NCBI GenBank assembly: GCA_022781985.1 | Contig: JALESH010000051.1 | Location: forward strand, 1 to 47,011 | DNA: 47,011 nt | Reading direction: 5' to 3' | DNA from: Lachnospiraceae bacterium | GTDB lineage: Bacteria > Bacillota > Clostridia > Lachnospirales > Lachnospiraceae | Shown here: piece after piece, positions 1 to 47,011 of the stretch | Layout: every line of letters begins with the position of its first letter | Numbering within the stretch: the stretch's first letter is position 1 | Translations under genes and position numbers: made by a program | Notes under the pieces: model-generated | Told to the model about the DNA's origin: nothing | The model's input: only the letters and a program-made list of their open reading frames with translations | Databases searched by the model: none

Positions 1-14
1 TCGGAGGGTACTCT

Positions 15-446
15 ATGAACAGCGTGGAAAGGGTTAAAGAAATCTGTAAAAAGAATAAAATTCCTATTTCGCGGCTGGAAAAGGATCTGGGTTACTCAAA
101 TGGATATATCAGCCAGCTTCGAAAAGGAGTCTTTCCTGCCGACAGGCTGATAGAAATAGCAGATTATTTAAATGTATCTCCCAACTACCTGATGACTGGT
201 GAGTGTGGCTCAGAGGACGGCGCGCCCCTAACTGTCAGGGATGAAAAGGATATTGCCAAACGGCTGCAGGATACTCTTGACCGGCTGGAACAGGATCAGG
301 ACGGTTTAATGTTCAGCGGAGAACCTTTAGACGAGGAAACAAAAGAGCTGCTCAAGGCCAGCCTGGAAAACAGCTTAAGAATAGCTAAAATAAATGCCAA
401 GCAGAAATATACTCCAAAGAAATACCGAAGCAATCAGAATAGTTGA
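15..446 (+). CDS. XRE-family HTH transcriptional regulator (143 aa)
   Basis: Probable DNA-binding repressor. Residues about 5-62 form a Cro/C1-type helix-turn-helix: an SRLEKDLGYSNGYISQ-type recognition region followed by the DYLNVSPNYLMTGE ending typical of XRE proteins. The rest is charged, probably helical, and may mediate dimerisation. A good ribosome site (GGAGGG) lies 6-7 bases before the ATG. The next gene, 31 bases downstream on the same strand, is an ImmA/IrrE-type protease. Such pairs (for example ImmR-ImmA of ICEBs1) act as repressor and anti-repressor protease in prophages, integrative elements and stress circuits, so this protein may be the protease target. That is inference. The promoter lies outside the window. 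Confidence is high for the HTH family and low for the regulon. Confidence 0.85.
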   Translation: MNSVERVKEICKKNKIPISRLEKDLGYSNGYISQLRKGVFPADRLIEIADYLNVSPNYLMTGECGSEDGAPLTVRDEKDIAKRLQDTLDRLEQDQDGLMFSGEPLDEETKELLKASLENSLRIAKINAKQKYTPKKYRSNQNS

Positions 447-477
447 TATACAAATGTAAACAGGGGTAATTACAGAT

Positions 478-945
478 ATGATCAAAAGGACAGTAAACAG
501 GTTATGCGAATTACATCATACCCGAAATCCTTATGTCCTGGCCTCCGCTATGGGCATATTGGTTATTCATGAAGATCTGGGGAAGATCGGCGGCTACTAT
601 AATAAGCTGTTAAGAATGAAACAGATCCACATTAACCATCATCTATCTGAATCAGGAAGGCTTTTTACGTGTGCCCACGAGCTGGGGCATGCCATTCTGC
701 ACCCCAATGAGAATACTCCTTTTTTAAAGCAGAATACATTTTTATCAGTGCATAAATTAGAGAATGAAGCAAATCTGTTTGCCGCCGAGCTGCTCATACC
801 GGATGAAATCATTCTGGAGAACCACACGCTGACACTGAACCAGCTCTCAAGGCTTCTTGGCTATAGGGAGAAATTAATAGAGCTTAAACTGAAGTCACTT
901 TCCTCTTCACTTCTGCCATCCGCCGATTTTCAAAGCAGGAAATAG
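478..945 (+). CDS. ImmA/IrrE-family metallo-endopeptidase (155 aa)
   Basis: Predicted zinc metalloprotease of the ImmA/IrrE (DUF955, COG2856) family. The zinc motif HELGH is at residues 67-71, preceded by FTCA. The family's second motif, ENEANLFAAELLIP, is at about 95-108 and would supply the third ligand (E95/E97). Its length fits the minimal stand-alone members. No signal peptide or membrane segment is visible, so it should act in the cytoplasm. It follows the XRE regulator on the same strand after 31 bases, probably cotranscribed. A modest ribosome site (AGGGGT) lies about 10 bases before the ATG. By analogy with ICEBs1 and DdrO/IrrE systems it may cleave the neighbouring repressor. The stop codon is followed within a few bases by an intrinsic terminator. 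Confidence 0.85.
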   Translation: MIKRTVNRLCELHHTRNPYVLASAMGILVIHEDLGKIGGYYNKLLRMKQIHINHHLSESGRLFTCAHELGHAILHPNENTPFLKQNTFLSVHKLENEANLFAAELLIPDEIILENHTLTLNQLSRLLGYREKLIELKLKSLSSSLLPSADFQSRK

Positions 946-949
946 TTCA

Positions 950-980
950 GGCTGGGATCCTCCTGTATCCCAGCCTTTCT
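950..980 (+). terminator. Intrinsic terminator after the XRE-ImmA pair
   Basis: A 9-bp perfect stem (GGCTGGGAT at 950-958, ATCCCAGCC at 967-975) with an 8-base loop is followed by TTTCT. It ends the plus-strand pair and separates it from the convergent spoVG gene. The minus side lacks a clear T run. Confidence 0.8.
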
Positions 981-1005
981 CCTTCACAAAATATTTTTGT
1001 CAGCA

Positions 1006-1287
1006 TTATCCCGGCATTTCCTCCTCCGGCTCCAGCAGAGCCTTCTCATAGCTGTCCAATATAACAGCCTGGATCCTCTCCCTTGTTTGGGAGCTGATGG
1101 GATGGGCAATATCCCTGTATTCTCCTTCCCCCACCTTCTTGCTGGGCATTGCAATAAAGAGACCCTTGTCCCCTTCGATCACCTTGATGTCATGAACTAC
1201 AAACTCCCCATCCAGCGTAATCGATACAATGGCTTTCATCTTTCCGTCCTTGGAAATCCTCCGTACTCTGACGTCCGTTATTTTCAT
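1006..1287 (-). CDS. spoVG: SpoVG family septation/sporulation regulator (93 aa)
   Basis: SpoVG is a small nucleic-acid-binding regulator that affects septation, sporulation and surface gene expression in Firmicutes. The protein begins [11 protein letters not shown] and carries the family core with [22 protein letters not shown] and YRDIAHPI; the length matches the family. The open frame extends 17 codons further upstream, but the ATG at 1287 fits the family start and has a G-rich ribosome site (GGGGGGACGCAGAGG) just before it. It lies 92 bases downstream of glgD on the same strand, so readthrough from glgCD is possible. I see no convincing promoter in that short gap. Confidence 0.93.
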
Positions 1288-1379
1288 CCTCTGCGTCCCC
1301 CCATGAGCTGCAGCCCCCATAATCTGCCGCCCATACAACCTTCTCTGCAGCCGCCCTTTGCTCTGCGACCGCTCTCTCC

Positions 1380-2498
1380 CTACATCACATATCTGTCGCT
1401 TTCTTCAATGATGATCTTTATCTCACCCTCTCCCTTGTAATAGGAGTTGGCTCTGATGGTATCCCTGCTCTCCACAATACAGTTTTCAATATGGGTGTTG
1501 TCCCCGATATATACGTCATTCAATATAATGGAATTCTTTATATAACAGTTGTTTCCAATATATGTCTTTCTGAATAAAATGGAATTCTCCACCGTACCGT
1601 TTATAATCGAACCGCTGGAAACCAGACTGTTCCTTACCCGAGCCCCCACATTATATTTAGCCGGAGGAAGGTCTCCTGCCCTGGAATAGATATCGGGATA
1701 CTGCTTGAAAAAGTAATCCCTGATCTCAGGCTTCAGAAAATCCATATTGGTATCATAATAATCCTGTACCGTAGCGATATTTCTCCAATACTCCTTTATC
1801 TTGTATCCGTAAATACGCTTCATATTCTTATACCGGATCAGAATATCCTTGACAAAGTCATAACGCTCCTCTTCCATGCCCTTTTCAATCATCTCGATCA
1901 GCTGGCGCCTTCTGACTACATAGATGCCGCAGGATACGGTATTGGATTTGGCTATGATGGGCTTTTCCTCAAATTCCTCAATACGGCTTTCTTCATTCAT
2001 CTTTATGATGCCGTATCTGCCAACATCCATACCCGCAGGCATATCCTTGCATACCACCGTGATGTCAGCATTCTTTTCAATGTGATATTCCAGCACCTTA
2101 TTATAATCCATCTTATAGACACAGTCTCCTGAGGCAATGACTACATAAGGCTCATGACTGTTTTTAAGAAAGGCCATGTTCTGGGCGATGGCATCGGCAG
2201 TTCCCCTGTACCAGAAATTTCCCTCCGATGTAATAGTGGGTGTGAACACAAACAGACCGCCCTGTTTCCGGCCAAAATCCCACCATTTGGAGGAACTGAG
2301 GTGTTCATTGAGGCTGCTGGCATTGTACTGTGTAAATACTGCAACCTTCTGGATATGGGAATTGGACATATTACTCAGAGCAAAATCAATGCCGCGGAAG
2401 CTTCCGGCCACAGGCATGGCACACACGGCGCGGTTTTTTGAAAGCTCCTTCATTCTGTGATTGTTACCGCCTGCTAAAATAATCCCTATTGCTCTCAC
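1380..2498 (-). CDS. glgD: GlgD, regulatory-type subunit of ADP-glucose pyrophosphorylase (372 aa)
   Basis: Paralogue of GlgC that, in Firmicutes with both genes, forms a heteromer and raises activity of the glycogen-synthesis enzyme ADP-glucose pyrophosphorylase. A nucleotidyltransferase domain starts with [16 protein letters not shown] and is followed by a left-handed beta-helix of hexapeptide repeats near residues 290-360. In the active-site strand GlgC has [10 protein letters not shown] while this protein has [10 protein letters not shown]. The Lys/Arg of the N-terminal substrate loop also differs (GGNNHRM instead of GGQGSRL), consistent with a weakly active or inactive subunit. Translation starts at a GTG that overlaps the glgC stop by one base (TAGTG), indicating translational coupling and a fixed ratio of the subunits. 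Confidence 0.93.
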
Positions 2499-3769
2499 TA
2501 TTCATCACCTGCCTTAATCAATGTTTTTCCGCTTGCCAGACAGCGGTTGGGATAATCCTCTGCTGTGGTGACTCCAAAGATCACCGAATTCTTTCCCACT
2601 GTTACCCCTTCCGGCACAATGCTTTTCTCTCCCACAGTAACCATTCCGTTATTGTAGATATGGGGATCTGTCTCGTTGGGAACCTCCTGCCCCACACCCA
2701 GCCTTACATTGTCATTGATCCTTACATTTTCTGCCACGATGGCCTTGTACAGCTCACAGTTTCTGCCGATGTATGTTTCGTTCATAATAATGGAATCCCT
2801 GACCACCGCACCTTTTTCGATGGTCACGCCGCACCCGAGCACAGAATTGTATACCTCTCCGTAGATGTCTGACCCGGCGCCGATGATACTCTTCTCAATA
2901 ACGCTCCCATCGGCTACGTACTGAGGCGGCAGCATGGTGCTTCGCGTATAGATCTTCCAATATTCCTCATACAGATTGAATTCCGGCACAATATTGATCA
3001 GCTCCATATTGGCCTCCCAGTAGGAGCTCAGCGTACCCACATCCTTCCAGTAGCCGTTAAATTCATAGGCATACAGGGGTGCCCCATGGCTGTGGCAGTA
3101 TGGGATAATATGCTTCCCAAAATCCAGGGCCGGCTGATCCGCATTTACCACCAGGGCATCCTTTAGGGTTTTCCAATTAAATATATAGATACCCATGGAG
3201 GCCAGATTGCTTCTGGGCTTCTCCGGCTTTTCTTCAAAATCCGTAATCTTCTTATTTTCATCCGTAATCATGATGCCGAAACGTCTGGCCTCTTCCATCG
3301 GAACAGGCATAACCGCAATCGTTACCTCCGCATTGTTTTCCTTATGGAAATTCAGCATCACCTCATAATCCATCTTATAAATATGGTCTCCGGAAAGTAT
3401 CAGTACATAGTCCGGATTAAAGCTGTCTATATAATCTATATTCTGATAAATAGCATTTGCAGTACCAGTATACCACTCACTGTTGGTACTCTTTTCATAG
3501 GGAGGAAGCACCGTTACGCCGCCGATATTCCTGTCCAGATCCCAGGGAATGCCTATTCCGATATGTGTGTTCAGCCGAAGAGGCTGATATTGGGTCAATA
3601 CGCCCACCGTATCCACACCTGAATTGATGCAGTTACTAAGCGGAAAGTCGATAATTCTGTATTTTCCCCCAAAAGACACAGCAGGTTTGGCCACCTTTGA
3701 GGTAAGAACCCCCAGCCGGCTGCCCTGCCCTCCGGCCAACAACATGGCAATCATTCCTTTTTTAATCAT
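2498..3769 (-). CDS. glgC: Glucose-1-phosphate adenylyltransferase, catalytic subunit GlgC (423 aa)
   Basis: Makes ADP-glucose from glucose-1-phosphate and ATP, the committed step of bacterial glycogen synthesis, in the cytoplasm. The substrate loop [10 protein letters not shown], the catalytic-strand motif [10 protein letters not shown] at about 136-145 and FEEKP are all intact, and a C-terminal beta-helix with hexapeptide repeats is present. Length is typical. The ribosome site GAGGTGAT is 6 bases before the ATG. It is the first gene of glgC-glgD(-spoVG). A promoter with an extended -10 lies about 70 bases upstream in the AT-rich divergent region shared with murC. Confidence 0.96.
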
Positions 3770-3836
3770 GTTATCACCTCTTTATTTAGTAAATTTATTG
3801 AAAACCGCTCTGCGCCGCATTTATATTTATTGTTTG

Positions 3837-3865
3837 ATTATATCATATTCTGCTGAAAAAGTGAA
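3837..3865 (-). promoter_or_regulatory. Candidate sigma-A promoter of glgCD
   Basis: Read on the minus strand: TATAAT (3837-3842) preceded by TGA, giving an extended -10, and TTCACT (3860-3865) 17 bases upstream as a 4-of-6 -35. The region 3770-4042 is very AT-rich and otherwise empty; it serves glgC and murC divergently. Confidence 0.5.
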
Positions 3866-3944
3866 TATTATTTACAAAATACTTTTTTCATCTTCCAGAA
3901 ATTCTGTTAAATTTTTACAATTTTTACTCAATACATATTTCATA

Positions 3945-3972
3945 TTGTTTTTTTTTTCCATGACTGTATAAT
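3945..3972 (+). promoter_or_regulatory. Candidate sigma-A promoter of murC
   Basis: TTGTTT (3945-3950), 16 bases, TATAAT (3967-3972). A second overlapping TATAAT lies at 3973-3978. The site is about 70 bases before the murC ATG. The surrounding sequence is so AT-rich that chance matches are possible. Confidence 0.45.
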
Positions 3973-4042
3973 TATAATATGTTTATATTCCTATTATATG
4001 CATATAATATAATAAGTACAAAGAAGAACAGGAAGTGCAGTT

Positions 4043-5422
4043 ATGTATAAAATAAATTTTTCCCATCCTATTCACATATATTTCATAGGGATCGGCGGTA
4101 TCAGCATGAGTGGCCTTGCGGAAATCCTTCTTGAAAAAAATTTCCGCATTTCCGGCTCAGATGTGCGGAAAACTACGCTCACGGAAGCCCTTTCCCAAAA
4201 GGGTGCCGTAATTTATTATGGGCAGGCAGCCAGCAATCTGGCAGAAGACATTGATCTGGTGGTCTATACCAGCGCCATACATGAGGATAACCCTGAATTT
4301 GCCGCCATGAAGGAAAGACAGCTGCCCAGCCTCACCAGGGCGGAGCTGCTGGGACAGATGATGAAAAACTACGAGCTTCCCATAGCCGTCAGCGGCACCC
4401 ACGGCAAGACCACCACCTCCTCCATGATTTCCCAGATCCTGCTGGAAAACGACAGTGATCCCACCCTCTCTATCGGCGGAATCTTCCGACCTATACAGGG
4501 CAACATCCGTGTGGGCCATTCCGGCATATTTGTCACAGAGGCCTGTGAATATACCAATAGCTTTTTAAGCTTTTCCCCAAAAATAGGGATTATATTAAAT
4601 ATAGAAGAGGATCACCTGGATTTTTTTAAGGATATCAGGGAGATCCGTTCTTCCTTCCGCAGATTTGCAGCCCTTCTTCCTGAAGACGGTATGCTGATCA
4701 TCAACGGCGACATTCAGGATTATGAAGAGATTACTGCAGGACTGAGCTGCTCTGTGATCACCTACGGTTCCTCCGGCCGCATGGATTACAGCTTTTCGGA
4801 TCTTACCTGCGATAGCCTTGGCCATCCTGCCTTTCATCTGCAGACGAAAGCCGGAAACAGCGGCTCCTTTGCTCTCGCGGTGCCGGGCAGGCATAATGTA
4901 TCCAATGCCCTGGCTGCCATAGCCCTTTCCGACCTTCTGGGCATCAGCCATGAGGTAGTAAAAAAGGCCCTGCTGAAGTTTACCGGCACGGACAGGCGCT
5001 TTGAATATAAGGGAAAATGCAATGGCTTTACCATCATAGATGACTATGCCCACCACCCCACAGAGATTACTGCCACTCTGGAGGCCGCGTCCAGCTATCC
5101 TCACAGAGAGCTGTGGTGTGTATTCCAGCCCCACACCTATACCAGAACCCGGGCCTTTCTGCCCGAATTTGCCAGGGCTTTGACTTTGGCAGACAAGGTG
5201 GTGCTGACGGATATATATGCAGCCCGGGAAACCGACACGCTGGGCATCAGCTCTCAGGATCTGCAGGCTGCCGTAAGGCAGCTGGGAAAGGAATGCTACT
5301 ATTTTTCTTCCTTTGAAGAAATAGAAAAATTTTTATTGCAAAGTTGTACACAGGATGACCTGTTGATAACTATGGGGGCCGGAGACGTAGTAAAAATCGG
5401 CGAAAGTCTTCTTCAAAAATAG
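4043..5422 (+). CDS. murC: UDP-N-acetylmuramate-L-alanine ligase MurC (459 aa)
   Basis: Cytoplasmic Mur ligase that adds L-alanine to UDP-MurNAc using ATP, the first peptide step of peptidoglycan synthesis. The UDP-binding N-terminal motif GIGGISMSG is at 16-24 and the ATP loop GTHGKTTT is at 118-125. The central and C-terminal Mur ligase domains are complete (DDYAHHP near 334, FQPHTYTRT near 358). Length is normal. The ribosome site AGGAAG lies 7 bases before the ATG. It is followed by about 290 bases holding DnaA boxes and then dnaD. No clear terminator separates murC from dnaD, so some readthrough is possible. Confidence 0.97.
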   Translation: MYKINFSHPIHIYFIGIGGISMSGLAEILLEKNFRISGSDVRKTTLTEALSQKGAVIYYGQAASNLAEDIDLVVYTSAIHEDNPEFAAMKERQLPSLTRAELLGQMMKNYELPIAVSGTHGKTTTSSMISQILLENDSDPTLSIGGIFRPIQGNIRVGHSGIFVTEACEYTNSFLSFSPKIGIILNIEEDHLDFFKDIREIRSSFRRFAALLPEDGMLIINGDIQDYEEITAGLSCSVITYGSSGRMDYSFSDLTCDSLGHPAFHLQTKAGNSGSFALAVPGRHNVSNALAAIALSDLLGISHEVVKKALLKFTGTDRRFEYKGKCNGFTIIDDYAHHPTEITATLEAASSYPHRELWCVFQPHTYTRTRAFLPEFARALTLADKVVLTDIYAARETDTLGISSQDLQAAVRQLGKECYYFSSFEEIEKFLLQSCTQDDLLITMGAGDVVKIGESLLQK

Positions 5423-5440
5423 CTCTCCACATTATCCACA
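5423..5440 (+). promoter_or_regulatory. Tandem pair of DnaA-box 9-mers (array 1)
   Basis: CTCTCCACA (5423-5431) runs directly into TTATCCACA (5432-5440), the latter a perfect match to the DnaA box TTATNCACA. A one-mismatch box (TTGTACACA) also lies inside the end of murC at 5344-5352. A reverse one-mismatch box lies at 5470-5478. The stretch up to array 2 is AT-rich and has no gene. Confidence 0.65.
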
Positions 5441-5553
5441 ATTTTTTAGCAGATTTCGTCTCCAAAAACTGTGAATATTTTGCTTTACATGAGAAGGTGA
5501 ATTTTTAACGGATTTACAGACTTTCTTCAAATATTACAAAAAGATTTTTTTCT

Positions 5554-5580
5554 TTGTCCACATTATCCACACTATCCACA
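5554..5580 (+). promoter_or_regulatory. Three head-to-tail DnaA-box 9-mers (array 2)
   Basis: TTGTCCACA, TTATCCACA and CTATCCACA follow each other with no spacer at 5554-5562, 5563-5571 and 5572-5580. The middle copy is a perfect DnaA box and the flanking copies have one mismatch each. The array sits about 75 bases before the dnaD promoter. It could bring the helicase-loader operon under DnaA control, titrate DnaA, or be part of a wider origin-like region. Confidence 0.7.
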
Positions 5581-5627
5581 ATCCGTCTCAAACCGCGTAT
5601 TTACGGCATTTTCCGGCAAATTGACTA

Positions 5628-5656
5628 TTCCTTTTTATCAAGGGTTATGTTATAAT
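5628..5656 (+). promoter_or_regulatory. Candidate promoter of dnaD and the helicase loader
   Basis: An extended -10, TG-T-TATAAT, at 5648-5656. The -35 at the correct distance (TTCCTT, 5628-5633) is weak. A better TTGACT at 5621-5626 is 24 bases away, which is too far. A weak -35 next to DnaA boxes would fit regulated expression. Confidence 0.5.
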
Positions 5657-5713
5657 TCATCTTGCTTTAAAAACACAGTGAATGATATATTTATGGGAAA
5701 ATAGGTGGATAGC

Positions 5714-6778
5714 ATGGGGCGTTTAAAGATTTATAAGGATAATTATGCGGATGCGACGGCAGTGTCCAATATATTTATTGATGAATACATGAAGGATGCC
5801 AATGATGCGCAGCTGAAAATATATCTGTATCTTATCCGTATGATCAACGCGAACCTGTCCACCAGCGTAGCCGACATTGCAGACAAATTCAACCATACGG
5901 AAAAGGATGTGCTGCGGGCATTGAAATATTGGGAAAAGAATCGTCTGCTCTCTCTGGAATACGACGAATCCCGGAATCTGACGGGGATACATCTTCTGGA
6001 TTTTGACCGGCCGAAGAGTGGAAACAGGCCCCTGGCTCCGGTGGTATCCCTGGTAGCCAAACCCGCAGCCCGGGAAAGCGATGCACCCGCGGCGGCTGCA
6101 TCCTCTGAGCAAAATGCTTATGAGAAGCCTTCCTATACCTTGGATCAGCTCAAAGCCTTCCAATCCGGTAAGGAGACCTCCCAGCTTCTGTTTATCGTGG
6201 AGCAGTATATGGGTAAAACCCTTACCCCTGCAGAGATCAAAACCATTTTCTTTATCTCCGACAGGCTGGCATTTTCTGTGGATCTCATCGACCATTTGGT
6301 GCAGTACTGTGTGGAGCGCGGAAAAAAAGATTTCCGTTACATAGAAAAGGTGGCCATCAGCTGGGCCCAGTCCGGTATTTCCACCCCGGAACAGGCACAG
6401 CAGCAGGCTTATAAATATGATAAGGCTGTTTATGATATTATGAAGGCGTTGGGAAAAACCGCCTCCCCCACTAAAAAGGAGGTAGATTATATCCAGCGCT
6501 GGAGCAGGGAGCTTTGCTTTGAAATGGATGTCATCCTGGCTGCCTGTGAGCGTGCAGTCATGGCAACAGACAGGCATCGCTTTGAATACGCAGACAGTAT
6601 CCTGACCAGCTGGCAGAAGACAGGTGTCCGCCACAAATCCGACATTGCCAAAGCCGATGAAAATTTCAAACGTACAAGAGCAGCTCAGCCTAGGACAGGC
6701 AGTACCAATAAATTTAATCAGTTTAAGCAGAACAATTATGACTTTGATGCTCTTGAAAAAGAGCTTTTGAGCAACTAG
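5714..6778 (+). CDS. dnaD: DnaD-family replication initiation protein (354 aa)
   Basis: DnaD-type protein that helps load the replicative helicase during initiation and restart. An N-terminal winged-helix-like region covers residues about 15-95. A linker rich in Ala/Pro/Ser follows, and then DnaB_2/DnaD C-terminal helical repeats (about 150-220 and 240-310; FRYIEKVAISWAQSGI is a typical signature). I chose the ATG at 5714 because AGGTGG (5703-5708) sits 5 bases before it; a GTG at 5705 overlaps that ribosome site. The stop codon overlaps the ribosome site of the helicase loader, 13 bases on, so the two are coupled. The upstream DnaA-box arrays suggest DnaA-linked control. Confidence 0.9.
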   Translation: MGRLKIYKDNYADATAVSNIFIDEYMKDANDAQLKIYLYLIRMINANLSTSVADIADKFNHTEKDVLRALKYWEKNRLLSLEYDESRNLTGIHLLDFDRPKSGNRPLAPVVSLVAKPAARESDAPAAAASSEQNAYEKPSYTLDQLKAFQSGKETSQLLFIVEQYMGKTLTPAEIKTIFFISDRLAFSVDLIDHLVQYCVERGKKDFRYIEKVAISWAQSGISTPEQAQQQAYKYDKAVYDIMKALGKTASPTKKEVDYIQRWSRELCFEMDVILAACERAVMATDRHRFEYADSILTSWQKTGVRHKSDIAKADENFKRTRAAQPRTGSTNKFNQFKQNNYDFDALEKELLSN

Positions 6779-6791
6779 AGGAGATTCGGGA

Positions 6792-7760
6792 GTGTCGCTT
6801 AACAATACCCAATACGATTCCATCATCCGTATCTATGAAGAAAAACAGCGCAGGAACAGACATATTCTGGAGGAGCGCCGCACCTATGTGTATGAACATG
6901 TAGAAGGCTTCCGGGAACTGGATGAGGCTGTAGCCTCTGCTTCGGTGGCCCAGGGACGCAAGCTCCTGGCCGGGGATGAGGCTGCCATGGAAGAGCTCAG
7001 GCATCTTTTAAAGGAGCTGGGACAGGCCAAAGCCGGCCTGCTCCAATCTGCCGGTCTTTCTCCCGACTATCTGGAGCCTGTATATGACTGCTCCGACTGC
7101 CGGGATACAGGGTATACAGAGGGCCAAAAATGCCATTGCTTCCGTCAGGCAGAGATCGATCTTCTCTATGAGCAGTCCAATATCGGCCAGCTCCTGGGGG
7201 AGGAAAGCTTTGACCTCCTTTCCTATAAGTACTATGAGGGGGAGGATCTGACCCGCTTTCAAAATGCGGTGCAGACCTGTCGGAATTTCATCGAGAATTT
7301 TTCTTTGGACTACGCTAATCTGTTTTTTTATGGTACAGTGGGTACGGGTAAGTCATTTCTCTCCGGCTGTATAGCAGGAGAATTGATCAAAAAAGGCTAT
7401 TCTGTCATCTACTTCAGTGCCTGCGGGCTCTTCGAGGCATTATCCCATACCTCCTTTGACTACAGGAACAGGGAAGAACTTCAGGGGATTTACAGAAACA
7501 TCTACCAATGTGATCTGCTGATCATTGATGACCTGGGTACGGAGCTGACCAACAGCTTTGTTACCTCTCAGCTCTTTTCCTGCCTGAATGAGAGGCATAT
7601 GCGCAGGAAGCCTACTATCATATCCACAAATTTGTCGCTGGAGGAGCTGCGGAACCGCTATTCGGACAGAATATTTTCACGGATCACCAGCAATTACAGC
7701 ATCTGTAAATTATCCGGACCGGATATCCGAATATATAAAAAAATAAGAAAATCTGAATAG
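6792..7760 (+). CDS. DnaI/DnaC-type helicase loader ATPase (322 aa)
   Basis: AAA+ ATPase that delivers the DnaB-type helicase to DNA, the counterpart of B. subtilis DnaI. The N-terminal helical domain carries a zinc site (C100, C103, C114, C116: CSDC and CHC). The Walker A GTVGTGKS is at 181-188 and the Walker B LLIIDDLG at 242-249, followed by ISTN (sensor 1) near 277-280. It starts with GTG at 6792, 8 bases after AGAGGAG. It is the second gene after dnaD, and its helicase partner dnaB is in this window at 34739-36076. Gene naming differs between species (dnaI or dnaC), so I leave the symbol empty. Confidence 0.93.
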   Translation: MSLNNTQYDSIIRIYEEKQRRNRHILEERRTYVYEHVEGFRELDEAVASASVAQGRKLLAGDEAAMEELRHLLKELGQAKAGLLQSAGLSPDYLEPVYDCSDCRDTGYTEGQKCHCFRQAEIDLLYEQSNIGQLLGEESFDLLSYKYYEGEDLTRFQNAVQTCRNFIENFSLDYANLFFYGTVGTGKSFLSGCIAGELIKKGYSVIYFSACGLFEALSHTSFDYRNREELQGIYRNIYQCDLLIIDDLGTELTNSFVTSQLFSCLNERHMRRKPTIISTNLSLEELRNRYSDRIFSRITSNYSICKLSGPDIRIYKKIRKSE

Positions 7761-7800
7761 CTTTTACCGAATATTCAGAAGCAGAAAGAGAGGATTTTTC

Positions 7801-8988
7801 ATGGCACAGCGTGAAGAAAAGAGAAATCTGGAAACCATTCCCGTGGGTTCCCTGGGGATGATCCCCCTGGAGGGATGTAAGTCCCTGGGCGAGAAAGTAG
7901 ACTACTATCTTGTCAAATGGCGTACAGAGCGTGAGAGCGAACATAAGGCAAGCCTTGCTTTCTCAGGCTATCAGAGGGATTCCTATATTTTAGGAGCCAA
8001 GGTTCCCCGCTTTGGCTCCGGCGAAGCCAAGGGCATCATTCTGGAGTCCGTCCGGGGTACAGACCTGTACCTCCTGGTGGATGTAGCCAATTACAGCCTG
8101 ACCTATTCTTTATGCGGACATGAAAATCATATGTCCCCTGATGACCACTATCAGGATCTGAAACGCATTATAGCTGCTGTAGGGGGTAAGGCCAGAAGGA
8201 TCACCGTGATCATGCCCTTCCTCTATGAGAGCAGACAGCATAAACGTACAGCTAGGGAGTCTCTGGACTGCGCCCTTGCCCTTCAGGAAATGGTGGCTAT
8301 GGGAGTGGACAACATTATTACCTTTGATGCACACGATCCACGGGTGCAGAATGCGATTCCCCTCCATGGCTTTGAAACAGTTCCCCCTACCTATCAGTTT
8401 ATCAAGGGACTGCTCCGCAATGTAGGGGGGCTGGAACTGGATTCCGACCACATGATGGTAATCAGCCCTGATGAGGGCGGTATGAGCCGGGCAATTTATA
8501 TGGCCAATATTCTCGGCCTTGATATGGGTATGTTTTATAAGAGACGTGACTATACCAGAATCGTGGACGGACGCAATCCCATTGTTGCCCATGAATTTCT
8601 TGGCACCAGCGTGGAGGGCAAAGACATGATCATCATCGATGATATGATCTCCTCCGGTGAAAGTGCGCTGGAGGTAGCCGCAGAATTAAAGCAGCGCAGG
8701 GCAAAGCGCGTATTTATCTGTACCACCTTCGGTCTTTTCACCAGCGGCCTGGATCGCTTTGACAAAGCCTATGCTGATGGAATTATTGACAGGGTTCTTA
8801 CCACGAACCTGATCTACCAGACGCCGGAGCTTCTTTCCCGGGAATGGTATATCAACTGTGATATGAGTAAATATATTGCCTACCTTATTGATACCCTGAA
8901 CCACGATGCTTCCATCAGTGACCTTTTGGATCCCAGCGAACGTATTCAAAGCATCGTTGCCAGATATAAGAATGGCGAGACAATATAA
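7801..8988 (+). CDS. Ribose-phosphate pyrophosphokinase-like protein, extended form (395 aa)
   Basis: Predicted PRPP synthetase, making 5-phosphoribosyl-1-pyrophosphate from ribose-5-phosphate and ATP. Visible motifs are the metal-binding FDAHDPRVQ at 175-183 (classical form DLHAxQIQ), an R/K-rich flexible loop YKRRDYTR at about 246-253, and the PRPP loop IIIDDMISSGES at about 277-288. It is roughly 75 residues longer than classical Prs, mainly at the N-terminus, and diverges in the catalytic loop. It is therefore probably a paralogue with the canonical Prs encoded elsewhere. It lies 40 bases after the helicase loader with its own ribosome site (GAGAGG) and is closed by a strong terminator. 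Whether it makes PRPP or regulates PRPP synthesis cannot be read from sequence. Confidence 0.8.
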   Translation: MAQREEKRNLETIPVGSLGMIPLEGCKSLGEKVDYYLVKWRTERESEHKASLAFSGYQRDSYILGAKVPRFGSGEAKGIILESVRGTDLYLLVDVANYSLTYSLCGHENHMSPDDHYQDLKRIIAAVGGKARRITVIMPFLYESRQHKRTARESLDCALALQEMVAMGVDNIITFDAHDPRVQNAIPLHGFETVPPTYQFIKGLLRNVGGLELDSDHMMVISPDEGGMSRAIYMANILGLDMGMFYKRRDYTRIVDGRNPIVAHEFLGTSVEGKDMIIIDDMISSGESALEVAAELKQRRAKRVFICTTFGLFTSGLDRFDKAYADGIIDRVLTTNLIYQTPELLSREWYINCDMSKYIAYLIDTLNHDASISDLLDPSERIQSIVARYKNGETI

Positions 8989-8994
8989 TAAAAT

Positions 8995-9026
8995 AAAGCC
9001 TTTATCTTTCCCTGATAAAGGCTTTT
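8995..9026 (+). terminator. Intrinsic terminator after the PRPP-synthetase gene
   Basis: A perfect 12-bp stem (8995-9006 with 9014-9025), a 7-base loop and a terminal T tract (TTTT). It ends the dnaD-loader-prs unit and isolates queT. Confidence 0.9.
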
Positions 9027-9058
9027 CCAATATAATAAACATTTGGAAAAAACATACC

Positions 9059-9101
9059 GGTGAGTTCGAGACCTTCCTCACCTAAAACAAAACTAAAGGA
9101 G
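9059..9101 (+). ncRNA. PreQ1-I-type riboswitch upstream of queT
   Basis: P1 pairs GGTGAG (9059-9064) with CTCACC (9077-9082). The loop TTCGAGACCTTC resembles the class-I preQ1 loop that starts UUC. The A-rich tail TAAAACAAAACT (9083-9094) is followed by AAAGG, whose AAGG (9096-9099) can pair with CCTT (9072-9075) of the loop to form the H-type pseudoknot. The same AAAGGAG is the ribosome site of queT, so ligand binding should hide it and block translation. The downstream gene transports a queuosine precursor, which fits the ligand. The call comes from structure read by eye plus gene context. Confidence 0.8.
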
Positions 9102-9109
9102 AACAGAAT

Positions 9110-9634
9110 ATGAAAAAACAACGTAATGCAATTCCGGCAGCCGGTCTTCGGGTGCTGCCGCTGGTGCAGGCAGCTATGATCGCTGCACTCTATGTGGTAC
9201 TGACATTTATCGCCAATGCCTTTGGGCTTGCCAACTATGCAGTCCAGCTCCGCTTTTCTGAGGCACTCACTATCCTTCCCTATTTTACCCCTGCCGCAGT
9301 TCCGGGCCTGTTTATCGGATGTCTTTTAAGCAACATCCTGACCGGCTGCGCCCTTCCCGACATCATTTTCGGCAGCCTTGCTACTCTGATCGGCGCCCTG
9401 TTCACCTGCAGGCTCTGCGGGGAGAATAGCAGGCATAAATGGTTAGCTCCCATTCCTCCCATTGCAGCCAATATACTCATCATCCCTCCCGTGCTTCTAT
9501 ATGCTTATGGCATCCGTCCTCTATGGTTTTCCCTTCTGACAGTAGGCATCGGAGAATTTATTTCCTGCGGCATCCTTGGCATGCTGCTGCTTTTTACGCT
9601 GGAAAAATATACTTACAGATTTTTTCCTCATTAG
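9110..9634 (+). CDS. queT: QueT-family ECF transporter S component (174 aa)
   Basis: Integral membrane substrate-binding subunit of an energy-coupling-factor transporter, COG4708/QueT family, thought to import preQ1 or preQ0 for queuosine tRNA modification. Hydrophobic segments fall at about 14-38, 58-75, 80-96, 107-130 and 135-160. The family-typical VQLRFSEALTILPYF (about 45-59) and GSLATLIGA are present. It probably uses shared EcfA/EcfT energising subunits encoded elsewhere, since none are in the window. The ribosome site AAAGGAG lies 8 bases before the ATG and inside the predicted preQ1 riboswitch. The stop codon is only 3 bases from the stop of the convergent gene at 9638, with no terminator between them. 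Confidence 0.9.
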   Translation: MKKQRNAIPAAGLRVLPLVQAAMIAALYVVLTFIANAFGLANYAVQLRFSEALTILPYFTPAAVPGLFIGCLLSNILTGCALPDIIFGSLATLIGALFTCRLCGENSRHKWLAPIPPIAANILIIPPVLLYAYGIRPLWFSLLTVGIGEFISCGILGMLLLFTLEKYTYRFFPH

Positions 9635-9637
9635 TCT

Positions 9638-12187
9638 TTATAAAAATGAATCTTCTCTCATATATGTCACAAACCGATTACCGTTCTCCTGAAACATCTG
9701 GGCGGAATCATTCATTCCCATCTTATAAATCGTTCCGGTCTGGGGGTTCATCACCACTGTATTCACTTCGTTAAATCCTATCAGCAGCAAGGCATTCCCA
9801 TCATTTAAACTCACCAGTACCGGAATATCCTGATTCAGGTAATACAGCATGGCATCCAGGCTGCATCCGCTCAGATCCAATACTCTCACACCCTCCAGAT
9901 GCTCCTCCAGTATATGGAGGGGCATCTCCCCCCGGTCCAGCATGTATTCCGTATTTCGCATAATACCTTCGTACTGGAGTATGGTATCCAGACAGACAGC
10001 CAAACTGTTTTTCTCCTCGGTTACTGCAGTTCCCTTTATTGCCATGATCTGATTCTTCTGTCTCAGATTCCCTTTTCGCCAGACAAAGCCGCCCCTTTCG
10101 CTGATCACCTCTCCCGCCAGCTTATTGGCCAGGCTTACTGCGTTGCCTTCATCTGTAAAAATCCCTTCTACACCATTTTTTCCATATACATAATATCTGC
10201 ACGACTCTTCTTCCTCTTCTGTGAGTGTGATCTCCCTTTCTCCTTCGAACAGTACCTCCTTGGGTACCAGCAGCTTCAAAGCCCTGGTATCTATATTGCT
10301 TTTCACCGCTATCTGTATGATTTTTCCATATTTATCTATGGCTACAGCCTCGAGTCTGTTGCTGCTCCTGTCTTCTGTCTTTGTGCTTACGATCTGATCA
10401 TTCTCAATCTCTGTATAACCTCCTGACGTTTCCAGCCTCTGCAGCCGGTAGAGATTGATCTGATTATCTTCAATCCCGCTTCCCGTCACATAGATTCCAT
10501 CCTCCTGATATGTTTTGAGCACCTGTCCGTTTTCATTCTGTATTTTCACGCAATACATGGGAAACAGCATACTTCCTGTACTGTCCTGCACCACATCCTC
10601 CGCATGAGCTGCTCCATAGATCAGATCCTCTCCCATGAAGCCCAGGGGAGCAATATAGTCTCCCTCCTCAGCCGCAATTTCTGTCCTCTGCCTGGTATTC
10701 AGATTCATCAAAACCAGCTTTTCTGAGGCATAGCGGTCATCCCCCTGCTGCCACACCACCATCCGGTTACTGTCTGACACTCTGTAGCTCTCCTCCTTCA
10801 ATCCGGATACCATGGCCTCACAGCTTCTGCTCTCCAGGTTGACCGCATAGACTGCACCCTTCTGCATAAAAAAGAAAATATTGGTTTTATTAATATAACA
10901 AAGCTGCTCCAGCTCCGCATGAAGTATCTCATAAGAGCTCTGGCTGGGTATATATGCTACCTCCTCCACCGTATTGGCCAATCCGCTGAAATGATATACG
11001 GCTATGCCGACCTGGCCCTCATGCCTGCCCCTGTTCATATACCCATACACAGCAAACTGAATATTTCCAGCCTCATCCACATCCAGAATTTTTATGCCGT
11101 GCTTCTGCAGGCACTCTCTTTTGTCCTCATAATCCCCATTATAAAAACTGAACAGCCTGGATAGCTTCTGATCATTGACATTGTAGGAAAAAAGCCTGTT
11201 TCCGTCGGTGAAGGCCAGTACATTGCCTCCGTCACTCTCCCTCAGCTCCATATCTTCTTCCAACGTTATCCCCAGGGCAATTTTATTATTCGCCGCCACC
11301 TCTTCCCTTTCATCAAAGATCTGCTTCATGATCCTTTCAAAATCCAGCAGATAAATACGGTCAGCAGTGTATCTGACTCTGTAAAACTCTTTGATATTGT
11401 ACAGGGAGCTTCTGTCCCCCTCATCCAGCTTCACCATATAGCTCAGCTCCAGGGAACCTGTCTGGGCAGCCAGCTCCTTAATGGTTACCTCCGGTTCTGT
11501 CAATTTGCTGACAGCCAGTTCACCCCATGTAACCTGCTGAAAGCTGCTGTGGATCGTCACCCTCCCAAAGGTGGTATTGTCCCCCTCCGCATTGGATTCC
11601 AGATACTTTGTCAGCTCCCTGGCCTCTTCCTTGTCAAAGGTTCTGCCATGGAAATCCAGCACATAATCCAATTTCTCCTGAAGATAATAGTCCTCTTCCT
11701 GGATGATTCTGGTGTAATAGCGGATGGTCTCCCCCCTCTCATTGTCCAGCAGCAGAACCAGCATATACTCTGTACCGGCCTCAATCAGATCTTTCACTGT
11801 AAACTCTGCGGCAATCCTCTCCTCTGTCTCCTGATAACTGATGATGGGGGTACTCTCCACCAGCCGCTCCCCATCTATGCTTCTGACTTCAAAAGAAAGC
11901 CCTGTAACCCTCTGACCATACTTATCTATGACAATACCTACCTTCCGGTCGGCACCAAGGGAGGTGATGCTGCCCCGCTGAAAGCTGCATTCCATAGGCT
12001 GCCCATGTCCGTACAGACCGTTTATCTCCCTGCCCCCTATAACCATATGCACCATGGGGAAAGAAGCCGGTGCCATCTCCACCGTCATATCTGCATTTCC
12101 CTGGTTTGCCACTCCACTTACCACAAGCAGCGTTATGAAAAATACCGCTGCCAGGTATACAAACTTAAGAACAAATTTCTTCATCAT
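9638..12187 (-). CDS. Membrane-anchored or secreted protein of unknown function (849 aa)
   Basis: I do not recognise a named family over the full length. Residues 8-27 form one hydrophobic helix (signal anchor or uncleaved signal peptide), so most of the chain is probably outside the cell. The middle (about 300-640) has repeated short beta-strand patterns with acidic loops, resembling beta-propeller-like extracellular proteins. The last about 130 residues (LDTILQYEG, GCSLDAMLYYLNQDIPVLVSL, NALLLIGFNEVNTVVMNPQTG) resemble a papain-like peptidase C39 fold, but the usual catalytic Cys at its N-side is not evident, suggesting an inactive binding domain. The ribosome site AGGGGA (about 12191-12197) suits either of the two adjacent ATGs. 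It lies 31 bases after the methyltransferase gene and is probably cotranscribed with it. Confidence 0.7.
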   Translation of the reverse strand: MMKKFVLKFVYLAAVFFITLLVVSGVANQGNADMTVEMAPASFPMVHMVIGGREINGLYGHGQPMECSFQRGSITSLGADRKVGIVIDKYGQRVTGLSFEVRSIDGERLVESTPIISYQETEERIAAEFTVKDLIEAGTEYMLVLLLDNERGETIRYYTRIIQEEDYYLQEKLDYVLDFHGRTFDKEEARELTKYLESNAEGDNTTFGRVTIHSSFQQVTWGELAVSKLTEPEVTIKELAAQTGSLELSYMVKLDEGDRSSLYNIKEFYRVRYTADRIYLLDFERIMKQIFDEREEVAANNKIALGITLEEDMELRESDGGNVLAFTDGNRLFSYNVNDQKLSRLFSFYNGDYEDKRECLQKHGIKILDVDEAGNIQFAVYGYMNRGRHEGQVGIAVYHFSGLANTVEEVAYIPSQSSYEILHAELEQLCYINKTNIFFFMQKGAVYAVNLESRSCEAMVSGLKEESYRVSDSNRMVVWQQGDDRYASEKLVLMNLNTRQRTEIAAEEGDYIAPLGFMGEDLIYGAAHAEDVVQDSTGSMLFPMYCVKIQNENGQVLKTYQEDGIYVTGSGIEDNQINLYRLQRLETSGGYTEIENDQIVSTKTEDRSSNRLEAVAIDKYGKIIQIAVKSNIDTRALKLLVPKEVLFEGEREITLTEEEEESCRYYVYGKNGVEGIFTDEGNAVSLANKLAGEVISERGGFVWRKGNLRQKNQIMAIKGTAVTEEKNSLAVCLDTILQYEGIMRNTEYMLDRGEMPLHILEEHLEGVRVLDLSGCSLDAMLYYLNQDIPVLVSLNDGNALLLIGFNEVNTVVMNPQTGTIYKMGMNDSAQMFQENGNRFVTYMREDSFL

Positions 12188-12218
12188 AGCTTCCCCTGCA
12201 CTGTAGCCTTATTCCAAT

Positions 12219-13391
12219 TTACTCCAGCAATTTTTGCAAAGTTGTCTTCACGTGAAGAAACTCTGCCATTTTGCTCACCGGATCTGCCTCTGTCCTCTTT
12301 CTTTGCTCTCTCCTTACTGCCCGGATCAGTATATTTTTAGGGGTATGCTGCATATCAATAAACTCCAATATCTGAACGTCATAGCCATTTTCCTCCAATA
12401 CACCGGCGCGGATGGCATCTGTGCACAGAGCAGACAGTCTTTCCTTCAGCAATCCGTATTTCAGTATCATCTGCAATTCCGCGCACTCTGTCTGCCTGTT
12501 CACCTCGTGCTGACAGCAGGGTACGGACAATATCACTCCGGCCTTCCAGCCTACTGCTTTTGCTAGGGCATAATCTGTGGCGGTATCACAGGCATGGAGG
12601 GTAACCACCATATCCACCGGTGTATCATCCTCTTCGTTGTAGGTGCTGATATCGCCCACCACAAAATGCAGATCCTGATAGCCATATTTCTGAGCCAGCT
12701 CATTGCAGCGGAGTACCACATCCCTCTTCAGATCCAGACCGGTAATTCTGATATCCAGCCCCTGCAGCTCCTTCAGATAATGATACATGGCAAAGGTGAG
12801 GTAAGATTTTCCGCATCCGAAATCAACGATATTCAATCTGCCCCTATTGCTAAGTGTGGGCAAAACATCCTCAATAAATTCCATAAAACGGTTGATCTGC
12901 CTGAATTTATCATACCTGGCCTTGATCACCTTCCCATCGGGAGTCTGTACTCCCAGATCTATCAGAAAGGGGACTGCTGTTCCTTCCTGCAGAATATAGG
13001 ATTTTGTCCTGTTATGGGAGAAGTCCATGATCCCCGTATCTCCTCTGTTTTTTTTGGATTTTACGGTGAGTCTTCCCTTTTTACTGACCAGTATCATAGC
13101 CTTCAGGACTTTTGATTCCACCTCACACTGTCTGAAATCCTTTTCCAGATAGCATATGATCCTCTCGATCAGGGCTGTTTTTTCATGGTTGCTGTGAAAC
13201 ACCTGGCTTCCTATATAGGCAGTTTCCTGAAAGGCCAGCCCGCCCTTCACCATGACAGGACGGATCTTGACCTTCCCCACCCTTTCCTTATTCCGGGAAT
13301 TACTCAAAATAACCTGATACAGTTCACTTCCCACCGCTTTTTCCAGCAACTCCCTTACCTGCTGCATATTGTTATCCATAGTAATTTCCAT
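12219..13391 (-). CDS. Class I SAM-dependent methyltransferase (390 aa)
   Basis: Predicted S-adenosylmethionine methyltransferase of the Methyltransf_32-like group. Motif I (IVDFGCGKSYL) is at 188-198, an acidic motif II (GLDLKRD) at 218-224, THACDTATDYAL-type motif IV at about 265-276, and the distinctive SVPCCQHE at 289-296. Relatives with PCC(Q/F)H motifs include eukaryotic GSTCD/METTL25-like proteins; the bacterial substrate is unknown to me, with RNA as a reasonable guess. The N-terminal about 170 residues are a separate conserved-looking region with no fold I can name. Start: ATG 13391 is very close to its AAAGG ribosome site; ATG 13379 is an alternative. Confidence 0.82.
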   Translation of the reverse strand: MEITMDNNMQQVRELLEKAVGSELYQVILSNSRNKERVGKVKIRPVMVKGGLAFQETAYIGSQVFHSNHEKTALIERIICYLEKDFRQCEVESKVLKAMILVSKKGRLTVKSKKNRGDTGIMDFSHNRTKSYILQEGTAVPFLIDLGVQTPDGKVIKARYDKFRQINRFMEFIEDVLPTLSNRGRLNIVDFGCGKSYLTFAMYHYLKELQGLDIRITGLDLKRDVVLRCNELAQKYGYQDLHFVVGDISTYNEEDDTPVDMVVTLHACDTATDYALAKAVGWKAGVILSVPCCQHEVNRQTECAELQMILKYGLLKERLSALCTDAIRAGVLEENGYDVQILEFIDMQHTPKNILIRAVRREQRKRTEADPVSKMAEFLHVKTTLQKLLE

Positions 13392-13460
13392 ACCTTTCCG
13401 TCATGATCCATCCAGCCTGCCGGAGAGTCCTTGCAGGCAGAAAACCGTAATATCTGTTGT

Positions 13461-13502
13461 ACAAAAAAATATAGCCATGGCTTACGGCACCATGACTATA
13501 TT
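13461..13502 (-). terminator. Intrinsic terminator after the 129-aa gene
   Basis: Stem 13468-13480 with 13490-13502 (13 pairs, one mismatch), 9-base loop. On the minus strand the stem is followed by a run of seven or eight T. It ends the transcript entering from the atp side. Confidence 0.85.
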
Positions 13503-13528
13503 GTACTGACTTTCACATAAAACTACAA

Positions 13529-13918
13529 CTAAAACTTTAGGGCTCCGTTGTGATTATTATGCCGCCTTTTGTATACCTCATAAAACAGGACAATCTGTAC
13601 CAAATCAGATACCCAGTCCCATTTCTCTCGGGGAAACACCACATCCGGATTCTCTTTTTCTTCCTGTCTCCTGATACGGTCCAGGATATCCTGGGACAGC
13701 TTATACATCTGCCATCTGTCCGGATATTCATCATATATCATACTGCCCTCATAGTCCAGCTTATCCAATATACCGGCAATAATCTTCTGGTATTTCTTTG
13801 CCTCAGCAGGATACATCTGTTGTAAGTATTCCAAATCCCTGATGGCTGTATCCTCCTCCTGATAATAAAGGGGCAGAGGATATGTCATGTAAAAGGGTAA
13901 AATCTTTTGGTTATACAT
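13529..13918 (-). CDS. Conserved-looking protein of unknown function (129 aa)
   Basis: Not assigned to a family with a known role. The protein is acidic-aromatic, starting MYNQKILPFYMTYPLPLYY, with predicted helices at about 23-55 and 70-125 and no signal peptide. I chose the ATG at 13918 because AAGGG lies about 9 bases before it; an ATG three codons earlier abuts that site. It sits 131 bases downstream of atpC and upstream of a strong terminator, so it may be expressed by readthrough from the ATP-synthase operon. Codon use matches its neighbours. Confidence 0.7.
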   Translation of the reverse strand: MYNQKILPFYMTYPLPLYYQEEDTAIRDLEYLQQMYPAEAKKYQKIIAGILDKLDYEGSMIYDEYPDRWQMYKLSQDILDRIRRQEEKENPDVVFPREKWDWVSDLVQIVLFYEVYKRRHNNHNGALKF

Positions 13919-13972
13919 AGACAACATCCCTTACAAAAGATCAATTCTTAACTTATCATATGCAGCCTGAAC

Positions 13973-13998
13973 CGGCATGTGCAGCATGTGACATGCCG
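13973..13998 (-). terminator. Stem-loop downstream of atpC
   Basis: CGGCATGT (13973-13980) and ACATGCCG (13991-13998) form a perfect 8-bp stem with a 10-base loop, about 50 bases after atpC. There is no T run on the minus strand, so it may be an mRNA 3'-end stabiliser or a weak terminator. Confidence 0.4.
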
Positions 13999-14049
13999 CC
14001 TCCTATCAAAGTGGCTTGCTCTGCACTCTGTGCTCCCCCAATCGGCTTT

Positions 14050-14454
14050 TTATGAAATAACATGTATCCGGGTCAGCGCCCTTCTTAACGCAGCTTCCGC
14101 GCGAAGTATATCCGTCTCCTCCGCCTTAGCATCCAGCCTTTCCTGCGCCCGGGCTTTTGCATCCTCCGCACGCTTCCTGTCGATTTCGTCAGGCCACTCT
14201 ATTACCTCTGCCAGAATGGTAACCCTATCCTGAAGGATTTCCGCAAATCCGGCATGGAGGGCTGCATTCCTGGGACTCTCCTCTTCAGAGATCACAAGAA
14301 TACCGGGGCTGACGATGACTGTCATAGGAACATGTCCCCTGTAAATACCGATTTCACCCTCTGTGGTATTGAACTCTACCATGCGTACATCTCCTTCATA
14401 GAAGACCCGCTCGGGTGTAATCACCTTTAATCGGAAATTTTTTTCATCTGCCAT
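14050..14454 (-). CDS. atpC: ATP synthase epsilon subunit (134 aa)
   Basis: Epsilon subunit of the F1 central stalk, coupling rotation to the catalytic head and able to inhibit ATP hydrolysis. The N-terminal beta-sandwich (FRLKVITPERVFYEGDVRMVEFNTTEGEIGI at the start) is followed by a C-terminal helical hairpin rich in Ala/Arg/Glu (about 90-134). Length is typical. It is the last gene of the operon, 32 bases after atpD. Confidence 0.96.
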   Translation of the reverse strand: MADEKNFRLKVITPERVFYEGDVRMVEFNTTEGEIGIYRGHVPMTVIVSPGILVISEEESPRNAALHAGFAEILQDRVTILAEVIEWPDEIDRKRAEDAKARAQERLDAKAEETDILRAEAALRRALTRIHVIS

Positions 14455-14486
14455 ATATTCACAACCCTGCCTTTCCCAGGCCCGGC

Positions 14487-15920
<1,434 letters not shown>

Positions 15921-15953
15921 TTAACCTTGCTGCCTCCAAAGCCTGGAGAACTG

Positions 15954-16829
15954 TTATATTGAAATTGCATTGGCACCGGCGATAATCTCCGTCAGCTCCT
16001 GCGTAATGGAGCCCTGACGCGCCCTGTTGTACATGAGCGTCAAATGGTCGATCATCTCTTCCGCATTGCTTGTAGCCGAATCCATGGCCTGCATTCTGGC
16101 GCCGTTCTCACTGGCTACAGACTCCACCAGGCCGCCGAAAATCAGGCTGGTAATATATTTTGGAATGATCATATCCAGGGCCTTATCGTCCGCAGGTTCG
16201 AAATTCATGGGGGCTCTGCTCTCCTGCCTTGCCGCAGTACTGCCGTCATCCGCCTGCCCTTCCATTTCTACCGGAAGCAGCTTCAATATCTTCGGCTCGT
16301 GAACCACTGTATTCTTAAATCCTGTATAAGCCAGGTAAATCTCTCCGATTTCTCCCTGGGCAAAATCATTCAGTACCTTTTTACTCACTTCCATTGCATC
16401 GGAGTACAAGGGTTCTTCTACCATGTCAGAATAGTCCTCCCTGACATTGTAGCCGTGACGTTCCAGGCTTTCCCGTCCCTTTTTACCGATGATATAGAGC
16501 TGGACATCAGCTTTGTTAAAGTCCCCCTGGGTAATCAGCTTGGCCACATTGGAGTTATAGCCTCCTGCCAGTCCCCTGTTGGAGGTGATCACAATGATTC
16601 CTTTCCGGGCTGAATCACCGGCTTTCAGGTACGGATGGCTTATGCTTCCGGCTTTGGCCAGCATAGAGGCAACCGTCTCGTACATACAGTTAAAATAATC
16701 CCTGGATTGCTCTGCACGCTGTTTTGCCCTCTGCAGTTTAACAGTGGAAACAAGCTTCATGGCTTTGGTAATCTGCTGCGTACTTTGTATACTGCCCTTA
16801 CGCCTTTTTATGTCTCTCATTGAGGCCAT
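15954..16829 (-). CDS. atpG: ATP synthase gamma subunit (291 aa)
   Basis: Central-stalk rotor subunit. N-terminal MASMRDIKRRKGSIQSTQQITKAMKLVSTVKL and C-terminal MDSATSNAEEMIDHLTLMYNRARQGSITQELTEI are the coiled-coil ends that enter the alpha3beta3 barrel. Length is normal. It lies 59 bases after atpA and 60 before atpD. Confidence 0.98.
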   Translation of the reverse strand: MASMRDIKRRKGSIQSTQQITKAMKLVSTVKLQRAKQRAEQSRDYFNCMYETVASMLAKAGSISHPYLKAGDSARKGIIVITSNRGLAGGYNSNVAKLITQGDFNKADVQLYIIGKKGRESLERHGYNVREDYSDMVEEPLYSDAMEVSKKVLNDFAQGEIGEIYLAYTGFKNTVVHEPKILKLLPVEMEGQADDGSTAARQESRAPMNFEPADDKALDMIIPKYITSLIFGGLVESVASENGARMQAMDSATSNAEEMIDHLTLMYNRARQGSITQELTEIIAGANAISI

Positions 16830-16888
16830 AATCGTTACCTGTCCCTTTCTTCATAAACACAGTCACGCTTCCCAATCCGGCACAAGGA

Positions 16889-18967
<2,079 letters not shown>

Positions 18968-18980
<13 letters not shown>

Positions 18981-19531
18981 GTGCTCTCACCTATTTCTTT
19001 CAGTGTCTCATCAATCAGGCTGTCGCGGACAGACATATCGATGGATGCATTTACTATCTTGCCTGCCATCATGGATGCTACAACGATCATTTCACGTTTT
19101 ACATCGTCCGCTGCTTTCTTCTTCTCAAGCTCCGCCTCCGCCTGTGCCCTTTCGATGATCCTTGCGGCTTCCGCCTTAGCCTCCGCCACGATCCTGTTCT
19201 CATTGGCAAGCGCCTTTTTGCGCGCCTCACCCAGGATAGCTTCCGCTTCCCTGCTGATATCTTTCAGCTTGGCCTCATAATCAGCTTTCAGCTCGGCCGC
19301 CTCTGCCATATCCCGCGCTGCAGTATCCAGTTCACCCCGAATCTTATCCTGTCTCCCCTGCAGCATGCTTCTCACCGGATTGAACAGCATCCTGGATGCG
19401 ATCAGAAACAGTACGAACACGGCAATAATCATAAGGGCTGCGTCCGTCAGAAGCTGCAGATCCAGATCAAACAGCCTGGGCTCCATCTGCTCCGTTGCCA
19501 GAATCAATCCTGTACCCACTAATGTCTTCAA
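18968..19531 (-). CDS. atpF: ATP synthase b subunit (187 aa)
   Basis: Peripheral stalk subunit. A membrane helix at about 28-48 (LLTDAALMIIAVFVLFLI) is followed by the NPVRSMLQGRQDKI hinge and a long Ala/Glu/Lys-rich coiled coil to about 170. The start codon is TTG at 19531, placed 8 bases after a strong AAAGGAGG; no ATG fits. The about 25 residues ahead of the membrane helix are longer than in most b subunits. Confidence 0.96.
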
Positions 19532-19586
19532 GAGATGAGCCTCCTTTCTTGGTCATTATCTGTGCTTTTTATGCAGAGGCTCCGCA

Positions 19587-19859
<273 letters not shown>

Positions 19860-19913
19860 TTATGATTTACTTTGATACAATATTAAATTGTTTGATTTTC
19901 CAGACATATGCTC

Positions 19914-20633
19914 CTAATCCGTATTGCATGCATCTGAGATATACGTCATAGTCAGCATACAGAATACATATGTCTGAATTGCTCCTGAGAACATATCAAA
20001 ATATACATGGAGCGCTGCCGGCCAGATAATGGCGATCCTGGACAGCAGGCCGTAAACCAGAGCCATCATAACCACCCCGGAAAGCACGTTGGCAAACAGA
20101 CGCAGCGACAAGGAAATCGGCACCGCAATGTCACCTATTATATTGATCGGCGCCCAGAACGGCCACGGGTCGCAGAGCCCTTTGATGACCCCGCTTACCT
20201 TCTGATGCCTGAACTTGTTAAAATGAATGATCGAAAAGCTCATAACACCCAAGGCCAGGGTTACGCCATAGTCTGCCGTGGGCGGGCGAAGCCCGAACAG
20301 CCCGGAAAGATTGCTGATCAGGATAAATATGAAAATCGTCCCGATATAATTGCGGAAGCCCGGGGCATACCTGCCCATCACTCCTCCAACCATATTGTCC
20401 AGCAGCTCTACCACCAGCTCTACAATATTCTGGAATGCGCCCGGAACCTCGGCCCCATGCTTCACTGCCCGGTTGGCGGCAATGCAGAAAGCGATGATCA
20501 CAAGCATGACGATCAGAACACAGATATGCGTGGTGGTTATCCATACAGTCTGCCCAAACAGCTCATAGGAAAATACTCCATGGACCATAAAGTCGATGTC
20601 CGCTCCTGCGGATAATAAGATCCCCTGTTCCAT
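19914..20633 (-). CDS. atpB: ATP synthase a subunit (239 aa)
   Basis: Membrane stator subunit forming the ion half-channels. Five or six hydrophobic segments; the essential arginine is R178 in SLSLRLFANV, and FILISNLSGLFG marks an earlier channel helix. Length is normal. The ribosome site AAGGAGG lies a few bases before the ATG. It is 75 bases upstream of atpE and 12 bases after atpI. Confidence 0.97.
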   Translation of the reverse strand: MEQGILLSAGADIDFMVHGVFSYELFGQTVWITTTHICVLIVMLVIIAFCIAANRAVKHGAEVPGAFQNIVELVVELLDNMVGGVMGRYAPGFRNYIGTIFIFILISNLSGLFGLRPPTADYGVTLALGVMSFSIIHFNKFRHQKVSGVIKGLCDPWPFWAPINIIGDIAVPISLSLRLFANVLSGVVMMALVYGLLSRIAIIWPAALHVYFDMFSGAIQTYVFCMLTMTYISDACNTD

Positions 20634-20645
20634 ATTCTCACCTCC

Positions 20646-21053
20646 TTACACCTTCTCCTTATAAAACCTGACACATATTTTATGGGTAAACGGCTGTAAA
20701 TAAGCCGCTGTTTTCAGCCCCATCAATCCTAAAAAAACAGCCAGCGGGTTTGCAAAGCCGCTCAGCATCACTGCTGCCATCGCTGCCACGATCACTGCAT
20801 AGCGGAGGATATTCTGCTTCATCACCATCTTCACTGCCAGATCCTCTGCCAAATCCAACGCTCTGTCCAGAGACCACCACATGTGAATGCCTGAAGCCTC
20901 TGCCAGCAGTACACCCAGCCAAAGGCCAATGCTGTAGCCTGCCTTGTCCGATACCAGCCACACTGCTGCAGCCTCACAGACCACTCCCCAGCAGCCGATG
21001 CCCAAGGCCAGCTCCCACAGAGTCCTGTCAATCCCCTTTCTTCTTTTTTCCAT
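20646..21053 (-). CDS. atpI: ATP synthase subunit I-like membrane protein (135 aa)
   Basis: Small four-helix membrane protein of the AtpI group (hydrophobic segments at about 14-34, 38-60, 80-98, 100-118), a putative assembly factor for the c ring. The ATG at 21053 has AAAAGG about 9 bases upstream; a GTG at 21071 also opens the frame. It overlaps the end of the preceding atpZ-like gene by 26 bases, suggesting coupling. AtpI proteins vary strongly in sequence, so the assignment rests on topology plus operon position. Confidence 0.82.
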   Translation of the reverse strand: MEKRRKGIDRTLWELALGIGCWGVVCEAAAVWLVSDKAGYSIGLWLGVLLAEASGIHMWWSLDRALDLAEDLAVKMVMKQNILRYAVIVAAMAAVMLSGFANPLAVFLGLMGLKTAAYLQPFTHKICVRFYKEKV

Positions 21054-21285
21054 ATACGGTATCCTTTTCACTCTTCATACGATATATTTTTCTGGCAAAT
21101 ATATATATGTTTCGAAAGCCCGCCAAAGCCCCTATGAAAAACAGAAAAACCATCCAGAAGGAAGTATGGAACCTCCTGTCCAGAAGCATCCCCACAAAGG
21201 AACAGGCAAAGATCGGAACCAGCATATTGATCCCGAACTGGGTAATCATTGCCAACGCCTGATAGACATTTTTCCCGTACCTCAC
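21028..21285 (-). CDS. AtpZ/AtpI-like small membrane protein (85 aa)
   Basis: First gene of the ATP-synthase operon. Two hydrophobic helices (about 10-33 and 42-62) with the G-M-LLDRRF turn resemble the AtpZ/ATPase_gene1 family (PF09527), often found ahead of atpI-atpB and linked to Mg2+ transport or assembly. I chose the GTG at 21285 because TGGAGG lies 5 bases before it; the GTG at 21297 lacks a site. The tail is lysine-rich. Confidence 0.75.
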   Translation of the reverse strand: MRYGKNVYQALAMITQFGINMLVPIFACSFVGMLLDRRFHTSFWMVFLFFIGALAGFRNIYIFARKIYRMKSEKDTVYGKKKKGD

Positions 21286-21327
21286 TTCAACCTCCACGCT
21301 ATTTTGCGTTTTAATAGACCATTTTCA

Positions 21328-21356
21328 ATTATATCCCTTTTTTTCTTCGATGTCCA
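21328..21356 (-). promoter_or_regulatory. Probable sigma-A promoter of the ATP synthase operon
   Basis: Read on the minus strand: TGGACA (21351-21356), 17 bases, TATAAT (21328-21333). The start point would be near 21320, about 35 bases before the first start codon. The preceding 100 bases, up to the sleB-like gene, hold no other feature I can support. Confidence 0.65.
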
Positions 21357-21467
21357 GCAAAATGCGACAATAAATTCGGCGCGAAAGCCGGGGGCAGCCC
21401 TTTCCTCTGCATTCTTTCCATTCCGGTCTGTTTTTATGAGAGTGCAAAAGTAATTTCCAGGCCTGCC

Positions 21468-22652
21468 CTAGTAAAAAATATGGCCCCCGATGCTGATGCC
21501 TGTCAGGCCAGGTATGGGAGTCCTGAAAAAGACGCAGTTCCCCACATTGGTTTCCCCCCGCATGGCGGCATCCGCTGCCTGATAGCATTTTTCTGTAGCT
21601 TTATTTTCAGCCAGGGCCGCTGCCAGCCGCCCGCTGGCCACAGGGGAAAACTGGCCGGACTGATAGATGACACCCACTACAGAATCCGGAAAAACCGAGC
21701 TCAGCACCCGGTTCACCACTACAGCTCCCACCCCCACCTGTCCTGCATAGTCTTCTCCGCCGGCCTCACAGTAAATCAGATTGGCCAAAAGATATCTGTC
21801 CCCTTCTGCAAAGCTCACCTCGGAAATGTCTCTCCATGAAGACTGGGCTGCCAGCCTGGAGAGCCTGATCTCCTCTTCCAGCTTGGCCTGGAGCTGTGCA
21901 ATATCCTCCTCCTGCTCCTTTATTCTCTGCTCATAGGCAAGAGCCTCCTGTTCTGCCATAGCTATCTCGTCGGCCTTGCCCGCCAGGCTGTCCACGGTCT
22001 GCCGCACCAGCTCAGATACCCGACTTTTTTCCTCTTCCACCTGGGCCTTATATTCGTCCAGCTCTTTCTTCTCAGCTGCCAGCCGGGCTTCCTTCTCTAT
22101 GACCTGCTCCTTGACGGCCCTGTACTCCTCCAGCTTCCTCCTGTCATATGCAGAGATCTGCTCTATATAGTCATTTCTGTTGAGAAAATCAGAAAAGCTG
22201 GCCGATGCAAACAGCATCTCCATCATCACATAGTCCCTGCTTTCGTACATGAACTGGATACGTTTCTTCATGCACTCATACTGCCACTCTTCTGTTGCTT
22301 TGGCTTCCTCCAGCTCCTCCTGGGCGGTCTCGATCTCCGCCTCTTTTTTCTCTATGCGGTCCTCCAACTCCCCCAGCCTGTCACCCACTTCCTGCAGCCG
22401 GCTGTTGAGGCTGCTCAGCTCTCCCCGCAGAGCCCCCTCCTGCTGATTGAGTTCCTCCAGCTCCTGCTGGGTTTCATTCAGGTCGGATTCCGTCTCCTCC
22501 TTTGCGTCCTTGGCTTCCTCCAGCTCCCTCCTAGTGGCCTCGGTAGCATATGCAGTTATGGCAGCAGCTGCCGGCATGGCTCCCGCCAGCAGCAGCCTCA
22601 GAAGCAGAGCTGCCCTCTGCTTTCCGCCCCTTTTTCTGATTTTCATACCCAT
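21468..22652 (-). CDS. Secreted coiled-coil protein with SleB-type cell wall hydrolase domain (394 aa)
   Basis: Signal peptide or anchor at about 12-37 ending AYA. A long Glu/Lys-rich coiled coil follows (about 40-270, with a PcsB/CwlO-like kink around IQFMYESRDYVMMEMLFASASFSDFLNR). The C-terminal Hydrolase_2/SleB domain (about 290-394) starts DRYLLANLIYCEAGGE, whose Glu residues are the likely catalytic site of a lytic transglycosylase acting on peptidoglycan. The combination suggests an FtsEX-type regulated wall hydrolase or a spore-germination enzyme. The ATG at 22652 has GAGGAG 7 bases before it; an earlier ATG at 22688 would overlap the upstream gene and lacks a site. It follows the dCMP deaminase gene by 28 bases. 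Confidence 0.87.
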   Translation of the reverse strand: MGMKIRKRGGKQRAALLLRLLLAGAMPAAAAITAYATEATRRELEEAKDAKEETESDLNETQQELEELNQQEGALRGELSSLNSRLQEVGDRLGELEDRIEKKEAEIETAQEELEEAKATEEWQYECMKKRIQFMYESRDYVMMEMLFASASFSDFLNRNDYIEQISAYDRRKLEEYRAVKEQVIEKEARLAAEKKELDEYKAQVEEEKSRVSELVRQTVDSLAGKADEIAMAEQEALAYEQRIKEQEEDIAQLQAKLEEEIRLSRLAAQSSWRDISEVSFAEGDRYLLANLIYCEAGGEDYAGQVGVGAVVVNRVLSSVFPDSVVGVIYQSGQFSPVASGRLAAALAENKATEKCYQAADAAMRGETNVGNCVFFRTPIPGLTGISIGGHIFY

Positions 22653-22680
22653 ACTCCAACTCCTCACAGTTACCTCCGGC

Positions 22681-23160
22681 TTATACATCCAGCTCTATCT
22701 TTCTTCCTGTCCTCTGATAACGGTAATACTTCACCCCGGCAGCATCCAGCATTCTTTTGGAGGCTCTGGTCAGCGGCGAATCTGCATATTTATCGCTGTC
22801 GTATACTATGGTTTTGATCCCTGCCTGGATGATTGCCTTGGCACATTCATTGCAGGGAAAAAGGGAAACGTAGATTTTCCCCCCCTCCAGGCTGCCTCCC
22901 CGGTAATTCAGGATGGCGTTCAGCTCGCTGTGGGTAACATAGGCATATTTGGCATCATATGCCTCTCCCTCTCTGTCCCAGGGAAATTCATCGTCGGAGC
23001 AGCCCGCCGGAAATCCATTGTAGCCCATGGAAAGGATCTTGTTGTCCTGGCTGACGATACAGGCCCCCACCTGTGTGTTGGGATCCTTGGATCTCATACC
23101 GGACAGCATCGATACCCCCATGAAATATTCGTCCCATGATATATAGTCCGTTCTCTTCAT
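22681..23160 (-). CDS. Deoxycytidylate (dCMP) deaminase (159 aa)
   Basis: Zinc enzyme converting dCMP to dUMP, feeding dTMP synthesis; the ComEB/Dctd family. Zinc and proton-shuttle residues are H77 and E79 in THSELNAIL, and C103 and C106 in PCNECAK. The first motif reads HSE rather than the usual HAE, a mild change. YNGFPAGCSDD near 47-57 is family-typical. The start at 23160 (MKRTDYISWDEYFM) is preferred because AGGGAT lies about 8 bases before it. It is 11 bases downstream of upp and cotranscribed with it. Confidence 0.93.
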   Translation of the reverse strand: MKRTDYISWDEYFMGVSMLSGMRSKDPNTQVGACIVSQDNKILSMGYNGFPAGCSDDEFPWDREGEAYDAKYAYVTHSELNAILNYRGGSLEGGKIYVSLFPCNECAKAIIQAGIKTIVYDSDKYADSPLTRASKRMLDAAGVKYYRYQRTGRKIELDV

Positions 23161-23171
23161 ACCGTCCATCC

Positions 23172-23801
23172 CTATTTTGTGCCGAATATCCTGTCCCCCG
23201 CATCTCCCAGGCCGGGAACGATATAGCCATGGTCATTCAGCCTCTCATCCAGCGCACCGATATACATGTCCACATCAGGATGCATGCACTGCATCCTCTC
23301 CACCCCCTCCGGAGCAGCTATAATGCACATAAAATGAATATTTTTGCAGCCCTTATCCTTCAGCATCCGGATGGCCTCCGCAGAGGAGCCTCCAGTAGCC
23401 AGCATAGGGTCTACCACAAATACCTCCCTCTCGGCACAGTCTGCCGGCAGCTTGCAGTAGTATTCTACCGGGTTCAGTGTCTCAGGATCACGGTACAGGC
23501 CGATATGCCCCACCTTGGCAGCGGGTATCAGATCCAGAACGCCGTCCACCATCCCCAAGCCGGCTCTCAGTATGGGGACAATGGCCATCTTCTTTCCTTT
23601 CAGCTGTTTTCCCACCGTACTGCAAATAGGAGTCTTGATCCGGGTATCCTCCAGCTGCAGCTCCCGGGTTGCCTCATAACAGATCAGCATGGCGATCTCC
23701 CTGATGGTCTGCCGGAAGTCCTTGGTTCCCGTGTCGGTTCTCCTGATATAACTGATTTTATGCTGGATCAGAGGATGATCCATAACCACTGTTTTAGCCA
23801 T
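23172..23801 (-). CDS. upp: Uracil phosphoribosyltransferase (209 aa)
   Basis: Pyrimidine salvage: uracil plus PRPP gives UMP. The PRPP loop [11 protein letters not shown] is at 130-140 and the PILRAGLGM motif at about 76-84. The C-terminal uracil-binding [17 protein letters not shown] is complete. Family length. Strong ribosome site (AGGAGG). The gene order Sua5-rpiB-upp-(deaminase)-atp resembles ywlC-ywlF-upp-atp of B. subtilis. Confidence 0.98.
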
Positions 23802-23815
23802 TTTATACCTCCTGT

Positions 23816-24277
23816 CTATGTCTCTTGCTCCATTTCCTCAGCTTCAAATGCGGCAATCTGCGCCACCCTTCTGCAATGCTTTTCCTCCCCGGAGAAAGCC
23901 GTACAGAGGAAGGTGTCCACGATCCCCAGCGCCAGATGAGTCCCTATGATGCCTGCCCCTAGGGCCAGCATGTTGGTATCGTTATGCTCTCTGGTAAGCC
24001 TTGCGGAAACAGTATCGGAACAGAGGGCGCAGCGGATCCCCTTCACCTTATTGGCCGCAATGGAGATCCCTATACCGGTAGTGCATATTACGATCCCCTT
24101 CTCACATTCTCCTGCAGCCACTGCCCTGGCTGCCGCAACGGCATACCCGGGATAATCACAGGACCGGGTGTCCATGCATCCGAAATCCCTGTATTCCATT
24201 CCTTTTTCCTCCAGATACCTGATAATCTCCTGCTTCAGGGCGTAACCGCCGTGATCGCAGCCTAGCGCTATGCTCAT
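23816..24277 (-). CDS. rpiB: Ribose-5-phosphate isomerase B (153 aa)
   Basis: Interconverts ribulose-5-phosphate and ribose-5-phosphate in the pentose phosphate pathway. [11 protein letters not shown] at the N-terminus and the active-site strand [17 protein letters not shown] (catalytic Cys about 65) are present, as is [12 protein letters not shown]. The common CGTGIG appears here as CTTGIG. A LacAB-type sugar isomerase is the only serious alternative. It lies 14 bases upstream of upp. Confidence 0.93.
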
Positions 24278-24310
24278 TTTTGTCTCCTCCTGTTTCTTCT
24301 CCCATTTTCA

Positions 24311-25384
24311 TCAGCCTTCATCCCGAATATTTTCCACCCGATAGCCTGCGGCCTTGAGCAGCCGGTTCATGATCGCCTGTCCCATGCCCCGATCCTCTCC
24401 TGCCTCTGCCAGTGCCTCAGAATATATCACTGTAATATTCTCGTCATCAAACTCCCGCAGAATGCGGTAAAGTGTATGGGCAACGGCCTTTTCGTCATCT
24501 CTGGCCCCTGCACTTTTTACACTGTCTGCCCGGTAGCAGGATACGGTGTCATCCATTCCTATGACCCCCACTTTCCCCCCCTTCCGGCGCACTGCCTCTG
24601 ACCTCCTGTTGATTTCCTCTACCACCCTGCGTCGAGGCCCATTTATGATCGTCAGCTCCCCCCGGGGAGCATAATGCCGATACTTCATACCCGGCGCACG
24701 GGGGGCCTGTCCAGCCCTCCCCTCCAGAATCGTGCTGTCCACCTGCACTTCACCCAGAACCTGCTCCAGCATCTGCCTGGTGATACAGCCCGGCCGGAGG
24801 ATAACAGGAACAGGCTCGGTCAGATCCACAATAGTGGATTCCAAGCCGATATCCGCACCGTCCCCCTCGATGATCATATCAATCCTGCCATCCATATCCT
24901 CCTTCACATATCGGGCCAGGGTGGGACTGGGCCGCCCCGACCGGTTGGCGCTGGGAGCCGCCACATAGCCTCCTGATGCCTCTATAAAAGCCAGCGCCAC
25001 CTTGTGCCGGGGCATACGGACTGCCACAGTTTCCAGCCCCCCTGTGGTGGCCGGCGGCACCCTTTCCGACTTGTGCAGTATCAGGGTCAGAGGCCCGGGC
25101 CAGAAAGCAGCCGCCAGTCTCTCTGCCGCCTCCGGCACCTCTCTTACAATGGGATAGATATCCTCCCACCGGCTGATATGGACAATCAGAGGGTTGTCTG
25201 AGGGCCTGCCCTTGGCCTGATATATTTTCCTTGCGGACTCCGCATTCAGGGCATCTCCCCCCAGGCCGTATACCGTCTCCGTGGGAAATGCTGCCAAGCC
25301 GCCTCTTTTAATGATTTCTCCGGCTTCTGACAGCAGCTGTGCATCTATGCTGTCTTCATTCATTCGGATTATTTTAGTTTCCAT
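24311..25384 (-). CDS. L-threonylcarbamoyladenylate synthase, Sua5/TsaC long form (357 aa)
   Basis: Makes threonylcarbamoyl-AMP from threonine, bicarbonate and ATP for the t6A37 modification of tRNAs. The YrdC/Sua5 domain covers about 15-200 (FPTETVYGLGGDA; KGRPSDNPLIVHI; APSANRSGRPSPT) and is followed by a linker (APGMKYRHYAPRGEL) and a C-terminal Rossmann-like Sua5 domain to 357. The long form matches YwlC of B. subtilis. It is followed by rpiB after 33 bases. Confidence 0.94.
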   Translation of the reverse strand: METKIIRMNEDSIDAQLLSEAGEIIKRGGLAAFPTETVYGLGGDALNAESARKIYQAKGRPSDNPLIVHISRWEDIYPIVREVPEAAERLAAAFWPGPLTLILHKSERVPPATTGGLETVAVRMPRHKVALAFIEASGGYVAAPSANRSGRPSPTLARYVKEDMDGRIDMIIEGDGADIGLESTIVDLTEPVPVILRPGCITRQMLEQVLGEVQVDSTILEGRAGQAPRAPGMKYRHYAPRGELTIINGPRRRVVEEINRRSEAVRRKGGKVGVIGMDDTVSCYRADSVKSAGARDDEKAVAHTLYRILREFDDENITVIYSEALAEAGEDRGMGQAIMNRLLKAAGYRVENIRDEG

Positions 25385-25489
25385 GTCTGTTCACCCGGTA
25401 TTATATATTGCAATAAGTTTTTTATTATTATCTTACTGGAAATTCATCCCCATTGCAATCGTTTTTCACATACAGTACCTCTTCTGGCC

Positions 25490-26206
25490 TCAGCCTCCGG
25501 AGCTGTTCAGAAACTGCAGGACACCCATATGCACAGCCCAGGCCACCCTCTCCTGATACACCTTATCCTTCAGCTTCCCGGCCTCTTCCCGATTGGACAG
25601 AAAACCGCACTCCACTATCACGATGGGACAGGCTGTCTTTTTCAGCAGATAATAGCTGTTATTTCCCTTTACCTCCCTCTTATTCTCCGGATCCAGCCCT
25701 GCCCTGAAGCGTCTCTGGATCAGCTCTGCCAGACGCCTGCCGTCAGGGCTGCCTTCATAATAGAATACCTGCGCCCCCTTGACATACTCCTCCGGATAGC
25801 TGTTCTGATGGATGCTCACCACAAGCTCCGGCCGGGCCTCCTCTATCATTGCAATCCGGCGTTTCATATCCTGCACCTTTTTGCCCGAGGCATTTTCATC
25901 ATACAGCCCTTTTTCATCTGTCCTGGTCATGACCACCTCCACATCCTGGCTCTCCAGCAAAGCCTTGAGCTTTTCGGCGATCTGCAGGTTGATATCCTTC
26001 TCCAGGCTGCCGTCAATCCCCACCTTCCCGGGATCAGCTCCACCATGGCCTGCATCAATCACAACACAGGCCTTCTGTTTATTCTCTGTTATAACGCCCC
26101 CGGAAGCAACATAGGCGGCGCCCTCCCGCGCCACAAAATACATGGCCGCCAGGAGGATTGCCGCCATCACAATCTTTAAAACCTTTCCCTGCCTTTCGTC
26201 AACCAT
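25490..26206 (-). CDS. N-acetylmuramoyl-L-alanine amidase, CwlD-like (238 aa)
   Basis: Zinc amidase (Amidase_3) that cuts the MurNAc-L-Ala bond of peptidoglycan. Signal anchor at about 12-30. Zinc ligands are visible as H54 in IDAGHGG and the later SIHQNSY. The catalytic Glu is in VECGFLSN near the C-terminus. Size and single domain resemble CwlD, which makes muramic-delta-lactam in the spore cortex, so a sporulation role is plausible but not shown. The ribosome site at the chosen ATG is weak. Confidence 0.88.
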   Translation of the reverse strand: MVDERQGKVLKIVMAAILLAAMYFVAREGAAYVASGGVITENKQKACVVIDAGHGGADPGKVGIDGSLEKDINLQIAEKLKALLESQDVEVVMTRTDEKGLYDENASGKKVQDMKRRIAMIEEARPELVVSIHQNSYPEEYVKGAQVFYYEGSPDGRRLAELIQRRFRAGLDPENKREVKGNNSYYLLKKTACPIVIVECGFLSNREEAGKLKDKVYQERVAWAVHMGVLQFLNSSGG

Positions 26207-26290
26207 CCGTATCTACCGTTCTGTTCCACTATTGCTAAAGTCTATGAAACAGACCAGCTACTTATTCACAGGAGCTTACCCTGCGGCCGC

Positions 26291-28036
26291 TTACCTGCCG
26301 AGGTACTCTCCGATCACATCCCAGATCACAGGCTTCTCAAAGCCCAGCTTCCAGGCTGCCACACCTCCCAGCTTATACTTTTCCATGATATTCAGCTTCA
26401 CCTCAATAGACTGCTCGTCCTCCAGCCATACCTGATAAAAGGTGTCCCCCTCTGTCACCTCGCCGTAGTTCTGGCAGGCGGTTTCATCCCACCGCACAGA
26501 CATGCCGTGATTTTGTACAAACTGCTCTGCAATCTCCATTCCTACCGCCTCGCTGCTCAGCTCAGCCCCCCGGCTCTTCCAGATACGGGTATAGAAGGGC
26601 AGGGCATTGATTACCTTTTCAGAGGGCACCTCCTCCACCGTCTTTTTAATGCCCGCTTCCACAAAGCCGATGGAGGCCACGCTTCCGGCCTGAGGCCCTC
26701 CGCTGTAGTGCTCGTCATATCCCATGATGATCACATAGTCAGCAAACACTCCCTGCTCCCCTCTGCCGTAATGATCCGTATATCCCGTAGGCACATAGTT
26801 GTCCACAGAAAGTACGATCCCCCTCTTTCTGCATTCCACGGAAAGCTCCCTGATAAACTGGACAAAATGCTCTCCTGTATCCTGTGACAGCCCTTCAAAA
26901 TCCACATTGATGCCATCCAGCCCGTATTCTGCCGCTGCATCCATCAGGTTCCCCACCAGCCTGGCCCTCTTCGTGGTGTGGGACAGCAGCTCATAGCTGT
27001 CCACCTGATCCCTGTTGGTAAAATTATCAATCAATGCCCATACTTCCAGCCCCATGGCATGGGCCCGGGACACATACTCCGCGTTAGCCAGGCTGGAAAA
27101 ATTCCCCTCATTGTCGGTCAGCGCAAACCATGTGGGCGAGATGACATTGATTCCCTTGGTCTCCGCAAGGGCCTCCGCAAGTACATCCCCTCCTGCCGGC
27201 CCACCCACAGCATGCCAGGCCAGATTGATCTTGTGGGGTCTGGTGATGCTGGTGTACTCCCGGCCGGCAAATTCTCCCGCTTCCGCTATCTTCTCACCGG
27301 TTTCTTCTGTCTCAGATACAGCCTCCGCCCCGGAAGCCTCCAGTCTCCTGTTCTCCACATAGCCGATAAAAGCGTCGGCAGTCTTTACTTTGCTCCAGTT
27401 TTCCATTTCTTCCAATACCAGGACCCTGTCCCCCCTCTCCGCCTCCGTGAGGATAGGACTCTTGATGCCTCCCTGATAACGAACTGCCGTCCTTTTTTTG
27501 ATTTCAGCCTCCCTGAACTGCGCCCGGGCGCCAGTCCGGATCTGCATCCGGTTGGGTGCCGTAAAGGACTCATAGGAAAAATCTGTGAACTTCTTCACAT
27601 AGTCCGCTGCCACATACAGCTCCTCACCGCTTCCATCCGCAGCTGCGCCATAGCGGGCTATGATATATCCCGCATCCCTCTCTCCCTCCTCTGCAAGGTA
27701 GGAAGAAGCACCGATCTCCACCCTGACCGTATGCCCGGGCAGGGTATACAATAAAAGCTGCTCCTTTTCATCTGCATAGAATCTGCCGTCAAAATATTTA
27801 TGGATTGTCTTCAAATCAAAATAATAGACTCCATCCCACAGCCTGGCAGACTCCTCTATCCGCTGATCCTGCAGCAGGATGGCCACCTCATCCTCACTTT
27901 CCAGCGAAAAATATTCATCCAGATCCGCCCTCTCCTTGGAGTAGGAATATTTATTTATCAGCTTTATGCCTGCACTTATTCCAACGATCACAACAATAAG
28001 GACGATTGCAATCATTGCCGGTAACATTTTCTTCAT
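26291..28036 (-). CDS. Membrane-anchored SH3 and GH18-family hydrolase (581 aa)
   Basis: N-terminal membrane anchor (about 5-27). A Cu-amine-oxidase-N-like region (about 40-160) is followed by a bacterial SH3 domain (about 180-232) that may bind the cell wall, an acidic linker, then a glycosyl hydrolase 18 barrel (about 265-581). The catalytic motif DGINVDFE is at 374-381 with E381 as acid/base. Relatives such as YaaH/SleL cleave cortex peptidoglycan during germination, so a wall or cortex glucosaminidase is more likely than a chitinase. Strong ribosome site (AAGGGAG) 8 bases before the ATG. The amidase gene follows 84 bases downstream, making a two-gene wall-hydrolase unit. Confidence 0.9.
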   Translation of the reverse strand: MKKMLPAMIAIVLIVVIVGISAGIKLINKYSYSKERADLDEYFSLESEDEVAILLQDQRIEESARLWDGVYYFDLKTIHKYFDGRFYADEKEQLLLYTLPGHTVRVEIGASSYLAEEGERDAGYIIARYGAAADGSGEELYVAADYVKKFTDFSYESFTAPNRMQIRTGARAQFREAEIKKRTAVRYQGGIKSPILTEAERGDRVLVLEEMENWSKVKTADAFIGYVENRRLEASGAEAVSETEETGEKIAEAGEFAGREYTSITRPHKINLAWHAVGGPAGGDVLAEALAETKGINVISPTWFALTDNEGNFSSLANAEYVSRAHAMGLEVWALIDNFTNRDQVDSYELLSHTTKRARLVGNLMDAAAEYGLDGINVDFEGLSQDTGEHFVQFIRELSVECRKRGIVLSVDNYVPTGYTDHYGRGEQGVFADYVIIMGYDEHYSGGPQAGSVASIGFVEAGIKKTVEEVPSEKVINALPFYTRIWKSRGAELSSEAVGMEIAEQFVQNHGMSVRWDETACQNYGEVTEGDTFYQVWLEDEQSIEVKLNIMEKYKLGGVAAWKLGFEKPVIWDVIGEYLGR

Positions 28037-28064
28037 TCATCCAGCTCCCTTCCAATCGTCCTAT

Positions 28065-28093
28065 ATTATAGCAAAAGATTCTCATACCGTCAT
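28065..28093 (-). promoter_or_regulatory. Candidate promoter of the GH18-amidase unit
   Basis: Minus strand: TATAAT (28065-28070) with TGC directly before it (extended -10) and ATGACG (28088-28093) 17 bases upstream. Confidence 0.55.
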
Positions 28094-28712
28094 TACCGAT
28101 TTAGGCTTTTTATTACTTTTTTTGACAGCGCATGCTGCAGTCATTTCGGGGTCTTCCTTTATCTTTTATTTCAGCGCGCCGTCCGGCTTACACAGAGAAG
28201 CAGACCTCTGCCAAAAGAAGGCTCGTGATATATTTCGCGATATGCCGATATCCGGTTATACTTTCGGGTAAAATGACGATACTAAAATTACGGAATGCCC
28301 GGACATGTACCAACAAAAATACAAAAATAAAATTACCATAAAACAAAAATCTTTAATATCCGTGAAATTGAATTATATAGCGTGAAATCATTTGGAAAAT
28401 TTTATTTTCTGAACAGACACATAAGCCTGTAAGACCCCTCCCATACTGGATATCGGGAGGAAAATCGGAACGCCCTGTCCAAAATAATGTGTAAATCAGA
28501 CAGCGGCCATTCCCAAATATGCTTTAATATGATACAATGAATATATAGATAAAAATGCATGCCTCCTTTCGGTACTGACTACCCGGAAGCATTCCGTGCT
28601 TTGTATTATATCAGAACCTCCTTGGTTTTTCAAGCAGATTTTGAATTTTTTGCCGGTGTCTGTAAAATTTTAAAAACAATCATAAAACTTTGTAAACACA
28701 ATGCGAATTCTA
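28094..28712. other. 620-bp intergenic region without a supported gene
   Basis: Lies between two divergent genes. No frame has both a credible ribosome site and protein-like composition. Visible items: CCTCCC/GGGAGG (28437-28442 and 28455-28460) with a 12-base loop; an extended -10, TGA-TACAAT, on the plus strand ending at 28538; and an anti-Shine-Dalgarno-like CCTCCTTTC around 28561-28571 followed by a small CGGAA/TTCCG hairpin. It might encode a small RNA or a degenerate repeat, but I cannot support either. Confidence 0.35.
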
Positions 28713-28739
28713 TTGACTTAAGCAGAACGAAAGTATAAT
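28713..28739 (+). promoter_or_regulatory. Candidate promoter of mecA
   Basis: TTGACT (28713-28718) and TATAAT (28734-28739), both good matches, but only 15 bases apart. About 85 bases before the mecA start. Confidence 0.4.
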
Positions 28740-28823
28740 ATACTTTTAACTGTAAATATGGATTGCAGTCACAATATGACCAGACAACAGTATCTTATAT
28801 ATAGATAGTAAGGATGTGAGAAC

Positions 28824-29603
28824 ATGAAGATAGAAAAAGTAAATGATCATCAGATTCGGTGTACACTTACCCGAGAGGATCTGGCTGACCGCGAACTTAA
28901 AATCAGCGAGCTTGCCTACGGAACCGAGAAGGCGAAAAACCTGTTTCGTGACATGATGCAGCAGGCATCCTTTGAATTCGGCTTTGAGGCCGAGGATATC
29001 CCTTTGATGATTGAGGCCATTCCGCTCAATTCCGAGAGCATCGTGCTCATCATCACCAAGGTGGAGGATCCTGAGGAGCTGGATACCCGTTTTTCCAAAT
29101 TTGCTCCCTCTATCCATGAAGCAGATGATGAGCTGGATGAAATGATAGACAGTATTTCTGAAAATACAGACGATGTTCTGGATTTGTTCAAAAAAATTCT
29201 GGACGGGAAGTCCAGGGAGGACGCAGGACAGTCTGCTCCTTCTGAGACACAGGCAAAGCCGTCTGAAAAAAATACGGGCAGGCAGGAGTCCGAGCCCGAG
29301 GCGGAGCAGGAGCTTGTCAGGATCTTTTCCTTTGATTCCCTCAACACCATGGCAAAGATTTCCAGGGTGCTGGCCACCTTCTACACCGGACAGAACTCCC
29401 TATATAAAAACGAGGCCAGCCGACGCTATATTCTGGTGGTTTCCAAGGGACAGCACACCCATCTGGATTTCAACAGAGTATGCAATATCCTGTCAGAGTA
29501 CGGCAGCAGCGAAAAGTATGTCTCCTCCAGGGAAGCCTATCTGGAGGAACACTTCAGCCCTCTCATCAGGGAGCATGCCCTGCAGGCTTTGAGCCAGTTG
29601 TAA
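28824..29603 (+). CDS. mecA: Adaptor protein MecA (259 aa)
   Basis: Adaptor that delivers substrates to the ClpCP protease in Firmicutes. The N-terminal substrate-binding domain (MKIEKVNDHQIRCTLTREDL; FEFGFEAEDIPLMIEAIPL) is at about 1-85, an acidic and variable linker at about 100-165, and the C-terminal ClpC-binding domain (VRIFSFDSLNTMAKISRVL to the end) from about 165. Length is usual. The ribosome site AAGGATG lies before the ATG. The gene is monocistronic; a long hairpin follows it. Confidence 0.94.
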   Translation: MKIEKVNDHQIRCTLTREDLADRELKISELAYGTEKAKNLFRDMMQQASFEFGFEAEDIPLMIEAIPLNSESIVLIITKVEDPEELDTRFSKFAPSIHEADDELDEMIDSISENTDDVLDLFKKILDGKSREDAGQSAPSETQAKPSEKNTGRQESEPEAEQELVRIFSFDSLNTMAKISRVLATFYTGQNSLYKNEASRRYILVVSKGQHTHLDFNRVCNILSEYGSSEKYVSSREAYLEEHFSPLIREHALQALSQL

Positions 29604-29625
29604 AGCTGCTGTCATAATCATAAGG

Positions 29626-29694
29626 CACAAACGCAAAGAGCCCGTGGACGGAACGCTGCAGCAGCAGGTTACTGTCCCCGGACTCTTTGTGTGT
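29626..29694. repeat. Long imperfect palindrome, possible bidirectional terminator or REP-like element
   Basis: A stem of about 25 pairs with a few mismatches. CAAAGAG (29634-29640) pairs with CTCTTTG (29683-29689), CCG pairs with CGG next to it, and GGAC (29647-29650) pairs with GTCC further inside. No long T run follows on either strand. It lies between convergent mecA and the DUF1858 gene and could end both transcripts. Its shape also resembles dispersed palindromic repeats. Copy number in the genome is unknown. Confidence 0.55.
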
Positions 29695-29759
29695 TGTATA
29701 CTGCTTTATGCCTCACTTTTTTATTTTTTCATTATGCTGTACCATGGCTTTCAGCAGTG

Positions 29760-29954
29760 CTATAATACTTCCCGGATCTTTGCCATGAGTTCATCGGCAT
29801 CCAGTCCATGCACCATGGCCGCTTCTTCCAGAGTCTCTCCCTGTGCGGAAGGACATCCCAGGCAGTGCATGCCGATCTCCAGCAGTACCGGTGCAATGGC
29901 GGGGCTGATCTGCAATGCCTGACCGATTGTCATATCCTTGGTTATCTCTGCCAT
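29760..29954 (-). CDS. DUF1858 domain redox-type small protein (64 aa)
   Basis: Whole protein is a DUF1858 (hybrid-cluster-associated disulfide reductase-like) domain: [12 protein letters not shown] at the N-terminus, and a CxxC pair C31-C34 in [19 protein letters not shown]. Such proteins are thought to act in redox or metal chemistry; the exact reaction is unknown. The ATG at 29954 follows AAAGGAGG by 8 bases; the longer open frame upstream is not coding. It is divergent from pflB with separate promoters in a 270-bp gap, which suggests but does not prove a link with anaerobic metabolism. Confidence 0.88.
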
Positions 29955-30014
29955 CTTCCAAACCTCCTTTTGTGCAGAATGTTTTCTTTTGCTTGCCATC
30001 CGAAAACTGTTATC

Positions 30015-30043
30015 AGTATAATACTTTCCCCTCTTTCTTTCAA
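30015..30043 (-). promoter_or_regulatory. Promoter of the DUF1858 gene
   Basis: Minus strand: TTGAAA (30038-30043), 17 bases, TATACT (30015-30020). Five of six matches in each hexamer. Confidence 0.65.
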
Positions 30044-30135
30044 CCCATTCCCGACCCTTTGTCAGTTTTGCAGAATTCTGACCTGTAAAAGCCCCAAAAT
30101 ACGCCCAATGTACCGAAAAAAATACATAACCCTGC

Positions 30136-30165
30136 TTGACGCTGCAAATATATTTAACATATAAT
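30136..30165 (+). promoter_or_regulatory. Promoter of the split pfl operon
   Basis: TTGACG (30136-30141), 18 bases, TATAAT (30160-30165). Start near 30172, leaving a leader of about 55 bases that ends in AGGAGG before the ATG. Confidence 0.65.
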
Positions 30166-30227
30166 AATAACACAGAAATTTCTACTATAATTAATCAATA
30201 CACTTTCATGACAGGAGGCTTTTCAAA

Positions 30228-32267
30228 ATGAGACCAGAATGGAAAGATTTTGTAGGCGGCAAATGGGAGAATGAAATCAATGTGCGTGATTTCATTCAGA
30301 AAAATTATCATCCCTATGACGGGGACGAGTCCTTTTTAGCAGAGCCTACTCAGAACACCAAGGATTTATGGGCACAGGTGCTTGAATTACAAAAACAGGA
30401 GCGTGAAGCAGGCGGTGTCCTTGACATGGATACAAAGGTGGTTTCCACTATTACTTCCCATGCTCCCGGCTACCTTGACAAGAGCAAGGAGACCATCGTA
30501 GGGTTCCAGACAGACAAACCCTTTAAGCGTTCCCTGCAGCCCTACGGCGGCATCCGTATGGCAGAAAAGGCTTGTGCTGACAACGGCTACGAAGTGGATC
30601 CTGAGATCAGTGAATTCTTTTCCACACACAGAAAAACACACAATGCAGGCTGCTTTGATGCATACAATCATGAAATGAGGGACTGCCGTTCTTCCCACAT
30701 CATTACAGGTCTTCCGGATGCCTACGGACGCGGACGTATCATCGGTGACTACAGACGTGTTGCCCTGTATGGTATTGATATGCTGATCGAAGACAAGAAT
30801 AAGCAGAAGGATTCTACCGGCCGTGTCATGACAGACCATGTAATCCGTCTCCGTGAAGAGCTTTCCGAGCAGATTGTTGCCCTGAAACTGATGAAGGAAA
30901 TGGCTGCATCCTATGGCTGCGATATTTCCAAGCCTGCTACTAACGTACAGGAGGCTATCCAGGCGATGTACTTCGGTTATCTGTGTGCAGTAAAGGAGCA
31001 GAATGGAGCTGCTATGTCCCTGGGACGTACTTCTACTTTCATTGACTGCTATGCAGAGAGAGACCTGGCTAACGGAACCTTTACAGAGGAGCAGATTCAG
31101 GAGTTCATTGACCACTTTATCATGAAACTGAGGATGATTAAATTTGCCCGTACACCTGAGTACAACCAGATCTTCGCAGGCGATCCGGTATGGGTAACAG
31201 AGTCTCTGGCCGGTGTTGGTGTGGACGGACGTCACATGGTTTCCAAGACCTCTTTCCGTTATCTGCACACATTGACCAACTTAGGCCCCTCTCCCGAGCC
31301 CAACCTGACAGTTCTCTGGTCCACAAGGCTTCCTGAAAACTACAAGAGATACTGTGCGAAGATGTCCATCCAGACCTCTTCCATCCAGTACGAGAACGAT
31401 GACCTCATGAGAGTGGCACACGGCGATGACTATGGTATTGCCTGCTGTGTATCCTCCATGGTAATCGGTAAAGAGATGCAGTTCTTCGGCGCACGTGCCA
31501 ACCTGGCTAAATGTCTGCTTTATGCTTTGAACGGCGGTGTGGATGAAGTAACCAAGAAGCAGGTAGGCCCCAAATACCGTCCTGTTGTGGGTGATGTCCT
31601 TGATTTCGACGATGTAATGGATAAATTCAAGGATATGATGGAGTGGCAGGCAGATGTTTATGTAAATACTCTGAATGTTATCCATTATATGCATGACAAA
31701 TACTGCTATGAGAGAGCACAGATGGCTCTTCATGACAGAGACGTTAAGAGATATTTTGCAACCGGAATTGCAGGGCTTTCCATCGTAGCTGACTCTCTTT
31801 CCGCTATCAAATATGCCAAGGTAGAAGTGATCCGGGACGAAGACGGAGTCATCGTAGACTTCAAAACCACCGGAGAGTTCCCCAAATACGGTAATGATGA
31901 TGACCGTGTAGACCAGATCGCGCACGATCTCGTATCTACCTTCATGACAGCCCTCAGAAGACATCATACCTACAGAGACGGCATTCCTACCATGTCCGTA
32001 CTTACCATAACCTCAAACGTAACCTATGGTAAGGCTACCGGCAACACACCTGACGGACGTAAGAAGGGACAGCCTTTTGCACCCGGTGCCAATCCGATGC
32101 ACGGACGTGATACCCACGGTGCAGTAGCTTCCTTATCTTCTGTAGCAAAGCTTCCTTTTAAGGATGCCCAGGATGGTATTTCCAATACCTTCTCTATTAT
32201 TCCCGGTGCACTTGGTAAGGATGACCAGATCTTTGCCGGTGATATTGAGATTGACTTATCCAAATAA
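30228..32267 (+). CDS. pflB: Pyruvate formate-lyase core subunit lacking the glycyl-radical domain (679 aa)
   Basis: Catalytic barrel of formate C-acetyltransferase, which converts pyruvate and CoA to acetyl-CoA and formate. The catalytic pair is C406-C407 in GIACCVSSM, and the rest of the PFL domain is intact from [13 protein letters not shown] to [16 protein letters not shown]. The protein stops at 679 residues, about 13 after ALGKDD, where normal PFL (about 740-760 residues) continues into the glycyl-radical domain. That domain is a separate gene at 32534. This is not a broken gene: the next two genes each have their own strong ribosome site and all three are intact. Ribosome site AGGAGG. 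The core should be inactive without the radical-domain protein. Confidence 0.95.
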
Positions 32268-32296
32268 TTGTATTGCGCTCAAAGGAGGGGCTTCCA

Positions 32297-32500
32297 ATGG
32301 ATGAGAAGACTATGATTGACGACTTGGTCAAAATGCTGGATGCAGGCATGACACAGGGAGTCGGGCATGTCAACGTAGATGTGGACGAATCCCAGACAGA
32401 AGGCAGAAATGTCCAGACCATGGGATGCACTGACTGCTCCAGAACCCCTCTGGCATGCAGTGTGCCCACCCTGGAACAGGGATTGGATGATTACACCTAA
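32297..32500 (+). CDS. Cys-containing paralogue of the glycyl-radical domain (67 aa, no radical glycine)
   Basis: Lies between the PFL core (29-base gap) and the radical-domain gene (33-base gap). Its N-terminal half IDDLVKMLDAGMTQGVGHVNV aligns with [21 protein letters not shown] of the next gene, about 11 identities in 23 positions and no gaps. After VDVD it diverges completely. The RVSGYAV radical loop is absent and C44, C47 and C54 (GCTDC, then PLAC) appear instead. The start ATG at 32297 follows AAAGGAGGGG. I infer a duplicated radical domain reshaped into a redox-sensitive partner of the PFL core: a placeholder, an inhibitor, a metal or Fe-S site, or a help for activation. No function is known to me. 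Confidence 0.85.
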   Translation: MDEKTMIDDLVKMLDAGMTQGVGHVNVDVDESQTEGRNVQTMGCTDCSRTPLACSVPTLEQGLDDYT

Positions 32501-32533
32501 TTTAAAATATAAAGAAAAACAGGAGGATTTAAA

Positions 32534-32776
32534 ATGGCAGTAAGCAGCGCACAGGTTGACAACCTTGTATCTTTATTAGACGGATATGCTACCAAAGGCG
32601 GACATCATCTCAATGTTAATGTCCTGAACAGAGAAACTTTACTGGATGCACAGAAGCATCCCGAGAACTACCCTCAGCTGACCATCCGTGTATCCGGATA
32701 TGCGGTTAACTTTATCAAGCTGACACCCGAACAGCAGAATGACGTTATATCTCGTACCTTCCATGAATCTATATAA
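32534..32776 (+). CDS. Stand-alone glycyl-radical domain of pyruvate formate-lyase, GrcA-like (80 aa)
   Basis: Corresponds to the C-terminal domain of PFL that carries the catalytic radical. It starts [23 protein letters not shown] and contains the radical loop RVSGYAV with G55. It ends [22 protein letters not shown], which matches the normal PFL C-terminus closely. Known E. coli GrcA/YfiD is a similar spare part that rescues oxygen-cleaved PFL. Here the core gene is itself missing the domain, so this protein must be an obligatory subunit, not a repair part. It should be the substrate of PflA. Ribosome site AGGAGG. It is followed by a strong terminator. Confidence 0.93.
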
Positions 32777-32803
32777 TTTATAGGATTAGAGACAGGGATA
32801 TTG

Positions 32804-32832
32804 GAGACCTTGAGTAGTCAAGGTCTCTTTTT
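32804..32832 (+). terminator. Strong intrinsic terminator between the radical-domain gene and pflA
   Basis: Perfect 10-bp stem GAGACCTTGA (32804-32813) and TCAAGGTCTC (32818-32827), a 4-base loop, then TTTTT. It should reduce pflA relative to the three PFL parts. Confidence 0.95.
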
Positions 32833-32877
32833 CTTCAAAGACTCTGATGAAAAAGAAGAAAAGAAAGGAAAGAAAAC

Positions 32878-33642
32878 ATGCAGGGCAGAATACATTCACT
32901 GGAAAGCTTTGGCACAGTGGACGGTCCCGGTACAAGATTTGTGGTATTTGTACAGGGCTGTCCTCTGAGATGTGTCTATTGCCACAACCCTGACACCTGG
33001 TCTGTGGAGGGCGGTACCCTAATGGATCCGGAAGAAATATTTGAACAATATGAAAGAAATAAGGCATTTTATAAAACAGGAGGCATCACCGTAACAGGGG
33101 GAGAACCTCTGATGCAGCTGGATTTCCTTATTGATCTCTTTACCATAGCCAAAAGGAAAGAGGTGCACACCTGTATTGATACATCCGGTATCACCTTCAA
33201 TCCTCAACAGCCTGTCTGGCTCAAAAAGCTGGATCACTTAATGGAACTGACAGATCTGGTTATGCTTGACATCAAGCATATTGATCCCGAGAAGCACCTG
33301 GAACTCACCGGAAAGTCTAATGAAAGGGTTCTGGCCTTTGCAGAATACCTGAATGAAAAGAAAGTAGATATGTGGATCCGCCATGTTGTTGTTCCAGGTC
33401 TTACCGACGATGATAAATATCTTTATGAACTTGGTTATTTTATCGGCCAGTTCAGCAATCTCAAGGCTTTAGACCTGCTCCCCTATCACACTATGGGAGC
33501 TGCCAAGTATCAAAAGCTTGGGATAGAATACAGGCTGGCAGATCTCCCTGCGATGGATAAAGAGAAAATACCCGAAAAGAAGCAGATTGTTATTGACGCC
33601 ATAAAAAAGCGCAGACAGGATGACATGGAAACCGACAAATGA
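32878..33642 (+). CDS. pflA: Pyruvate formate-lyase activating enzyme (254 aa)
   Basis: Radical SAM enzyme that uses a [4Fe-4S] cluster and SAM to place the radical on the glycine of PFL. Cluster cysteines are C28, C32 and C35 (CPLRCVYC). The family start RIHSLESFGTVDGPGTR and TGGEPLMQ (about 75-82) are present. Length is typical of PflA and there are no extra ferredoxin domains. Its substrate here should be the separate 80-aa protein rather than a full-length PFL. It lies 101 bases after that gene, beyond a terminator, so it depends on readthrough or an unseen weak promoter. Ribosome site AAAGGAAAG. Confidence 0.96.
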   Translation: MQGRIHSLESFGTVDGPGTRFVVFVQGCPLRCVYCHNPDTWSVEGGTLMDPEEIFEQYERNKAFYKTGGITVTGGEPLMQLDFLIDLFTIAKRKEVHTCIDTSGITFNPQQPVWLKKLDHLMELTDLVMLDIKHIDPEKHLELTGKSNERVLAFAEYLNEKKVDMWIRHVVVPGLTDDDKYLYELGYFIGQFSNLKALDLLPYHTMGAAKYQKLGIEYRLADLPAMDKEKIPEKKQIVIDAIKKRRQDDMETDK

Positions 33643-33689
33643 TAAATTTCAGCATTCCAGCTTATACCAATTATTATATAAAATTTTAC

Positions 33690-33718
33690 TTGTATTTGAT
33701 GTAATTTTGTATTAGAAT
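33690..33718 (+). promoter_or_regulatory. Candidate promoter of the ferredoxin gene
   Basis: TTGTAT (33690-33695), 17 bases, TAGAAT (33713-33718), in an AT-rich gap after pflA. About 60 bases before the start codon. Confidence 0.5.
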
Positions 33719-33778
33719 AATAACAGAGTTTGATAATAATTTATCAATAGAATGACACATATTCAAGGAGGTTTTATT

Positions 33779-33949
33779 ATGGCATATGTAATCAGTGACG
33801 CTTGTGTAGCTTGTGGCTCTTGTGAGGCACAGTGCCCGGTTGGCGCTATCAGCATGGGGGATGGGAAGTTTGAGATCGACCCTGCTACCTGCATTGATTG
33901 TGGTTCCTGCGAAGGAGTATGTCCGGTAACAGCTATCTCTGCAGGCTGA
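33779..33949 (+). CDS. 2[4Fe-4S] clostridial-type ferredoxin (56 aa)
   Basis: Small electron carrier with two cubane clusters: C9, C12, C15, C19 and C38, C41, C44, C48 in CVACGSCEAQCP and CIDCGSCEGVCP. The ATG at 33779 follows AAGGAGG; the ATG 9 codons earlier has none. It has its own promoter and terminator. Its position right after pflA makes it a candidate electron donor for the radical SAM activation, which needs a reduced cluster, but ferredoxins of this type also serve hydrogenase, Rnf and pyruvate oxidation. Confidence 0.96.
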   Translation: MAYVISDACVACGSCEAQCPVGAISMGDGKFEIDPATCIDCGSCEGVCPVTAISAG

Positions 33950-33980
33950 TTGCAATCGGTTATTTACACAATTTTATAGG

Positions 33981-34014
33981 AAAAACCTTCCATCACGCGG
34001 TGGAAGGTTTTTTT
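33981..34014. terminator. Bidirectional terminator between the ferredoxin and MerR-like genes
   Basis: AAAAACCTTCCA (33981-33992) pairs with TGGAAGGTTTTT (34001-34012), an 8-base loop, then a further T tract on the plus strand. The A run at the other side gives T's on the minus strand too. The final codons of the MerR-like gene (stop at 33993) lie inside this hairpin. Confidence 0.9.
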
Positions 34015-34622
34015 CTTTTTTTGAAAGGTGATAAGCTTGGTTTCTTTTCCTTTGTTTTTGTTTTTCTGCTGTAGCTTCTGATCACCTCGTCAATGTGCCT
34101 GTAATGCTCCTCTTCCCTCTTTCTGCGCTCAGCCTCCCTTTCCTCTTCCTGCTCTCCCCACTGTCTGAACTGGTAGTCAAGCTCCTTTAATACACACTCC
34201 TTGATTTCCTCACACAGCTCTCTGTTGTTTTCTCTGACTGCATCTCCGATCATATGCTGCAGCAGGATCCTCAGTCTCATCCCCTTCTCTTCTCTGCTCT
34301 CCAAGCAGGCATCAGCAGGCCCCCTCTCACCCACGATCTCTATCATGCCATTCTCCCTTCCGCCTTCCGCTTTACCGCTGCTTCCTATTCTCTCCAGCTT
34401 TCCATCCTTCAGCACCATACGAATTGCCTTCAATTGTAATCCCTGCTCCTTCAACATTTTAATTTCCCGGAACCGTTCCACATCCTCCCCTGTATAATAC
34501 CTGTGTCCCAGCTCATTTCTCTTGATAGGAATCTCCAGCTCTTCCTCCCAATAGCGCAGAACATGTGATTCCACCTCTACCAGCCTTGCTGCATCAGAAA
34601 TCAAATAATGTGTCTGTTCCAT
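33993..34622 (-). CDS. MerR-like HTH regulator (209 aa)
   Basis: Residues 1-70 are a MerR-type winged helix (YLISDAARLVEVESHVLRYWEEEL, then GHRYYTGEDVERFREIKMLKEQG), the DNA-binding half. The remainder is a long charged helix region (about 85-185) without a recognisable ligand domain and a Lys-rich tail (KTKTKEKK, KKRKK). Such proteins occur in Clostridia as RacA-like or small MerR regulators; a RacA-type chromosome-anchoring role is a possible alternative. The last codons are formed by the shared terminator stem. It is separated from dnaB by dnaB's own terminator. Confidence 0.8.
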   Translation of the reverse strand: MEQTHYLISDAARLVEVESHVLRYWEEELEIPIKRNELGHRYYTGEDVERFREIKMLKEQGLQLKAIRMVLKDGKLERIGSSGKAEGGRENGMIEIVGERGPADACLESREEKGMRLRILLQHMIGDAVRENNRELCEEIKECVLKELDYQFRQWGEQEEEREAERRKREEEHYRHIDEVIRSYSRKTKTKEKKPSLSPFKKRKKPSTA

Positions 34623-34673
34623 CTCTTTTCTCCCTTCTATTAAAATTGACCATAGCTACTCAGATTTTATGTA

Positions 34674-34710
34674 ACAAAAGAGGACAGCAATTATATCTGT
34701 CCTCTTTTGT
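34674..34710 (-). terminator. Terminator of the gdpP-rplI-dnaB unit
   Basis: Perfect 14-bp stem (34674-34687 with 34697-34710), 9-base loop. On the minus strand the stem end contains CTTTTGT and is followed by TTACAT; moderate T content. Confidence 0.8.
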
Positions 34711-34738
34711 AAACTATCTTTTTATTTATTACTCAAAA

Positions 34739-36076
34739 CTATTTCTGCATGTTGGCAAACTTGGTATATTCCGGCAGCCATACCAGCTCTATCGTCCCTA
34801 TAGGGCCATTCCTCTGTTTTGCTACAATAATCTCTGCAATTCCCTTCTTTTCCGTATCTTTATTATAATAATCATCCCGGTAAATAAACATCACCACATC
34901 CGCATCCTGCTCTATGGCACCGGACTCTCTCAGATCAGACAGCATGGGCCGGTGATCCGGCCGCTGCTCTACCGCACGGCTCAGCTGGGAAAGAGCCAAT
35001 ACCGGCACACCCAGCTCTCTGGCCAGGGCCTTCAGGGAACGGGAAATGTCCGAAATCTCCTGCTGCCTGGAATCACTTCTTCCGCTTCCGGACATAAGCT
35101 GCAAATAGTCTATAATAATCATTTTCAGGTCATGCTCCAGCTTGTATTTTCTGCATTTGGAGCGCATCTCAGATATACTGATACCCGGAGTATCGTCAAT
35201 GATCAAATTGGACTTGCCGATGACTCCTGCAGTCTCTATCAGCCTTTCCCAATCATTGTCCGATAGGTTGCCTGTACGGAGCTTCTGGGCATCCACCTTG
35301 GACTCCAGGGAGAACAGCCGGTTTACAAGTTGTTCCTTGGACATTTCCAGACTGAATATGGCTACTGTGGCATTTAATTTAAAGGCTACATGCTGGGCTA
35401 TATTCAGCACAAAGGCAGTCTTTCCCATGGATGGCCTGGCCGCTATCAGCACAAGGTCAGAGGGCTGCATGCCTGCAGTGCGATAATCCAGATCTATGAA
35501 ACCGGTAGCGATCCCCGTCACACTGCCTTTATTTCTGGCCGCCTTCTCAATCTGATCCATGGCATTCATGACAATCTGGCGGATCGGGACAAACTCTCCG
35601 GTATTACGCTTCTGCACCAGCTGAAACACTCTTTTCTCTGTATCCTCGAGAATGGTTTCCAGGCTTTCCTTGCCCACATAACATGTATTGGCAATCTCCT
35701 CATTGAGCTTGATCAGCCGACGAAGAACTGCCTTCTCTGCTACGATATTGGCATAATACTTAATATTTGCAGAGGTGGGTACCGCAGTGATCAGATCCCT
35801 GATATATTCCAGGCTGGCAGTCTCAGGAGGTACATCCTTTTCTCTCAGCCTGTCCTGCAGCGTCACAAGATCCACCGGCTTTCCTTCATCATGCAGCTCC
35901 TCCATAGCCTCAAAGAGAGCCTGATGCTGCCTGCTGTAAAAGTCTTCTCCGGTTACAATCTCGGAGGCCACCACAATAGCCTCCTTGTCCATGATCATGG
36001 CTCCAATCACCGATTGTTCTGCCTCTATACTGTGCGGCAATACTCTTTTAAGCAACGCTTCCTCCATGGCTGCCAC
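34739..36076 (-). CDS. dnaB: Replicative DNA helicase DnaB (445 aa)
   Basis: Hexameric 5'-3' helicase at the replication fork (called DnaC in B. subtilis). N-terminal domain (LPHSIEAEQSVIGAMIMD) at about 13-110, then a linker, then a RecA-like ATPase with Walker A ARPSMGKT at 213-220, IIIDYLQLM (Walker B) near 317 and SLKALARELGVPVLALSQLSR. Length is normal with no intein. It starts with GTG at 36076, 7 bases after GGAGAGG. It follows rplI by about 34 bases in the conserved gdpP-rplI-dnaB order. The partner loader is at 6792. Confidence 0.98.
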   Translation of the reverse strand: MAAMEEALLKRVLPHSIEAEQSVIGAMIMDKEAIVVASEIVTGEDFYSRQHQALFEAMEELHDEGKPVDLVTLQDRLREKDVPPETASLEYIRDLITAVPTSANIKYYANIVAEKAVLRRLIKLNEEIANTCYVGKESLETILEDTEKRVFQLVQKRNTGEFVPIRQIVMNAMDQIEKAARNKGSVTGIATGFIDLDYRTAGMQPSDLVLIAARPSMGKTAFVLNIAQHVAFKLNATVAIFSLEMSKEQLVNRLFSLESKVDAQKLRTGNLSDNDWERLIETAGVIGKSNLIIDDTPGISISEMRSKCRKYKLEHDLKMIIIDYLQLMSGSGRSDSRQQEISDISRSLKALARELGVPVLALSQLSRAVEQRPDHRPMLSDLRESGAIEQDADVVMFIYRDDYYNKDTEKKGIAEIIVAKQRNGPIGTIELVWLPEYTKFANMQK

Positions 36077-36110
36077 GGTATATCCTCTCCATCCTTACTC
36101 CATTTTACTG

Positions 36111-36557
36111 TTATGCTTCCTTTACCTTTACCTTCAGCCTGGCTGTTACCTTGGGATGCAGCTTCACTGCTGCCTCATAAACGCCCAGGCTCTTAATGGC
36201 CTCCGGAAGCTGAATCTTTTTCTTGTCGATCTCCATGCCGCACTGCTCCTTTGCCGCTGCCGCAATTTCCTTGGATGAGACAGAGCCGAAGGTTCTGCCG
36301 CCTTCTCCTGCCTTGATGGAGACCACAACCTCTTTTGTTTCCATCTCTGCTGCAAATGCCTTGGCCGCCTCCAGCTGTTCCCTGGCGATTTTTTCCTCAT
36401 TCGCCTTCTGCAGCTTCAGATCATTCATATTCTTATTATTGGCTTCTACCCCCAGCTTCCTGGGCAGTACAAAGTTTCTGGCATAGCCGTCGCTGACATC
36501 TACAATATCTCCCTTTTTTCCCAGGCTCTTCACGTCCTCCAGCAATATTATTTTCAT
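36111..36557 (-). CDS. rplI: 50S ribosomal protein L9 (148 aa)
   Basis: Binds 23S rRNA near the L1 stalk. N-terminal domain [36 protein letters not shown], long central helix, and C-terminal domain with [14 protein letters not shown]. The start at 36557 has AGGAGG before it; an in-frame ATG ten codons upstream lies within gdpP. The gap to the gdpP stop is 10 bases, so translation is probably coupled. Confidence 0.98.
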
Positions 36558-36567
36558 TCTGAACCTC

Positions 36568-38613
36568 CTATATAGCACCCTCTTCAATCATTTCATCCAG
36601 GGTTCTCTTAATAATACTGATTCCTTCTGCAAATGAGGTATCTTCCATCTGGCATCCGGCCGTATTGATATGGCCGCCGCCGCCCAGTCTTTCCATAATG
36701 ATCTGTACATTTACCTCATCTATAGAGCGGGCACTGACATAGATCAGCCCCTGGTATTTTGTCAAAACAAAGCTTGCTTTGATCCCCTTGATATTCAGCA
36801 GCTCATTGGCTGCCTGTGCTCCCACTACAGTAGGACTTTTTATATCGTCACTGCTGCATATGGATATAGCGTATGCATTCTTATATATTTCAGCCTGGCT
36901 GACCGCATCCGCCTTTGCCTTGTATTCCATGGCATCCTCCCGGAACAGCTTACGCACACGCATAACATCCGCGCCGTTTCTTCTGAGGAATGCCGCTGCT
37001 TCAAAGGTTCTGACTCCTGTCTTGGTCATAAAATTATTGGTATCTATCATGATGCCGGAATACATGCAGTCTGCCTCCATGCTCTTGATCCTGATGTTCT
37101 CACCGATATACTGAAGGATCTCAGATACCATCTCACAGGTAGAGGAAGCATAGCCCTCAACATAGGAAAGCGTGGCATTTTCTATCACCTCGGTACCCTG
37201 TCTGTGATGGTCGAACACCACAATGGATTTGCACAGCCGAAGCAGTTCAGGACAATCCGTAATACTGGGCTTATTCACATCCACCACCACCAGTACTGCG
37301 TTATTTCCGGCCATTTCTACTGCCTGCTGACGATTGATGATAAAATCATCTTCATATTCATTGCTGTTATGGAACATATCAATGAAGGGCTTCAGGGATG
37401 ATGTACAGTCACTTACCACGATATGTACCTTTTTCCCCAGGGTGATCGCTATACGGGCTATGCCCACAGCAGCGCCGAAGCTGTCTATATCTGCATTTCT
37501 ATGCCCCATTACTATGACCTTGTCCTTGCCGGAAATAATTTCCTTCAGGGCATGGGCCTTCACCCTGGCCTTTACTCTTGTATTTTTCTCTACCTGCTGG
37601 CTCTTACCCCCATAATAAATGGTGTCCCGGGGCGTCTTGAGCACTGCCTGGTCACCGCCCCTGCCAAGGGCCAGATCTATAGCATTCCTGGCAAACTCAT
37701 AATTCTGTGCATAGCTCAGGCCGTCCAGCCCTACACCAATGCTGATCGTCACTGCCATCTCATTGCCGATATTGACAGTTTTCACATCCTCCAGCAGATC
37801 AAAGCGATTCTCCTGCAGATGTGCTATGGCCTTTTTCCTCAGGATGATCAGGTATTTGTCCTTCTCCATCTTTTTGCAGATACCATCCAGGCCGGCAATA
37901 TATTTGTTCACCTTTCTGTCTATCAGCGCTATCAGAAGGGAGCGCCTTACCTCCTCCACACTTTCCAGCGCCTCATCATAATTGTCAAGATAGATCAGGC
38001 CTATTGCAAGGCTCTGGTCATCCACCTCCTGCAGAGCGATTTTAAGTGCAGTCTCATCAAAGAGATAGAGGGCAATCAGATAACCATCGTAGTCCTCGTC
38101 CTCTATAATATCACTGTCGATTACCATTTCTTCCAGAGGTATCTTCTTCATCCTGGCTACATAATCTTTGTCCAGAAAGCTTATGTTGATCTCCACATCG
38201 CACGAATCTGCGGGCAGCTTTTCCTTCGTAATACAGGGAATCAGGGAGGTAATGGACTTATGATAGCCTTTCTCCTTATGTACGGCTTTTTCAAATGCAA
38301 TATTGGTCCATAGGATCTTTCCTGACTCATCCAACAGGGCATGGGGCAAATCCAATTCTCTGAGCAGCTGCTTCTGTATCTGCCCATACTGTGTGGCAAA
38401 GCTGATCAGCTCGTTGATAATAACAGGCCTGCTGTATACCAGCATGAAACCAATTACCAAAAAATAAAACAGTAGAAAGCAGGCGAGTATCAATCCGGCT
38501 CTGACATCAATCGCAAATAACCCAATATCAATAAGAATCAACAATACTCCCATATAAAGGGAGGTCTGCAAATAAATCTTCAATCTGCCTTTTGGCTTGA
38601 TGCTGTTTTTCAT
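36568..38613 (-). CDS. gdpP: Cyclic-di-AMP phosphodiesterase GdpP (681 aa)
   Basis: Membrane-bound enzyme that degrades c-di-AMP, controlling potassium and osmotic balance. Two membrane helices at about 15-60, a PAS domain at about 80-190, a degenerate GGDEF at about 195-325, and a DHH domain with H371, D375, D377 (GHRNADIDS) and D468-H469-H470. A DHHA1 domain ends with GGGGH near 645. All metal ligands of the DHH site are visible. It is the first gene of gdpP-rplI-dnaB, the same order as yybT-rplI-dnaC of B. subtilis. Confidence 0.96.
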
Positions 38614-38802
38614 ATATTATCCTTTTCTGAAATTCATAGCATATTTGAATTCATAACTCCCCACGTTGAAAATATACCATTATAGTATACCATTTTTTTC
38701 TGCAAAGTGCCAGACATATTATTTTGTCATTTTCTGCTTCTTTATACATAACAGGTCCGAAATCCTGTATTTTCCTGCAGAACCACCTGATGCGCAAACA
38801 AA

Positions 38803-38831
38803 TACCTCCGGATGCTGCTGTTCCGGAGGTA
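38803..38831 (-). terminator. Terminator of the SLH surface-protein gene
   Basis: Perfect 10-bp stem TACCTCCGGA (38803-38812) and TCCGGAGGTA (38822-38831), 9-base loop, followed on the minus strand by TTTGTTTG. Confidence 0.78.
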
Positions 38832-38844
38832 CTCATTAAACATT

Positions 38845-41800
38845 CTATTTATCGTATTTATTTTGGAAACGTGTCAGCATCGCCGCGCACTCAGCTCTCG
38901 TTGCCTCTCCCTTGGGATCCAGGCGGAAGCTTCCGTCTCCGTTAGGCTTACCGCTGATCATCCCCACCGCAGTTGCCCACTTCATATACTCCGTTGCCCA
39001 GGAACTTACAGATGCTGCATCTGTGAAGCTGCCCAGGGCTTTGGTCTCACTTATATCGTAATTGCTGATCCTGGCATATTCATTGAGCATCTTTGCAATC
39101 TGCTCACGGGTAATATTTACATTAATTCCATAGGTTCCATCCGTGAAACCTGCTGCAATGCCCTTTTGATTTGCCCAGATAATTGCATTACTGTACCACT
39201 TTCCTCCTGCCACATCGGTAAACTTATCAGAAAATGCCACCTTCGGCTCTCCTGCCATACGATAGAGAACTGTAGCGAACATCGCTCTGGTAAGCGGATG
39301 ATCCGGCTGGAACAGGGTAGTCCCTGAGATTCCGTTCATAATGTCATTGAAATAAACATGCTTCACGCTCTCATATTTCCAGTTTCCGGGATTCTCAGCA
39401 ACGTCGGTAAAGAACCACTTCTTTTCCTGGGGCTTAGGATCCTCATCTCCCTGTGTCTTTAGATCCTCCAGATCAGCATAGGCTCTCTCCAGCTCTGTCT
39501 GCAGAGCATCCAGCTGTATCTGCTGAAGGCTGGTATCCTCCAGACCTGCCTTTGCATTGTCCAGAGCCTCCGTAAAGACTGCGAAAGAATCTGCAGTATA
39601 ATTTGCACCTGCTGTAGCCTTCAGCTCATCATACTTTGCCTGGAGGCCGGTACGATCTACAAGGCCAAGCGCATAATCGATCTCACCCAGCTTAAATTTC
39701 GCCTGTCTGATATAGCACAGGTCTGTAGTAACACCTCCGGTCCAGGATGAGGAGAACTCTTCATCCCAATGTCCATAGGAATCTGTAATAATCGTTCCAT
39801 CGGGCTGTACCACAATGCCCGCATATCCGGTATCACCTGATTTTGCATTAGGCGCAAAGTCCCTGTCCAGCAGGATACGGTACTGACCTTCATTCTGCTC
39901 CATAATATCCTCATAGGTGCCTACCCATGCAATCCATTCTCCTGCCATCCAGTCATTGGCTTCCACTACACCATCATTATTATAATCCGAAACAATCTCT
40001 CGGAAGGTGATAATTAATCTGCCGCTGATAGGATCATATACTATTTTGTGACGTTCACCGTGAAGGGCTCCCTGCATCTCTTCCGGCTCGCTCCAGGTCT
40101 CACCTTCGTCATCCGAATAGAACATAACTGATCTCTTGGGCTTCTGATCACTCCTTGCCAGTCCCACGATCCTGCTTCCATCCGGCGACCGGAAGAAGCC
40201 TACCTCACAGATTCTATAGCTTGCTTCCAGACTTCTGTATTCATCCAGATAAAGCTCCGGCTCACTCCACTGCTCTTCTCCGTCAGGGCCAAAGGTCAAA
40301 TATGTCTTATAGTTATAGTAATTATAGGTATGATAAACAGCCATCCACTTATCTATATAGTTGCCATCCTCATCCTTCATCTGTATCAGACTGCCCATAG
40401 CTACAATGGACCAGTTCTGACTGCCGTCAGGCAGGGTGGAATGATGAGTCCTGTATTCACTCCAGGTCTCCCCATTATCATCGGAGATTGAGGTATCCCA
40501 GCCTCCTGTTGTGTTGCCATGCCAGTTAGGCCTGCCGCTGATCATCATCAGTTTGGTGGTTCCGTCTGTAAAATTCAGTTTGTACAAGGTAGGAGTCTCA
40601 TAGGAATTGACCCAGGATTGGGGGGTATCCGTTTTCTCAGTCCAGGTTTCTCCTCCATCACGGCTTATCTGCATGATCACCGCACCGCAGCCATGTCCAA
40701 CAGCATAAGCGGTGATCAGCGTCTGGTTATCATCCAGCATAATCATGTCCGGGTGAGCCAGGTACTGTCTGTCAGTGCCAGGCTTCTTCTCAATATCACT
40801 GAGCATGCTTTCCGGCAGCTCATACTGGGGAATGGTGTACCTGACCTCCAGCTCCCTGGTAATATTGAGAGCTACCTCAGCAGAATATCCTCCCGCCTGA
40901 TTCTCAACGGTAATAATTGCCCTTCCTTTTTTTCTGGCGGTTACCACACCATTTTGATCCACAGCGGCAATGGAATCGTCGGAGGATCTGAAGGTAATCG
41001 TCTTATCATCATTGTCAGAAAGCAAATCCACATCGATGGCAAAGGTTTCTCCCACCAGCATATTAACGCTGCTTTCAGCAATATTCAGGCCATTGGTCAG
41101 CATACTCACAGCCACCTCAGTCTCTGTCAGGGCACGATTGTAAATCTTGACCTCATCTACAATACCTCTGAATCCGATACCGCCGACTACTTCTATGGGC
41201 GCCGGAAAACTGTTGCTTCTGGTCCATGCATTTTCACTGACCTTGGTTCCGTTAATATACAGCCTCAGGCCGTTGGTTCTGTCGTTAGTCCAGGTCATGT
41301 TCACCCAGGTATTGGAAGGCACATTCTGTCCACCCATAGTCAAAAATGCATTTGCGGCAGAACCCACATTGACTCCCGGACTGGCAGATCCGGCCATCCT
41401 GCTGTTTAGAGAAAGATTTCCGTCGCTGCTTGTCATAACAGAGCTTCTGCCTGTAGGAGTCTCCGTTGCATACATCCAGTAACCCACCGTCCAGTTCTCC
41501 GTCAATGTGCTGTCTGCCGGAAAAGTGGCTTTCCTGGCGCCGTCTACCTCCAGCCCCATGCCGGATCTTCCCTCTACATATACGCCGCCCACATTGGTTC
41601 CGGTACGCTCTCCCCAGCTGTCCGTAATACTGTTTCCGCTGTCTCCATCAAAGGAATAGTAGGAAACCAGAGCCTCGGATGCGATCTCCGGCCGCTCTAC
41701 CGTGACTCTGATGATAGCCGATTTGGTCGGATCCTGCTCTGAAGTTGCCTTGATGTTGGTTGAACCTATCTTAAGTCCGGTAATCATACCACTCCTGCTT

Positions 41801-44553
41801 ACCTTCACGATCTCCTCATTTTCAGAGGACCAGATCACTCTCTGATTCAGCAGATTTTCAGGTGCCATGGCTGTATTCAGCTGCATGGCTCCCTTCAGTC
41901 CCACTGCTACAGCTTCTCCCTCTGTAATGCTTACCGATTCTACTGTATTGGTACCACTGGCTTTCCGCGCCACATATGACTCTGTCAGCTCCTTTATCCT
42001 GCGCTCCACTTCCCTCATATCTGCAGCCAGCACCGACTTGCCGGTCTCTGTCAGATAATATTGTCCGGAATCATAGGTGGCTTTAATACTATCCATCATT
42101 GCATCCACATCTGCTTTCATGCCGGAGACCTCTTTCTCCATGAACAACAGCTTATTCACATCCCTGACACCCTGAGCCATCTTCTCCAGGCGGGTGCTGG
42201 ATCTGACCTGGGGATTGGCCTTGTTGGCTTTTTCATCGGGAAAAATCAGGAAGCAGTCACCTGCTTCAAATGCGTTGTGAGTGGTATCCCTCAGAGGATC
42301 TGCCACCCAGGAATCATAAGCCCATCTCATATATCCACTGCCGCCTACGGAATAAGCATACATCATGGTCCAGTAACTCTCTCCCGGTGCACTTAAAGAG
42401 AAGCTGCCCGGCTTATGTCCCGTACAGGTGTAAATAGTAGTCTTTAAACCAAGCGCTTCACGCTCCTGGCGCATTGCCTCAAACTCAGCCGGATGGGCCT
42501 TCACCGCTATGGAGCCCACACTCAGCACATCCACCCTCATGGCCAGATCTTTTTTATTTACAAATCCGTCCATTGCCCCTGCAGTCTGCAATGGTTTCCC
42601 GTGAATATCCAACACACTGTCAATCAGGTCAAAGGCTCTGGCGTTAAAGCCACGCTCGTCAATACCAATATAAGTATGATCTCTCCAGCCCTGAGCCAGC
42701 AGATGCTGGATTAAATCCTGCAAAAAGGCTCTCCAGGCATTCTCCCATTCCTGGCTCCATCCCCCTGCGGAGATACTGATTCTCTGTTTCGTTTCCGTTG
42801 CCTGATCATGATATGTAATGGCATTGGTCCATGGTGCAATGCTATAGCATACAATCTTATCTCCTATGCCCAGCTCCTTATTGAACCGTACCCATGCATC
42901 AAAATCCGTATAATCAAAGGACCATGTGCCGTCCGTATTTTTCGTCCAGTCTACCATGGAGGGATATTTAATTTCATTTGCGCTGTATGTCTGGCCAGCC
43001 CAGGCCTCCTCCACTATGGTTGCGGTAACCGCATACCCGCCGATGGACTTATATTTTTCCATCTGCGGCCTCAGAATGTTAAAATGCTCCTCAGAAAAGG
43101 GATCCACATCATAATATTCTGCGGAAGCATAGGGATTCTGCCACAGCTCAATATCAAAGCCATTGATAAACTCTTCTTCATCCGGCAATACAGCATCAGC
43201 CACCTCCAAGGTATAGGTGATCTCCTGAGGCGCAGACACCCCATTGGCCGTAATACTTACCTTTCCTGTATAGGTTCCTGCTGCTGCGGTCTCAGGCACC
43301 TTGATGGAAACCCATACATTCTGTATGCCGTCATACTTTACATCAATGGGTGTGCCTGCATCCTGATATAAAATCTCATTGGCCTCCGCCCTGCTCCCTG
43401 TGGGTACCTCTCTTGTAGTACTGCCATACCCCGGCATACCCGTGTAGGCCTCTGCCGATTTTATAAAGGTCAGCTCTACATTTTCTGCAGGAATGCTGGC
43501 ACCGCCGGAAGCTGTAAAATCCTCGGCTGTCACCGTCAGATCCCGTGCTGCGGAATCTATGGCAAGTACGGATATCTGTGAAACCGCAGCATCATTTTTC
43601 CATGCATACAGAGTCTCTGCAGTGGTAGCCTGCCCTGATTCCAAGGCGGCATATTTGTCCTCTGTCCACTGCAGATTGTCCTCCACTATGGTGGCTTTCA
43701 GCTGTGTGGCTGCCTCGGTAACATTTATGGGGACTGCAGCAGTCTGATTATCTTCTTCGGATTTTATCTCCACTGTAGTCTGGCCTGCCGCCCTGGCTGT
43801 TACCACCCCGCCGGCATCCACAGTTACGATATTTGTATCCCGGGACTCATAGGTGATCCCTGCAGTCCCTGCATAATCCGGAGCCACTGTATATTCCAGG
43901 GCAAGCGTCTGTCCCACCCTCATATCAGCTGAGGTCTGAGCCGGTGTAATTCCGGTGATCTGATATCTGTTATGATATACCACCACCTTGGCAGCATCGA
44001 TCAGGGTTCCCGTTGCGCTGCTGTTTTTGGTGCCGGTTGCAACTGCTTTGAAGGTATGCTCCCCCTCCTCCAGCCCATCATATGTAGCGATTAATGTAGA
44101 ATCAATATTGCTGGCGCGATAGAGGTCATGCTCCCCCTTTTCCACGCCATCAATATAGTATTTTACTTTTCCCATGGGCCTGTTTTGTCCGGCATATATG
44201 TCAATTTTATGACCCACAAACTTTACCTCATAATACGTGGCTTCCGGATTGGCACTGTCAGGCGTATTGGACCAGGTGTGGTTACTGTTTCCGGCCGTCC
44301 ACTTCCCTTCCGGAAAAATAAAATAATTATTACTGCCGGTTGTCCTGGTGTGAGGGATCTCCGTTGTGTATTCCGCAGCCTCCCGGACATTTTCCATTTC
44401 TCCCAAATCCTCACCCACCTCTGGCAGAAAATCTGACTGCATTTCAGGGCCCTGCTCCTGCACGGAAGCTCCAACTACCGGCTGACCGCTTCCAAGCAGC
44501 ATACCGCACATAAGCATGACACCCAATGCCTTTGGTATCAATTTTCTTCTCAT
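38845..44553 (-). CDS. Giant SLH-anchored surface glycosidase with GH123-like and sialidase-like domains (1902 aa)
   Basis: Signal peptide 1-29. About 75-195: a carbohydrate-binding-like beta domain. About 198-280: Ig-like BIG2. About 300-450: beta-rich linker. About 455-800: DUF4091/GH123-like barrel with an acidic pair D632-E633 in YIGIDERGF, matching the Asp-Glu pair of GH123 beta-N-acetylgalactosaminidases. About 870-955: BIG2. About 960-1150: LamG/concanavalin-like. About 1155-1235: BIG2. About 1260-1625: sialidase-like propeller with three Asp boxes (SRDGGETW 1297, SDDNGETW 1357, SDDEGETW 1480); the FRIP motif is not seen. About 1630-1700: FIVAR-like helices. From about 1713: three SLH repeats that attach to wall polymers. 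Probably acts on host or dietary glycans; substrates are inferred. Confidence 0.9.
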   Translation of the reverse strand: MRRKLIPKALGVMLMCGMLLGSGQPVVGASVQEQGPEMQSDFLPEVGEDLGEMENVREAAEYTTEIPHTRTTGSNNYFIFPEGKWTAGNSNHTWSNTPDSANPEATYYEVKFVGHKIDIYAGQNRPMGKVKYYIDGVEKGEHDLYRASNIDSTLIATYDGLEEGEHTFKAVATGTKNSSATGTLIDAAKVVVYHNRYQITGITPAQTSADMRVGQTLALEYTVAPDYAGTAGITYESRDTNIVTVDAGGVVTARAAGQTTVEIKSEEDNQTAAVPINVTEAATQLKATIVEDNLQWTEDKYAALESGQATTAETLYAWKNDAAVSQISVLAIDSAARDLTVTAEDFTASGGASIPAENVELTFIKSAEAYTGMPGYGSTTREVPTGSRAEANEILYQDAGTPIDVKYDGIQNVWVSIKVPETAAAGTYTGKVSITANGVSAPQEITYTLEVADAVLPDEEEFINGFDIELWQNPYASAEYYDVDPFSEEHFNILRPQMEKYKSIGGYAVTATIVEEAWAGQTYSANEIKYPSMVDWTKNTDGTWSFDYTDFDAWVRFNKELGIGDKIVCYSIAPWTNAITYHDQATETKQRISISAGGWSQEWENAWRAFLQDLIQHLLAQGWRDHTYIGIDERGFNARAFDLIDSVLDIHGKPLQTAGAMDGFVNKKDLAMRVDVLSVGSIAVKAHPAEFEAMRQEREALGLKTTIYTCTGHKPGSFSLSAPGESYWTMMYAYSVGGSGYMRWAYDSWVADPLRDTTHNAFEAGDCFLIFPDEKANKANPQVRSSTRLEKMAQGVRDVNKLLFMEKEVSGMKADVDAMMDSIKATYDSGQYYLTETGKSVLAADMREVERRIKELTESYVARKASGTNTVESVSITEGEAVAVGLKGAMQLNTAMAPENLLNQRVIWSSENEEIVKVSRSGMITGLKIGSTNIKATSEQDPTKSAIIRVTVERPEIASEALVSYYSFDGDSGNSITDSWGERTGTNVGGVYVEGRSGMGLEVDGARKATFPADSTLTENWTVGYWMYATETPTGRSSVMTSSDGNLSLNSRMAGSASPGVNVGSAANAFLTMGGQNVPSNTWVNMTWTNDRTNGLRLYINGTKVSENAWTRSNSFPAPIEVVGGIGFRGIVDEVKIYNRALTETEVAVSMLTNGLNIAESSVNMLVGETFAIDVDLLSDNDDKTITFRSSDDSIAAVDQNGVVTARKKGRAIITVENQAGGYSAEVALNITRELEVRYTIPQYELPESMLSDIEKKPGTDRQYLAHPDMIMLDDNQTLITAYAVGHGCGAVIMQISRDGGETWTEKTDTPQSWVNSYETPTLYKLNFTDGTTKLMMISGRPNWHGNTTGGWDTSISDDNGETWSEYRTHHSTLPDGSQNWSIVAMGSLIQMKDEDGNYIDKWMAVYHTYNYYNYKTYLTFGPDGEEQWSEPELYLDEYRSLEASYRICEVGFFRSPDGSRIVGLARSDQKPKRSVMFYSDDEGETWSEPEEMQGALHGERHKIVYDPISGRLIITFREIVSDYNNDGVVEANDWMAGEWIAWVGTYEDIMEQNEGQYRILLDRDFAPNAKSGDTGYAGIVVQPDGTIITDSYGHWDEEFSSSWTGGVTTDLCYIRQAKFKLGEIDYALGLVDRTGLQAKYDELKATAGANYTADSFAVFTEALDNAKAGLEDTSLQQIQLDALQTELERAYADLEDLKTQGDEDPKPQEKKWFFTDVAENPGNWKYESVKHVYFNDIMNGISGTTLFQPDHPLTRAMFATVLYRMAGEPKVAFSDKFTDVAGGKWYSNAIIWANQKGIAAGFTDGTYGINVNITREQIAKMLNEYARISNYDISETKALGSFTDAASVSSWATEYMKWATAVGMISGKPNGDGSFRLDPKGEATRAECAAMLTRFQNKYDK

Positions 44554-44613
44554 CTCACTGCTCCTTCCTTAAATTTACTCATTCCAGGCATGTACTTTTA
44601 TATATAATTATGT

Positions 44614-44642
44614 ATTTTAGCATATTTTCAGTTCAATGTTAA
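44614..44642 (-). promoter_or_regulatory. Probable promoter of the SLH surface-protein gene
   Basis: Minus strand: TTAACA (44637-44642), 17 bases, TAAAAT (44614-44619), with TGC directly before the -10. The leader is about 55 bases and ends in a GGAAGGAG-type ribosome site. Confidence 0.65.
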
Positions 44643-44669
44643 TCAATTATGAGCAAAATGCACAAAAAA

Positions 44670-44699
44670 AAGGCTGGCCACACAAAGGATGGCCAGCCT
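44670..44699 (-). terminator. Terminator of the rpsF-ssb-rpsR operon
   Basis: AGGCTGGCCA (44671-44680) pairs perfectly with TGGCCAGCCT (44690-44699), a 9-base loop, then seven or more T on the minus strand. Confidence 0.95.
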
Positions 44700-44716
44700 G
44701 ACTTCCATATCTTAAA

Positions 44717-44980
44717 TTAATCCTGAACATAGGGCATCAAAGAAATATGACGCGCTCTCTTGATGGCTACTGTAAGAGCCCTCTGATGCTTTGCACAGTT
44801 TCCTGTGATTCTTCTGGGAAGGATCTTTCCCCTTTCAGAAACATATCTTTTCAGCTTATTTACATCTTTATAATCAATAACATTGTCTTTGCCGCAAAAT
44901 ACACAAACCTTTTTCCTTCTGCGCATACCGCCTTTTCTTCTCATCGGAGAATCGGACTTCTCTGCTTTATTGTAAGCCAT
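44717..44980 (-). CDS. rpsR: 30S ribosomal protein S18 (87 aa)
   Basis: Binds 16S rRNA as a heterodimer with S6. Core: [49 protein letters not shown]. It is a Cys-containing (C+) form with C26, C29, C62 and H65 placed to bind zinc. Strong ribosome site AGGAGG. It is the last gene of the rpsF-ssb-rpsR operon. Confidence 0.98.
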
Positions 44981-45008
44981 AATAATGCCTCCTGTCTTAA
45001 ATCAATTA

Positions 45009-45461
45009 TCAGTTAAACGGCAATTCCTCATCTATTCCATCAGGAATATTCATAAAACCGTCTCCGGCTGCCATGGGCTCAGGCCTTCCTCCTGAAAAAC
45101 TGCTGCTGCCGGCGAATCCCCCATCCATACCGGAGCTGCTTTTGCTCTCCGCAAACTCCTGATCCTCTACCACAACATCTGTTGTATACACCTTTACTCC
45201 ATCTTTATTGGTATAGCTGCCGGTCTGGATACGTCCGGTAACGGCAATCTTGGTTCCCTTGCGGAGATATTTTTCTGCAAATTCTCCCGATTTTCCAAAT
45301 GCCACACACCCGATGAAGTCTGCACTGGCATCATCACCGTTTCTATTAAATCTGCGATCCACTGCCAGCGTATATCTGGCAATTGCCATAGGGCTGTCCC
45401 CCTGGGAATACCTCACTTCAGGATCACGGGTCAAGCGTCCCATAAGTATTACTTTATTCAT
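45009..45461 (-). CDS. ssb: Single-stranded DNA-binding protein (150 aa)
   Basis: Protects single-stranded DNA in replication and repair. OB fold at 1-105 (MNKVILMGRLTRDPEVRYSQ; FGKSGEFAEKYLRKGTKIAVTGRIQ). A Gly/Ser-rich linker leads to an acidic tip GIDEELPFN, the protein-interaction tail; the usual final DDDIPF is replaced by DEELPFN. Standard location between rpsF and rpsR. Confidence 0.98.
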   Translation of the reverse strand: MNKVILMGRLTRDPEVRYSQGDSPMAIARYTLAVDRRFNRNGDDASADFIGCVAFGKSGEFAEKYLRKGTKIAVTGRIQTGSYTNKDGVKVYTTDVVVEDQEFAESKSSSGMDGGFAGSSSFSGGRPEPMAAGDGFMNIPDGIDEELPFN

Positions 45462-45476
45462 TCAATCTCCTGTTCT

Positions 45477-45767
45477 TTATGCCTCGTCCTGTCTTACGCA
45501 TAAATACCTGATCACATTGTCCATGATGCGAACTCTGCTTTCGATTTCCACCGGGACAGTGCTTTCAGCATCGAAGTGGATGAAATAGTAGAAGGCTTCT
45601 TTCATCTTCTGAATCTCGTAAGCTAATCTCTTCTTACCCCATTCATCAACGTCTGTAACCTGTCCGCCGAATCTTTCAATAAGAGCTTTGCACTTCTCAA
45701 TCACTTGCGCTCTCTCTTCATCTTCGATTTTTGCACTGACAACAACGGCTAATTCATATTTGTTCAT
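45477..45767 (-). CDS. rpsF: 30S ribosomal protein S6 (96 aa)
   Basis: Partner of S18 in the small-subunit platform. MNKYELAVVVSAKI at the start, WGKKRLAYEIQKMKEAFYYFIHF in the middle, RIMDNVIRYLCVRQDE at the end. I chose the ATG at 45767, about 10 bases after AAGGAGG; the longer open frame upstream is leader sequence. First gene of the operon. Confidence 0.98.
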   Translation of the reverse strand: MNKYELAVVVSAKIEDEERAQVIEKCKALIERFGGQVTDVDEWGKKRLAYEIQKMKEAFYYFIHFDAESTVPVEIESRVRIMDNVIRYLCVRQDEA

Positions 45768-45838
45768 GTGCTTTTTACCTCCTTTTGGTCTCTGGCCCCC
45801 ATCTCCGAATGGGAGCAAGGAATTTAAATATATCACGA
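45768..45838 (-). promoter_or_regulatory. rpsF leader with a hairpin
   Basis: The leader of about 70 bases can form CTCCCAT / ATGGGGG with the loop TCGGAG, ahead of the AAGGAGG ribosome site. In many bacteria S6:S18 bind a structured leader to repress this operon. The conserved CCG bulge of that motif is not evident here, so autoregulation is only a possibility. Confidence 0.35.
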
Positions 45839-45844
45839 GCTATC

Positions 45845-45873
45845 ATGATATCATATACTCTCCGCATTTTCAA
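45845..45873 (-). promoter_or_regulatory. Promoter of the rpsF-ssb-rpsR operon
   Basis: Minus strand: TTGAAA (45868-45873), 17 bases, TATCAT (45845-45850), with TGA before the -10 (extended). The -35 overlaps the 3' end of the DUF951 gene. Confidence 0.7.
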
Positions 45874-46052
45874 GCCTTTTCTTTGACTTCCCTGGTATTT
45901 TTTTCTGCCAGCCTGCGGGCAATCATAATCTGGCGGCCGCACCCCATGCATTTCAGGCGGAAGTCTGCTCCTGTGCGCAGAACCTCCCATTCCTTACTGC
46001 CGCAGGGATGCTGCTTTTTCATCCTTATGATATTGCCTACCTGAATATCCAT
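45870..46052 (-). CDS. DUF951 domain protein (60 aa)
   Basis: Small conserved Firmicutes protein, often beside rpsF. MDIQVGNIIRMKKQHPCGSKEWEVLR and a CxxC in LKCMGCGRQIM suggest a small metal- or nucleic-acid-binding fold. Function is unknown. The ATG at 46052 fits the family start and has GGGG six bases upstream; the ATG four codons earlier lies too close to its AAGGAG. Confidence 0.88.
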   Translation of the reverse strand: MDIQVGNIIRMKKQHPCGSKEWEVLRTGADFRLKCMGCGRQIMIARRLAEKNTREVKEKA

Positions 46053-46103
46053 CTCTATCCCCATACTCCTTCCAAACCTTTTCTCCCTCCGGCATCCGGA
46101 ACT

Positions 46104-46835
46104 TTACAACTCTCCGAAAATCTCTCCGATAAACCCTTGAACGATCAGGTCAGCCATGCCGTCCCTGCCGGTTGGATCCCTGTTTACCAGGATCAGCTTA
46201 TGGCCCCTGTAGCAGTCGATCAGTCCCGCTGCCGGATAGACCACCAGGGAGGTGCCGCCCACGATCAGCACCTCCGTGCTTTTGATGAAGCTGACCGCCT
46301 CCTCCAGGATCTGCTGATCCAACCCCTCTTCATAGAGCACCACATCCGGTTTCACCACTCCTCCGCAAACATCACAGCACGGTATGCCAGGAGCTTGTCT
46401 GATATATTCCACATCGAAAAATTTTCCGCAGCCCTCACAATAGTTGCGCAGTGTGGAGCCATGCAGCTCCAGTACCTTCTGGCTGCCTGCCATCTGATGC
46501 AGTCCGTCTATATTCTGGGTGATGACCGCTTTCAGCTTTCCCTCCTTCTCCCACTGAGCCAGCTTCCGATGGGCCGTATTTGGAGCGGCACGAAAGCCGA
46601 TCATTTTATCTTTATAAAAGCGATAGAATTCCTCCGTATGGTTTCGGTAAAAGGTATGACTTAAAATAGTCTCCGGCGGATAGTCATATTTCTGATGATA
46701 CAGTCCGTCCACACTTCGGAAGTCCGGAATGCCGCTCTCTGTGGACACACCGGCGCCTCCGAAAAATACAATACTGCTGCTGTCCTCGATCATCTCCTTC
46801 AGCTTTTCTATCTGTTCCCTGTTTTTTTCACCCAT
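46104..46835 (-). CDS. NAD-dependent protein deacylase, sirtuin family (243 aa)
   Basis: Removes acetyl (or other acyl) groups from lysines using NAD+. Motifs in order: GGAGVSTESGIPDFRS (26-41), TQNIDGLH (about 106-113), catalytic His in ELHGS, zinc cysteines CEGC and CDVC, VGGTSLVVYPAAG. The class III residues of desuccinylases (Y-x-x-R near 60-70) are not obvious, which favours a deacetylase of the CobB/SrtN type. The ribosome site GAGAGG lies before the ATG. The DUF951 gene follows after about 50 bases. Confidence 0.95.
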   Translation of the reverse strand: MGEKNREQIEKLKEMIEDSSSIVFFGGAGVSTESGIPDFRSVDGLYHQKYDYPPETILSHTFYRNHTEEFYRFYKDKMIGFRAAPNTAHRKLAQWEKEGKLKAVITQNIDGLHQMAGSQKVLELHGSTLRNYCEGCGKFFDVEYIRQAPGIPCCDVCGGVVKPDVVLYEEGLDQQILEEAVSFIKSTEVLIVGGTSLVVYPAAGLIDCYRGHKLILVNRDPTGRDGMADLIVQGFIGEIFGEL

Positions 46836-46888
46836 AGTATTCCTCTCTCCTCATCCGGATATTTATCTGCATAAAATGACAAATACAA

Positions 46889-46924
46889 AGCCCGCGGCAA
46901 TGCTTCTTGCCATGGGCTGTCTTT
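46889..46924. terminator. Probable terminator between the right-edge gene and the sirtuin
   Basis: AGCCCGCGGCAA (46889-46900) pairs with TTGCCATGGGCT (46907-46918), with two weak central positions and a 6-base loop. T-rich sequence follows on both strands (TTTGTATTTG on the minus side). Confidence 0.7.
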
Positions 46925-46970
46925 TGATTACTCCTGCCATATCCAATTTCCCCTTTGCGCTCTTCCCCTT

Positions 46971-47011
46971 TTATTTCTTCTGCTCCCTGCGCAGCCTTTC
47001 TACAAAATCCT
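46971..47011 (-). CDS. C-terminal tail of a gene entering from the right edge (partial)
   Basis: Minus frame reading DFVERLRREQKK then TAA at 46971-46973. It is a plausible charged helical protein ending, placed about 50 bases before the terminator at 46889-46918. Too short to assign. It could also be chance. Confidence 0.35.
   Translation of the reverse strand, partial: DFVERLRREQKK

Follow-up and report, generated by a model that had tools for sequence, protein, structure and literature searches.

Pyruvate formate-lyase (PFL) is a central enzyme of fermentation and the textbook case of a radical enzyme that is killed by oxygen. The window analyzed here, a stretch of 47,011 nucleotides from a Lachnospiraceae bacterium (contig JALESH010000051.1), encodes a PFL that is divided over separate genes (Table 1). 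These specify a core that lacks the glycyl-radical loop, a 67-residue protein designated X, the standalone glycyl-radical protein GrcA3, and a PFL activating enzyme. Residues 4–669 of the core align with residues 10–681 of E. coli PFL, and the split junction lies at approximately E. coli residue 681/682. Cys406 and Cys407 are taken as the catalytic pair of the core based on homology with Cys418 and Cys419 of the E. coli enzyme, while Gly55 of GrcA3 corresponds to Gly734 of E. coli PFL when counted on the alignment. The first-pass annotation of this DNA had placed X between the core and radical-domain genes, behind a strong ribosome site, and this arrangement is confirmed, with AAAGGAGGGG as the Shine-Dalgarno sequence. 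The promoter-like site that precedes the core gene is a weak call, as the region contains 11 such sites versus 8.2 in shuffles. Terminator-like hairpins number 7 in the region versus 3.7 in shuffles, and the one located downstream of GrcA3 suggests that a single unit comprises the core, X, and GrcA3.

Table 1. Features of the split PFL locus, with positions in the window.
Feature	Position	Strand	Basis or remark
Small redox-disulfide protein (DUF1858/TIGR03980), divergent	29760..29954	-	Possible partner, not required
Promoter-like site 5' of core gene	30136..30165	+	TTGACG-18-TATAAT, 11/12; weak
Split PFL core, 679 aa, without glycyl-radical loop	30228..32267	+	TIGR01255, 1095 bits, profile 2-665 of 744
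Putative active-site Cys406-Cys407	31443..31448	+	Taken as counterpart of E. coli C418-C419; invariant in 26 cores
Cys-free core tail	32220..32264	+	Cysteines sit at this end in cis-type split PFLs
Shine-Dalgarno of X, AAAGGAGGGG	32281..32290	+	Read from sequence; strong
X, 67 aa, proposed trans dithiol tail	32297..32500	+	Open reading frame between core and GrcA3
X residues 7-34, radical-domain-like anchor (helix + HxNVxV segment)	32315..32398	+	12/28 identity to GrcA3
X residues 44-64, CTDCSRTPLACSVPTLEQGLD	32426..32488	+	Cys pair C47/C54 and PTLxxGLD; accessory C44
GrcA3, standalone glycyl-radical protein, 80 aa	32534..32776	+	NF038360, 162.4 bits (cut-off 158)
Terminator-like hairpin 3' of GrcA3	32803..32828	+	11 pairs, loop 4, T tail
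PFL activating enzyme (radical SAM)	32878..33642	+	TIGR02493, 296.4 bits (cut-off 231.75)

The divergent gene for a small redox-disulfide protein was considered as a fixed partner of X. This neighbor is found at 50 of the 54 X loci that have enough flanking sequence; other neighbors are also kept, however, including MecA (36/54) and DnaB (58/77), and synteny therefore accounts for part of the co-occurrence. In a hand-picked set of ten loci per type, the redox-disulfide gene is present at 5 with X, at 2 of the cis type defined below, and at 0 with an intact PFL, so that it is not required and its candidacy as a fixed partner was rejected.

Like GrcA3, X is a small, separate protein encoded beside the core, and the resemblance of its N-terminal half to the start of the radical-domain protein, already recognized in the first-pass annotation, holds up. 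Residues 7–34 of X are identical to residues 8–35 of GrcA3 at 12 of 28 positions (BLASTP E 2e-6 in a single comparison). In contrast to GrcA3, X lacks the RVSGYAV glycine loop and carries a cysteine pair, with GCTDC and PLAC present where the loop would be, also as annotated. The GrcA3 profile NF038360 aligns with residues 4–32 of X only and scores 17.6 bits (E 0.003) versus its cut-off of 158, while a Pfam search of X at E values up to 1 returned no match, PF01228 included. A profile of 67 X proteins matched all 16 of 16 intact PFL ends, solely at positions 2–34, and whole-genome profile searches repeat this pattern, as intact PFL ends are matched by the N-terminal part of X only.

X is a real, conserved subunit that has no family name. 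Relatives were matched in 19 of 41 own and near genomes, and at least 192 are present in genome_contigs; the best 80 of these, which include proteins from Kineothrix alysoides and Acetatifactor muris, all keep the motif GCxDC(x6)CxxPT. Two trivial explanations were rejected, namely that X is a chance open reading frame or a decayed radical domain, for which it is too conserved. A scan of viral_contigs gave 30 stretches with the pattern and 0 relatives of X.

The conservation of the individual cysteines is uneven. Each of the 67 distinct X proteins has at least two cysteines, and in 65 of them a Cys is followed later by AC and then by xxPT or xxPN, while the remaining 2 end directly behind a CxxC. 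The last two cysteines are 4–9 residues apart, and in A3 conservation reaches 90% or more at C47, A53, C54, and P57. In 26 of the 67 proteins, the first Cys does not occur as GCx[DT]C. Since 65 proteins keep the final pair and 26 lack the first Cys, C47 and C54 are constrained and C44 is accessory. Consequently, the constraint that had been anticipated for all three cysteines stands for C47 and C54 but not for C44.

The predicted structure of X is a weak model (mean pLDDT 52.8) in which a helix spans residues 3–19 and the remainder is disordered, with pLDDT values below 50 over most of residues 28–67. Such a prediction would be in line with an anchor followed by a free tail. The model of the core failed, with a mean pLDDT of 39.8. 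Searches of the PDB with X or its profile gave no credible match, and the GrcA3 query returned YfiD (6owr) together with complete glycyl radical enzymes, with neither 38la nor 38lb among the hits. The latter two entries, whose lengths are 687 and 739 residues, are formate acetyltransferase chains without a radical-domain match, which indicates that cores of this kind are under study; as far as the alignment shows, the 38lb chain continues past the core as GECDMCEMKEL, which contains a CxxC. No title or abstract on split PFL or X was found in the open-licence literature, where the sole split-gene lead, as far as the accessible text goes, concerns a transketolase (PMC11659671).

The distribution of X was examined across loci with a standalone GrcA3 gene, which were drawn from a class sample (n = 291), the family of the window (n = 150), the G190 family (n = 70), and the G119 family (n = 6). 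A phylum sample (n = 398) searched with GrcA3 at E values up to 1e-42 contributed no further standalone gene. These sources gave 113 loci, 100 of which have a PFL core upstream and are counted here as split loci; the others are 4 intact PFLs and 9 standalone GrcA3 genes for which the retrieved sequence contains no core. X accompanies a Cys-free core tail at 52 of the 100 split loci, whereas at 39 loci X is absent and the core tail itself contains 2–4 cysteines (the cis class, defined by at least two cysteines in the C-terminal tail of the core). Neither form is present locally at 9 loci, and both forms are present at 0. The mutual exclusion of X and cis tails has a Fisher p of 2e-19 over the 100 loci when kinship is ignored. 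Furthermore, 0 of the 100 core tails contain exactly one Cys versus approximately 22 expected at 1.3% Cys (the Cys content of the cores is 1.5%).

A cysteine element is thereby present locally at 91 of the 100 split loci, and at 93 when X elsewhere in the genome is added. The two additional cases are G891 and G017, and in G891 X is detected only weakly by profile. Neither form was found for the remaining 7 loci (G193, G230, G293, G741, G742, G743, and G751); G293, G741, G742, G743, and G751 are five genomes of one genus, and the completeness of G741 and G193 is 69% and 82%, respectively. The search for X elsewhere in cis-type genomes outside the family of the window covered the class sample, with the narrower profile A1.

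Within the family of the window, 60 of 150 genomes contain a standalone GrcA3 (E up to 1e-30, open reading frame of at most 140 residues). All 60 have exactly one form, either X (39 genomes) or a cis tail (21 genomes), in a tally that was compiled by hand from the result tables with X counted genome-wide. X was found in only 1 of the 90 genomes without a standalone GrcA3, and that genome is 67% complete. In the class sample, all 9 genomes with a true X are among the 18 that have a standalone GrcA3 among the matches listed, and profile A1 gave 0 true X in the 273 genomes without a standalone GrcA3 among the matches listed. The proposed tie between X and split PFL is thus borne out, as X is nearly confined to split genomes. 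The further expectation that every split locus would contain X fails at the 39 cis loci. The cysteine element is swapped between X and the core tail, and it is well supported that X stands in for cysteines on the core tail.

Comparison of the tails provides additional information on how the two forms are related. Several cis tails repeat the end of X (CDNGACSSPTLFEGLD, CASGACISPTLLQGLD, and CGDMACKVPTLHKGID, with CSRTPLACSVPTLEQGLD in X itself), and others, such as EPDCACCEPN and DKGCCED, have the cysteines only. When the 39 cis tails were compared with an X-only profile, 17 scored an E value below 0.01, at profile positions 41–66. The other 22 score worse, and cysteines are the sole feature that they have in common with X; among the 61 Cys-free tails, 0 fell under an E value of 5.8. 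These results support a common descent of the motif for the 17 matched cis tails, while the 22 unmatched tails may have an origin unrelated to the end of X. Cysteines can be adjacent in cis tails, and across X and the cis tails together the number of cysteines stays at two or more while their spacing varies.

The history of the swap was followed on a tree of 117 cores from which the tails had been removed. The tree includes 97 of the 100 split loci, with L194 and L218 labelled as X based on X elsewhere in those genomes; the intact loci L113, L114, L116, L117, and L140–L151 entered the tree only, apart from L140–L151, which also served in the X-only profile check. The X and cis states interleave; on the careful tree, each requires 14 changes, at least 5 of which are forced by well-supported branches, and the quick tree gives 14 (X) and 13 (cis) changes. 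Intact PFLs account for 3 changes on the core tree. The supported branches provide 5 independent contrasts, in which the two states changed in opposite directions in a mean of 3.9 cases and in the same direction in 0 (sign test p 0.125); five contrasts are too few to settle the matter. A 774-residue PFL at L214 (G857, positions 700–3021) joins a core, a Cys-bearing link (VTCGCEEVTC), and a radical domain in one chain and looks like a re-fused split enzyme. On the quick tree, three other intact PFLs (L221, L245, and L246) likewise branch among split cores.

PFL and ribonucleotide reductase (RNR) have a barrel fold in common. In PFL, no active-site disulfide is known to form at each turnover, as one does in RNR, and the substrate of the dithiol discussed below is consequently assumed. 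Similar to the tails of class I and class II RNR, the cis tails and X present a cysteine pair at the C-terminal end of a radical enzyme. The cis tails CDNGAC, CASGAC, and CNSGAC share the CxxGAC form with the CESGAC of E. coli NrdA, which ends ...DDGCESGACKI. According to the accessible text of PMC9531940, the C-termini of class I and class II RNRs are unstructured and their cysteines re-reduce the active site. This precedent, combined with the CxxGAC likeness, suggests that the dithiol of split PFLs may reduce or cap Cys406 and Cys407. In contrast to the RNR tail, X in the window belongs to a PFL system, its tail is a separate protein that would be anchored, and its reduction step is putative. 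Our tentative interpretation, which we consider to have slightly less than an even chance of being correct, is that X is the trans-acting dithiol tail of the split PFL, anchored by its radical-domain-like segment and acting on Cys406–Cys407 in the manner of an RNR tail.

The docking place of X on the core, the redox action, and the order of events are inferred, and the proposed mechanism would proceed as follows. With the radical domain on a protein of its own, the catalytic pair Cys406–Cys407 could stand open while GrcA3 is away. In a cis-type core, the tail begins approximately where the radical domain would start; in the trans type, the anchor of X, a copy of the helix and strand segment, would substitute for the covalent link to the core, so that the cis tail and X would both place a dithiol at the mouth of the barrel. 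Next, the dithiol would reach in and reduce or cap oxidized Cys406/Cys407 via thiol-disulfide exchange, after which it could be re-reduced by cellular thiols. Finally, GrcA3 would return and be activated, restoring turnover. Several observations count against the dithiol-tail reading: in addition to the 7 split loci with neither form, the 22 cis tails that the X-only profile did not match, and the weak sign test, PTLxxGLD is conserved beyond the needs of a plain redox tail, and in G021 X is present while GrcA3 was not found. A broader proposal, that this is a glycyl radical enzyme with an RNR-like dithiol arm that has been repeatedly swapped between a cis tail and a pseudo-radical-domain subunit that would occupy the docking site of the radical domain, the arm and the radical domain alternating in one active site, is more speculative and somewhat less probable than the trans-acting tail itself. 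Glycyl radical formation that is independent of C419 is described in the accessible portion of PMC12338860.

One of the roles first suggested for X is that of a placeholder for the radical domain. X would fill in the missing radical-domain strand and plug the barrel to shield or stabilize the core during the absence of GrcA3, with the cysteines stabilizing the plug or capping the active site through a mixed disulfide. The anchor half of X does copy the PFL segment in which the tenth barrel strand lies (the role of the strand is taken from the accessible text of PMC8683613). However, the cis-type cores have a Cys tail and no extra strand segment, which argues that strand filling is not the shared function. 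As 39 of the 100 loci keep the cysteines on the core tail, the shared element is the dithiol and the idea of a placeholder domain as the common element has to be given up; for X itself, a placeholder role is unlikely.

A role for X in recruiting or recognizing GrcA3 or the activase is slightly less probable again. The precedent is from E. coli, where, in the accessible text of PMC8683613, YfiD/GrcA repairs oxygen-cleaved PFL and needs PFL residues 696–733, the recognition element, to bind the cleaved enzyme. Since the junction of the split enzyme lies near E. coli residue 681/682, this element is missing from the core, and X resembles it in deriving from the stretch between the core and the radical glycine. 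The two differ in that residues 696–733 are part of the same chain, and a cysteine pair is not invoked in the accessible part of that account (PMC8683613). Moreover, several cis tails lack PTLxxGLD (e.g., DKGCCEDVIK), and what the 39 cis tails have in common is at least two cysteines, which is also how the class was defined.

The dithiol might instead donate hydrogen to the glycyl radical as GrcA3 departs, quenching it and thereby preventing its cleavage by O2. A thiol pair close to the radical site would suit this purpose, but one Cys would suffice, yet tails with just one Cys are not seen in any of the 100 loci, and the proposal appears improbable. Least probable, and rejected on account of the variable Cys spacing, is the suggestion from the first-pass annotation of a carrier for a metal or cluster, considered here as a metal or Fe-S cluster that the cysteines would bind for activation: small Fe-S subunits are found in other glycyl radical enzymes, but only two cysteines are general here, with the last two 4–9 residues apart in X and able to be adjacent in cis tails, and at least two cysteines with variable spacing favor a dithiol over a metal site.

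The dithiol-tail reading assigns a function to a small protein without a family name that is common in Lachnospiraceae, and it predicts that the cysteines of X are important when the core tail is Cys-free. If this reading is correct, split PFLs possess a route for protection or repair of the catalytic cysteines that is missing from unsplit PFLs, and PFL and RNR have reached the same redox-tail solution. What is new here is that many of the split loci that lack X have the cysteines on the C-terminus of the core itself. Together the results suggest a split PFL with a redox arm, of which no earlier description was found in the open-licence literature.

Two further families of small proteins (open reading frames of 68–94 residues) share only the first ~35–55 residues of X. 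One family has YHHGRCDVGSPWA/F and the other KCCN/K.YG and YTDL; members are L266 (from the genome of the window, G000:C33 near 31826), L267, L268, and L269, and L258–L265. A Pfam search of two of these X-like proteins gave no name, and all 11 genomes in the sample of the window's family that contain these families also carry X.

The 9 standalone GrcA3 genes with no core in the retrieved sequence (L133/L271, L197, L210, L217, L226, L229, L231, L234, and L241) are possible spare parts. L133/L271 is from the genome of the window (G000:C64:23865-24095, - strand), L226 lies at a contig edge, and L231 and L241 are near genes that by eye resemble Crp/Fnr-type regulators. Lastly, the gene order is core–GrcA3–X instead of core–X–GrcA3 at L123, L153, L154, L156, and L158, which represent five genomes of one genus.
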